Shown here: positions 1-53,375 of the stretch, piece by piece | Layout of the letters: each line of letters starts with the position of its first letter | Numbering within the stretch: the first letter of the stretch is position 1 | NCBI GenBank assembly: GCA_011523765.1 | Contig: WTGA01000143.1 | Coordinates: 1-53,375 of the forward strand | DNA length: 53,375 bases | From: Gammaproteobacteria bacterium | GTDB taxonomy: Bacteria; Pseudomonadota; Gammaproteobacteria; Arenicellales; Poriferihabitantaceae | Reading direction: 5' to 3' | Notes under the pieces: generated by a model | The model's database searches: none | What the model was told of the DNA's origin: nothing | The model's input: only the letters and a program-made list of their open reading frames with translations | Program-made: the position numbers and the translations under genes

Positions 1-804
1 GCGGCTCTCGCGCATTACAACGACTTCGGGCACTCCCTGATCTATGTCACCAAACTCGGTACCCTGGCAAACCGGCTCGGAGATGCCGTACTGGAACCGC
101 TGTTGCTTTCCCTGGTCCGGGAAATGGTTTATGCGACCAGAGAAGAAAAGATTCCCGAATTTCGGGGGTACACCCACGCGCTGGACCGATGGGGGACCGG
201 GAACAATATGAATCCAATGGCCGGGAACTGGCGCCGCAAGGGGGTCCGTTCGGCCCTGGAGGAAGCCGTTGACTGCAGCCGTGCAGACCCTGCCGTCATT
301 TACGAGAAACTGTTGCTGGCCAATGCCGTGAACCTGCTGAGCTTCGATATTTCCCGGCAGGACAAGGTTCAGGTCCCCGTGTCAGACAACGTCGGGTGGC
401 TCAACTTTACCCATGGACTGACCTTTTCCAATGCCGTGCGCAAACAGTGCACCAGGTTCCCTGAACTGTGGCCGCAGGGCCTGTTGCAAATGGCCTGCTT
501 CAGCGGCCGGAACGCCGCCTTCACCACCACCGGGTACGAACTGGACCGCTGGACTTCGGGGGACCCGGAACGGGATATCCGCAACCTGACCGGCCGGATT
601 GTCGACCATGGCCAAAGCGAATATATCGTCTCGGTCCACTTGCTGAAAACCACCCTGGCAGTGGCTGAAGAGGCGGCCAATCTGGCAACCGGGGATGCCC
701 TCCTGCTAACTGCCGCCCTGACGAGATTCTTGCATTCCCCGCTCAAGCGCAAACAAACCCTGCGCACGGCCTACCAGTCCATCAACTTTGTCCGGAAGGA
801 CTGA
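1..804 (+). CDS. C-terminal 267 residues of an unidentified conserved protein (partial)
   Basis: The frame is open from the first base of the window to the stop at 802–804, so the true start lies upstream. The visible part is mostly helical and has clustered polar or aromatic motifs that look conserved: HYNDFGH near the left edge, ATREE, FTHGLTF and DHGQSEY followed by a histidine. I have an uncertain recollection of similar helical segments following an N-terminal Rieske 2Fe-2S domain, but no Rieske cysteine/histidine motif is in the visible part. The gene ends 25 bp before the convergent SDR gene. Being coding is well supported; the function is not. Confidence 0.7.
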   Translation, partial: AALAHYNDFGHSLIYVTKLGTLANRLGDAVLEPLLLSLVREMVYATREEKIPEFRGYTHALDRWGTGNNMNPMAGNWRRKGVRSALEEAVDCSRADPAVIYEKLLLANAVNLLSFDISRQDKVQVPVSDNVGWLNFTHGLTFSNAVRKQCTRFPELWPQGLLQMACFSGRNAAFTTTGYELDRWTSGDPERDIRNLTGRIVDHGQSEYIVSVHLLKTTLAVAEEAANLATGDALLLTAALTRFLHSPLKRKQTLRTAYQSINFVRKD

Positions 805-829
805 CCGGGCCGGCTCTGCCGAATACCGG

Positions 830-1429
830 CTATCCCACCGCAATGACCTGGCCCGTAATGACCCCCTCCAGGCTTTTGCAGTATGCCAGGCCGACCTGTT
901 CGGACGATACGGGAAGGTGGCCGGGGAAAAATCCCTCGTATTTTTTGGCCGAAACCTCCAGTACGGTTGCGCTGACCGCATTGATACGGATATTTCTCGG
1001 CATCTCCACGGAAGCACCGAGTACAAACGAATCAATCGCACCATTGGCCGCGGCACCCGCGGCACCTCCCTTTACGGGGTCACGGTTCAGCACTCCGCTG
1101 GTCAGGGTAAACGATCCGCCATCCTCCATATGGGCCAGGCCTTCGATCACCAGGTTAATCTGGGGGAGCACTTTGTGGTAGATCCCTTTCATGAACTGTT
1201 CCTCCGACATCCCCTGCACCGGCCCGAAGTGGCCATGCCCCACTGCGCTGATGACGCCGCCGATCCGTCCTGCTTGCGCGTACATGGCCCGGATGCTTCC
1301 CGGGTCATTGACATCCGCAAGAATATCGCCACTGCTCCTGCCCACCGCAATCACCTCATGACGGTCACCCAGGGCATGGACAGCGGCTCGACCCACCGCA
1401 CCGGATGCCCCCACCACGATCACTTTCAT
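830..1429 (-). CDS. Small atypical short-chain dehydrogenase (SDR superfamily)
   Basis: A 199-residue cytoplasmic protein with an N-terminal Rossmann dinucleotide-binding motif GASGAVG at residues 7–13, a conserved NAG-like segment replaced by VISAVGH, and a RINAVS segment typical of SDRs. It matches the roughly 200-residue short-chain dehydrogenase subfamily rather than the 250-residue classical type. The classical catalytic YxxxK is not present: after the conserved TSGVLNRDP segment the equivalent stretch is glycine/alanine rich. The frame is open to 1489, but ATG at 1429 is preceded by GGGAG and starts directly at the Rossmann strand. Substrate unknown; NAD(P) binding is inferred. Confidence 0.85.
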   Translation of the reverse strand: MKVIVVGASGAVGRAAVHALGDRHEVIAVGRSSGDILADVNDPGSIRAMYAQAGRIGGVISAVGHGHFGPVQGMSEEQFMKGIYHKVLPQINLVIEGLAHMEDGGSFTLTSGVLNRDPVKGGAAGAAANGAIDSFVLGASVEMPRNIRINAVSATVLEVSAKKYEGFFPGHLPVSSEQVGLAYCKSLEGVITGQVIAVG

Positions 1430-1536
1430 TTCAGACTCCCTGCACCAGTTTGAACAGAGCGTTCCATTATGCCAGACGCTTCCGCGCATTGAGAACCGAA
1501 TTCAGTATACTACCCGCAAAAGTCCGGTGACCTGCC

Positions 1537-2790
1537 ATGTTGAAGAAGCCCTATCCCGTTCCCATTCCGCCCAAACACCAGTTTTCGGTGGTATTGGCCG
1601 TGATGGTGCTCGCCGGTTCAGTCAGCATCATGTCCACAGACCTGTATGCGCCCAGTCTTCCCCATCTCACGGATGTATTCCAAACCACCCCCGAGCTGGT
1701 CAAACTGACCATCAGCCTCAACTTGATTGTCTACGGGGTGGCCCAGTTATTCTATGGCCCGTTGAGCGACCGGTTCGGCCGACGGCCGGTTCTATTGTGG
1801 TCGGTCATCCTTTTTTCCCTTGCAAGCGCCGCGGCCGGGTTTGCCAGGAGCATTGACCAATTGATCCTCGCGAGAATATTCCAGGGGATCTTTGCTTCAG
1901 CCGAAGTGGTCATTTGCCTCTCCGTATTCAAGGACCTGTTTACCGAACTGCAACAGGTCAAGGCGTTTGCCATTTATGGAATGGCCATTGCACTGGCGCC
2001 GTGCATCGCACCGATTGCGGGCGGTTATATCCATGTTCTTTTCGGTTGGGAATACAATTTTCACCTGGTCGCGGCGCTCGGCATGGCGACCGCCGGCCTG
2101 ATATTCATCCTCATCCACGAGACCGTCCGGCCCGACCCCACCGCTCTTCGTGTCCAATCCATCGCAAGGGGCTACTGGTCCATTTTCTCGAACCCGACCT
2201 TCATGGCCCACGGTGCGCTGGCCGGAGTCGCTCTGGGCCTGATCTATGCCTTTATCGTCGGCGCACCCTTTATCCTCATTGACCATTTCGGTATCGCCGT
2301 CAATCATTTCGGGTATTACCAGGCAGCCATCGTGATTGCATACTTCCTCGGCAGCATGCTGTCCACCCGGCTGATCGATTTCTGGGCCCCCATGACCCTG
2401 TTGAACCTGGGGATGGGGTTTACCCTCTCGGGAGCGTTTCTGGTGGTTGGACTCGTTTTCATGCCGGGGCTGCTGTCCCCCAACTCACTGGTCATGGCGT
2501 ACATGATCATCGGATTCGGCCTGGGCCCGGTTTTTGCGGTTGTGCCTTCCAAAGCCCTGGCATCCATAGAAAAGTCGGCCGGAAGTGCCGCCGCCGCTTT
2601 TGGAGCCATGGAAGTGGGAATATCGGGTTTGATTGCGGCCATGGTCAGCCTGTTCCACGATGACACTCCCGGGCCCTTTGGCCTGATCGTCGGCATAACC
2701 GCCGTATTCGGCCTGTTTCTTGGCTATTGTGCCAACCGGCTGGACCGGCCGGCCGGCGGACGGTTACCGGCGAATGACCAGCACCCGTGA
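1537..2790 (+). CDS. MFS multidrug efflux transporter, Bcr/CflA type
   Basis: A 417-residue inner-membrane protein with about twelve hydrophobic segments. After the first helix comes TDLYAPSLP, characteristic of the Bcr/CflA drug:proton antiporter group, and the loop between helices 2 and 3 carries the MFS motif A as GPLSDRFGRRP. It probably exports a hydrophobic compound in exchange for protons; the substrate cannot be read from sequence. Its last 27 bases overlap the convergent methyltransferase gene. A TATACT hexamer at 1506–1511 could be a -10 element. Confidence 0.9.
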   Translation: MLKKPYPVPIPPKHQFSVVLAVMVLAGSVSIMSTDLYAPSLPHLTDVFQTTPELVKLTISLNLIVYGVAQLFYGPLSDRFGRRPVLLWSVILFSLASAAAGFARSIDQLILARIFQGIFASAEVVICLSVFKDLFTELQQVKAFAIYGMAIALAPCIAPIAGGYIHVLFGWEYNFHLVAALGMATAGLIFILIHETVRPDPTALRVQSIARGYWSIFSNPTFMAHGALAGVALGLIYAFIVGAPFILIDHFGIAVNHFGYYQAAIVIAYFLGSMLSTRLIDFWAPMTLLNLGMGFTLSGAFLVVGLVFMPGLLSPNSLVMAYMIIGFGLGPVFAVVPSKALASIEKSAGSAAAAFGAMEVGISGLIAAMVSLFHDDTPGPFGLIVGITAVFGLFLGYCANRLDRPAGGRLPANDQHP

Positions 2791-3396
2791 ATCAATCCCC
2801 TCACTGCCGATATAACCCGCCTGCCTGATTTCCGAGACGGAAAACCCATGCCGTCCGGCTTCCGCACGGACTTCCGTCTCGAGGCCCAATTCCTCCCAGG
2901 CGGCCCCATTGACCGTGATGATGCAGGTCCCGCCCGGGACCACGCAGCCAATCACATTGTGCATATCCGAGATCTTCGGCGTGGCATAGGAAAACAGGCC
3001 GACACAGATCAGCGCATCATAAGCCGGGCTCCGGTCGACGGGCTCCGTGAAGTCCTGTTGCCACAGGGACTGGTAGACCTCTGTTCGGGCTGCGATTTTG
3101 AGCATTTCCATGGAGAAATCGACCCCGTGGATATTTTCATATCCGCGGGACCGCAGGGCGGCCCCCGCCAGCCCGGTCCCGCAGGCAACATCCAGTATCC
3201 GTGCGGACCGGTCGGTCACCACCTGGGCAAAGATATCACTGGCGTCGATGTGCGCCACATATCCGAGATCCTCGACCAGGTCGGCTTCGTAGGACGAAGC
3301 CCATTGATCATAATGCGCTTCCTTGTCCCCCGTCCGGCTGTACACCGCCGCCAGGCGATCATCAAATTTGCTGAGATCAGGGGTCGGTTTACCCAT
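2764..3396 (-). CDS. Class I SAM-dependent methyltransferase
   Basis: A 210-residue cytoplasmic protein. Motif I (LDVACGTG) lies at residues 68–75, followed by the acidic GVDFS strand end that binds SAM, and a later VPGGTCIITVNG segment. An N-terminal YDQWASSYEADL stretch is typical of small-molecule methyltransferases of the UbiE/tetratricopeptide-associated type. The frame continues upstream to 3462, but MGKPTPDL at 3396 starts the conserved protein. It lies 78 bp downstream of the proline-racemase-family gene on the same strand and its 3' end overlaps the MFS gene. Substrate unknown. Confidence 0.8.
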   Translation of the reverse strand: MGKPTPDLSKFDDRLAAVYSRTGDKEAHYDQWASSYEADLVEDLGYVAHIDASDIFAQVVTDRSARILDVACGTGLAGAALRSRGYENIHGVDFSMEMLKIAARTEVYQSLWQQDFTEPVDRSPAYDALICVGLFSYATPKISDMHNVIGCVVPGGTCIITVNGAAWEELGLETEVRAEAGRHGFSVSEIRQAGYIGSEGIDSRVLVIRR

Positions 3397-3474
3397 CCTA
3401 TCGACCCCGGCTCCAGACCGGCAGGACCTGATCCGCCCACCGGGTGCCAGCGTTCCCCGCACCGGACCCGTTCA

Positions 3475-4527
3475 TCATTTTTCTCCGCCCTCCACATCCC
3501 GCCCCATCGGCCAGGTATCCGCCACTTTGTATCCGCCCGGCCACGGATCATCCGGGTCCAGGGTATACTGGAACAATCCGGTGATCCATGCACGACCGGC
3601 CAATGCCGGCACAATGGCGGGGGTTCCCATCACCGTGGTCTCTTCCAGGATACGGCAATCAAACCGGGAACCGAGAATGGAACGGCCGATCATCCTGTCT
3701 CCGGTCTTGAGCAACCCCCTGGCATGCAGGACCGCCAACCGTGCTGAACATCCCGTCCCGCAGGGGGAGCGGTCCAGTTTTCCCGGCTGGACCACCACCG
3801 CATTTTCACTGACCGCAACGCCGCCTTCCTCCCATAAGGGCATGGCAAACTGGGTAAAGGAAATGTGCGACCATTCTTCATTTCCCGGATGGACAAAACC
3901 CAGCTGCTCGTTTGCGGCCCGTGTGATCTTTCTGCCCGCCTCCACCAGGTCCCTGGCGGCATCCGGCACGATTTCGAGCCCGATATTTTCAGGATTGACC
4001 AGGACAAAACTGTCACCGCCATATGCCGTGTCCACCGTCAGGGTTCCCAGGCCCCCGACTTCCAGCACAGCATCGAGCTGACCGACAAAGGACGGTACGT
4101 TGGTGATCGTGACCTTGCAGGCCTTGCCCTGCCTGCACTCGACCCTCGCTTTCACCACCCCTGCAGGGGCTTCAATCCGCAAATCCGTGTAGGGTTCCAC
4201 CATTTCCACCATTCCGGTCTCCACCAGGACCGTGGCGACACACATGGCGTTGGACCCGGACATGGGAGGGGTATCTTCGGGCTCCATGATGATCCATCCG
4301 GTATGGGCAGTGGAATCCTTTGCCGGCACCAGCAGGTTGACATGCCCGTATACGCCCCCGCGGGGTTCGTTGAGAACAAAATTTCTCAAGGTGGTGTCCT
4401 GCGCGATGAAACGGGATTGCTCCCAGACCGTATCACCCGGGGGAGGGGCGACCCCCCCTACAATGACGTTGCCCACCTCCCCTTCTGCATGGCAGCCCAC
4501 CACATGCACCACCCTGGTTGACCTCAT
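3475..4527 (-). CDS. Proline racemase family enzyme (probable hydroxyproline epimerase or trans-3-hydroxyproline dehydratase)
   Basis: A 350-residue PLP-independent enzyme that abstracts the alpha proton of proline derivatives with two opposed residues. The first catalytic position is serine (S90 in PMSGSN, where true racemases have MCGHG) and the second is cysteine (C256 in SPCGTG), the latter followed by [14 protein letters not shown] Ser/Cys pair argues against plain proline racemase and fits hydroxyproline epimerases or a dual-function epimerase/dehydratase. The frame is open to a GTG at 4551, but ATG at 4527 begins the usual [10 protein letters not shown] terminus. No other hydroxyproline catabolic genes are adjacent, so the substrate is inferred. 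Confidence 0.87.
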
Positions 4528-4633
4528 CCGGCAGCCACCCGGTTCCCCCACTGCATCCGAACGGGCACTTGGCCGCCCGCAAACGACCCTTCAATGCCGG
4601 GGTACGGTACCGGGAAAATGTCCACCGGCCGCC

Positions 4634-5308
4634 TCAGCGGATATTGAAGTGCGTGGACAGGTACTCCACGATCACGGTCCGGTCCGGTCCGGACAACGCT
4701 TCCAGTCCCTGTTCCTCCGTCATCCAGTCAATCACTTCCTCCCAGCTTTCCCGGGACAGGCTCTGCTGCTTGACGATGGCCAGAGAGTGGCAGGTATTGC
4801 AGGTGTTCCCCGTGAAGTCCCGGCCGGGACCTTCCGGCCAGTCCGGACCAAACGGGCCGGCCGGGACACTGCTGTCATCGTCTTCCCGTTCGCTGGACGA
4901 TGCGCCCTTGTTTTCCTGCCGGATGACGAGCCATGAAAGCAAATCCGCCCGATGGGCAGGGTCCTCCAATCCCGGAAAGACCATTTTTGTCCCGGGGGCA
5001 AATTCCGCAGGAGACCGGATGTACGCATCCAGTCGTCCGGCGGACCATTTTCCCGGCAGCTCCGACAGCGCAGCGGAATAGCTGTAGGAGTCCATCGAAG
5101 CGATTTCCCTGTCTACGATGTTCCAGAGGTTGGGGCCGATCCGGTGAGGCTCCCCCTGGCCCACCGTGTGGCAGGCCCGGCATGGGAAAAACACGGATTC
5201 CCCGTTGCCCGGGTCCGCCTCCCGCAGCCGTTCATTCAGGGTGGCGTCGTCCGCCCGGCCCGCAACGGACGCAACGGCCAGCCAGGCAACGCACAGAACC
5301 GCCCGCAT
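4634..5308 (-). CDS. Diheme c-type cytochrome, electron-accepting partner of the sulfite dehydrogenase
   Basis: A 224-residue periplasmic protein with a Sec signal peptide (hydrophobic core at residues 3–16, likely cleavage after GRA). Two heme-attachment motifs are seen: CRACH at 43–47, in a class I cytochrome c domain with a GPNLWNIV segment and a probable methionine ligand near TKMVFPG, and CNTCH at 170–174 in a short C-terminal SorB-like domain. It starts 37 bp after the molybdoenzyme gene on the same strand, so it should take electrons from sulfite oxidation. Classical SorB is a monoheme protein; this looks like a two-domain version, closer in heme count to SoxD. Confidence 0.85.
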   Translation of the reverse strand: MRAVLCVAWLAVASVAGRADDATLNERLREADPGNGESVFFPCRACHTVGQGEPHRIGPNLWNIVDREIASMDSYSYSAALSELPGKWSAGRLDAYIRSPAEFAPGTKMVFPGLEDPAHRADLLSWLVIRQENKGASSSEREDDDSSVPAGPFGPDWPEGPGRDFTGNTCNTCHSLAIVKQQSLSRESWEEVIDWMTEEQGLEALSGPDRTVIVEYLSTHFNIR

Positions 5309-5345
5309 GTCACCGGCTGCAGGACCCGCCTCCGGTTCCGGTCAT

Positions 5346-6659
5346 TCAACCAACGGTCACCGCAATCCGGTGCATGCTGTTGTTCAGGTACCCCTTGGGA
5401 TTCCAGTTGATGGCAAAAGGCTGCATGGTGAGCGCATCATCCGTGGCCCGTGCCCAGATTTCATAATACCCTTTCCCGGGAAATTCCAGGGCCGCACTCC
5501 AGCGCTGCCACGAGTAGGGATTGGGGGGCGCCTGGAGATCCGCCTGGATCCAGCTGGCACCGAAGTCGATGGAGACATGCATTGCGGAAACGGCCCGGTC
5601 TCCGGCCCAGGCATGACCTGAAACGGACATCCTGCCGGAATCAATCCTGCCGCCGGATTCCATGGACGTGATCAGGGATTTCACCGGCATGGACTCGATA
5701 ATCCGGAAATCCTCTTCGGGAACCTTGGTCCCCGGGGCCACATTGTATTTGGGGACGCGATAGGCTTTTCCCGTCATTTTGGGTCCGTCATGGACGACAT
5801 CGCGCAGTTGGATGCGCTTCAGCCATTTTTGCGAGGTGGAGCCCGGCCAGCCGGGACAGATGGTCCTGACCGGAAAACCATGCATGGCGGGAATGGGCTC
5901 ACCGTTCATCGCGAAGGCAATCAGGCTGTGCTCTTCCAGCGCCTTGCCGATGGGAACCCCTCTGGAGATGGGCAGCTTGCCGGGGTCCCCGGAGAGGTGC
6001 CCGTCCGCACTGTAGTGGGCGGTATAGACCGCACTGTCCCTGACTCCGGCGGCCGCCAGCACATCCCGGTACCGGACCCCGGTCCACTCGGCATTGCCGA
6101 TCGCTCCCACCGTCCACTGGTTGCCTTTTGCCGGCGGATTGAATGCGGCCCGCCCGTTTCCGCCGCATTCGACCTGCAGTTTCAGGCTGACCGTGTCAAA
6201 CCTGTTTTTCAGGTCATCCAGCGTCAGGGTGAGGGGAGTATCCACCTCCCCGTCAACCGTCAGGGTCCACCCCGTCGCATCCATGTTGGTCGCCATCTCC
6301 GGCACGATGCCGTTGTTGCGGACGAAATGCCGTGAATTCGGCGTCACATCATCATCCAGCAGGTGGGCCGGCGTTTCCGCATTGACAGGCCGGTCATTCA
6401 AAACCGACAACCCGTCTTTCCCCTTGATGACGAAATCCGACAGGTCATCGGCAAGGGCGGCGGGAATGAGTCCGGAAGGCATTTTATCTGCATGGGGGAT
6501 GGTACCGCCGACCAGCGCCCCCATGGTAGCCAGCCCCGCCCCTTTCAGGAATCCACGACGGTTCGTATGGCTGACCCGGCCAAAGACCAGCCGGTCAGCC
6601 TTCTGCGGATCGTCCTGATACAATTCACATATTCCCCTTTCAAGCTTGCTTTTTGACAT
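5346..6659 (-). CDS. sorA: Periplasmic molybdenum sulfite dehydrogenase (SorA/SoxC type)
   Basis: A 437-residue sulfite-oxidase-family enzyme oxidising sulfite, or a sulfur intermediate, to sulfate with electrons passed to cytochrome c. A twin-arginine signal is visible: NRRGFLKG with arginines 34–35 followed by a hydrophobic stretch. The molybdopterin-binding domain carries the Mo-ligating cysteine C165 in ECGGNGR, then WTGVRYRDVL, and the C-terminal dimerisation domain begins near VKSLITSM. The frame is open to 6791, but ATG at 6659 has GAGG eight bases upstream and gives a normal Tat leader. The diheme cytochrome follows. SorA and SoxC cannot be separated securely here; no soxXYZAB genes are present. 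Confidence 0.88.
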   Translation of the reverse strand: MSKSKLERGICELYQDDPQKADRLVFGRVSHTNRRGFLKGAGLATMGALVGGTIPHADKMPSGLIPAALADDLSDFVIKGKDGLSVLNDRPVNAETPAHLLDDDVTPNSRHFVRNNGIVPEMATNMDATGWTLTVDGEVDTPLTLTLDDLKNRFDTVSLKLQVECGGNGRAAFNPPAKGNQWTVGAIGNAEWTGVRYRDVLAAAGVRDSAVYTAHYSADGHLSGDPGKLPISRGVPIGKALEEHSLIAFAMNGEPIPAMHGFPVRTICPGWPGSTSQKWLKRIQLRDVVHDGPKMTGKAYRVPKYNVAPGTKVPEEDFRIIESMPVKSLITSMESGGRIDSGRMSVSGHAWAGDRAVSAMHVSIDFGASWIQADLQAPPNPYSWQRWSAALEFPGKGYYEIWARATDDALTMQPFAINWNPKGYLNNSMHRIAVTVG

Positions 6660-6694
6660 CTTGTTGTCCTCGTGAATGGCCATCAAACGGTCAA

Positions 6695-6705
6695 ATAATA
6701 CCATA
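6695..6705 (-). promoter_or_regulatory. Extended -10 promoter candidate of the sulfite dehydrogenase genes
   Basis: Read on the minus strand this is TATGGTATTAT, containing TGG followed by TATTAT (6700–6695), an extended -10. It predicts initiation near 6688 and a leader of about 29 bases before the ATG at 6659. No convincing -35 hexamer is seen. The same 11-mer occurs upstream of leuC. It sits in the left arm of the dyad at 6697–6728. Confidence 0.45.
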
Positions 6706-6728
6706 GGTTCAGGCAAAACCATGGTATT
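6697..6728. promoter_or_regulatory. Inverted repeat over the sorA promoter (operator or hairpin candidate)
   Basis: The arms AATACCAT (6697–6704) and ATGGTATT (6721–6728) are perfect complements, extended inward by GGTT (6706–6709) and AACC (6717–6720) around a 7-base loop. One arm coincides with the proposed extended -10. It is AT-rich compared with the surrounding sequence. It could be an operator for an unseen regulator or a hairpin between the glycerate kinase end and sorA; no strong U-tract follows on the minus strand. Confidence 0.45.
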
Positions 6729-6804
6729 GGCCGGCCGCAACCCCCCGCACGGGGCGGGAGCAGGCAATGTCTGCCGCGATGGACGGCCCATCCCGGGACA
6801 GTGG

Positions 6805-8019
6805 TCAACGCTTGATTGCGACCACCAGGTCCATCACGTTGGTTCCCGTCGGACCCGGCGCATACAGACCGCCCGCCTCCCGGAGAAAGGAGCCCGCATC
6901 CGCACCGGACAGTGCCTCCTGTGCACCCGCACGGGAGGTGAAGGTTTGCCCGTCGACCATGCCTCCGGCGGCATCGGTCGCCCCGTCGGTTCCATCGGTG
7001 CCCGCACACAGTATCACGATATTTCCGCACCCGGATATTTCCCGGGCCAGTAACAGCGCCAGATGCTGGTTGCGTCCACCGATGCCCGGGTTGTCCGGCA
7101 AGACCACCGTGGGCTCCCCTCCCCATAGGTAGACCCCCGGTTTCCCTTCACGCAATTCCCGGCCCATCCTTTTTGCCGCGCACCCGATCTCCCGGTTCAG
7201 GGCCAGCGCATTCTTCACAACGTGAAAACCGGCCTGCTCCGCAAATTCACGGGCCGCCTTTCTCGCCGTATCATTCGATGCGACAATTTCGCAATGATAC
7301 CGGTGGGCCGGAACGCGGCACGGCGGGCCCTGGAGGGCGGGTGAGCGGTCAATCCGCGACTGAATGGCCTCCGGAAGCACCGGTCCATCCGACCGCCATG
7401 ACCGGCGGGCTCCGATTCCCGAACCAATGACCTCGATGTTGTCCGAAGGCACATCCGATATGGCATACACATACACCCGCTCCCCCTTGAAATGCGACAG
7501 CAGTTTTCCGCCCTTGATGGTCGATACCCGGGTCCGCACACGGTTGATTTCATCAATGGCATACCCTTCCGAGATCAGAACCGTATTGATTTGCTGCAGT
7601 TCCTCAAGACCCATCCGGCCGGGAAGGCATTCCATCAGCGCGGAGGCCCCCCCGGATACCAGCATCACCAGTTCCTCGTTTTCCGGGACAGCGCGCACAA
7701 ACGATACCGCCCGATCACCGGCCCGCAAACTGTTGCAGTCCGGGATGGGGTGACCCGCTTCGATCATCTCGATCCCGGGATGATCGATTTCAGGGTGGAC
7801 ATGCCCGTACTTGGTCACGAGCAGCCCGTTCGCACGGGAAGACAAGAAGGGGACCGCACCCGCAACCATGGCGCTGGACGCCTTGCCAACGGCAAGCACA
7901 TTGGACACACCGGAAAGACCGCGGCGGCACAGCGCAGCCGCCGTCACGGAATCGCCCCTCACATGCCTGACGCCGGCCAGCCAAATGTCCACGGCATCCT
8001 GTTTTTCCCGGCCCGCCAT
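6805..8019 (-). CDS. Glycerate 2-kinase, type 2 (MOFRL family)
   Basis: A 404-residue cytoplasmic kinase of the GckA/TtuD family, phosphorylating D-glycerate to 2-phosphoglycerate for entry into lower glycolysis. Visible family landmarks are LAVGKASSAM near the N terminus, LVSGGASAL in the middle, SDVPSDNIEVIGSG, and a C-terminal MOFRL domain with GGEPTV and CAGTDGTDGATDAAGG. The frame is open to 8100, but ATG at 8019 is preceded by GGGAGGGGG and overlaps the stop of the upstream transporter gene as TGATG, implying coupled translation. The transporter partner suggests a shared but unproven substrate. Confidence 0.9.
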   Translation of the reverse strand: MAGREKQDAVDIWLAGVRHVRGDSVTAAALCRRGLSGVSNVLAVGKASSAMVAGAVPFLSSRANGLLVTKYGHVHPEIDHPGIEMIEAGHPIPDCNSLRAGDRAVSFVRAVPENEELVMLVSGGASALMECLPGRMGLEELQQINTVLISEGYAIDEINRVRTRVSTIKGGKLLSHFKGERVYVYAISDVPSDNIEVIGSGIGARRSWRSDGPVLPEAIQSRIDRSPALQGPPCRVPAHRYHCEIVASNDTARKAAREFAEQAGFHVVKNALALNREIGCAAKRMGRELREGKPGVYLWGGEPTVVLPDNPGIGGRNQHLALLLAREISGCGNIVILCAGTDGTDGATDAAGGMVDGQTFTSRAGAQEALSGADAGSFLREAGGLYAPGPTGTNVMDLVVAIKR

Positions 8020-8885
8020 CACTGTGGCCCCCTCCCTTCCTGCCGCAATATCCGGTCGCTTCCAAGCAAAACGAGAATGACCAGCCCGGCCCCCGTCCAC
8101 TGCAGGTAGCTGAGACTTTCACCCAGCACCCCCAGTGCAAGCAGGATCGAGACCACCGGTTCGAAATTGAACACGAACGCGGCCTTTGCCGACGGCATCC
8201 TGGCCAGTGACTGAAACTGGCAGACGATGGCAATGACATAACACAGGGTCGCCCCGCCCAGCATGGTCAGCGCAAAATGCGAAGACGGCATCGAGAACCG
8301 GCCGTAGACCAGCGGCATGATGAGAAGAATCCCCATCAGGTTGACCCAGAATGTCAGCACCAGCGGATTCATCCTGTTCGCGACGGCACCGCCGGCCAGG
8401 AAGGTATAGGCCGCACCGCATGCAGCGAGCATGGCAAAGAGGATCCCGGGCAGATTGGGCGTCTGGTCCTTGCTCAACAGCATCAGTGCCAGGCCGGTGA
8501 ATGCGGTGAAAAACGCGACGGCGGTCCTGGCGGACAGGGCAAGCCGACCCGATGCCACCGAGGCCACGAACACCAGGACGGGATAGGAATACAGGATCAG
8601 GACCGCGAGACTGACGGAGATGCTTTCGACCGCCATGAGATAGCAGATCATGGATGCGGACCAGATGATGCCCACCAGGACGGCGGACATCCGGGTTTCC
8701 CGGGGGAGGCGGAAGGAACCGCGCTGCAGGATCACGAGCAACCCGATGACGAGCACGGACATGACAAACCGCCAGAACATCAGAGTCAGGGCATTGCCCC
8801 CGTCGGCATAGACGAACTTGGCCTGGGTGGTCACAGCACCCAGGCCGCACGCCGCAACCAGTGCGTACACAACGCCGGGATTCAT
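8019..8885 (-). CDS. DMT superfamily (EamA) inner-membrane transporter
   Basis: A 288-residue protein with about ten hydrophobic segments arranged as two EamA repeats. It starts NPGVVYALVAACGLGAV, has WSASMICYLMAVESI in the first repeat, and AALGVLGE-like spacing near the end (LALGVLGESLSYLQW). DMT proteins of this type move amino acids or other small metabolites; the substrate is unknown. ATG at 8885 is chosen because the hydrophobic core begins there; ATG at 8915 is also possible and neither has a strong ribosome binding site. Its stop overlaps the glycerate kinase start. Confidence 0.88.
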   Translation of the reverse strand: MNPGVVYALVAACGLGAVTTQAKFVYADGGNALTLMFWRFVMSVLVIGLLVILQRGSFRLPRETRMSAVLVGIIWSASMICYLMAVESISVSLAVLILYSYPVLVFVASVASGRLALSARTAVAFFTAFTGLALMLLSKDQTPNLPGILFAMLAACGAAYTFLAGGAVANRMNPLVLTFWVNLMGILLIMPLVYGRFSMPSSHFALTMLGGATLCYVIAIVCQFQSLARMPSAKAAFVFNFEPVVSILLALGVLGESLSYLQWTGAGLVILVLLGSDRILRQEGRGPQ

Positions 8886-8948
8886 GCGTTCCGGGTCCGG
8901 CCCGAAACCGGGCATCCGAATGGACAGGGAGGACGGGACACGATCGGA

Positions 8949-10574
8949 CTAGTCCGGTCTCCTGGCTTTTTCACGCAACTTGAACTTCTGGACTTTTCCG
9001 GTGGACGTCTTGGGCAACGCCTCGAAGACCACCGAACGGGGGGCCTTGAAATGGGCCAGATGCTCGCGACAGTGATCGATCACCTCCTGTTCACTCATGG
9101 ACTCTCCAGGGACCAGCCCGACAAACGCGCACGGTGTTTCCCCCCATTTTTCATCGGGCCGGGCGACCACCGCCGCCTCCAGGATCTTGGGATGTGAATA
9201 GAGGCAGTTTTCCACTTCTATGGATGAAATATTCTCTCCACCGGAAATGATAATGTCCTTGGACCGGTCTTTCAGCTGGATATAGTTGTCGTCGTGCACG
9301 ACACCCAGGTCGCCGGAGTGAAACCAGCCGCCTGCAAAGGCTTCCCGGGTTGCCACCGGGTCATCCAGGTATCCCTTCATCACAATGTTGCCCCGGAACA
9401 TGGTCTCTCCCAGGTCTTCACCATCCCGGTCCACCGGCACCATGGAATCCGGATGCATGACCTCCAGATCATCCAGAACGTGATAGGGGACCCCCTGCCG
9501 GGAGTTTCGGTCGGCCTTGTCACCGATTTCCAGTGCGTCCCATTCCTTTTGCCATGAACAGATCACTGCCGGGCCATACGTTTCGGTCAATCCGTACACA
9601 TGGGTCACGTCGAATCCCTCGGATTCCATGGTTGCCAGGACCGATGCCGGGGGAGGCGCGGCCGCCGTCATCATCTTTACCGGGTGGCCGAAGCTCCGGC
9701 GGTCCCCGGAGGCGGCATTGACAATCATCCCCATAATGATGGGTGCCCCGCAAAAGTGGGTGACCTGGTGGTCCGCAATGGCGTCAAAGATCGTTTTCGA
9801 GTTCACCCGGCGCAGGCAGATGCTGGTACCCGCCAGGGCCGCCAGGGTCCACGGGAAACACCAACCGTTACAGTGAAACATGGGCAGGGTCCACAGGTAG
9901 ACGGGGTGGTGGGCCATCTCCCAGCCCACTGCATTGCTCAATGCATTCAGGTATGCCCCCCGATGGTGGTACACCACGCCCTTCGGATTGCCCGTGGTTC
10001 CCGAGGTATAATTCAATGAAATGGCATCCCATTCGTCTCCCGGCCAGTGCACTCCACCCTCTGCGTCGCCGCTTGCGATCAATGCTTCGTAGTCGATGGC
10101 ATCCGGCACCGGGGAAATCCCCCCGGCTCCAATCTCGATGATCCGCAACCTGCGGTCAACCCGGTCCAGGGCATCTCTCGCCACCTGGGCATACTCTGCA
10201 TCCACCATCAGCGCGTCGGCCCTGCCGTGTTCCAGGATAAACGCGACCGTCGCGGCATCCAGCCGGGTATTGATGGCATTCAATACCGCGCCGGCCATGG
10301 GTACCCCGAAATGCGTTTCATAACTGGCCAGGGAATTGGGAGCCAGGACCGCCACGGTCTGGTTTTTTCCGATGCCGTGGGCCCGCAGTGCCGAAGCCAT
10401 GCGCCGGCAGCGCTGGTAGATTTCTGACCAGGTCTTCCTGTCCTGGCCGTCGATCACCGCAATGTGGTCCGGATAGACTTTGGCCGTACGCTGCAAAAAC
10501 GACAGGGGCGTCAATGGAGAATAATTGGCAGGGCATTTTTCCAGCCCTCGCTGATATGGGTTGTCGTAATGCAT
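8949..10574 (-). CDS. Acyl-CoA synthetase (AMP-forming, medium-chain/DmdB-like group)
   Basis: A 541-residue ANL-superfamily ligase activating a carboxylic acid to its CoA thioester via an acyl-AMP. The ATP-binding loop YTSGTTGNPKG is at 189–199. Further landmarks are YGLTETYGP, GWFHSGDLG followed by RSKDIIISGGENIS, and the C-terminal catalytic lysine region PKTSTGKVQK. The N-terminal pattern, with PLTPLSFLQR and a VYPDHIAVI segment, resembles the group that includes methylmercaptopropionate-CoA ligase DmdB and plant-like acyl-activating enzymes, but substrate cannot be assigned. It is the first gene of a minus-strand run with the transporter and glycerate kinase. Confidence 0.9.
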   Translation of the reverse strand: MHYDNPYQRGLEKCPANYSPLTPLSFLQRTAKVYPDHIAVIDGQDRKTWSEIYQRCRRMASALRAHGIGKNQTVAVLAPNSLASYETHFGVPMAGAVLNAINTRLDAATVAFILEHGRADALMVDAEYAQVARDALDRVDRRLRIIEIGAGGISPVPDAIDYEALIASGDAEGGVHWPGDEWDAISLNYTSGTTGNPKGVVYHHRGAYLNALSNAVGWEMAHHPVYLWTLPMFHCNGWCFPWTLAALAGTSICLRRVNSKTIFDAIADHQVTHFCGAPIIMGMIVNAASGDRRSFGHPVKMMTAAAPPPASVLATMESEGFDVTHVYGLTETYGPAVICSWQKEWDALEIGDKADRNSRQGVPYHVLDDLEVMHPDSMVPVDRDGEDLGETMFRGNIVMKGYLDDPVATREAFAGGWFHSGDLGVVHDDNYIQLKDRSKDIIISGGENISSIEVENCLYSHPKILEAAVVARPDEKWGETPCAFVGLVPGESMSEQEVIDHCREHLAHFKAPRSVVFEALPKTSTGKVQKFKLREKARRPD

Positions 10575-10663
10575 ACTGGCCGAGTGTGAAATGGATCAAA
10601 ACTGGTCACGCAGACCAAAAAACAGTAGATTAAACCATATTCGCCATTCACTGAAATCAAAAA

Positions 10664-12431
<1,768 letters not shown>

Positions 12432-12434
12432 ACC

Positions 12435-12478
12435 CTCCCGGCAACGTCGGGGCAGGAGGCGGAAGCCCGGGCCGGGAG
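12435..12478. other. GC-rich stem-loop between convergent genes
   Basis: CTCCCGGC (12435–12442) and GCCGGGAG (12471–12478) are perfect 8-bp complements enclosing 28 bases, located between the 3' ends of metY and the YciA-like gene. There is no adjacent U-tract on either strand, so it is not a textbook intrinsic terminator, although it could protect or terminate both transcripts. Confidence 0.4.
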
Positions 12479-12502
12479 TCCCGGGGGACGGGAACACCGT
12501 TT

Positions 12503-12895
12503 TCAGCCAAGCCGTTCCAGCGGAACCGGTTTTCGGTCGTCGTCAATCGAAACGTAGGTATAGCAGGCTTCCGTTACTTTCAGGTTCTCCCTTTGCTGGT
12601 GTCTGCGCCGCACCCAGGTCTCAATGTGCACGGAGATGGAGGTGGTGCCGACTTTCCGGGTCTCGCAGTAACAGCTGACCTGGTCCCCGATCAGCACCGG
12701 CAGGTGGAAATGAATGCCGTTCACCGCGACGGTGACCAGGCGTCCCTTGACCGTATAGCTGGCATGAATCGCCCCTGCGAGGTCCATCTGGGACATGATC
12801 CAGCCCCCGAATATGTCCCCGCTCGGGTTGGCATCTGCCGGCATGGCGATGGTCCGCAACGAAGGCATCCAATCCACCGGGGGACCTTCGGTCAC
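12503..12895 (-). CDS. Acyl-CoA thioesterase, YciA-type hotdog protein
   Basis: A 130-residue single hotdog-domain protein hydrolysing acyl-CoA esters. It has the family core TIAMPADANPSGDIFGGWIMSQMDLAGA, with the conserved N, D and G residues of the active site, and later a V(A)VNGIHFHLPVLIGDQVSCY strand. The length is normal for YciA. It begins 3 bp after the stop of the deoxynucleoside kinase, so the two form an operon. YciB and YciI relatives lie just beyond on the other strand, a neighbourhood also seen around yciA in enterobacteria. Confidence 0.87.
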   Translation of the reverse strand: MTEGPPVDWMPSLRTIAMPADANPSGDIFGGWIMSQMDLAGAIHASYTVKGRLVTVAVNGIHFHLPVLIGDQVSCYCETRKVGTTSISVHIETWVRRRHQQRENLKVTEACYTYVSIDDDRKPVPLERLG

Positions 12896-12898
12896 GGT

Positions 12899-13534
12899 TC
12901 AAACCACCGGGTTGAAATAATGCCGCCCGGAAGAAATGCGATGAATTTCATCCAGCAGCAAACGGTAATATTCATCATTGTCCAGAAAACCCAGGTTTTC
13001 GGCATTGACCATCAGCAGTGCCGAATCCCGGTAACCCAGGAAGTACCGCATGTAGGATTCCGTCAGTTGTTGCAGGTAATCCCTTTCCATGTTTCGCTCA
13101 AACAGCAACCCCCGTTTGCGGATCCGGCTGATCAGTACATCCGTGGGGGCCTGCAAACAAATCACCAGGTCCGGGGTTGCCATGTCGATGACCAGGTGCC
13201 GGTAGACCTGGCGGTAAAGATACAGTTCTTCTTCATTCAGGGTGATCTGCGCAAAGATCGGGTCCTTGTCCAGCATGAAATCGGCGACGTGGACGGGCGC
13301 GAGCAAATCCTCCTGACGCAGGGCCTTGATCTGCCGGGCACGCTGAAACAGGAAAAACAGCTGGGTCTGGAGAGCGTATTGTTCCGGTGCCTTGTAGAAC
13401 CGCTCCAGAAACGGGTTGTCGTTGGGTTCCTCGAGGATCAGCGCCGCACCCAAAGACGATGCGATGCGCCGTGCCAGCGTGGTTTTCCCGACCCCGACCG
13501 GCCCCTCTACGACAATGTACTTTTTACCAGTGAT
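12899..13534 (-). CDS. Deoxynucleoside kinase (deoxyadenosine/deoxyguanosine kinase family)
   Basis: A protein of about 211 residues phosphorylating deoxynucleosides. The P-loop is GPVGVGKTT (residues 11–19 with the start used here), preceded by KKYIVVE; later landmarks are VADFMLDKDPIFAQ, DLVICLQAP, the lid-like RIRKRGLLFER and YLQQLTESYMRYF. There is no in-frame ATG, GTG or TTG between the upstream stop and the P-loop; the first standard codon is TTG at 13453, after it. An ATC at 13534 has AGAGG six bases upstream and gives the usual short leader, so it is proposed as a rare start; a one-base sequence error in the A5 run at 13521–13525 is the alternative. Confidence 0.8.
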   Translation of the reverse strand: MTGKKYIVVEGPVGVGKTTLARRIASSLGAALILEEPNDNPFLERFYKAPEQYALQTQLFFLFQRARQIKALRQEDLLAPVHVADFMLDKDPIFAQITLNEEELYLYRQVYRHLVIDMATPDLVICLQAPTDVLISRIRKRGLLFERNMERDYLQQLTESYMRYFLGYRDSALLMVNAENLGFLDNDEYYRLLLDEIHRISSGRHYFNPVV

Positions 13535-13626
13535 TTCAAACCTCTTTGTGTACTTGGCGGGACAACCGCGTATACTCTCATGCTTTCCGGTTCAGCCCCA
13601 AAGGCCATTATAGTATATCAAGATCA

Positions 13627-14196
13627 ATGAAAATCCTGTTTGATCTGTTTCCGCTGCTGCTTTTTTTCGGCGCGTTTAAATTTTACGATATTTATATCGC
13701 CACTGCCGTAGCAATTGCGGCAACTTTTGTACAGGTGACCGTGTTCTGGGCAAGGCACCGGCGCTTCGAGGCCATGCACCTCATGACCCTGGGCATCATT
13801 TCCGTCTTCGGCGGCTTGACCATCTATCTCCAGGACGATGCATTCATCAAGTGGAAACCCACGGTGGTGAACTGGCTGTTCGGGTTCGTCATCCTGGCCA
13901 TGTTGTTCACCAGGAAATCCGCGCTGGAATATGTCATGGGCAGGCAAATCTCCCTGCCGACGCCCGTCTGGAGAAAGCTCAACTGGGCCTGGGCGGCATT
14001 TTTTCTTGTCCTGGGTTTGCTGAACCTGTACGTCGCTTTCTACTACAATCCAGGTGCGGACGAGGCGGTCCGTACTCAGACCTGGGTTCATTTCAAGGTA
14101 TTCGGGATCCTGGGGTTGACCCTGGTTTTTGCCATCGCCCAGATGCTGTTCATCTCCAGGCATATTCTTCCTGATTCCGTGACCAAAGAGGAATGA
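13627..14196 (+). CDS. yciB: Inner-membrane septation/envelope protein YciB (IspZ family)
   Basis: A 189-residue integral membrane protein with about five hydrophobic segments beginning [18 protein letters not shown], the typical YciB N terminus, followed by [13 protein letters not shown] and later [17 protein letters not shown]. The family affects cell envelope and septation; its molecular activity is unknown. The frame is open from 13546, but ATG at 13627 matches the conserved start. Its stop codon lies within the ATGATGATG at the start of the YciI gene, giving a tight two-gene unit divergent from the deoxynucleoside kinase. Confidence 0.9.
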
Positions 14197-14198
14197 TG

Positions 14199-14498
14199 AT
14201 GTATTACACGATTTATGCAAAAGATTACGAAGGAACCCTGGAAAAGCGCCTGGATGCCAGACCCGCCCACGTGGAAAGGCTGAAGGGGCTGGTTGAGGAG
14301 GGAAGACTGCTCGTGGCCGGCCCGAACCCTGCCATTGATACCGAAAACCCGGGGCCTGCAGGCTTTACGGGGAGCCTGATTGTCGCCCGGTTTGATTCCC
14401 TGGCACAGGCCAAAGCGTGGGCGGATGAGGACCCCTATATCGCCGCAGGGGTGTATCAGAGCGTCGAAGTCAAACCCTATAAAAAGGTGCTGCCCTGA
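14199..14498 (+). CDS. yciI: YciI family protein
   Basis: A 99-residue ferredoxin-like (YCII/dimeric alpha-beta barrel) protein starting [17 protein letters not shown], with the conserved histidine in ARPAHVERL and the aspartate in [13 protein letters not shown] that form the putative active site. The function is unknown. Three consecutive ATG codons (14193, 14196, 14199) are available; the third is chosen because it is seven bases after GAGG and matches the family start. The upstream ATGs overlap the yciB stop. Confidence 0.87.
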
Positions 14499-14553
14499 AA
14501 TAACCGGGTCATTTTCCGGGTGCACAAACCCGCTTGCCAGGCGACAGCGGAAC

Positions 14554-15264
14554 CTATCCGGTGCGGTCCCAGACGACGCGGCCGGACTGTTCACGCAGCA
14601 GTTCCAGCCATTTTTCATGCGCTTCGAGTTCCTCGGGGTTCGCCCTGACCACCGTCAATTCCGTATAGTCCGTTCTCTCCAGCATGACGGCACCGGCCGG
14701 CCCGGCTACCGTCGCCAGGTCTTCCGGTTCCTCCAGCAGTGTCGTCTGTCCGCCGGTCATCTGCAAATAGACGGCCACCAGGAGTTCGGCATCGACCAAC
14801 GCCCCGTGCAGGGTACGCATCGATTGGTCCACTCCATAGCGTTTGCACAGTGCATCCAGGCTGTTTTTCTGCCCCGGGTACTTGTGGCGTGCCATGGCCA
14901 GGGTGTCGACCACTGTACAGCGCTCCTGGATCAGGTTTTCCCCGTATCCCGCCTGTTGAAACTCGTAATTCAGGAAACCCACATCGAAAGGTGCGTTGTG
15001 GATCACCAGTTCCGCACCGGCAAGAAATTCCACCAGCTCCCCGGCCAGGTCCTGGAACAGGGGCCCGTCCTTCAAATCCTGGTTGGTAATGCCGTGGATT
15101 TCGATGGCCGCCTCATCAATTTCCCGTTCCGGGTTGATGTAACGGTGAAAATAATGATCGGTTTTGTGGCGATTGACCATCTCCACGGCACCGATTTCGA
15201 TGATCCGGTGGCCCTGGCTGATTTCAAGCCCGGTGGTTTCGGTATCGAGAAAGATCTGCCGCAT
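14554..15264 (-). CDS. dnaQ: DNA polymerase III epsilon subunit (3'-5' proofreading exonuclease)
   Basis: A 236-residue DEDDh exonuclease of the replicase core. Exo I motif FLDTETTGLE is at residues 4–13, exo II is in VIHNAPFDVGFLNYE, and exo III is in HGALVDAELLVAVY with the histidine and aspartate present. The length matches E. coli epsilon (243), with a C-terminal segment for binding the polymerase subunit. The frame is open to 15315, but ATG at 15264, giving MRQIFLDTE, is the family start. It starts 4 bp after the rnhA stop on the same strand; in several enterics dnaQ and rnhA are divergent neighbours instead. Confidence 0.93.
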   Translation of the reverse strand: MRQIFLDTETTGLEISQGHRIIEIGAVEMVNRHKTDHYFHRYINPEREIDEAAIEIHGITNQDLKDGPLFQDLAGELVEFLAGAELVIHNAPFDVGFLNYEFQQAGYGENLIQERCTVVDTLAMARHKYPGQKNSLDALCKRYGVDQSMRTLHGALVDAELLVAVYLQMTGGQTTLLEEPEDLATVAGPAGAVMLERTDYTELTVVRANPEELEAHEKWLELLREQSGRVVWDRTG

Positions 15265-15268
15265 TCCC

Positions 15269-15703
15269 CTACAACCCGTCGATTCCACGATTCGCCAGGA
15301 GGTCGGCCCGTTCATTGCCCGGGTTCCCGGAATGGCCTTTCACCCAGTGCCAGTCCACATCATGCCGGCAGACCAATTCATCCAGCACCTTCCACAGGTC
15401 CTGGTTCTTGACCGGCTTCCTCTGTGCGGTCTGCCAGTTGTTTTTCTTCCAGTTCCGCAACCAGCCCTGCACTCCATTCTTGACGTAGGTGGAGTCCGTG
15501 TACACCGAAACCCTGCTGGCCCGGGTCAGGGCCTTGAGGCTCTCAATGGCTGCGGTCAACTCCATCCGGTTGTTGGTGGTGCTCGATTCACCACCGTACA
15601 GTTCCTTGCGGTGATTGCCATGGATCAATACCGCCCCCCAGCCGCCGGGCCCGGGGTTTCCCCTGCACGCGCCATCGGTATAAATGATGACCGGATTTCC
15701 CAT
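15269..15703 (-). CDS. rnhA: Ribonuclease HI
   Basis: A 144-residue enzyme degrading the RNA strand of RNA–DNA hybrids. All four carboxylates are visible: D in [17 protein letters not shown] in [12 protein letters not shown] in [10 protein letters not shown], and D in [11 protein letters not shown]. Length and motifs are standard. It lies between the methyltransferase gene (24 bp upstream) and dnaQ (4 bp downstream) on one strand. Confidence 0.95.
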
Positions 15704-15727
15704 CGGTGTGACGATCCCGGTTGCCGT

Positions 15728-16519
15728 CTAGTTCTTGTGCACAAGCCGCAGGCCGGTCCGGGCTGCCCGCTGGGAAGCAGGCTGGGCAATTCCCGGCAAC
15801 AGGCGGTACCAGGGCTGCACCGTATTCGACCTGGGAGTGACCGCCATGGTCCGCTTCCGGCCGACAATGATATAAATGCCGCCGAAACCCGGCCACCACC
15901 GGTTTCCCGCTTTTTCGAAGAAATCCAGTTTCGCCCGCCACCTGGAGGACTGCAACGGGGGCAAATAGGCAAACATGCCGGCCGCCGCAAGATCGAACCC
16001 CAGCAGCGACAGCCAGTCCTGTACCCGTCGTACACTGTAATAGTTTCCATTCCAGGGAAGGGTTCGCTGGTGCCGGTTCACCAGCCGCAGCACGCCATAG
16101 AAACTCATCGAGTTGAACCCGACCAGGACCAGACAACCCTCGGCGACCAGGATCTGGTTCACCTGGCGCAAGACTTCATGGGGGTTCGGACAAAAATCCA
16201 GTGTATGGGGCAAAACGGCCAAATCACAGGATTTTTCCGGAAACGGCAGGGCATGACCCGCAGAAACCACGTAATGGCGTCCCGGTGAATCCTGACTGTT
16301 GGCAAGACGGTCCATCCCGCGGCCGGGATAACCCTCCCCCGCGGGACGGGTATCCACAAAAAACCGGCTGGAGATTTCCAAGCCCTGGAAATAGTCGGCC
16401 CAGTGGAAACCGACCTGCAAACTGCGCGCGAAATATCCGGAAGGGACCATCGTCGTGCACCGGTCGATTTCCGCCCGGACCACCGAACTGCCCAGGGAGG
16501 TCCTGAACCAGTCATCCAT
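15728..16519 (-). CDS. Class I SAM-dependent methyltransferase of the rnhA–dnaQ neighbourhood
   Basis: A 263-residue protein related to the UbiE/SmtA-like methyltransferases found upstream of rnhA in many gammaproteobacteria. It keeps the late motifs, ALPFPEKSCDLAVLPHTLDFCPNP and LVLVGFNSMSFYG, but the glycine-rich motif I is poor, as is usual for this subfamily. ATG at 16519 is chosen over 16588 because GGGGGGA precedes it and it matches the MDDWFRTSLG start. The function is unknown. A YSVRRVQDWLSLLGFD segment near the C terminus is conserved. Confidence 0.8.
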   Translation of the reverse strand: MDDWFRTSLGSSVVRAEIDRCTTMVPSGYFARSLQVGFHWADYFQGLEISSRFFVDTRPAGEGYPGRGMDRLANSQDSPGRHYVVSAGHALPFPEKSCDLAVLPHTLDFCPNPHEVLRQVNQILVAEGCLVLVGFNSMSFYGVLRLVNRHQRTLPWNGNYYSVRRVQDWLSLLGFDLAAAGMFAYLPPLQSSRWRAKLDFFEKAGNRWWPGFGGIYIIVGRKRTMAVTPRSNTVQPWYRLLPGIAQPASQRAARTGLRLVHKN

Positions 16520-16647
16520 CTTTTCCCCCCGGGACCCGCTCCGGCATGCCGGGGAAAGTCGGCTGCGCATGGCCTGAAACATCTTCATTCATGATTTTTT
16601 TACAGTAAAATTCCTGCCCACAAAACTATACCACCTTGAGAACGCCG

Positions 16648-17784
16648 ATGTCATATTCCAATACCATCGAACTTGCCCGGGAATTGGTCCGGCGGAATTC
16701 CATCACGCCTGATGATGCCGGCTGCCAGGAAATATTGTCCGAAAGACTGGCAGAATCCGGGTTCAGTTGCGAACCGGTCAACTCCCATGATGTCAGCAAT
16801 CTCTGGGCGACCCGCGGCCGCAACCGGCCCCTGTTCGTTTTCGCCGGCCACACGGATGTGGTGCCCACAGGACCCCTGGACCAGTGGTCGCATCCACCAT
16901 TCGAAGGCGTCATCGAGGCCGGCATGCTGCATGGGCGGGGAGCGGCAGACATGAAAGGCAGCATTGCCGCGTTTGTCACGGCCTGCGAGCGCCTTGTCCG
17001 GAAACACCCGGACCATGACGGCACCATCGGCCTGCTGATTACCAGCGACGAGGAAGGCGAGGCCGACTGGGGAACCACGGTCGTGGTGGATGAACTGCAG
17101 GAGCGGGGCATACACATCGACATGTGCCTGGTCGGGGAACCCACCAGCGTACAGACCCTGGGCGATACCGCGAAAATCGGCCGGCGGGGGTCCCTCAACG
17201 GAAAATTGACCCTCCGGGGGAAACAGGGGCACATTGCCTACCCCCACCTGGCAGACAATCCCATTCATTCCGGACTGGATGCGTTGCAGGAACTGGTCCA
17301 GACCGACTGGGATCATGGGAACCGGGATTTCCAGCCCACCTGTTTCCAGTTCTCGAACATTCACGGGGGCACGGGGGCCGCGAACGTCATCCCCGGCCAC
17401 ATTGACCTGCAGTTCAATTTCCGCTACTCGCCGGCATCCACCCATACGGATTTGATCGGGAGAATGGAAGAGATTCTCAAACGCCACGGAATGGATTTCC
17501 GGATCACGGAAGGAAAGCCGGCCTATCCGTACTACACGACCGGTACGGAACTCATCGAAGCCGTTGAAACCGCGGTGCGGGAAGTGACTGGAATCACGGC
17601 GGATTTCTCCACGACGGGCGGGACCTCGGATGGGCGGTTCATTGCGCCGACCGGCGCCCAGGTGGTGGAACTCGGACCGGTCAACGCGACGATCCATCAG
17701 ATTGACGAGCGGGTGTCCACGGAAGACCTGGACAGGCTTTCGCACTGCTATGAGCGGATCCTGGAGAAACTGCTGGTCAGGTAG
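16648..17784 (+). CDS. dapE: Succinyl-diaminopimelate desuccinylase
   Basis: A 378-residue binuclear zinc M20-family hydrolase of the succinylase branch of lysine/DAP synthesis, supplying meso-DAP for peptidoglycan. Metal ligand motifs seen are [18 protein letters not shown] and TSDEEGEA; the C-terminal [11 protein letters not shown] and the [15 protein letters not shown] segment with the last histidine ligand complete the active site. The length is typical. A TTG at 16636 extends the frame, but ATG at 16648 matches the family start. It is the first of four plus-strand genes. Confidence 0.95.
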
Positions 17785-17914
17785 TTCCGCAGACCGGGCC
17801 GTGCGGTATCCGGGACCGGGTCCGGCAACACTGCCCAACATGGACCGGCCTGCCCGGTCGCGACAAATTCATCCGGAACCGGCCTTTTCCAATGCCGAAT
17901 CACCCGAAATTCGC

Positions 17915-17920
17915 TATACT
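17915..17920 (+). promoter_or_regulatory. Possible -10 element of glnS
   Basis: TATACT lies 37 bases before the glnS ATG in the 173-bp gap after dapE. No good -35 hexamer is found at the right distance, so this is only suggestive. Confidence 0.25.
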
Positions 17921-17957
17921 CCACGCCCCTTGTTTCCGCCAAATCGAACTGACCGAA

Positions 17958-19628
17958 ATGCCAGCCGCCCGCCCCCGGACCAACTTCATCCGCCAGATCA
18001 TCGATGCGGACCTGGAAGCGGGCCGGCACAGCGAAATCCGGACACGGTTCCCCCCCGAACCCAACGGCTACCTGCACATCGGACATGCCAAATCCGTCTG
18101 GCTGAATTTTGGCATTGCTGGAGACTATGGCGGCCAGTGCACGCTGCGCTACGATGACACCAATCCGACCAGGGAACACGAGGAGTACGTCCGGGCCATT
18201 GCCGATGACGTCAGATGGCTGGGATACCAGTGGACGGCCGTGGCCTACGCGTCCGATTATTTCGAACAGTTTTACCGCTATGCGCTGGAGCTGATCGACA
18301 AGGGTCTGGCGTACGTGGACAGCGTCGATGCCGACGAAATCCGCGTACTCCGGGGCACGCTGACCGAGCCCGGGAAAAACAGTCCCTACCGCAACCGGAG
18401 TGCGGAGGAGAACCACCGCCTGTTTGAACAAATGCGGAACGGGGCATTCCGGGAAGGCGAGCACGTACTGCGCGCAAAGATTGACATGGCATCGCCCAAC
18501 CTCAATTTGCGGGACCCGGTCATCTACCGGATCCTGCACCATCCCCATCAACGCACCGGCGACCAGTGGTGCATCTACCCGCTGTACGATTTCGCGCACG
18601 GCCAGGGAGATGCCATTGAAGGGGTCACCCATTCGCTGTGCACACTGGAATTTGAAGCCCACCGCGCTCTGTACGACTGGTTCCTGGACAATATTTCCAC
18701 TCCCAGCCGGCCCCGGCAAATTGAATTTTCACGGCTCAACCTGAACTACACCGTGATGAGCAAGCGAATGCTGACGCAACTGGTCGAAGAAGGGGATGTC
18801 GATGGCTGGGATGATCCGCGCATGCCAACCCTTTCCGGGCTCAGACGGCGGGGGTTCACGCCGTCATCCATTCGCAGTTTCATTGCCTCCGTCGGCATTA
18901 CCAAAAAGGACAATATCATTGAAATGGGCCTGCTTGAAAACTGCATTCGCGAAGACCTGGACCCCACGGTTCACCGGGCCATGGCAGTCCTTCGTCCCCT
19001 GAAAGTCGTGATCGAAAACTACCCTGCGGGAAAAAGCGAGGAAATCCAGGTGCCCAACCACCCCGGCAATCCGGAACTGGGCACCCGGCCGGTCACGCTG
19101 GCCCGGGAAATATACATCGAACGGGATGACTTTATGGAAGACCCGCCGAAAAGATACTTCAGGCTCGGTCCGGACCGCAAAGTGCGTTTGCGTTATGCGT
19201 TCGTGATTCAGTGCCGGGAAATCATCCGGGATGATTCCGGCACGGTGAGGGAACTGCGATGCCATTACGACCCGGATACCCGGCATGGACACCCCCCCGA
19301 AGGCGGAAAAGTCAAAGGCGTCATCCACTGGGTGGCGGCCGACCATTGCGTGGAAGCGGAAGTCCGTCTCTATGACCGGCTTTTCTCGGAGGCCAACCCG
19401 CTGGCCGACAAAAGCAGGCACTTCCGGGACGCACTGAACCGGGATTCTCTCGAAATTCTCACGAACTGCAAGCTCGAATCCGGCCTGGCCGCCTGCACCG
19501 ATGACACCCGGTACCAGTTTGAGCGGCTGGGCTATTTTTTTCCGGACCGGGACAGTACCCGGGCCAAACTGATCTACAATCGAATCGTCACATTGCGCGA
19601 CACCTGGACCAAACTGAAATCACGATAA
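17958..19628 (+). CDS. glnS: Glutaminyl-tRNA synthetase
   Basis: A 556-residue class Ib aminoacyl-tRNA synthetase charging tRNA-Gln directly. The HIGH motif is in [15 protein letters not shown] near residues 32–46 and the KMSKS equivalent is VMSKRML. The [17 protein letters not shown] and YDDTNPTRE segments distinguish it from GltX. The length matches E. coli GlnS (554). ATG at 17958 is chosen; the frame is open from 17892 but that part has no family similarity. Confidence 0.96.
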
Positions 19629-19640
19629 CCGGATCGCACC

Positions 19641-20696
19641 ATGCTGGAATATCTTGCTGAATACGGCCTGTTCCTGGCCAAGGCCATCACCATTGTTGCG
19701 GCCATTCTTGCCATCGCAGGAAGCCTGGTCTCACTGGCGATGCGACAAAAACAGAACAGCAGCAAACAACTGGAAATCACGCATCTGAACAAACAGTTCA
19801 AGGAAATGGAAAAGACGCTTTGTGCCGCGACCCTCTCCGAGGTCGGCATGAAGCAGAAACTCAAAGCCGAGAAGAAACAGGCCAAGCTGGATGCCAAGGC
19901 CGAAAAGAAAGCGAACAAGGGGGCAAAGGATGACTCCCCCGGTCAAAAACGATTGTTCGTCCTTGATTTTGAAGGCGACATGAAAGCCTCGAACGTTGAA
20001 TCCATGCGACAGGAAATCAGTGCGCTGCTGACGATTGCAGGGGAAAGCGACGAGGTCCTGGTCAGGCTGGAAAGCGCGGGCGGAACGGTACACGGATACG
20101 GACTGGGGGCTTCCCAGTTGAAACGGATCCGCGACCGGAACATCCCCCTGACCGTCGCCGTGGACAAGGTCGCCGCCAGCGGCGGCTACATGATGGCCTG
20201 TGTCGCGAACCAGATTATTGCCGCGCCGTTCGCCATCCTGGGTTCCATCGGGGTCCTGGCGCAGATGCCGAACCTGAATCGCCTGCTGAAAAGACACGAT
20301 GTCGACTATGAACAGCTCTATGCCGGGGAATACAAGCGTACGCTCACCCTGTTTGGTGAGAACACGGACAAGGGGCGTGCCAAAATGCAGGCGGACCTGG
20401 AAGAAACGCACCAGCTGTTCAAGGAATTCGTCAAAAGCCAGCGGCCGGGTCTTGATATCGACAGGGTGGCCACCGGAGAACACTGGCTGGGCACCCGGGC
20501 ACTGGAACTCGGACTGGTCGATGCCCTGGTCACCAGCGACGACTATCTCATGTCCATGAACCGGGATGCCGAAATCCTCCAGATCGAATATTCAGAAAAG
20601 AAAACACTCATGGAAAAGATGTCGAACCTGATGTCATTCCGGTTCCGGCAACAGCAAAAGGAGGTCCGGGACCTCGACAAACCGTTGCTGATGTGA
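19641..20696 (+). CDS. sohB: Inner-membrane serine protease SohB (S49 family)
   Basis: A 351-residue protein with an N-terminal transmembrane segment (residues about 12–34), then a charged, lysine-rich linker (coiled-coil-like, KLKAEKKQAKLDAKAEKK) and a single S49 signal-peptide-peptidase-type domain. The nucleophile serine is in VDKVAASGGYMMA; VHGYGLGASQLKRIR and GSIGVLAQMPN are family landmarks. SohB is a putative periplasmic protease that can suppress loss of DegP. It begins 12 bp after glnS, suggesting co-transcription. Length is normal (E. coli 349). Confidence 0.92.
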   Translation: MLEYLAEYGLFLAKAITIVAAILAIAGSLVSLAMRQKQNSSKQLEITHLNKQFKEMEKTLCAATLSEVGMKQKLKAEKKQAKLDAKAEKKANKGAKDDSPGQKRLFVLDFEGDMKASNVESMRQEISALLTIAGESDEVLVRLESAGGTVHGYGLGASQLKRIRDRNIPLTVAVDKVAASGGYMMACVANQIIAAPFAILGSIGVLAQMPNLNRLLKRHDVDYEQLYAGEYKRTLTLFGENTDKGRAKMQADLEETHQLFKEFVKSQRPGLDIDRVATGEHWLGTRALELGLVDALVTSDDYLMSMNRDAEILQIEYSEKKTLMEKMSNLMSFRFRQQQKEVRDLDKPLLM

Positions 20697-20803
20697 GCGA
20701 TGGCGGTTCGAAATCCGGGTCACCGTTCACCGGGACAATTGGCGGGGTCCCCTTCCCCCGCACCGGAATGGCCGTTTGACCCGCTTCACCGGATATCCGG
20801 AAC

Positions 20804-21331
20804 ATGATCTACACCCTCGATGACCGGCCACGACCGGAAATTGCCGGAAGCAGTTTCATCGCGCCCAGTGCTGAACTCATCGGCTGGGTCTGTGTGGGCG
20901 AGCAGGCCAGCATCTGGTTCAATACGGTGCTGCGGGGAGACAACGAACTCATTTCCATCGGGGAAAGGTCCAATGTCCAGGACTGCAGTGTCCTGCACAC
21001 CGACCCGGGCATCCCCCTGACCATCGAAGACAATGTGACCGTGGGACACAGCACCATGCTTCACGGTTGCCGCATCCAATCCGGCAGCCTCATCGGCATC
21101 GGCAGCATCATCCTGAACAACGCGGTCATCGGCCGGAACTGCCTGGTCGGTGCCAACGCACTGGTGACCGAAAACCGGGAGTTTCCGGACGGCACGTTAA
21201 TCCTTGGCTCCCCCGCCAGGGTCATCCGGGATCTCACGGACGGGGAGCGGCAGGAGGTGGAGGCTCTCGCGCAATCCTATGTGAACAAGATTCCAAGATA
21301 CCGGACACTCCGGCATCTCCCGGCTGTTTGA
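20804..21331 (+). CDS. Gamma-class carbonic anhydrase-like hexapeptide protein
   Basis: A 175-residue left-handed beta-helix protein of the YrdA/PaaY group. Hexapeptide repeats run from ASIWFNTVLRGD to FPDGTLILGSPARVIRDL. Three histidines at the positions of the zinc ligands are present: one in VLHTDPG and two in VGHSTMLHGC, so metal binding is plausible; hydration of CO2 is not certain. The C-terminal helix ends QSYVNKIPRYR. The 107-bp gap from sohB holds no recognisable gene. Confidence 0.9.
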   Translation: MIYTLDDRPRPEIAGSSFIAPSAELIGWVCVGEQASIWFNTVLRGDNELISIGERSNVQDCSVLHTDPGIPLTIEDNVTVGHSTMLHGCRIQSGSLIGIGSIILNNAVIGRNCLVGANALVTENREFPDGTLILGSPARVIRDLTDGERQEVEALAQSYVNKIPRYRTLRHLPAV

Positions 21332-21347
21332 CGGGAAATCCGGGTCA

Positions 21348-21408
21348 ACCCGTCCTCGAAACCGCATCCCGGATTCGCGGCCCGGTGCATGCTGCAGCCG
21401 GGACGGGT
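21348..21408. other. GC-rich closed stem between convergent genes
   Basis: ACCCGTCC (21348–21355) and GGACGGGT (21401–21408) are perfect complements enclosing 45 bases with smaller dyads inside (CCGC 21362–21365 with GCGG 21377–21380). It sits between the 3' ends of the carbonic anhydrase-like gene and metZ and touches the metZ stop. No U-tract. It is similar in layout to the structures at 12435 and 24863. Confidence 0.4.
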
Positions 21409-22602
21409 CTACTTCCTGATCCGGTCCAGCCCCCTTTCCAGGTCACCAATGATGTCCTCCACATGCTCCAGCCCCACCGAAACCCGTACCAGGGAGTCCG
21501 TGATTCCCGCCCGGTCCCGCTCCGGCTGGGTAATCCGCAAGTGAGTCGTGGTGGCGGGATGGGTAATCGTCGTCTTCACATCGCCCAGGTTGGCGGTGAT
21601 GGAAAGAAATTCCGTGTGGTCGATGACCTTCCACGCTTCGGATCTTGATCCCCGGACCTCAAAAGACACGATGCCGCCAAAACCTCGATACTGCTTTTTC
21701 GCCAATTCGTGCTGGGGATGGGATGCCAACCCCGGATAGTGCACCCGCTTCACCGCAGGATGCACCTCCAGCCACTTGGCCACCTCCAGCGCATTGGCAC
21801 AGTGCTGTTCCATCCGTAGCGGCAGGGTTTCCAGGCCCTTGCTGAAGGTCCAGGCATTGAACGGGCTCATGCACGGGCCCGTCGTGCGGAGCATGCCGAA
21901 AAGGGCATCGTGGGTTTTTTCATCGTTCGTCACCAGCGCTCCCCCGACGCAACGGCCCTGCCCGTCCAGATACTTGGTTGCACTGTGCACGACGATGTCC
22001 GCACCCAGTTTCAGGGGCTGCTGCAGGACCGGGGTGCAGAATGCATTGTCCACCACAAAACGGATTCCGTTTTCCCTGGCGATTTCCCCGATGGCCGGGA
22101 GGTCGCCGATCTCGCACAACGGATTGGACGGTGATTCCAGGAAAATCAACCGTGTATTCGGGCGGACCGCCCGCTTCCACTGCTCTATCCCGGTCAGGTC
22201 GACAAAAGAGGTGTCGACCCCGAATCGCGCATAATATTTCGTAAACAGGTTGACCGTGGAACCGAACAGCCCGGCCGACGCAATCACATGGTCCCCCGCA
22301 TTGAGCACCGCCAGCACCAGGCCCGTAATGGCGGCCATTCCCGAAGCCGTTCCGATACAGTACCGCCCTCCTTCCAGCGCGGCCAGCCGGTTCTCGAAAC
22401 CGGCGACCGTCGGATTGGTGAAACGGGAATAGATATTTCCGGCTTCCTCCCCGGAAAACCGGTCGACCGCCTGCTGCGCGCTGTCGAAAACATAACTGGA
22501 CGTGGGGAAAATGGGCTCCCCGTGCTCCTGTTCGTCGGTCCGGCGATATCCGTGGCGTATCGCGACCGTCTGGCTGTGATATTTCTGGTCGTGTTTTTGC
22601 AT
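21409..22602 (-). CDS. metZ: O-succinylhomoserine sulfhydrylase
   Basis: A 397-residue PLP enzyme of the Cys/Met metabolism family forming homocysteine from O-succinylhomoserine and sulfide. The PLP lysine is in HSATKYLDGQGRCVGG, a sequence characteristic of MetZ, and IRHGYRRTDEQEHGEPIFPTSSYVFDSA at the N terminus is also MetZ-like. The C-terminal THPATTTHLRITQPERDRAGI resembles the rest of the family. It diverges from trpB. Together with metY it gives two direct sulfhydrylation routes. Confidence 0.92.
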   Translation of the reverse strand: MQKHDQKYHSQTVAIRHGYRRTDEQEHGEPIFPTSSYVFDSAQQAVDRFSGEEAGNIYSRFTNPTVAGFENRLAALEGGRYCIGTASGMAAITGLVLAVLNAGDHVIASAGLFGSTVNLFTKYYARFGVDTSFVDLTGIEQWKRAVRPNTRLIFLESPSNPLCEIGDLPAIGEIARENGIRFVVDNAFCTPVLQQPLKLGADIVVHSATKYLDGQGRCVGGALVTNDEKTHDALFGMLRTTGPCMSPFNAWTFSKGLETLPLRMEQHCANALEVAKWLEVHPAVKRVHYPGLASHPQHELAKKQYRGFGGIVSFEVRGSRSEAWKVIDHTEFLSITANLGDVKTTITHPATTTHLRITQPERDRAGITDSLVRVSVGLEHVEDIIGDLERGLDRIRK

Positions 22603-22626
22603 CGTGCATTCCCCAACATGTCATGC

Positions 22627-22678
22627 GGCCACCGTACCGGCTCCGTGCCCCGGCACGGAACCGGCCGCCGACGTGGCC
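22627..22678. other. Strong hairpin in the metZ–trpB intergenic region
   Basis: TCCGTGC (22642–22648) pairs with GCACGGA (22653–22659) around a CCCG tetraloop; CCGG on each side extends the stem across one C·A mismatch, and GGCCAC (22627–22632) with GTGGCC (22673–22678) forms an outer stem. It lies 24 bp upstream of metZ and about 100 bp upstream of trpB. It could form in either transcript or be an operator; no factor is known. Confidence 0.4.
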
Positions 22679-22744
22679 TGAAAGTGTAGGCAAGCCGTTG
22701 CGGTTAGGCAAGTGATTCTTGGTGCCAACCGCATGGTATCGGGA

Positions 22745-22750
22745 TATAAT
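22745..22750 (+). promoter_or_regulatory. -10 promoter element of trpBA
   Basis: A perfect TATAAT lies 28 bases upstream of the chosen trpB ATG at 22778. A TTGGTG at 22719–22724 is the only -35-like hexamer, with an overlong 20-base spacer. The -10 position argues against the upstream in-frame ATG at 22733 as the start. Confidence 0.45.
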
Positions 22751-22777
22751 CCGTTCAATTCATCGGTTGCCAGCAAT

Positions 22778-23989
22778 ATGTCAAAACCAGAATCCTATCG
22801 TTCCGGCCCGGATGACCGCGGACATTTCGGAATTTTCGGCGGGCGTTTTGTGGCCGAAACCCTGATGCCGCTCATTCTTGAAGTCGAGACCGCATGGAAC
22901 CGGTACCGCAACGACCCTGCCTTCAATGCCGAACTGGAGTATTACGCCCGGGATTACGTCGGCCGCCCGAGCCCGTTGTATTTTGCCGAACGCCTGACCG
23001 AAGAGCTGGGAGGAGCAAAAATCTATTTCAAGCGTGACGAACTCAATCACACCGGGGCGCACAAGATCAACAACACCCTGGGCCAGATTCTCCTGGCCCG
23101 GCGCATGGGCAAGCGCCGGATCATTGCCGAAACCGGTGCGGGACAGCACGGCGTGGCCACGGCCACCGTTTGCGCATTGTTCGACCTGCCCTGTGTGGTC
23201 TACATGGGGGAAACCGACATCGAGCGCCAGGCCCCCAATGTCTTCCGGATGAAGCTGCTCGGCGCTGAAATCGTCCCGGTAACCAGCGGTACGGCGACAC
23301 TGAAAGATGCCATGAATGATGCCCTGCGTGACTGGGTCGCCAACGTGGAAGATACCTTCTACATCATCGGCACGGCAGCCGGGCCCCATCCCTATCCGGA
23401 AATGGTGCGGGATTTTCAGAGCGTGATTGGCCGTGAAGCGAAAGCGCAACTCCTGGAAAGAGAAAACCGCCTGCCGGATACCATTCTCGCCTGCATTGGC
23501 GGTGGTTCCAACGCGATCGGATTGTTTCACCCCTTCCTGGATGATGAGTCGGTGGAGATCATCGGGGTCGAGGCCGCGGGCCTCGGGATTGGAACCGGCC
23601 AGCATGCCGCGTCCCTGAGCGGCGGAAAGCCGGGTGTGCTGCACGGCAACCGGACCTATCTCCTGCAGAATGAAGATGGCCAGATCCATGATGCCCATTC
23701 AATTTCCGCGGGCCTTGATTATCCGGGGATTGGACCGGAACATTCCTGGCTGAATGAAATCGGCCGGGTGCAGTATGTCTCGGTCACCGACCAAGAAGCC
23801 CTGGATGCCTTCCAGCTGAGCTGCCGGACCGAAGGAATCATTCCGGCCCTGGAACCGGCCCATGCGTTGTCGCATGTTGCGAAAATTGCACCGGGCATGG
23901 GAAAAGACCGGATCATTGTCATGAACATGTGCGGACGCGGGGACAAGGATGTATTCTCGGTAGCCCAGGTACTGGGAGAAAAGATATGA
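22778..23989 (+). CDS. trpB: Tryptophan synthase beta chain
   Basis: A 403-residue PLP enzyme joining indole and serine to make tryptophan. The PLP lysine is in [13 protein letters not shown], the phosphate-binding loop is GGGSNAIG, and [12 protein letters not shown] marks the N terminus. ATG at 22778 is used; the frame also offers GTG at 22712 and ATG at 22733, but these precede or overlap the promoter-like TATAAT. Its stop overlaps the trpA start as ATGA, the usual coupled arrangement. trpF, the usual upstream neighbour, is absent here. Confidence 0.96.
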
Positions 23990-24807
23990 GCCGTACAGGC
24001 CGGCGAATCAGCGACCGGTTCAACCTGCTGAAATCACAGGAACGCATCGGCCTGGTCGCCTTTGTCACCGCCGGGGACCCGGACCGGGCGACCGGACAGG
24101 AAATTCTCAACGGGTTACCCGCTGCCGGGGCAGACCTCATCGAACTGGGCATGCCCTTTTCAGACCCGATGGCCGACGGCCCGGCCATCCAGCTGGCCAA
24201 TCTGCGTGCACTGGGCAACGGGGCATCCCTGGCGAATACCCTGAAAATGGTTGCCGAATTCAGGACACTGGATGACGAAACCCCCATTGTGCTGATGGGT
24301 TACTACAACCCGATCCACTGCTATGGGGTACCGCGGTTTCTGGATGACTGCATCACCGCCGGGGTGGATGGATTGATCATCGTGGATCTCCCTCCCGAGG
24401 AAGACGAGGAACTCTGTCACCCCTGCCTGACTGCCGGCATCAACTGGATCCGGTTGACGACACCGACCACGGACCAGGCAAGACTGGGCACGGTGCTGAA
24501 GAACAGTTCAGGATTTGTCTACCACGTCTCCATTGCGGGAATTACCGGGACCCGTTCTGCGGATCTGGACGATATCCGGTCCGCTGTGGACCGGATTCGC
24601 ACCCGGACGGACCTGCCCATCGCGGTGGGTTTTGGTATCCGGTCCAAAGAGCAGGTCAGGGAAATGGCCGGGACCGCGGATGCCGCGGTGGTGGGGTCGG
24701 CCCTGGTGGACGTCATCCGGGCAGGCCTGGAAAACGATGCGTCCAAAGACGAGATTGTCCGCAACCTTCACGGACTGGTTCGTGACCTGGCCTCTGGAAC
24801 GCGATAG
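23986..24807 (+). CDS. trpA: Tryptophan synthase alpha chain
   Basis: A 273-residue TIM-barrel subunit that cleaves indole-3-glycerol phosphate to indole for TrpB. The catalytic glutamate is in [19 protein letters not shown] and the second acid is in FVTAGDPD; the phosphate loop region is [14 protein letters not shown] at 23986 overlaps the trpB stop by four bases. Length is typical. Confidence 0.96.
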
Positions 24808-24862
24808 CGGAACCCTGGAACCGCCTGGCATCCCGGTATTGCCGGTCCCGGCCTCTCCCGGG

Positions 24863-24963
24863 CAACGGGGACGGGTGATACACCCTCCCCGGTGTTCGTG
24901 CGCAGCAGTCGTGATCCCCCGGAAAGGGATGGCGGCAGGACATCCCGCCGTCCGTCCCCGTTG
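24863..24963. other. Cloverleaf-like structured element after trpA
   Basis: A perfect 12-bp outer stem, CAACGGGGACGG (24863–24874) with CCGTCCCCGTTG (24952–24963), encloses three 5-bp hairpins: ACACC/GGTGT (24880–24895), ATCCC/GGGAT (24914–24930) and GGCGG/CCGCC (24931–24949). It occupies most of the 190-bp gap between the convergent trpA and fimV genes. It has no tRNA motifs and no U-tract. It could act as a bidirectional 3'-end structure, a small RNA or a mobile palindromic element. Confidence 0.5.
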
Positions 24964-24997
24964 AACAGACGTCCCTGGACCTGCCCCCTCTCTTCGG

Positions 24998-27184
24998 CTA
25001 GATCTCCCATTTTTCGGCCAGCTTTTCAGCTTTCGCCTTCTGTTTCTTGCTGCCTTCACTGAGGACTTCATGGATATAGTCGCTGGCAATGTCCTTTTCG
25101 CCCAGTTGCGCATAGGTTTCGGCCAATTGCAGTGCAATGCCGGCTTTCTGGTGCCGGTCCATTTTGCCGGTGGCCGGTTCGTCGGCTTCTGCAGGCCGGG
25201 GATCGTCAGCGGCCGAAGTGCCGGTGCCTTCCGCTTCCGGGTGGTCCGGCGGTTCCGGAATATCCGGGGCACCGTCCGTTTCCGCATACCCTGCATTTTC
25301 CGGGTTGATTTCCCTGCCCATTGCGGCCACCCGGCTCCAAACCGGGCCGGGATTTTCCCCCAGCCGTGTACGCAATGCCCCTGCCAGCGCATCGAAGGCG
25401 GTCCGATCATTGTGCTGGTGAAAAATTTCCAGAAGCTTCTCGGCCAGATCGTGCCTTTGCGGACTGGCGGCATATGCCTCCTCCAGGACCTGGATGGCCT
25501 GTTCATCCCGGTGGTAGGCCAGATAAACCTCTGCTTCCTGCAACGGATCGGCGCCATCCGTATCCGCAACCCCCGTCCCGCCGGCCCAGGACGGGACCCC
25601 GCTGCGTCCGCTTTCCAGGCCCCCATGGGATGGCTGCCGTGAATTTCTTCGACGGTAGAAAAACAGTACCGCCATCAGCACCAGCAGGCCGGCGATGATT
25701 TTGAGGACATAATCACCAAACTCTCCGAACAGGGCCGAAAGGGACTCCATAATGCTGGATGCAGGCGCCTGCCCGGAAACAATCACGGTTTCTTCTTCGA
25801 CAGGTTCTTCTTCGACGGGGTCAGCGACTGCATTCGCTGTTTCCGCATCCCCCGGCGAAGCGTCATCCCGGGTGACGGCTTCCGGACCGGCTGCCGGCTC
25901 CATGTCCTCGTCCCCGACGGCCTCGCCGGCCGGTTCGCTGTCCGCCGGGGTCCCGGCCGCATCGGCCTCTTCACTTTCCTCTGCCGGCCTTTCCCCGGCA
26001 CCCTGCGTGTCACCGGCCGGCTGCTCCGCCGTCTCCATGGCCACCAGGCCGTTCTCCGGTTCGTTCCCGGCTGGCTCGACCGGGTCCTGGATGGTTGCCA
26101 GGTTGGAACTTTCAATCTCGATCAGCGTGGAGACGCGGTCCTCCCGGGCCTGCATGGCCGTCAGCTCCTCCCTGATTTCCTCGCTTTGTGCCTCGGCACT
26201 GAGCAAGGTCTCCTCGGCCTGTGCCGACTGTTTTTCCAATGCCTCAATTTGTCCGGAATCCCCGTGCCCTCCCTCCAGTGCAGTGCTCAATGCTTCATCG
26301 CTGACCTCCTGGCCAATACTCAACCGGGCCTGTTCATCCAACCCGGTGCCGGGTTGGGCATCCGCTTCACCGGATCCGGCTTCCTCCTGCCCGAAATAAC
26401 CGATATCCGTCAAATACTGGTGATACTGTCCAGACTGCGTCAAAAACTGCTGGAGCGCGGCTTCAGGGTTGATCCGGGAGATCACCTCGGGGGAAGGGAT
26501 GTTCAGCACCGCCCCCGCCAGCAGACGATTCATGTTTCCCTTGATGAATGCATCGGGATTCGCTTCCAGGACGGCGGTATATCCCTGAAACCGGGTAAGC
26601 GAAGCCGGCAGGTCCAGGCTGTGCACAATCCCGGAGAGCGTGTCCCCGCGCTGAACGTGAACGGTTGGAGGCAACACGATGCCGGCAGCCTCCTCAGGCA
26701 GGCCACTGTCCGTCCCCGGCCCGCTCCCGTCACCGGTGGATGGAATTTCGACCGGCGCGTCGGGTTCACCGGAAAACAGCGGGGGTGCCAGCCATACCGT
26801 ATATTCCCGCACCACCTTTCCCCTGGACCAGGTTGCCGACAGGAGGAACTGGACCAGTTTTTCGCGCACCGGAACCGACGTGGTCACGGTGACAAAATGA
26901 GTGCCGCCGGCCCCTTCGAGAATCCGGAATTCCAGGGATTCCGCGTATTTTGGGTACGCGATGCCTGCCCGGGAAAATTCCGAACGGCTGGCCAGGCCGA
27001 TAGACAGGGTTCCAAGTTCTGCCGGAGCCAACGACATCAAACCCACTTCAAGATCCAGTTCCTCGTCCCACTCGGAATGCACCTCCAGTTCGCCAAACTC
27101 GACCGCCGGGGAAAGGGAAGGCACCCAGAGCAGGACCGCGGTGACCCGGCACAAGACAGAAAGGGAAAGGAGAGGCTTACGCAT
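24998..27184 (-). CDS. fimV: FimV-like peptidoglycan-binding polar hub protein
   Basis: A 728-residue protein with an N-terminal signal peptide (hydrophobic residues 5–24), a conserved FimV N-terminal domain (about 28–135), a LysM motif (VHVQRGDTLSGIV from about 175), a predicted coiled coil (about 310–362), a long acidic low-complexity stretch rich in E, A, P and D, one transmembrane helix (about 492–510) followed by RRRN, then a cytoplasmic TPR region and the characteristic C-terminal FimV domain (about the last 50 residues, ALQLAETYAQLGEKD). FimV organises type IV pili and pole-localised signalling in relatives. It lies downstream of leuCD on the same strand with leuB, asd and truA missing. 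Confidence 0.88.
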   Translation of the reverse strand: MRKPLLSLSVLCRVTAVLLWVPSLSPAVEFGELEVHSEWDEELDLEVGLMSLAPAELGTLSIGLASRSEFSRAGIAYPKYAESLEFRILEGAGGTHFVTVTTSVPVREKLVQFLLSATWSRGKVVREYTVWLAPPLFSGEPDAPVEIPSTGDGSGPGTDSGLPEEAAGIVLPPTVHVQRGDTLSGIVHSLDLPASLTRFQGYTAVLEANPDAFIKGNMNRLLAGAVLNIPSPEVISRINPEAALQQFLTQSGQYHQYLTDIGYFGQEEAGSGEADAQPGTGLDEQARLSIGQEVSDEALSTALEGGHGDSGQIEALEKQSAQAEETLLSAEAQSEEIREELTAMQAREDRVSTLIEIESSNLATIQDPVEPAGNEPENGLVAMETAEQPAGDTQGAGERPAEESEEADAAGTPADSEPAGEAVGDEDMEPAAGPEAVTRDDASPGDAETANAVADPVEEEPVEEETVIVSGQAPASSIMESLSALFGEFGDYVLKIIAGLLVLMAVLFFYRRRNSRQPSHGGLESGRSGVPSWAGGTGVADTDGADPLQEAEVYLAYHRDEQAIQVLEEAYAASPQRHDLAEKLLEIFHQHNDRTAFDALAGALRTRLGENPGPVWSRVAAMGREINPENAGYAETDGAPDIPEPPDHPEAEGTGTSAADDPRPAEADEPATGKMDRHQKAGIALQLAETYAQLGEKDIASDYIHEVLSEGSKKQKAKAEKLAEKWEI

Positions 27185-27237
27185 GCATTTTCGAATGAGC
27201 CAAAGGTGCCGTACCGTCCTTCAGCCAGGGACTCCGA

Positions 27238-27885
27238 TCAGTCCCCTTGGCTGAACAACCACGGTGCGACCGCTTTGCGGTGCTGTTCATACCGGACAAT
27301 CAGTTCTGATTTTTCAAGTGTCAGTCCGATATCATCCAGGCCGTTGATCAATGCATGCTTGCGGTAGGGGTCGACTTCAAATTCGATCCGGGTATGGTCC
27401 GGCAGTGCCAGGACCTGGCCGGCAAGGTCCACCCTCATGGCAAACCCCGGTTCATTGTCAACCCTGGAAAACAGGTCTTCCACAATACGGTTGCTCACGA
27501 CCACGGGCAAGATGCCATTCTTGAAGCAATTGTTGAAAAAAATCTCGGCGAAACTTGGCGCAATGACACAACGGAAACCGTAGTCCAGCAAGGCCCATGG
27601 CGCATGCTCCCGGGAGGACCCGCAGCCAAAATTGTCCCTGGCAAGCAAAATCCTGGCATTCCGGTATCGGGGCTGGTTCAAGACAAACTCGGGATTAAGG
27701 GGCCGAGTACTGTTGTCCATCCCGGGCTCACCGTGATCCAGGTAACGCCATTCGTCAAACAAATTCGGCCCGAAACCGGTTCTCTTTATCGATTTCAGGA
27801 ACTGTTTGGGAATGATCGCATCCGTATCGACATTGGCCCGGTCAAGCGGTGCCACAATGCCTTCCAGCACGGTAAACTTCTCCAT
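27238..27885 (-). CDS. leuD: 3-isopropylmalate dehydratase small subunit
   Basis: A 215-residue swivelling domain that completes the LeuCD isomerase of leucine synthesis. [15 protein letters not shown] near residue 20, [16 protein letters not shown] in the middle and [16 protein letters not shown] are diagnostic. ATG at 27885 overlaps the leuC stop as TAATG; the longer frame to 28017 is within leuC and is not used. Length is typical. Confidence 0.96.
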
Positions 27886-29291
27886 TACGGCAACCTTCCC
27901 GGATCCGTGAAGTGCCCGGCAATGGCAGCCGCCGCGGCCATGGCCGGAGAGACCAGATGGGTGCGTCCTCCCTGGCCCTGGCGTCCCTCGAAATTCCGGT
28001 TTGACGTCGATGCGCAACGCTCACCCGGCCGCAAACGGTCCGCGTTCATGGCCAGGCACATGGAACAGCCCGGGTTTCGCCATTCAAATCCGGCATCGGT
28101 AAAAATCCGGTGCAGGCCCTCCGTTTCCGCCTGGCGTTTCACCAGGCCGGACCCTGGCACCACCAACGCCTGCTGGATATTTCCGGCGACCTGCCGGCCC
28201 TGGACGACGGCCGCAGCCTCCCGCAAGTCCTCGATGCGACCGTTGGTACAGGAACCAATGAAAACCAGGTCCAGATGAATTTCATTCACCGGTGTGCCCG
28301 GTTGAAGATCCATGTAGGCCAGTGCGTTGACCATTCCTTCCCGTTTGACCGGGTCGGATTCCTCCTCGGGGTCGGGCACCACATCGTTGATGTTGACCAC
28401 CATCTCGGGAGAGGTCCCCCAGGTCACCTGGTGAGGAATGGAACCGGCATCCATGCTCACTTCCAGGTCAAAGGCGGCCCCCTCATCACTGTGCAAGTCC
28501 TCCCAGGCCTTCACCGCCCGGTCCCACAGCTCGCCTTTCGGTGAATAGGGCCGGTTCTCAAGATAATCGATCGTGGTCTGGTCCACGGCAATCATGCCTG
28601 AACGGGCACCCGCTTCAATGGCCATGTTGCACACGGTCATTCGACCTTCCATGGACAGGGCCTGAATGGCCGGCCCGGCGAATTCAATCGTATAGCCGGT
28701 GCCCCCGGCCGTCCCGATTTCACCAATCACTGCGAGCACGAGATCCTTGGCCGTGATCCCGGATGGCAACTTCCCGTCCAGCCAGATCCGCATATTTTTT
28801 GACTTGCGGGTAATCAGGCACTGGGTGGCCATGACATGCTCCACCTCGGAAGTGCCGATTCCAAACGCCATCGCACCAAAAGCACCATGGGTGGAGGTAT
28901 GCGAATCCCCGCAGACGATGGTCATTCCCGGCAGGGTGATGCCCTGCTCCGGGCCAATAATGTGCACAATCCCCTGGCGTGGATCCGACATCCTGAACTC
29001 GGTAATGCCAAAGTGGTTGCAGTTCTGGTCCAGGGTGGTCACCTGCAACCTGGAAACCGGATCATCGATTTCCGCACTGTCCACGGTGGTGGGCACATTG
29101 TGGTCCGGCACGGCAATCATCGAGTTTTTCCGCCATGGCTTTCGGCCTGCCATGTGCAACCCTTCAAAGGCCTGGGGGGAGGTCACCTCATGCACCAGAT
29201 GCCGGTCAACATAAATCCATGCTGTCCCGTCATCGCCGACATGAACAACATGCTGCTGCCATAGTTTGTCGTACAAGGTTTGTGGAGTCAT
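27885..29291 (-). CDS. leuC: 3-isopropylmalate dehydratase large subunit
   Basis: A 468-residue aconitase-family protein carrying a [4Fe-4S] cluster; with LeuD it isomerises 2- to 3-isopropylmalate. The cluster cysteines are in [13 protein letters not shown] and [40 protein letters not shown] is the conserved N terminus and [13 protein letters not shown] the substrate region. Coupled to leuD by TAATG. leuB and leuA are not in the window. Confidence 0.96.
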
Positions 29292-29320
29292 ACTGCCAAT
29301 CCTGTCAGGTCAATGGGCGG

Positions 29321-29331
29321 ATAATACCATA
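29321..29331 (-). promoter_or_regulatory. Extended -10 promoter candidate of leuCD
   Basis: Read on the minus strand the sequence is TATGGTATTAT, with TGG then TATTAT (29326–29321). It predicts a start near 29314 and a leader of about 23 bases before the leuC ATG at 29291. The same 11-mer precedes sorA. There is no room for a long leucine-rich leader peptide. Confidence 0.45.
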
Positions 29332-29386
29332 TCGCCCGGACCGGGGTTCCGTCAGGGCAAATTTGTTTCCCCCGCCGGCAAAACAT

Positions 29387-30448
29387 CTATCCCGGGTTCT
29401 GGGCCCGGTCCCTGAGGGCATGGTCCACCAGGACAAGTGCCAGCATCGCTTCGGCAATGGGGACTGCACGGATCCCGACGCAGGGGTCATGGCGTCCCGT
29501 GGTGACCAGTCCAACGGGCTCATTGTCCAGGTTAACCGTATCGCCCGGCACCTGAATGCTGGATGTCGGTTTGAACGCCACCTTGACCCGGATATCCTGC
29601 CCGCTGGAAATCCCCCCCAGCGTCCCCCCGGAATGATTGGACTTGAACCCCTGCGGGGTGATCTCATCACGATGCTCGGAACCATTCATCGAAATGGCGG
29701 CAAACCCGTCGCCAATTTCCACGCCTTTCGAGGCATTGATGGACAGCATCGCTTTGGCAATATCGGCATCCAGCCGGTCGAAAACGGGTTCGCCCCATCC
29801 CGCCGACATTCCCCGTGCCTCCACCAATACTCCGGCACCGATCGAATCACCCGCCCTTCGTGTGTCGACAATCAGTTGTTCAAGATCCGGCACCACGGAC
29901 GCATCGCCGGCAAAAAACGGGTTTTTTTCCACTTCGCTCCAGTCCCGGATTCCAATCTCGACCGGACCGATCCGGTAAACACATCCGCGAATCTCCACGC
30001 CATAGTGTGTGCGCAGGTATTTTTTTGCAATCGCCCCGGCCGCAACACGCATTGCGGTTTCCCGGGCCGACGACCGCCCGCCTCCCCGGTAGTCACGGAA
30101 ACCGTATTTCCTGGTGTAGGTATAGTCCGCGTGACCGGGCCTGAAACGATCCTTGATCCGGTCATAATCCCGGGAACGGTGGTCCTCGTTCCGGATCAGC
30201 AGCCCGATTGGCGTTCCCGTGGTCCGGCCATCGAACACCCCGGAAAGAATTTCCACCCGGTCGCTTTCCATTCGCTGGGTCGTGTACTTTGATTTCCCCG
30301 GTTTCCGGCGGTCCAGGTCCTTTTGCATGTCCTGTTCGCAGAGCGTCATTCCAGGCGGGCAGCCATCGACCACACCACCAAGGCCCGGTCCATGGCTCTC
30401 CCCGAACGTGGTGAGGGTAAAAAGCTTTCCGAATGTATTGCCTGACAC
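29387..30448 (-). CDS. aroC: Chorismate synthase
   Basis: A 353-residue FMN-dependent enzyme converting EPSP to chorismate, the last common step to Trp, Phe, Tyr and folate. [18 protein letters not shown] at the N terminus, [13 protein letters not shown]-like (here [14 protein letters not shown]) and the C-terminal [18 protein letters not shown] are diagnostic. The length is normal. A 95-bp gap separates it from leuC downstream; it is transcribed toward leuC on the same strand. Confidence 0.96.
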
Positions 30449-30541
30449 GGGACGATTCTGCTGGAACTAAAGGGGCAATTGTACCCGATCCGGGTCATGG
30501 CCGCTGAAAACCAATGACCGGATGAGGGGCGGCCGGGGCGG

Positions 30542-31321
30542 TCAGCCGAGAATCGGGATCAATGCCTCATGGATGAATTCGGAGATTTTCCGCTGGCCTT
30601 GCCGGTTGGCAATCAGGTCCTGCCTGATTTCCAGCAATGCAAATTCCACGCCCGGTTGATGGCCGTAAACCGTCTGGGCATACCCCTCGGGGTCGGTAGC
30701 CGGGTACGGTTCGTTCTCTCCGATCCGGAACCCCGTCACCTTCGACAGGCGTTCAATGATTCGTTTTGCAAATCCTTCATTCCGGTCCCACAGGACCCCC
30801 ATTTCCCACGGCCGGTCAAACCCGTTCATGGTCGGCGTAAAACTGTGTACCGACAGAATGACCGGGTGCCGGCACCGGGCAAACAGGGTCCCGGCCATCT
30901 TCCGGTACTGTTCATGATAGGAATGAAAGAAGGTCTCTTTGCGCTGGCTGATCATCTCATCCGTGAGATTCCGGTTGCCCGGAATCGGAATCCCGTCTGA
31001 TTCCTCCAGGATGAGCGTCGGGTCATCGAGATGGCGGTTCAGGTCAATCACCAAACGGGAATATCCCGACAACAGCAGTGGAGCATCAAACCGTTTCGAC
31101 AGCAACAGCGATACTTGCTTCGCACCAATGTCATAGGCGATATGCCTGCGCAGATGCGCGGCAGACAGGCCGAGACCGTCCAGGGAGTTCGGGACCGCGT
31201 TTTCCGCATGGTCACAGGCAATGAGCAGGGGGGCCGGACCCTGTTCATTGACTATCCTGTACGGCGGTGGTTCCTGGCGGTCAAGCACGGCTGTTCCGGG
31301 AATTGGCAAAACCTGGCACAC
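30542..31321 (-). CDS. N-formylglutamate amidohydrolase family protein
   Basis: A 259-residue zinc-dependent amidohydrolase-like protein. Recognisable segments are LIACDHAENAVP, HIAYDIGAKQVS, SRLVIDLNRHLDDPTLI and VILSVHSFTPTMNG. The characterised relative HutG removes formate from N-formylglutamate in histidine breakdown, but no hut genes are nearby, and many members of this subfamily have unknown substrates. Length and motifs suggest an intact protein. The 93-bp gap to aroC contains no gene. Confidence 0.85.
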   Translation of the reverse strand: MCQVLPIPGTAVLDRQEPPPYRIVNEQGPAPLLIACDHAENAVPNSLDGLGLSAAHLRRHIAYDIGAKQVSLLLSKRFDAPLLLSGYSRLVIDLNRHLDDPTLILEESDGIPIPGNRNLTDEMISQRKETFFHSYHEQYRKMAGTLFARCRHPVILSVHSFTPTMNGFDRPWEMGVLWDRNEGFAKRIIERLSKVTGFRIGENEPYPATDPEGYAQTVYGHQPGVEFALLEIRQDLIANRQGQRKISEFIHEALIPILG

Positions 31322-31557
31322 TCATCGGGGTCCGGAATCATAATACAGGCCATGGATTTTGGCCATGACCGGCTCCGGCTCGGAGGATTTCGTCGAAGCA
31401 ACCGGAAAAATAACGGTCCGGCGGCCCCGGCATCGATTGCCAGCGGAAAGTATCACATCCCTCCATCAACCGCCACCGGGCCGGGGCATCCTCCCGCCCC
31501 TTTCAACACAGGGCTGACCGGCGGTCCCCTGCAGACCGGACGGGCATGATTTCTGCT

Positions 31558-32586
31558 TCAGCGGCCGGGTTCAAATGAGTTGGAAATCTCCACCAATTGG
31601 GCAAGTTTTTCCAGTGCACGGCCATCGGACAGGATTTCCCGGGCCCTGGCAACGCCTGCTTCAATGGAGTCGGCCAGGTCGCCCGCATAAATCGTTGCGC
31701 CGGCATTCAGTGCAATCATGTCCGCCGCGGGTCCCGGCCTGCCCCCCAGTGCCCCCCGGATCATTTTCAGGCTTTGTGCGGGGTCGGAAACCGTGATCGC
31801 GCCCAAATCGGACCTTTCGATGCCGAACTGCTCCGGAGTGATCTCGTATTCGGAAAACACCCCGTCCCGGTATTCGACGACCCGGGTCGGGGCGGCAATG
31901 GAAATTTCGTCCAGACCATCCTCCGAACTGACCACCAGGGTATGCAGGCTCCCCAGTTCCGCATAGACTTCCGCCATGGGACGGACCCACTGCCGGCTGA
32001 ACACCCCCGCAAGCTGAAACTTCGCATCCGCAGGATTGGTCAAGGGGCCGAGCAAATTGAAGATGGAGCGCACGCCAATTTCCTTTCTGGGTCCGATGGC
32101 AAAACGCATGGCCGAATGATGGGCCGGCGCAAACATGAACCCCACCCCGCACCGGTCGATACACTGCCCGACCTGTTCCGGGGTGATTGCGATATTCACG
32201 CCGGACGCTTCGAGAACATCCGCGCTGCCCGAATTGCCGGTGGCTGCACGGTTGCCATGCTTGGCCATGCAGGCCCCGGCGGCGGCGGCGACCAGGGTAC
32301 TGGCCGTAGAGACATTGAAAAGTTTCGCTCCATCCCCGCCGGTCCCGACACTGTCGACGATTTTTGCCGCCTTCGCGGGCACCTTGGCCGACAGCTGGCG
32401 CATGATCATCGCCGCGCCGGTCAGTTCGTCCACCGATTCCCCCTTGATCATCAGGGCGGTGAGAAACGCACCGATCTGCGCATCCGTTGCCTTTCCGGAC
32501 ATGATCTGCATCATCACCGATTTCATGTCCTCGCGGCCCAGGTCTTTCCCGGCGGCAAGCCGGCGGTTCGCGGAAGGGATCTCCAT
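31558..32586 (-). CDS. trpD: Anthranilate phosphoribosyltransferase
   Basis: A 342-residue enzyme transferring phosphoribose from PRPP to anthranilate in tryptophan synthesis. The PRPP-binding motif VDSVGTGGDG is present, along with KHGNRAATGNSGSADVLEA and FAPAHHSAMRFA. The frame begins with TTG at 32613, but ATG at 32586 (MEIPSANRRLAAG) corresponds to the usual TrpD start. It stands alone: trpE/G and trpC are not adjacent. The flanking gaps (31322–31557, 236 bp; 32587–32806, 220 bp) hold short GC-rich dyads but no gene. Confidence 0.95.
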   Translation of the reverse strand: MEIPSANRRLAAGKDLGREDMKSVMMQIMSGKATDAQIGAFLTALMIKGESVDELTGAAMIMRQLSAKVPAKAAKIVDSVGTGGDGAKLFNVSTASTLVAAAAGACMAKHGNRAATGNSGSADVLEASGVNIAITPEQVGQCIDRCGVGFMFAPAHHSAMRFAIGPRKEIGVRSIFNLLGPLTNPADAKFQLAGVFSRQWVRPMAEVYAELGSLHTLVVSSEDGLDEISIAAPTRVVEYRDGVFSEYEITPEQFGIERSDLGAITVSDPAQSLKMIRGALGGRPGPAADMIALNAGATIYAGDLADSIEAGVARAREILSDGRALEKLAQLVEISNSFEPGR

Positions 32587-32806
32587 GTACGGGTCCTGGT
32601 CAGTCTGAGTCAATGCAGGATCGATATGATCGCTGGCACAGCGGCCTTCCAGTGTACACCAGCGGCATCACAATGCAACCCTCCGGATTCATGGTCCGGG
32701 GACACCGCGGCATCTTCATGCCCGGGCGCAGGGAACCGGGCCCCCGGCACGGACGGTCCCCGTATCCGGAAACTGCCGGTACAACGCAACAACCGCTTCG
32801 GCCCTC

Positions 32807-33562
32807 TCAGTTCAGATATTTCAACGGATCAACGGGTACGCTGTCTTTGCGTATTTCAAAATGCAGCATGGTGGACGGCGCACCGGTATTTCCCATGCGC
32901 GCGATCTGCTCTCCGGACTTCACCCTTTGTCCTTCGCTGACCACGATCTCCTTGTTGTGTGCATAGGCGCTCAGAAACTGCTCGGAATGCTTGACAATCA
33001 CCAGCTTCCCGTAACCGCGGATCCCTTCACCGATATAAACCACCTCCCCGTCAGCACTGGCTTTCACAGCGCTGCCTTCCGAGCCGGATATCTGGATGCC
33101 GTTACGGCCTTTCGACGGGATGAATTTCCCGGTCAACCGGCCTTCAGCCGGCCAGTTCCATTTTCCCGGCACACTGGAAAACCCGACCTTCGGGGCGGTC
33201 GTGGAAGGGGGGGCCGCCGGTTCCGGCTGGACCGGCTGCTTTTGCGGCAGGGCCGTGGCAATTTTCGATTGCTCAATCTCCGGGTCCAGCGCGACGGTTT
33301 TGGCTGTCGGTTCCTGAAGCCGGACAATCTGGCCGGGAGCAACCCGGTAAGGGCGCTTGAGCCGGTTCCACTTGATCAGGTCAAGATGATCCACACCGAA
33401 GGCCCACGCGATATTGTAGATGGAGTCGCCGGTCCTGACTTCATAGGCTTCAGGGATCACGCGGTCCGGGGACTTGTTGATTACCGGGGTATTGAGCGGT
33501 CCCGAACACGCTCCCGCTGCCATGGACAGCAGGAAAATTATGGCAACTTTCTTCATATTCAT
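32807..33562 (-). CDS. nlpD: NlpD-like lipoprotein with LysM and degenerate LytM/M23 domain
   Basis: A 251-residue lipoprotein. A signal peptide ends at a lipobox-like AGAC with lipidated Cys19; a LysM domain (YEVRTGDSIYNIAWAFGVD) follows, then a proline-rich linker and a C-terminal M23 fold (GKFIPSKGRNGIQISG to LHFEIR). The first zinc-binding HxxxD is replaced by an RNGIQ stretch, as in NlpD/EnvC-type amidase activators, so it probably activates a cell-wall amidase at division rather than cutting peptidoglycan. ATG at 33562 overlaps the upstream stop as ATGA. The gene rpoS, usual next neighbour, is absent. Confidence 0.9.
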   Translation of the reverse strand: MNMKKVAIIFLLSMAAGACSGPLNTPVINKSPDRVIPEAYEVRTGDSIYNIAWAFGVDHLDLIKWNRLKRPYRVAPGQIVRLQEPTAKTVALDPEIEQSKIATALPQKQPVQPEPAAPPSTTAPKVGFSSVPGKWNWPAEGRLTGKFIPSKGRNGIQISGSEGSAVKASADGEVVYIGEGIRGYGKLVIVKHSEQFLSAYAHNKEIVVSEGQRVKSGEQIARMGNTGAPSTMLHFEIRKDSVPVDPLKYLN

Positions 33563-34137
33563 CGAAGGGATATATATCCGACCACAGCCAGTATCAGCAC
33601 CCCCCATCCGATCCGCTCCATATGCTGGTACAGCAGGGGCTCCGCCTTTTCACCCCCCCATTTGACCAGCACGGCGATCAGGAAAAACTGGGATGAACGG
33701 CCGACCAGGGAGGCCAGGATGAATGGTACCAGACCCAGGCTCATTGCGCCGGATGTGATCGTAAACAATTTGTAGGGGATGGGTGTCAGCCCGGCAAGAA
33801 ACACGACCCAGATTCCATACGTGTCGAACCACCCCTGCATGGCTACAAATTGATCCTGCAGCTGGTAGAAATCCAAAATATGCCGGCCGGCTTGGTCAAA
33901 CAGGAAAAAGCCGATGAAATAGCCGAACACTCCGCCCAGAACCGAGGTAATGGTGGTATAACCGGCCAACCACCACGCCCGGTCCCTTCTTGCCATCACC
34001 ATGGGTACCAGGAGAACAGCCGTTGGGACCGGGAAAAATGATGATTCGATGAAACTGACTCCCCCGAGGTATTTGACAGCCTGGCGGTGCCGCGACCACG
34101 AGATGGCCCGGTCATACAGCGAGGTAAAGATTTTCAT
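33559..34137 (-). CDS. YqaA/DedA-family inner-membrane protein
   Basis: A 192-residue membrane protein with about four hydrophobic segments and the DedA/SNARE-associated core: FIESSFFPVPTAVLLVPM near residues 29–46, then GGVFGYFIGF and LAGLTPIPYKLFTITSG. The family is linked to lipid transport and membrane homeostasis. It lies between pcm (14 bp upstream) and nlpD (4-bp overlap), an arrangement known in other gammaproteobacteria. Confidence 0.88.
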   Translation of the reverse strand: MKIFTSLYDRAISWSRHRQAVKYLGGVSFIESSFFPVPTAVLLVPMVMARRDRAWWLAGYTTITSVLGGVFGYFIGFFLFDQAGRHILDFYQLQDQFVAMQGWFDTYGIWVVFLAGLTPIPYKLFTITSGAMSLGLVPFILASLVGRSSQFFLIAVLVKWGGEKAEPLLYQHMERIGWGVLILAVVGYISLR

Positions 34138-34151
34138 GGCACCTTCCCGGT

Positions 34152-34787
34152 TCAGATTCTTCCGTTCAACATCGGAACGAAGCGTACCGCTTCTCTTTGT
34201 TCCTCGTCATATCCCCAATGGGTCCTGGTAACGACTCTCAGTCGCTGGCCCTTGCTGCCCCCGACCGGCACCACCAGCCTGCCCCCTACAGAAAGCTGGT
34301 TCACCAGTGTTTCGGGTACGGTTTCCGGGGCCGCGGTGACCACGATGCCATCGAAGGGCTGGTTGCTCTCCCAACCGGCAAAACCGTCTCCATTCAGGTA
34401 ACTGACGTTTCGGTATCCAAGGCCCGGCAACCTGTTCTTGGTTGCCTGCTGCAGGGCCGATATCCGTTCAATCGTGAACACCCAGTTCACGAGAAGGGAC
34501 AGGACCGCCGTCTGGTAGCCGCAACCCGTTCCGATTTCCAGCACCTTCTTGACGGGCATCCGGTTCTCCATCACCATCTGCGTCATCAACGCCACAATAA
34601 ACGGCTGGGAAATCGTCTGGTTGTGGCCGATGGGCAATGCCGTGTCCTCGTATGCCTTGTGGGCCAGCGCTTCATCAATGAAGAGGTGGCGGGGGGTTTC
34701 CAGCATGGCACCCAGAACCTTCTCGCTGGTGATGCCCTGGTCCCGTAAACGGTTGATCAACCGCCGACGGGTGCGCAGGGAAGTCAT
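34152..34787 (-). CDS. pcm: Protein-L-isoaspartate O-methyltransferase
   Basis: A 211-residue SAM enzyme that repairs isoaspartyl residues in aged proteins. The diagnostic ALPIGHNQTISQPF is near residue 55 and the SAM-binding motif is LEIGTGCGYQTAVLS. ATG at 34787 (MTSLRTRRRL) gives the usual family start and length; ATG at 34826 adds 13 unrelated residues. It leads the pcm–yqaA–nlpD unit. surE, commonly overlapping pcm, is missing. Confidence 0.93.
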   Translation of the reverse strand: MTSLRTRRRLINRLRDQGITSEKVLGAMLETPRHLFIDEALAHKAYEDTALPIGHNQTISQPFIVALMTQMVMENRMPVKKVLEIGTGCGYQTAVLSLLVNWVFTIERISALQQATKNRLPGLGYRNVSYLNGDGFAGWESNQPFDGIVVTAAPETVPETLVNQLSVGGRLVVPVGGSKGQRLRVVTRTHWGYDEEQREAVRFVPMLNGRI

Positions 34788-35188
34788 GCCGATGCCCCGG
34801 CGGTCCCGATTCCCGTTGACTGCCATCTAGCCCGTCCGTCCCGCAACCCGGCAACCTCCGCCCGGCGATGCTCCAAAAAACACTCTCATCAGTTCAAAAA
34901 TTCCAAGGTTACATTCCTTCCATGCTTTCAGTTTCCTGAGTATATTGTATACGCCCTGCCACAAAAACGGGGGCAATGATCATCCCGGTCCGGGTGCCGT
35001 GCGGGGGTTCCGGCCGGGCAGGCGGTCCGTTGTCCCTGCCGGCCCATTTCGATGGCCATGGGCCGCATTGAAATCCTTCCCCGGTTGCCGACAATGGTGG
35101 CACGGCACCCCCCCCGTTTAAACCACCACAACGGCTTCGGTTTCCATTATCATAGCTGCGTCATCAACCTGACTGACTGTCCATAGCA
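34788..35188. other. 401-bp divergent intergenic region without a gene
   Basis: It separates pcm (minus) from the ABC transporter (plus). Two short minus-strand frames of about 65 codons are present but have no recognisable composition or start signals. A small dyad GTATA-TTG-TATAC occurs at 34940–34952 and could be an operator or part of a promoter. The sequence also contains a C8 run at 35109–35116. Nothing else is identifiable. Confidence 0.6.
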
Positions 35189-37066
35189 TTGATCGGCACG
35201 ATTTTTACCTGGTTCGAACAATACCGGGACCCCTTTCCGGCATCCCTGCCAGGCAAGCCCCCGGACAGCCTGGGCGCGTTCATTGTCCACTACGCCAGAC
35301 CGTTCGGCCCATTGATTGTCGCCTGTGCCGTACTGTCTTCAACCATTGCGCTCATTGAAGTGTACCTGTTTTCATTTGTCGGCAATCTGGTTGACTGGGT
35401 CAGTCATTCGGAACGCGAGTCGTTCTGGCAGGCGCATCACGGCCAGCTCATGGCTGCCGGCTTCCTGGTCCTGGTGGTCCTGCCGGGACTGAAGTTCAGC
35501 TATGAAACCATTTTGCACCAGGGGATCCTTGGCAACTTCGCCATGCGCACACGCTGGCAAACCCACCGCTACCTGCTGAGACAGAGCATCAAATTCTTCC
35601 AGGATGATTTTGCCGGCCGGGTGGCGGCAAAAATGATGCAGACCTCGCTGGGAGTACGGGATACGGTCATCAAGATCACAGAAGTGGTGATCTACGTGGT
35701 GATTTATTTTACGGGCGCAGTCATCCTGTTTGCCGCCAGTGATCTTCGCATGACCTTTCCGATGGCCGGGTGGCTGGCCTGCTATCTCGCTGTGCTGTAT
35801 TACTACGTGCCCAGGCTCAGGAATGTTTCCATGGAACAGGCCGAAGCCAGGTCCATGGTGACTGGCCGGGCCGTGGACAGTTATACCAACATCACAACGG
35901 TGAAGATGTTCACCCACGCACACCATGAAGACCGGTATGCACAACAGGGAATGGAAATTTTTCTGGACTCGGTATACCGCCAGATGCGGCTGTCGACCAA
36001 ACTGTCGGTGTTTCTCACCCTCATCAACTCAGCGCTGTTGTTCAGCGTGGCCGCCAGCGCCGTCTGGCTGTGGCACCTGGATGCAGTCACCGCCGGGGCC
36101 ATGGCCTTCGCCCTGGGCCTGGTCATACGGCTCCAGGGAATGTCCCAATGGGTGGTCTGGGAAATCTGGAATCTGTTCGAAAACATGGGGGTGGTCGAAG
36201 ACGGCATCGAAACCATTTCCCGGAACATTTCCATCGCCGACCGTCCCGGTGCAGGCACCCTGGTGGTTCGCGATGGCTTGATCGAATATGAAAATGTCCG
36301 TTTCAATTATGGGCAGGACCAGGGTGGCGACGCCATCATCGAAAACCTGCGGCTTCGCATCAACGGTGGAGAAAAAATCGGCATTGTCGGACGGTCCGGT
36401 GCCGGAAAATCCACGCTGGTCAACCTGCTGCTTCGGTTCTATGACCTTGAGCACGGCAGGATTGCGATTGACGGGCAGGATATCCGGGAGGTCCGGCAGG
36501 ACAGCCTGAGGGCCCGGATAGCCATGGTGAACCAGGATACCTCCTTGCTTCACCGGTCTGTCTTTGACAATATCCGTTACGGCAATGAGCAGGCCACCAT
36601 GGAGTCGGTCGTGGCGGTCGCCAAACAGGCCAAGGCCGATGAATTCATCCGGGAACTCATCGACCCGGAAGGCAATCGCGGGTATGAAGCCCATGTGGGG
36701 GAACGCGGGGTAAAACTTTCCGGCGGCCAGCGGCAGCGGATCGCCATCGCCCGTGTACTGCTGAAGAATGCTCCCATACTGATCCTGGATGAAGCGACCA
36801 GCGCACTGGATTCCGAGGTGGAAGCCGCCATCCAGGATAACCTGTACAGCCTGATGGAGGGAAAGACCGTGATCGCCATTGCTCACCGGTTGTCCACGAT
36901 CGCTTCGCTGGACCGGCTGGTCATTATGGATGCCGGGAAAATTGTCGAGCAGGGCAGCCATGAGGAACTGCTCAAACTCGGCGGTCTTTACAGCCAGCTC
37001 TGGGCCCGGCAGTCGGGGGGATTCCTGGCCCACGATGTGGCGGGCCAACCGGAGAAAGTGAACTGA
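35189..37066 (+). CDS. ABC exporter, fused permease and ATPase (MsbA/multidrug type)
   Basis: A 625-residue half-transporter with an N-terminal type I exporter membrane domain (about six helices up to residue 330) and a C-terminal nucleotide-binding domain: Walker A GRSGAGKS, Q-loop VNQDTSLLHRS, signature LSGGQRQRIAIARVLL, Walker B ILILDEATSALD and the H-loop in IAIAHRLSTI. It probably works as a homodimer exporting a lipid or hydrophobic compound. The start is TTG at 35189, five codons after an in-frame stop, as no ATG occurs near. The PhyH-type gene begins 9 bp after its stop. Confidence 0.9.
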   Translation: MIGTIFTWFEQYRDPFPASLPGKPPDSLGAFIVHYARPFGPLIVACAVLSSTIALIEVYLFSFVGNLVDWVSHSERESFWQAHHGQLMAAGFLVLVVLPGLKFSYETILHQGILGNFAMRTRWQTHRYLLRQSIKFFQDDFAGRVAAKMMQTSLGVRDTVIKITEVVIYVVIYFTGAVILFAASDLRMTFPMAGWLACYLAVLYYYVPRLRNVSMEQAEARSMVTGRAVDSYTNITTVKMFTHAHHEDRYAQQGMEIFLDSVYRQMRLSTKLSVFLTLINSALLFSVAASAVWLWHLDAVTAGAMAFALGLVIRLQGMSQWVVWEIWNLFENMGVVEDGIETISRNISIADRPGAGTLVVRDGLIEYENVRFNYGQDQGGDAIIENLRLRINGGEKIGIVGRSGAGKSTLVNLLLRFYDLEHGRIAIDGQDIREVRQDSLRARIAMVNQDTSLLHRSVFDNIRYGNEQATMESVVAVAKQAKADEFIRELIDPEGNRGYEAHVGERGVKLSGGQRQRIAIARVLLKNAPILILDEATSALDSEVEAAIQDNLYSLMEGKTVIAIAHRLSTIASLDRLVIMDAGKIVEQGSHEELLKLGGLYSQLWARQSGGFLAHDVAGQPEKVN

Positions 37067-37075
37067 GGGGGTATG

Positions 37076-37918
37076 ATGCTGAACCAGAAAGACATTGATG
37101 TATTCAACCGGGATGGTGTCGTCCATCTGAAACAAAAATTTTCACGCCGTTGGATTGACGTGCTGGACGACGCGATCAACGAGTCTTTCGATCTGCCGAG
37201 CCCCACCCTGCATAACCACAGCCTGGACCCGTCCAAGCCGGCCTATTATGAGGATTTCTGGAGCTGGAGCCGGTTCCGGGGATTCCAGGACTTTATTTTC
37301 CACTCTCCCGCGGCCCCCCTGGCAGCGGAACTGATGGCCGCAGAGCGGATCAACCTGGTCATGGACAACTGGTTCCTGCGCGAAGCCGGGTCCACTTCCA
37401 TGGCGCCGTTCCATCACGATATTTCCTATTTTGATTTCACCGGCACAATGTGCGTATTGTGGCTGCCCCTGGAACCGGTGAAAAAGGAAAACAGCCTGTG
37501 CTGGGTACGGGGGTCTCACTTGTGGGACAAGCTGTTCATGCGGGTCTTCTTCAACGATGGCCATGCCCTGGGCGCGGGGCCTTGTGTCGTGAATGGCGAA
37601 CAATACGAACCTCCCCCGGATATCAACGGGAATCCGGACCGCTACGATCTCCTGCGCTTTGATTTTGAACCGGGCGATTGTGCCTTTTTCGACATGCGAA
37701 CCCTGCATGGCAGCCTGAAAAGCGTCACCACCACCGCCTCAAGCCGGCGTTATACGCTGAGAATGTCCGCGCAAGACGGAGCCATCCGGTATCGCGGTGA
37801 CTGGGCAAAAGCGGAGCGGGCAACGATGGAGGCGGCAGGCTACCGGGATGGCGACACCCTGGAGGGGTCCTTTTTCCCCCGGCTGTGGCCCCGTGGGCAA
37901 GACGGGACTCCCGCTTAA
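37076..37918 (+). CDS. PhyH-family Fe(II)/2-oxoglutarate dioxygenase
   Basis: A 280-residue phytanoyl-CoA dioxygenase-like protein. The iron-binding facial triad is visible: H113-x-D115 in FHHDISYF and a distal histidine in DMRTLHGSLK, with the 2-oxoglutarate arginine in SSRRYTLRMS. It hydroxylates an unknown substrate. ATG at 37076 lies four bases after GGGGG; ATG at 37073 is possible. It follows the ABC exporter almost without gap, so modification and export of one compound is a reasonable inference. Its last four bases overlap the convergent HAD gene. Confidence 0.85.
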   Translation: MLNQKDIDVFNRDGVVHLKQKFSRRWIDVLDDAINESFDLPSPTLHNHSLDPSKPAYYEDFWSWSRFRGFQDFIFHSPAAPLAAELMAAERINLVMDNWFLREAGSTSMAPFHHDISYFDFTGTMCVLWLPLEPVKKENSLCWVRGSHLWDKLFMRVFFNDGHALGAGPCVVNGEQYEPPPDINGNPDRYDLLRFDFEPGDCAFFDMRTLHGSLKSVTTTASSRRYTLRMSAQDGAIRYRGDWAKAERATMEAAGYRDGDTLEGSFFPRLWPRGQDGTPA

Positions 37919-38505
37919 ATCATTCTTTCCAGGTCGCCGAGACGGGTAATGCCGTGATGGGTATATTCCGGCCAGGGAAATACCCCCCGGCAATCGAAAT
38001 GGACGGTCCGGATGCCTGCTGCAGATCCCGCCTGGATGTCATAGAGATAGTCCCCGACAATGACGGTTTCCTCTTTGGCCGCGTTCCACCGTTTCAACAG
38101 GCGGTGCACCCCGTCCGGGCTGGGTTTGGGCAGGCAGGTGTCCCGGCAGATGACTGACTCCCGGTCAAAATACTGTTCAAGTCCGATTGTTTTCAGGGTG
38201 GCCCGGGTAATTTCCCGGCCATTTCGGGTCAGGATTCCCAAATCCCTGCCCCGGCCGGCAAGCGCCTCCAATACCTTCCGGGCTCCCGGCTGTGGCTGTG
38301 CCCGGTAGGCCAGCTCCATTTCCAGTTCATGGAGGTGGCGGGTAACCCGGGTCGCTTCGGCCCGGGGCATTTGTTCAATGGCTTCAAGAATCGGCCTCCC
38401 CGAAGGGATGCCGATTTGCTTTCGGATCTCTTCAAAGTCATGGACAGGCAGGGTCAGGGTCCCATCCATGTCGAAGATCCAGTGCCGGCAGTTTTTCAGC
38501 GACAT
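37915..38505 (-). CDS. HAD-superfamily phosphatase (phosphoglycolate phosphatase-like)
   Basis: A 196-residue haloacid dehalogenase-like hydrolase with motif I DMDGTLT at residues 12–18, motif II in LGILTRNGRE, the motif III lysine in CLPKPSPDGVHRLL and motif IV VGDYLYDI. A small helical cap lies between motifs I and II. It resembles Gph/CbbY-like phosphatases; substrate unknown. It is convergent with the PhyH gene with a 4-bp overlap. Confidence 0.88.
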   Translation of the reverse strand: MSLKNCRHWIFDMDGTLTLPVHDFEEIRKQIGIPSGRPILEAIEQMPRAEATRVTRHLHELEMELAYRAQPQPGARKVLEALAGRGRDLGILTRNGREITRATLKTIGLEQYFDRESVICRDTCLPKPSPDGVHRLLKRWNAAKEETVIVGDYLYDIQAGSAAGIRTVHFDCRGVFPWPEYTHHGITRLGDLERMI

Positions 38506-38663
38506 CCCCGGGCAGCCATCAATCCGGCGGGCATCGCCATGCGGGAGCCTTCAGCCCGGTCAACGCGCGCATTCCCGGGGCGCGGGACCGGGGGCCGTTG
38601 CCGGCAGCCGGAAGGCATCCGGTGCCGAAACCGGTGGCGGACACGGTTTCCATGTCGTCTGGA

Positions 38664-39361
<698 letters not shown>

Positions 39362-39362
<1 letters not shown>

Positions 39363-40609
39363 TACTCGAACCTCAATGCGTCGGCAGGCTGTACCCGGGA
39401 GGCCCGCCATGCCGGATAGAGGGTCGCCAGGAAACTCATGGCCAGCGCAATGCCGACAATCCGCGAGACATCCGTCCAGCGCATTTCTGCGGGAAAGTCA
39501 CTGATCAGGTAAATGTCGGCAGGAAACAGCTCGGTATTGAAGAAAGATTCAATGGCCGGAACCAGCGTTTCCACATTCAGTGCCGTAATCACGCCCAGAA
39601 TCCCGCCAAGAACAATGCCCACCACCCCGATGACGGTTCCCTGGACCATGAATATTTTCATGACGCTGCCGGGGCTCATTCCCAGGGTTCTCAGGATCGC
39701 CACGTCGGAATGCTTGTCGGTCACGATCATGACCAGCGTTGAGACGATGTTGAATGCGGCCACGGCAACAATCAGCAGCAGCACGATGAACACCACCCGT
39801 TTTTCGATTTCCAGTGCCCGGAAAAAATTGGCGTGCTCCATCGTCCAGTCACGAATCCTGACCCGGCCCCCGATCTCGGCGGCCAGTTCCCGGTGGATAC
39901 GGCGGGCATGGTCCACATTGTCCAGTTTCAACCGTACTCCGCTGACCTTCTCTCCCAGGCCGAGCAGCCTGGCCGCATCCCGGATATGGACCAGGGCAAT
40001 CCCGCTGTCATACTCATACATGTTGATCTCAAACAGGCCGACCACGGTGAAACGCTTCATCCTGGGCAACAGTCCTGCCGGACTGACCTTGCCCTTGGGG
40101 GCCACGACAGTGACTTTTTCGCCCACCGACACCCCCAGCGACCTGGCAAGCCCCCGCCCCAGAACAATCCCGAATGCACCGGGTTGCAACGCTTCGGGGC
40201 TGCCCTGGACGATATGGTCCAGCACCTGTGAAACCTCCCGTTCCTTTTCGGGGTCGATGCCCCGTATCAGCGCCCCCTTGACCTGGGACCGTTTTGTCAG
40301 CATGCCCTGACCGAGAATGAAAGGGGCCCGGGCCTCCACCCCGGGATGGTCCGCCAGCTGGTCCGATACGTCCGCCCAGTTTTCCAGTGCCCCCTCGAAA
40401 CTGCTGATGGTGATATGGGAAACGACAAACAGGATCCGGTCCCTCAGGTCCTTGTGAAACCCGTTCATGATGGACATGACGGTGATCAGCGCCCACACCC
40501 CGAGAACAATCCCGGCCATGGAGGTCAAGGAAATGAACGAAATGAAGTGATTGCGCCGTTTGGCGCGGGTGTAGCGCAACCCGATCATCAATTCGAGCGG
40601 CCGGATCAC
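39362..40609 (-). CDS. Lipoprotein-releasing system permease (LolC/LolE family)
   Basis: A 415-residue inner-membrane protein with four transmembrane helices (one near residues 25–48, three in the last 150) and a large periplasmic domain, starting RYTRAKRRNHFISFISLTSMAGIVLGVWALI as in LolC/E. FYFVLLL-type membrane segments and the EMRWTDVSRIVGIALAMSFLATLYPAWRASR C terminus are typical. Only one permease gene accompanies lolD here, which would fit either a homodimeric LolF-like complex or a second permease elsewhere. Confidence 0.92.
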
Positions 40610-40648
40610 GGGGAGACTGGCTCCGGACTTGCCCGCCCTGGGCCGGGG

Positions 40649-42178
40649 TTACCCGGCATCGTCCTTGGCCGCCTTCGGCGTCCCCGTTCCGTCCCGCAGG
40701 TGCGGGAACAGGACAACATCACGGATCGATACGCTGTCGGTGAGAATCATGACCAGCCGGTCTATTCCAATGCCTTCCCCCGCGGTCGGCGGCATGCCGT
40801 ATTCCAGGGCCAGGATGTAATCGGAATCGTAATGCATGGCCTCGGGGTCGCCGGCTTCCTTTTCCGCCACCTGTGCGCGAAATCTTGCATCTTGGTCTTC
40901 GGGATCATTGAGTTCTGAAAAGCCGTTGGCGATTTCATAGCCTGCCACAAAAAACTCGAACCGGTCGCAGGTTTCCGGCTGTCCGTCGTTCCGCCTGGAC
41001 AGGGGGGAAACCTCCACCGGGTATCCGGTAATGAAGGTGGGATCCACAATCCGGTTCTCGACGGTCTTTTCGAAAATCTCCATCTGCAGCTTGCCGATGC
41101 CGTTCCCCGGTTTCACCTCGATTCCCAGCTCCCGGGCCAGCATTGAGATGTCCTCAAGCCCGGTCAGCCGGGACGGGTCAATTTCCGGATTGAAGTGACT
41201 GATGGACTCCAGCAGCGTCAGGCGGGCAAAGGGCCGGGAGAAATCCAGCTTCTGTCCCTGGTATTCCAGGTATTGCCGGCCGGCAATGGTTTCGCACAAA
41301 CCGCGCATCATCTTCTCGGTGAGGTCCATCAGGTCTTCATAATCCGCATACGCCCAGTAGAACTCAAGCATGGTGAATTCAGGGTTGTGCCGGGTGCTGA
41401 TCCCCTCATTGCGGAAATTGCGGTTGATCTCAAATACCCGCTCGAACCCCCCCACTACCAGGCGCTTCAGGTAGAGCTCCGGCGCAATCCGGAGAAACAA
41501 CTCCCTGTTCAACGTGTTGTGGTGGGTTTTGAACGGGCGTGCCACGGCACCGCCTGGTATCGGATGCATCATCGGTGTCTCCACTTCCAGAAACAACCGG
41601 CGAGTCATGAAATCACGGATATACTGGACAATTCTTGAACGGTCCGCAAACAGGGAACGGGTCCGTTCATTCACGATCAAATCGACATAGCGCTGCCGGT
41701 ACCGCAACTCCACATCCGTCAGCCCGTGAAACTTTTCCGGCAATGGGCGCAATGATTTGGTGAGCAACCGGATCCGGTCCACCTGGACACTCAGTTCCCC
41801 GGTCCGGGTGTGGAAAAGCTCCCCCTGTGCCCCGACGATATCGCCGATATCATATTTCCTGAACTCTTCGTTGTAGACATTTTCCGGCAGGCGGTCGCGC
41901 TGCAGGAAAAGCTGTATCCGTCCGGACATGTCCTGCAGGTGGGCAAAACTGGCCCTGCCCAGGATTCTCCGGCTCACCAGCCGGCCGCATACCTTCACGC
42001 GAATCCCGGCGGCTTTCACGCCATCGTGGTCCTCCGCATATTTTTCCTGCAATTCTCCCGCCAGCGCATCTCTCCTGAAATCGTTGGGAAAGGCAATTCC
42101 CTGTTCACGCAGAGACCGCAATTTCTCACGCCGGTGCCGGACCTGGTCACTTTCTTCGCTCATTTTCGAATTTTTCAT
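40649..42178 (-). CDS. lysS: Lysyl-tRNA synthetase, class II
   Basis: A 509-residue class IIb synthetase. The N-terminal OB-fold anticodon domain ([23 protein letters not shown]) is followed by class II motif 2 ([18 protein letters not shown]) and motif 3 ([15 protein letters not shown]). [14 protein letters not shown] near the start matches E. coli LysS. Candidate starts are GTG 42208, ATG 42178 and ATG 42163; 42178 is used, preceded by AGG. It lies 34 bp downstream of prfB on the same strand, the classical prfB–lysS operon. Confidence 0.95.
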
Positions 42179-42212
42179 TGACCTGTTTTCAGGTTCGCCT
42201 GTATCCACTGGT

Positions 42213-43311
42213 CTACAGCCCTGCCTTCAGGCTCGCTTCTATGAACTGGTTGATGGATCCGTCCAGGACCGCCTGGGTATTCCCGGTCTCCACCCCTGTC
42301 CGCAAATCCTTGATCCTGGACTGGTCGAGGACATAGGACCGGATCTGGCTTCCCCAGCCAATGTCGGATTTCCCTTCCTCCTCGATTTGCCGCTCTTCCC
42401 GCCGTTTCTGCATTTCCGCTTCATACAGCCTGGCCTTGAGCATGGACATCGCTTCATCCCGGTTCCTGTGCTGGGAACGGTCATTCTGGCACTGTACCAC
42501 GATTCCGCTTGGATGATGGGTGATCCGCACCGCAGAATCGGTTTTGTTGACATGTTGCCCGCCGGCACCACTCGCCCGATAGGTGTCGATACGAAGGTCT
42601 GCGGAGTGGACGGTGATTTCGAAACTGTCATCAATTTCAGGATAGGCAAATACCGAGGCAAACGAAGTATGCCGGCGGTTCCCGGAGTCAAAAGGGCTTT
42701 TTCTGACCAGCCGATGGACTCCTGTCTCGGTTCGCAAGAACCCGTATGCATACTCTCCGGACACTTTCAGCGTCGCACTCTTGATCCCGGCCACATCGCC
42801 CGGAGACCGGTCTATCAGGTCGAACCGGTAGGCCTGATCTTCCGCCCACCGTGTGTACATCCTCAACAACATCTCAGCCCAGTCCTGGGCTTCCGTCCCG
42901 CCCGAACCGGACTGGATATCAATGAAGGCATTGTTGATATCCGCTTCCCCCCGGAACATTCTTCTGAATTCCATTTGATCCAGTCTGCCCTCGATGGATA
43001 CAACCTCCCGGGCCATCTCTTCCAGTGTATCGGCATCGTCTTCCATCCACGCCAGTTCCAGCAGCTCACCCGCTTCGGTAGCCTGCTCCCCCAGCCGGTC
43101 CAGTCCTGCGACCGTCTTCTCCAGGTCCGCCCGTTCCCGGCCCAGTTGCTGTGCCTGCTCCGGGTTGTTCCAGATGGCCGGGTTTTCCAGTATTAAATCA
43201 ACTTCTTCCAGGCGTTCCTTCTTGCCTGTGTAGTCAAAGATACCCCCTTAGTGCCTCGATACGCACGACTGATCTGGACAGTGATTCTCTTAATTCGTTG
43301 GGGTTTGGCAT
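42213..43311 (-). CDS. prfB: Peptide chain release factor 2, expressed by programmed +1 frameshift
   Basis: A 365-residue release factor recognising UGA and UAA. The first 25 codons run from ATG at 43311 ([10 protein letters not shown]) to CTT at 43237, where an in-frame TGA (43236–43234) stops the frame; skipping one T continues GAC from 43235 to the stop at 42213. The catalytic GGQ occurs in [19 protein letters not shown], and the SPF-type recognition segment is in [14 protein letters not shown]. Join both segments for the real product; treating the second alone yields a truncated protein. lysS follows. Confidence 0.95.
43233..43248 (-). promoter_or_regulatory. prfB programmed frameshift site
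   Basis: On the minus strand the sequence is AGGGGGTATCTTTGAC: an internal Shine–Dalgarno-like AGGGGG, three bases, the slippery CTT and a TGA stop followed by C, the same arrangement as in E. coli prfB. It makes RF2 synthesis autoregulated: slow termination at UGA when RF2 is scarce allows the +1 shift. Confidence 0.95.
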
Positions 43312-43554
43312 TTTCGGTTCGATACTTTTTTTGACCCGGCGAGAATACCCCATCTGTGCCTGGATTGACATAGGCCATACGCCATCCGGCCGGAATAATG
43401 TTCCCGGCACAACCGGCCCGGTTGCCGCTTGCCATGGGATATTCCCGGTGCCGTCCGGCTTGAAATCCATGCGGCATTCCCCGGCACGCGCCTGGCGCAA
43501 AACCCTCCAAAACAATTGACATGGCGCCCTGCAATCGGTACATTGCCCCCCTTT

Positions 43555-43641
43555 GCCGAGGTGGCGGAATTGGTAGACGCGCTAGCTTCAGGTGCTAGTG
43601 GGCGAAAGCCCGTGAAGGTTCAAGTCCTTTCCTCGGTACCA
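43555..43641 (+). tRNA. tRNA-Leu(CAG)
   Basis: An 87-nt class II tRNA. The acceptor GCCGAGG pairs with CCTCGGT (one G·U), D-arm contains GGTAGAC, anticodon loop TTCAGGT carries CAG between CTAGC and GCTAG arms, followed by the long variable arm TGGGCGAAAGCCCG, T-arm GGTTCAAGTCC and an encoded 3' CCA at 43639–43641. It reads CUG leucine codons and lies between prfB (divergent) and the exonuclease I gene. Confidence 0.97.
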
Positions 43642-43737
43642 CTGTCACCTCCGGCTCATGATCCCGGGGTGCGGTCCGGGCGGACCTTTCGCGGGCTTCC
43701 CGGGTTTGCGGCGTGCACAACATCCTTCCCCCTCCCG

Positions 43738-45174
43738 CTAGTCCACGGATGAAACCCTCTTTCCCCATGATTCCAGGGCATCCAGAATACGCTGGTCCCC
43801 GGCATGCCCTGCGCGCTCGGTACGCAACCGGGCAATCTGCCCGTAGTACTCGGCCAGGGTAATGCTGCCGCCGCCGTCGGCCTCCCGGAGCCGATGGTCC
43901 CGGAACACCTCCCACCGTTGCCGGTCCTTTGCGGACAGGGTCTCCGGCCAGTGCCGGGCACGATAACGGAACAGCAGTTCGGGCAACCGCTGGTCGCGAA
44001 AATTGAAAGACGCCTCCCTGAGATCCTGCCCGGATGCATTGCGTACCCGGGCCTGCAACGAACGGTCCGCATCGCTCGGGAACCCCTCATACAGCATCAG
44101 TTCCACATCCGTGGCGGGACTGAACTCCTTCCTCGAGTAGGCCCGGGCCACCCGTTGGCTGAATTCCCGGTTCATCCTCAATTGCTCCCAGTGACGGTCA
44201 CAGGCATCCAGGTCGATTCCGATCCGCTCAATGGCCGATTCATCGAGCGTGTTTCGGGGCGCAAGGGCCGGGCACTTGTTGATCTTCACGGACCGGACCG
44301 GCAGCCGCTCCGCGTCTTCGGGCAGGTCCCCTTTCCGGGCAAACAGGCGACCATGCAGGCTCTCTTCGTCCAGGTCCAGGAAAGGACGCGGATCCTGGCG
44401 CAGGTCGTAAACCAGCACACCGTTGCCATTGCCCGGCTCCGCAAGCAGCGGCATCACCAGGGTAGTGCAGCCGGTCTCCGGCCGGTACGCCCGTGCAGTA
44501 TGCAGCACCGGCCTCTGCGTGACCAGGTCCAGCTGCCCAGCCGCCCTTTTCTTGTTGCGGAGCCGAAACAGCCACTCGTACAGGCGCGGCTGCCGATCGC
44601 GAACCAGGCGCGCCAACTCAATGGTGGCCCGGACATCGGACAGGGCATCGTGGGCGGATTCATGGGCCAGGCCATTGGCCATGGCCAGATCCTGGAGCCG
44701 GAAACTGGGCCGGCCGTCATCGTGCCTGGGCCAGGTGATTCCTTCCGGCCGCAGGGCACCGGCCATGCGCAGGAGATCGATGATATCCCAGCGGGAATTG
44801 CCCCGTCTCCATTCCCGGGCGTAGGGGTCGTGGAAATTCCGGTAGAGGGTATGGCGAGTCACCTCATCGTCAAATTGCAGGGTGTTGTACCCGACACCGC
44901 AGGTTCCCGGGTGCGCCATTTCAGCGTGGATGCGGGCGATGAATTCCGGTTCCGGCACCCCCTGCCGGTCCGCCTGCTGCGGGGTAATCCCGGTAAGCAG
45001 GCAGGCTTCCGGATCGGGGAGCATGTCCAGCGTCGGCCGGCAGTACAGCACCAGCGGTTCTGCGGTTTCATTGAGTGCCTCATCCGTGCGCAGCCCGGCA
45101 AACTGCACGGGACGGTCACGCCGGGGGTCGAGACCCGAAGTCTCGTAGTCGTGCCAGAATAAAGTGGTGGGCAT
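43738..45174 (-). CDS. sbcB: Exodeoxyribonuclease I
   Basis: A 478-residue 3'-5' single-strand DNA exonuclease. DEDDh residues are visible: WHDYETSGLDPRRDRPVQFA (D, E), GYNTLQFDDEVTRH and ESAHDALSDVRATIELARLV (H, D). RHDDGRPSFRLQDL and a C-terminal helical domain match the ExoI family; the length matches E. coli (475). It begins 6 bp after the stop of the AddA-like gene, making a recombination/repair operon. Confidence 0.93.
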   Translation of the reverse strand: MPTTLFWHDYETSGLDPRRDRPVQFAGLRTDEALNETAEPLVLYCRPTLDMLPDPEACLLTGITPQQADRQGVPEPEFIARIHAEMAHPGTCGVGYNTLQFDDEVTRHTLYRNFHDPYAREWRRGNSRWDIIDLLRMAGALRPEGITWPRHDDGRPSFRLQDLAMANGLAHESAHDALSDVRATIELARLVRDRQPRLYEWLFRLRNKKRAAGQLDLVTQRPVLHTARAYRPETGCTTLVMPLLAEPGNGNGVLVYDLRQDPRPFLDLDEESLHGRLFARKGDLPEDAERLPVRSVKINKCPALAPRNTLDESAIERIGIDLDACDRHWEQLRMNREFSQRVARAYSRKEFSPATDVELMLYEGFPSDADRSLQARVRNASGQDLREASFNFRDQRLPELLFRYRARHWPETLSAKDRQRWEVFRDHRLREADGGGSITLAEYYGQIARLRTERAGHAGDQRILDALESWGKRVSSVD

Positions 45175-45180
45175 CGGTTT

Positions 45181-48100
45181 CTATACGGGTTTGCCCGGGA
45201 TATAGGGCCATTCCCGCCATCCCTGCAGAAGGGGGAAATACAGGCCCAGGCGAATGGGTCTTGCGTCCATTTTGCTCATTATACCGGCATAACGGTCCAG
45301 GTCCGGCCGGTAGCGGTCCTGCTCCTGGTCCAGGAACCTCTCCACACCCCCCCCGGTGTGGGACCCGGTCTTGTAGTCGATGATCCAGCGCGTTCCCTGT
45401 CCGTCCACGAATGTCCGGTCAATAATCCTGTGTTCCACGCGGCCGTCCCGGTTCCAGCTCAAGGCCAGCTCACACCTCGCTTCCGCATGCTGGCTGCTCA
45501 GGATCCACTGGCCGCGTTCATCGCCCAATGCCCTCTCCAGGGCGGTGGAGATGGTTTCAATCGCCGTCTCGAGACGGTTCTGCGGAACTCCCAGACGGGC
45601 CAGCATTTTACGGCCCACCTGCCCGTAGCGGAACAAATCGCCGGGCGTTATCCGCTCCCCGCCGACCGCCCCCATGTGCTGAAGGAGCCGGTGCACCACC
45701 GTTCCGACGAGCCGGGCGGTTTCTCCGGCCCATTCAAATTTTATCGGCTCTTCCTCGGATTCCTGCACGCTCGATTCCGCAACCTGAACGGACTGCGGAG
45801 GAGCCGGGAGTTCCCAGTCCGGTACCAGGCGGGTCCGTGCCACCGTACGGGTCTCGGGCTCAACCGCGGTTTCCGGCAACGGGATTTCAGCCAGGCTGGC
45901 CGCAAAGTGATCCTTCAGTACCGGCCACAAACGGGACAGGAGCGCCCCGGCACGGGGCTCTTTCAGTTCATGTCCCTGGTCCGCTTTCCTTACTTCGACA
46001 TGTCCCAGGAGTTCCAGGCGCTGCCTGGCCCGGGTAGCGGCGACATACAGCAGCCGGCTGTCTTCGAAAAGGCCTTTCTCCTGTTCCAGGCGACGCAGGT
46101 AAGCCGCGATCCGGTTCGGGTTCTCACCCTCCCGGCGGATGGGAGCCAGAAGAAGGTCACGACGGTTCACCGCCCCGCCCCGTTCCAGCCACTGCAGCAA
46201 CTTCTCCTCATTGTGCCGCGTTTCGCGGCCCAGTCCGGGGACAATCACGGTATCGAACTCCAGCCCTTTTGCCCGGTGCACCGTCATCAGCTGGAGGGAA
46301 GCGTCCGCCGCCAGGTCCGGCAGGGCGAACAGCTGCTCCACCTGGTGATTGAGATCGTGGATATCCGGGACCTCCCCGGCACTGCCGAGTCGTTCGAGCA
46401 ACTGGAAGTAGACCTCTGCGTCTTCGAGGCCGGTTTCGTCCGTTACACAGGCGGGGCCCCCGAGCACCATCCACACCCCTTCCACGAGGGAGCGCAGGGA
46501 CCCCCGAGACTGCTCCGACAGTGCCCGGTCCAGCACGGGCAACACCCGGTCCAGGCGGCTCCGGCCATCCTGGCCCAGCCGTTCCATGCGCACCGGCTGA
46601 TGGAGCAAATCGATCACCGGGGTGCTGGAATCCTCTCCTGCAAGGACATGCAGGTCTTCGAGCGTCAACCCGCAATACGGAGCACGGAGAACGGCCAGCC
46701 ATGCGATGCGGTCCCCGAGATGGCTCAACGCCCGGGTCAGTGCCAGCAGGTCCTGGACAACCGGCCGATGCGCCAGGGAATCGATTTCCACCGCCTGGAA
46801 ACGGAGTCCGGCCTTCTGGAGCTGCTCCACGGTCCGCACCAGATGGCTCCGGCTCCGGACCAGGATCGCCGTGGTCCCCTGCGGATGCGCTGCTTTGGCC
46901 TGCCGGACGATGGCCACCACCTGGTGCGCTTCCGCGAGGTCATCACGCTTTGCAGGCGGACAGACGAACGAGGGATGGACCACTACGGCCTCCCCCTCCA
47001 GTTTGGGATGGACGGCCGTTGACGGGGCATAGGACACGGCACCCCTGGAGATGTTGTCCTGTGCGGGAAGGATGTCCCGGAAGTGCTGATTGATCCAGTC
47101 AACGATTCCCTGCTGGGAGCGGAAATTGACCTCCAGGCAGAGAAATTCAAGGGGCAGATGGCCGATCCCGTGCTCTCTTGCAACGAGAAACAGTCCCACT
47201 TCCGCTTCCCGGAAACGGTAAATGGACTGCATGGGATCTCCAACCAGGAACAGGGTATGCCCATCCCCCGCCTGCCAGCCGGCCGTCAGTCCCTTGAGCA
47301 GTTCGTACTGGCTGAACGAGGTATCCTGGAATTCGTCAATCAGCAAATGCCGGATCCGGTAATCCAGCGCCAGTGCAAGGTCCGTGGGCTCTTCTGGGTC
47401 CCCCAAAGCCCGGATGGCGGCCCGGGTCAGGGCCGGGAAATCCGCCTGCCCCGTTTCGCTGAACACGAGATCCAGGTGCGCGGCGGCAACCCGCAACGTC
47501 TCCACCAGAGCCTCCAGGGTCTTCCATTCCTCCTCCGTGTACCGATGCGGCGGCAACCTGCATGCGTCATGCAGCTGCTGACGAAATTCCTCTTCCTCTT
47601 TCAGGGATTCCAGCAGGGCCAGCATTCTATCCTTCATCTGGGTGCGGAGGCCTTTTCCGGCCGGAAACCCGATATTCCTGGTCAGGCTTTTCCGCCAGTT
47701 CCCTTCGTTGGTCAGCATCAGCACGGCAAGCCCTTTCCACTGGCAAAAATCCGACCGCTGCCTGCCGGGAAGCCCGGTCAGGTCCCACAAGGCGGCAATC
47801 GGCGAGCCCCGGTCTTCCACGTTTCCCCCCGCGTACCGGGCCAGCTCAATCAATTCCGGCTTGCAGCCTTCCGGCACCTGTTCTTTCAATGGACCCAGTG
47901 CTTCGGCAATCACCCGGCCCAGGGCCTCTTCCAGGCGGGCCCGTTGCGGCCCGGCCTGGTCCGGACCGATGATGTGCCGCAACCACTGCTCGCGCCGGGC
48001 AAGCATGTCCACGACCAGGCCCTGCAGCCTGTCCAGCCGATTGTCCAGGTGCTCGACCAGATAGGCGATGGAATCCGACCATGCGGCCCCCGATTCCAGT

Positions 48101-48588
48101 TCGGCGATCGTATTGCGGGCCGCCTCGCGATAAACGGGTCCGGCGTCTTCGGCAATGGCGGGGACCGAGCCACACCGGGAGAGGACGGGCATCTGCCGCA
48201 CCAATGCCGTACACAGGGAATCGATCGTCTGGATGCGCAGACGCGACGGGTTGTCAAGCAGCTGCCATCCCAGGGCCCCGTCGCGCTCCAATGCGTCCCG
48301 GGCGAGTTCCCGGGTCCGCTTCTCATGGTCCGTTTCCGGCAGCGGACCCTCCCTTGCGCCGACCAGGGCGTCCAGGATCCGCTGGCGCATCTCACCGGCC
48401 GCCTTGCGGGTAAAGGTCACTGCAACGATCTCCTCCGGGGTCCTGGCCCCGGCCAGAAGCACCAGGAAACGCTGGATCAGCAACCCCGTCTTTCCCGACC
48501 CTGCGGGCGCCTGCACAATGAACGATTCCGAGGGGTCCAGCGCCCGCGAACGGGCGGCCCGGTCGGATATGCTGTCCGGCCCATTCAT
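45181..48588 (-). CDS. AddA-like UvrD-type helicase/nuclease
   Basis: A 1135-residue superfamily 1 DNA helicase. Walker A APAGSGKTGLL is at residues 27–37, followed by TFTRKAAGEMRQRI; motif II is LLIDEFQDTSFSQYELL and a late RAKGLEFDTVIVPGLGRE carries motif V. A C-terminal PD-(D/E)XK nuclease contains RWIIDYKTG. It pairs with the next upstream gene to form an AddAB/RexAB-like double-strand break resection enzyme. ATG at 48588 overlaps the upstream gene stop by 4 bp; the frame to 48903 lies inside that gene. It resembles the pairs annotated as exonuclease V subunits in other Gammaproteobacteria. Confidence 0.92.
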   Translation of the reverse strand: MNGPDSISDRAARSRALDPSESFIVQAPAGSGKTGLLIQRFLVLLAGARTPEEIVAVTFTRKAAGEMRQRILDALVGAREGPLPETDHEKRTRELARDALERDGALGWQLLDNPSRLRIQTIDSLCTALVRQMPVLSRCGSVPAIAEDAGPVYREAARNTIAELESGAAWSDSIAYLVEHLDNRLDRLQGLVVDMLARREQWLRHIIGPDQAGPQRARLEEALGRVIAEALGPLKEQVPEGCKPELIELARYAGGNVEDRGSPIAALWDLTGLPGRQRSDFCQWKGLAVLMLTNEGNWRKSLTRNIGFPAGKGLRTQMKDRMLALLESLKEEEEFRQQLHDACRLPPHRYTEEEWKTLEALVETLRVAAAHLDLVFSETGQADFPALTRAAIRALGDPEEPTDLALALDYRIRHLLIDEFQDTSFSQYELLKGLTAGWQAGDGHTLFLVGDPMQSIYRFREAEVGLFLVAREHGIGHLPLEFLCLEVNFRSQQGIVDWINQHFRDILPAQDNISRGAVSYAPSTAVHPKLEGEAVVVHPSFVCPPAKRDDLAEAHQVVAIVRQAKAAHPQGTTAILVRSRSHLVRTVEQLQKAGLRFQAVEIDSLAHRPVVQDLLALTRALSHLGDRIAWLAVLRAPYCGLTLEDLHVLAGEDSSTPVIDLLHQPVRMERLGQDGRSRLDRVLPVLDRALSEQSRGSLRSLVEGVWMVLGGPACVTDETGLEDAEVYFQLLERLGSAGEVPDIHDLNHQVEQLFALPDLAADASLQLMTVHRAKGLEFDTVIVPGLGRETRHNEEKLLQWLERGGAVNRRDLLLAPIRREGENPNRIAAYLRRLEQEKGLFEDSRLLYVAATRARQRLELLGHVEVRKADQGHELKEPRAGALLSRLWPVLKDHFAASLAEIPLPETAVEPETRTVARTRLVPDWELPAPPQSVQVAESSVQESEEEPIKFEWAGETARLVGTVVHRLLQHMGAVGGERITPGDLFRYGQVGRKMLARLGVPQNRLETAIETISTALERALGDERGQWILSSQHAEARCELALSWNRDGRVEHRIIDRTFVDGQGTRWIIDYKTGSHTGGGVERFLDQEQDRYRPDLDRYAGIMSKMDARPIRLGLYFPLLQGWREWPYIPGKPV

Positions 48589-51320
48589 GGCGGGTCCTGC
48601 ACTCCGGCAGACTGGCCGGCCAATGCATTCGATTCGTTGATCCGGCACAATGGCGTGAGATGGCAATGGGTGCAGGTCGCGGGGTATTTCTTCGGGTCCA
48701 CCGCCGCATCCCCCTTGCGGAACGCCTTGCCCAGCTCCTCGATTGCGGATTTCCATTGGTCCAGCAACCCCGGCCACGTGGTGGCCGGGTACGGTAGTTT
48801 CAGGCTGGCATACGACCTCACGCCCGGCACCAGTTTGTCTTCTTCCGTCACCCCCCTGAACTTCATGTCGCCGGTCTTCACGTGCGCAAACAATACCCCG
48901 CAAAGCTCCGCCCCGGCCGCCATGCTGTACAGCGGCAGCTGCGGGTCGTCCGGCCGCTCACCGAACCACCGCGCAGGGCTCACCTCCCTGCCGGTCTTGT
49001 AGTCAATCAAGATCTGGCGGCCATCTTCCAGCTGGTCAATACGGTCGATATACAGCTGAACACGGATTCCCCCTGCCATCGCTTCATGCTTTTCCTCCTT
49101 CTGTGCAACCCGGAACGGAACAAGACGACGCTTTTCCAACTGCAGCCATTCCAGCACGAGCCCGCACAATCGCCTGGCCTCCAGTTTCCGAAAGCCCGCG
49201 GAAAATGTCAGCGGATACCTGGCGGAAACGGAATCAATCACCTCGTCCACCCGGGTGGACACCATGGTTTCCATCTCCGCGGCCTCCATGTCCCGCAACG
49301 CCTGGCGTGATTTGAGCACATGCCACACTTTCTCCAGGACGCGATGGACCAGTGTCCCCCGGGCCAAGGCATCCAACCCGATGTCGGCGTGCCCAAGCGC
49401 CCGGGCACCCAGCCGGAGTTCCGCAAAGGCACGAAAGGGACAGGCCGCCTGCAATTTGAAAACACGGCTGCCGCCCCGGACTTCCTCCTGCTCCAAAGGA
49501 GGGGCCGGGTCTTCCTCCAGTGCCGTCAGCCCGGCACTGTCGCGGATCGCTTCCTGCCAGGTTGAAGCGGGCCATAAATGCAGTGCTTCCGGGTCCACGG
49601 CACCAAGATCCGAAATGAGAGGGCTGGGACGCAGTTCTTCGTCGCCCTGGCGCTGCGGCGAACTGGCAATCACTTCGGGCGCACTGGCCAGCAGCCGGCG
49701 GGTCATGGTGCGCGATACCTGCAACTCCCGCTCCTCGCTGGAATGGGGCAATCCGGCCTTGCGCTGCAAAGGCAGCGGGATAAAGGGGTTCGGTCTCGGG
49801 GGGACCGGCCAGGCACCATCATGCAGCCCCATGATCCACAGGCAGTCAAACTGAAGACAGGCCGCCTCGAGCATGCCCAGCACCTGCACGGGGACCCGCC
49901 CGGTTTTCGGCTGGAACATCCGGTTTTCCGCCAGCTGCCGCAGCTGGCCCACTGCAGTGCGTGCATTCATCGGTTCCGACACCAGCCCCAGTGAAGCAAA
50001 CGTGCCCAGCAGTTCCTGCCAGGCCTCCGTGGCCTGGTATTCCGCGCTTGACAGGGCCCGCCCGCGGGCCCATCCAACTGTCTTCAGCAATCCGGAAAAC
50101 CGTTCCGACCACTGCCCCGGAGTATCCGTCCGCGGGATGTCCCGGACAGCCGTTCTCCAGGCATCCAGACTGGCTGCCAATTGCGGGCAGTAATACGGTT
50201 TGCCGCGTTGCGATGCGTGATAGTGCAGTGTCCTCAACGACACCTGCAGTTCGCCGGCTTCCCGCAACCGCCCATCCAGCAATGCCCGGGCACCGGATTC
50301 CCGCTCCCATCCATCCATGAAAGGGGAGCGGACCAGCCTGCCCACTTCTTCCAGGGAGACCGTTGGTGCCAGCAGGCCGAGCAGCTTCAGCGCGGTCCCG
50401 ATCACCGGACAGGCGCTCAACGGGGGGCCCAGGGAAAGATTGTAGGGGCGCGCCGCCGACTGCTGTCCCGGCTGCATGGCGTGCGGAACCAGAACCGCAT
50501 CCAGTGCATGGATGACCAGGTCCCGTTTCGATGCCAGTTCCGGAACCACGACACCAATCACTGCCGCCGGATTTCTTTCAAGGTGCTGCCGGGCCCATCG
50601 CGCCATGACGGTGGCTTCCTGCCGCGCATCCGCACAGCTGGTCCGGGATTTCCGGCCCTCCCGGCCGGCAAGCTGCAACCATCGCACCGTGCAGCCCCGT
50701 CCAGCCAGCCCCTGCAGCAGGGCCTGCTGCTGCGGCACCAGTTCATCAAAGCCGATCAGCACCAGTTCACCGGGACCGGTCCATTCCCCCGCCTGGAGGC
50801 TGAGCAGGATTTCATCGGCAAGACGGGCGGCCGGCAACCAGCCCTGGTCCGTACACCTGGACTCGAACCGGTCTTTCCATCTCCAGAACGCAGCACTGTC
50901 CTGGTTGTACCGGAATGCCATCCCGTCCGACGGCAATCGCCACGATTGCATCAGCTGCCAGGCCTCCTGCGCCCGGTGGACCGACCCGGACACCTGTTCC
51001 CAGGGCTCCCCGACCGCCTCCGAGGTAATGATGTCTTCCCATACCCGCCGTTCCTGCGGGGACGAGAGCAGAAGATGGGGAGTCGGGGTGGACCCGGAAA
51101 CCATCGCCTCTTCCCAGGTCCTTTGCATCCAGGCCGACCAGGGCAGCACATCCGGGGTTGGCCAGACTTCCTCTCCCCGGTCAACCGCCTGCTGCTCAAA
51201 CATCCCGCGAATGACCCCGGCCAAACGGATATTTCCGGTCACCACGGTCGCTCCCTGGTCCAGCGCCCCGAAAACCTCCGCATAGGAAGCTTTTTCCGGG
51301 TTCATTGCAAACGGTTCCAT
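48585..51320 (-). CDS. AddB-like nuclease with an iron–sulfur cluster (TIGR03623-type DNA repair protein)
   Basis: A 911-residue protein. The N-terminal helicase-like part (VVTGNIRLAGVIRG) has no usable Walker A. The C-terminal PD-(D/E)XK nuclease shows ILIDYKTGREVSP. Four cysteines fit the AddB iron staple: C627 in AACPFRAF and CTHCHLTPLC at 883–892 (C-x2-C-x5-C). This matches the probable DNA repair protein family that accompanies AddA-like helicases. ATG at 51320 has AGGT upstream; ATG at 51305 is also possible and the frame to 51443 is unlikely. Its stop overlaps the next gene by 4 bp. A 133-bp gap separates it from the NERD gene. Confidence 0.9.
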   Translation of the reverse strand: MEPFAMNPEKASYAEVFGALDQGATVVTGNIRLAGVIRGMFEQQAVDRGEEVWPTPDVLPWSAWMQRTWEEAMVSGSTPTPHLLLSSPQERRVWEDIITSEAVGEPWEQVSGSVHRAQEAWQLMQSWRLPSDGMAFRYNQDSAAFWRWKDRFESRCTDQGWLPAARLADEILLSLQAGEWTGPGELVLIGFDELVPQQQALLQGLAGRGCTVRWLQLAGREGRKSRTSCADARQEATVMARWARQHLERNPAAVIGVVVPELASKRDLVIHALDAVLVPHAMQPGQQSAARPYNLSLGPPLSACPVIGTALKLLGLLAPTVSLEEVGRLVRSPFMDGWERESGARALLDGRLREAGELQVSLRTLHYHASQRGKPYYCPQLAASLDAWRTAVRDIPRTDTPGQWSERFSGLLKTVGWARGRALSSAEYQATEAWQELLGTFASLGLVSEPMNARTAVGQLRQLAENRMFQPKTGRVPVQVLGMLEAACLQFDCLWIMGLHDGAWPVPPRPNPFIPLPLQRKAGLPHSSEERELQVSRTMTRRLLASAPEVIASSPQRQGDEELRPSPLISDLGAVDPEALHLWPASTWQEAIRDSAGLTALEEDPAPPLEQEEVRGGSRVFKLQAACPFRAFAELRLGARALGHADIGLDALARGTLVHRVLEKVWHVLKSRQALRDMEAAEMETMVSTRVDEVIDSVSARYPLTFSAGFRKLEARRLCGLVLEWLQLEKRRLVPFRVAQKEEKHEAMAGGIRVQLYIDRIDQLEDGRQILIDYKTGREVSPARWFGERPDDPQLPLYSMAAGAELCGVLFAHVKTGDMKFRGVTEEDKLVPGVRSYASLKLPYPATTWPGLLDQWKSAIEELGKAFRKGDAAVDPKKYPATCTHCHLTPLCRINESNALAGQSAGVQDPP

Positions 51321-51453
51321 CAGCCCGGTGACCTCCCTGTCTTCAGACGCACGGGCCACCTTCCACTGCCCCGGCCCCGGTGATTCCCGGCCTGGCGGCC
51401 GCAGACCCGGAACCGAACCCCTCCAACCCGGGATGACCGGCATGATCCGCCCT

Positions 51454-53142
51454 TCATGCCTGCAGCAGGCCTATTTCCTTTTCGGAAATGATTTTCAGCA
51501 CATGTTTTGCCCTGGAGCACGCCACATAAAAATCTGACCGGGTGAAGTTCATCTTCGAATCCGGTACAACCAGGTCGACAAGGATCACGATGTCCGATTC
51601 CAGCCCCTTGAACGACCGTATGGTTGAAAACAGCACCCCGGCACCGCCCCGCCACTGGACGGGGTCGTGAACCAGGTCCGTGCCGCCCAGTGACTCCACG
51701 CCCTGCAGGCAGGACCGGTCAAACCGGGACCTGGACAGGACAACGATCTGGCCGGGCAGGATTTTGTCTGCCAGAGTCCATTTCCGTATCCAGGCATCCA
51801 GCAGTCCGGGTACCCGATGGTCCGGTTCGATGACCACTTCTGTTTCCAGGCCGGCGGGGGCATGCGGGTGCACCCGGATTTTCGAATCCAGTATGGTTGA
51901 GCAGGTACCGGCAATCGATTTGGTATTTCTGCAATTGGTTGGCAGATGGAAGGGGTCGCCAAGAACCGGGAACGGGTTCCCCTCCCTATGGTACAGATTC
52001 TGGGCCGGATCATAAAACACGTACAGGACCCCCTGGTCCTCTTCGGCGTTCAGCATCTCCAGGGGCACCCACCAGTCCGGACAGAAATCCTGGGCCTCAT
52101 CCACCACAATGCACTCGTATCGCTCCGGAAGCACCTCAATGGCTTCGCACAGCAGGTTGGCCGCCTCTTCATCCCAGAAGGCCTGGCGGTTGACCGGCGA
52201 TGGCGAAAACCTGATTCCGGCCCTTACGCACCAGTCATGGCACAACCCGTGAAAATGGGACACATGGACCAGGTCGGACAGTTCCTGCGGGATGCCCTGT
52301 TTCAGCCAATCGGCCAGCCGCCGGTTGTAACACAGGAAAAGGGATTTCTTCCCCCCGGCGGCAAATTTCTCCACCTGCCTCTTGGCCAGCATCGTCTTGC
52401 CGGAACCCGCGACCCCCTCAATCGCAACCCGTTTGTTGTTTCCCAGAAAGACCAGCAACCGCAATTGCTCCTCCGTCATCCTGACCAGCAGTTCTTCCTG
52501 TTCCTCGATGGCGCGAAACAGCACCGGCAACAGGTTGAATGCCGGCAGGATGGCTCTCATCACCCTGGCGGCTTCGCCCTTTCCCAGCACAGGGGGAGAA
52601 CCCGTCCTGGACCATCGCTTCAATGCCTTCGCAATCCGGTCCGGCACATGGCCGAGGTCGGTGGCGGACAGGGTGATGGCGGCTTCCGCTCCCGGCGGCA
52701 TGGCACCGTGGTAGACACAGTCAGGAAAAAAGACGGCATAGCCATAAGAAAACGGCGGGGGACCCCCCCCGTACACCTGGCGCCGGATCAGATTGATGAT
52801 GTGATAGGAATTTCTCCTGGCCTGTTCAAATGGATCCCTGATCTCCCGGGTTTGGTCGCGCACGACCCGGTTCCAGCGGCGGGAATCCGCGTCGTACTCA
52901 ATGATTCCCCCCTTGACTTCGATTACGAGCAGTCCGCGGTCTGGCCAGAATACCAGGAAATCCGCCTCCCCTTCCTGCAGGGTCACTTTTGCGGGTTGAT
53001 CGTTGCGCTGTGCCCGCAACCATGGATAACTGTGCAGGATGGTGACATGGTCGGGCAGCTGTTCGGTCAGCGCCCTGGCAACATCCCGCTCAGGCTTGAG
53101 CGCAATGTCCGGGATCTCAATCCGTGGAATCAGCCGAGCCAA
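51454..53142 (-). CDS. NERD-domain nuclease/UvrD-like helicase fusion
   Basis: A 562-residue protein. The N-terminal nuclease-related domain has the core acidic/lysine pattern in EGEADFLVFWPDRGLLVIEVKGG. A superfamily 1 helicase follows with Walker A GVAGSGKTMLA, Walker B/DEAQD in CIVVDEAQDFCPDWW, and SFKGLESDIVILV. Such NERD helicases are of unknown function, often suspected in DNA repair or defence. The likely start is TTG at 53142 (GGAAGGA four to five bases before it; MARLIPRI); an ATG at 53232 adds 30 low-plausibility residues. It is the upstream member of a four-gene DNA-processing cluster. Confidence 0.85.
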   Translation of the reverse strand: MARLIPRIEIPDIALKPERDVARALTEQLPDHVTILHSYPWLRAQRNDQPAKVTLQEGEADFLVFWPDRGLLVIEVKGGIIEYDADSRRWNRVVRDQTREIRDPFEQARRNSYHIINLIRRQVYGGGPPPFSYGYAVFFPDCVYHGAMPPGAEAAITLSATDLGHVPDRIAKALKRWSRTGSPPVLGKGEAARVMRAILPAFNLLPVLFRAIEEQEELLVRMTEEQLRLLVFLGNNKRVAIEGVAGSGKTMLAKRQVEKFAAGGKKSLFLCYNRRLADWLKQGIPQELSDLVHVSHFHGLCHDWCVRAGIRFSPSPVNRQAFWDEEAANLLCEAIEVLPERYECIVVDEAQDFCPDWWVPLEMLNAEEDQGVLYVFYDPAQNLYHREGNPFPVLGDPFHLPTNCRNTKSIAGTCSTILDSKIRVHPHAPAGLETEVVIEPDHRVPGLLDAWIRKWTLADKILPGQIVVLSRSRFDRSCLQGVESLGGTDLVHDPVQWRGGAGVLFSTIRSFKGLESDIVILVDLVVPDSKMNFTRSDFYVACSRAKHVLKIISEKEIGLLQA

Positions 53143-53272
53143 TGCGTCCTTCCACAGTGGTTCCGCACGGTAGCGCCGAAGACCACGGTCATGTCCACCC
53201 GTTCCACAATGGCGTACCCGGTCTCCGGGCATCGTCCCGGATTGTACCGCAAGGAGAATTTACCATTTGGGA

Positions 53273-53278
53273 ATTATA
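53273..53278 (-). promoter_or_regulatory. Possible -10 element of the NERD helicase cluster
   Basis: The minus-strand TATAAT is in an unusually AT-rich patch (about 53255–53315) compared with the rest of the window. It predicts initiation near 53266. No strong -35 is seen. The predicted leader to the TTG start would be about 124 bases. Confidence 0.35.
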
Positions 53279-53375
53279 TACTTCACTACGCACAACCAGT
53301 TCCATATACATTTTGACGGCTCATCGGGGTAGCCAACATCGCTAACGCCCCTCCTCGTCCAGATGCCCCAATCCC

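Follow-up and report, generated by a model that had tools for sequence, protein, structure and literature searches.

How can a gene be translated when its reading frame holds no standard start codon ahead of the P-loop of the encoded protein? The question is raised by a predicted deoxynucleoside kinase gene on the minus strand of the window, i.e., the whole stretch of 53,375 nucleotides analysed here (contig WTGA01000143.1 of the gammaproteobacterial assembly GCA_011523765.1). From 13591 the kinase frame continues without interruption to its stop at 12901-12899, and no in-frame ATG, GTG or TTG occurs between the TGA that precedes it and the P-loop. Only past the P-loop, at 13453, does an in-frame NTG (a TTG) appear, so that gene callers restricted to NTG starts would truncate the kinase past this motif. 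Reading of the frame confirms the claim of an earlier note on this DNA that the kinase has no standard start codon ahead of its P-loop. The same note bounded the frame by a TGA near 13587; there is an in-frame TGA, but it is found at 13594-13592. The note's candidate start, an ATC at 13534 placed six bases after AGAGG, is borne out by the sequence (ATC at 13534-13532, AGAGG at 13545-13541). We propose that the kinase is very probably translated from this AUC, which belongs to a family-wide conserved class of AUH starts (AUU, AUC or AUA; ATH in the DNA), and that its output is likely to be low and dependent on initiation factor IF3. The features on which the argument draws are the following.

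12899..13534, minus strand: deoxynucleoside kinase gene, 211 codons plus stop when counted from the AUC proposed as its start.
13532..13534, minus strand: proposed start codon ATC (AUC), placed by the ATH that 18 of the 21 family members share at this codon and by the onset of substitution periodicity.
13541..13545, minus strand: AGAGG as Shine-Dalgarno sequence, separated from the ATC by 6 bases and placed by its duplex energy with the 16S tail.
13478..13504, minus strand: P-loop GPVGVGKTT, from the translation; its G and K positions are invariant in the kinase alignment.
13592..13594, minus strand: in-frame TGA upstream of the kinase, the limit of possible starts.
13569..13581, minus strand: ATGAGAGTATACG motif, common to some relatives.
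13627..14196, plus strand: divergent neighbour, septation protein A (IspZ; NF001325, 219.4 bits, cut-off 180).
12503..12895, minus strand: downstream neighbour, a YciA-like acyl-CoA thioesterase with a GTG start (4HBT, 1.7e-14; NF007970, 6e-39, under its cut-off).

By its match to profile PF01712 (E 2.2e-32; 112.9 bits, cut-off 27; P-loop present) the gene product is a deoxynucleoside kinase, with a predicted activity in the salvage of DNA precursors, and the deoxyguanosine kinase of solved structure 2jas is among its relatives (E 1.4e-15). The gene is single-copy in the source genome and has been kept in 20 other genomes of the same GTDB family. The surroundings of the gene are also partly kept, as judged from neighbour names that were assigned in the relatives by reading the sequences by eye rather than by family searches: a YciA-like thioesterase gene lies downstream in several relatives, and a divergent ispZ or yciI lies upstream in most of the family members read, genus g6 not being among them. 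In genus g6 (L034 and L044) the kinase is located elsewhere, on the same strand after a gene end resembling metG, and has a normal GTG or ATG start.

The comparison within the GTDB family of the source genome covered 24 genomes, 21 of them with the kinase; the named member of the family is the sponge symbiont Candidatus Spongiihabitans thiooxidans (L066, whose kinase gene is that of L002), which NCBI places in Arenicellales, Ca. Poriferihabitaceae. The codon homologous to the ATC of the window precedes the GP of the P-loop by 30 bases, or by 33 in genus g8. It reads ATC, ATT or ATA in 18 of the 21 kinase genes, representing seven genera, and ATG in none. All three codons are in use, with ATC in L001, L007, L008, L011 and L013, ATT in L002, L003, L005, L009, L014, L015, L024, L030, L036 and L042, and ATA in L004, L006 and L010. 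Nine of the 21 genes (L001, L004, L005, L006, L008, L010, L011, L014 and L036) lack any in-frame NTG between the upstream stop and the ATH codon. The strictest case is L010, which reads TAA AGA CCC ATA; with only AGA and CCC between the stop and the ATA there is almost no room for an alternative start. The three exceptions to ATH are L012, where the codon is ACC, and the two members of genus g6, in which a GTG or ATG stands two codons downstream; at the aligned position L034 carries ATT as well.

The boundary of the coding sequence was assessed from the rates of mismatch at the first, second and third codon positions in 11 related pairs, aligned ungapped at the P-loop; the pairs share members and are therefore not all independent. 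Over these 11 pairs the mismatch is 0.70/0.64/0.67 at 60 to 31 bases upstream and 0.50/0.55/0.45 at 30 to 1 bases upstream, 0/0/0.45 at the ATH codon itself, 0.12/0.16/0.43 in the ten codons after it and 0.05/0.04/0.49 in the next ten. This pattern indicates that coding-type substitution begins at the ATH codon.

The alternative that survives best is that the true start is an in-frame codon further upstream (GTG, ACG or another ATH) and that the isoleucine is an ordinary residue. An in-frame GTG, TTG or ATG is indeed present further upstream in L002, L003, L007, L009, L013, L015 and L024/L030/L042, and individual members of this set may use it. L012 and L013 (genus g3) probably do start upstream: both have gained an in-frame ATG and with it an N-terminal extension that begins MPD, and in L012 the ATH has subsequently disappeared, a further hint that the ATH serves as the start elsewhere in the family. 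As an account of the family, however, we consider an upstream start unlikely, because the upstream codons are neither conserved nor coding-periodic, stops occur a few codons upstream in several members, and codons 2 and 3 vary in the encoded residue among family members while codon 1 remains ATH. The GTG located 12 bases upstream in L024/L030/L042 was tried as a start and rejected, since it is missing in the sister species L036, which nevertheless retains the ATT after GAGG (GAGG TGTAAT ATT). A start further in, at a second conserved ATH (the Ile of Y-I-V-V), was likewise rejected: the Ile/Val of this beta-strand is also found in outgroups, the Shine-Dalgarno energies in front of it are mostly poor, and the codons preceding it are already coding-periodic.

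The AUC of the window is preceded by a recognisable ribosome-binding site. The duplex of AGAGG with the canonical 16S tail, which may differ from the source genome's own 16S end, has an energy of -6.5 kcal/mol, a value equalled at no upstream background position, and AGAGG is mostly unpaired in the predicted fold of the leader. Energies computed in the same manner range from -5.9 to -8.6 kcal/mol in 11 members, representing six of the seven ATH genera. In genus g7 (L003, L005, L006, L010 and L011) and in L013, the pairing energy at the ATH codon does not stand out from background. The weak Shine-Dalgarno sites of genus g7 are the main point that an AUH start leaves unexplained.

In the genes sampled outside the family a standard start codon is available. 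The outside sample consisted of 102 kinase genes (79 named loci and 23 order mates), and all 102 have an in-frame NTG within 120 bases before the P-loop. In four of these outgroups (L017, L067, L068 and L069) the homologous codon itself is ATG. The earlier note had named a plain ATG at this position in relatives as a finding that would refute its claim; such an ATG is seen solely outside the family. Together with the 18 ATH codons and the nine genes free of NTG within the family, this contrast takes the observation beyond chance. The family forms one clade in the kinase tree (support 95/100), with genus g6 on a long branch, and the simple history would be that ATH took the place of ATG once, near the base of the family. 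A hand count on the kinase tree gives about six later changes at the third base of the ATH codon, all of them between T, C and A and none to G. This suggests that AUG is selected against at the kinase start, a proposition that is moderately supported because the changes are so few.

A broader possibility is that the choice of start codons has been relaxed in the whole lineage, for example by an altered IF3 or initiator tRNA, and that the kinase is one gene of many affected. The start of infC in the same family could be taken to favour this, since it is ATA in 20 of 22 genes and ATC in the other two (both in genus g6), always after GAGG at a fixed spacing. The infC genes of the family, including that of the source genome itself (L150, among L146-L167), differ in this ATA or ATC from the ATT of E. 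coli infC. However, infC is known to depart from the standard starts in many bacteria; what its starts do indicate is that initiation at AUH is already in use in this family, the kinase start being of the same type. Start codons were surveyed in 841 kb, made up of the window and some 790 kb from other contigs and amounting to roughly one quarter of the genome. The clear conserved genes without NTG among the 738 gene-like ORFs of this sample are the kinase, prfB and infC, the last being recognised separately by sequence. The count of three is provisional; the other candidates lacking NTG, among those examined, are short, antisense, IS-like or pseudogene-like. One frame without an early NTG (L190, 16955-17974, minus strand) encodes an IS481/IS3-type transposase and is probably a degraded or frameshifted insertion element. 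The main frame of prfB, the gene for release factor 2 (42216-43247 of the window, minus strand; TIGR00020, 492.9 bits), has no NTG start, as would be expected from the programmed +1 frameshift known for this gene. With so few clear cases in 841 kb, a general relaxation of starts is not supported, and we regard a lineage-wide relaxation as very unlikely.

A third alternative is that ribosomes initiate at an NTG outside the kinase frame and then shift into it, by slippage at the A5 run or elsewhere. The window does contain the required elements: the +1 frame offers a TTG (at 13539) and an ATG (at 13581), and the A5 run at 13525-13521 could serve as a slip site. The earlier note, which raised such slippage, had the A5 run in its correct place and was right that the TTG is out of frame, although it placed this codon one base off, at 13538–13536 instead of 13539-13537. 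Slippage does not hold up among the relatives, however. The TTG is missing in L002 (GGTTCAAAATT), L008 (GGTTTATTATC) and L009 (GGTTTATAATT); the nearby out-of-frame NTG codons differ in frame and position from one species to another, L002 having none within 60 bases upstream; and no coding pattern is found upstream of the ATH. A conserved upstream ORF in another frame together with a conserved slip site, as expected of programmed frameshifting, was not found among the relatives, and we consider a frameshift highly improbable.

The ATG at 13581 begins the ATGAGAGTATACG motif. The motif recurs, as ATGAGAGTATACG / GAGTATACG, in L002, L004 and L007 and, without the ATG, in L014, at varying distance from the kinase and in varying frame. 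A programmed frameshift from a leader ORF starting in ATGAGAGTATACG ('MRVY') was rejected, since across L002, L004 and L007 the motif takes each of the three possible frames with respect to the kinase and the ATG is absent in L014. This variation in frame and the missing ATG lead us to read the motif as a -10-like element (TATACG), possibly part of a promoter, to which the promoter scan gave no score; that a short leader ORF, out of frame with the kinase, begins here is less likely.

The remaining alternative, a sequencing or assembly error that removed a normal start from the source genome, which is a single fragmented assembly of 177 contigs, is practically ruled out by the same ATH state in at least 18 separate genomes of seven genera.

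We return to initiation at the AUC. The conserved ATH, the onset of coding periodicity at this codon and the use of the same class of codons by infC in the family argue strongly for rare non-AUG initiation, which the earlier note had listed among its options. Where the AUC lies, how widely it is conserved, where coding begins and what Shine-Dalgarno sequence precedes it are direct observations, and from them we infer that initiation takes place at the AUC itself and that selection keeps AUG out. The initiator tRNA would read AUC as formyl-methionine, positioned by AGAGG as Shine-Dalgarno sequence; of the three bases of AUH, the first two would pair with the initiator anticodon and the third would be left unpaired. 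IF3 would discriminate against such a codon, the kinase would be made at a fraction of the rate expected from AUG, and its output would follow the activity of IF3. The low yield and the sensitivity to IF3 are suggested by analogy with other genes that have starts of this kind. A further step, which we take tentatively and hold somewhat less probable than its opposite, is that AUH has become locked in, the third base drifting among U, C and A but never G, and that it couples the salvage of DNA precursors to the initiation machinery, with genus g7, which has no recognisable Shine-Dalgarno sequence, using some other route. With seven genera, three AUH codons replacing one another and AUG absent, the family represents a natural experiment on the selection of start codons, and comparative screens for coding boundaries at AUH could reveal further genes of this type. 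A literature search, incomplete in its coverage, returned no published case of this kinase with a non-canonical start.

To our knowledge, few bacterial genes with AUU, AUC or AUA starts have been characterised, namely infC, pcnB and, recently, ccpN, citZ and cvfC1 of S. aureus. The gene of IF3, infC, starts with AUU in E. coli, ATC in Streptomyces and AUA in S. aureus, and IF3 represses the start of its own gene. The kinase resembles infC in having a conserved AUH start, in most of its genera after a Shine-Dalgarno sequence; however, infC serves the autoregulation of IF3, whereas no connection with translation is known for the kinase, whose AUH start was encountered in a single bacterial family. 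The other clear case in the same window, prfB, also has a main frame without NTG, but that frame is known to be entered by a programmed +1 frameshift from an upstream start, whereas the kinase has no conserved upstream ORF. The AUU start of E. coli pcnB (Binns and Masters 2002, as cited in PMC9410913 and PMC13009471) provides a parallel outside the translation factors, i.e., a gene limited by its AUU start, a limitation that for the kinase we can only suppose; pcnB encodes an unrelated protein, and the kinase uses all three AUH codons, one replacing another. In S. aureus, ccpN (AUA), citZ (AUA) and cvfC1 (AUU) are expressed at about 10% of the AUG level in poor medium (PMC13009471). These genes share with the kinase AUH starts accompanied by Shine-Dalgarno sequences, but they are other genes in another phylum and their Shine-Dalgarno sequences are strong and extended, while that of the kinase is ordinary, and weak in genus g7. 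The GTC start of Streptomyces sigR is repressed by IF3 (PMC5472188). As with the kinase, this non-canonical start is conserved across relatives (genus-wide in sigR), and control by IF3 has been demonstrated for it; in contrast to the kinase, the codons are GUC or GUU rather than AUH and the gene encodes a sigma factor. The best reading of these comparisons is that the kinase adds a new gene to a small class, that of genes whose non-canonical starts are conserved, alongside infC, pcnB, ccpN/cvfC1/citZ and sigR.
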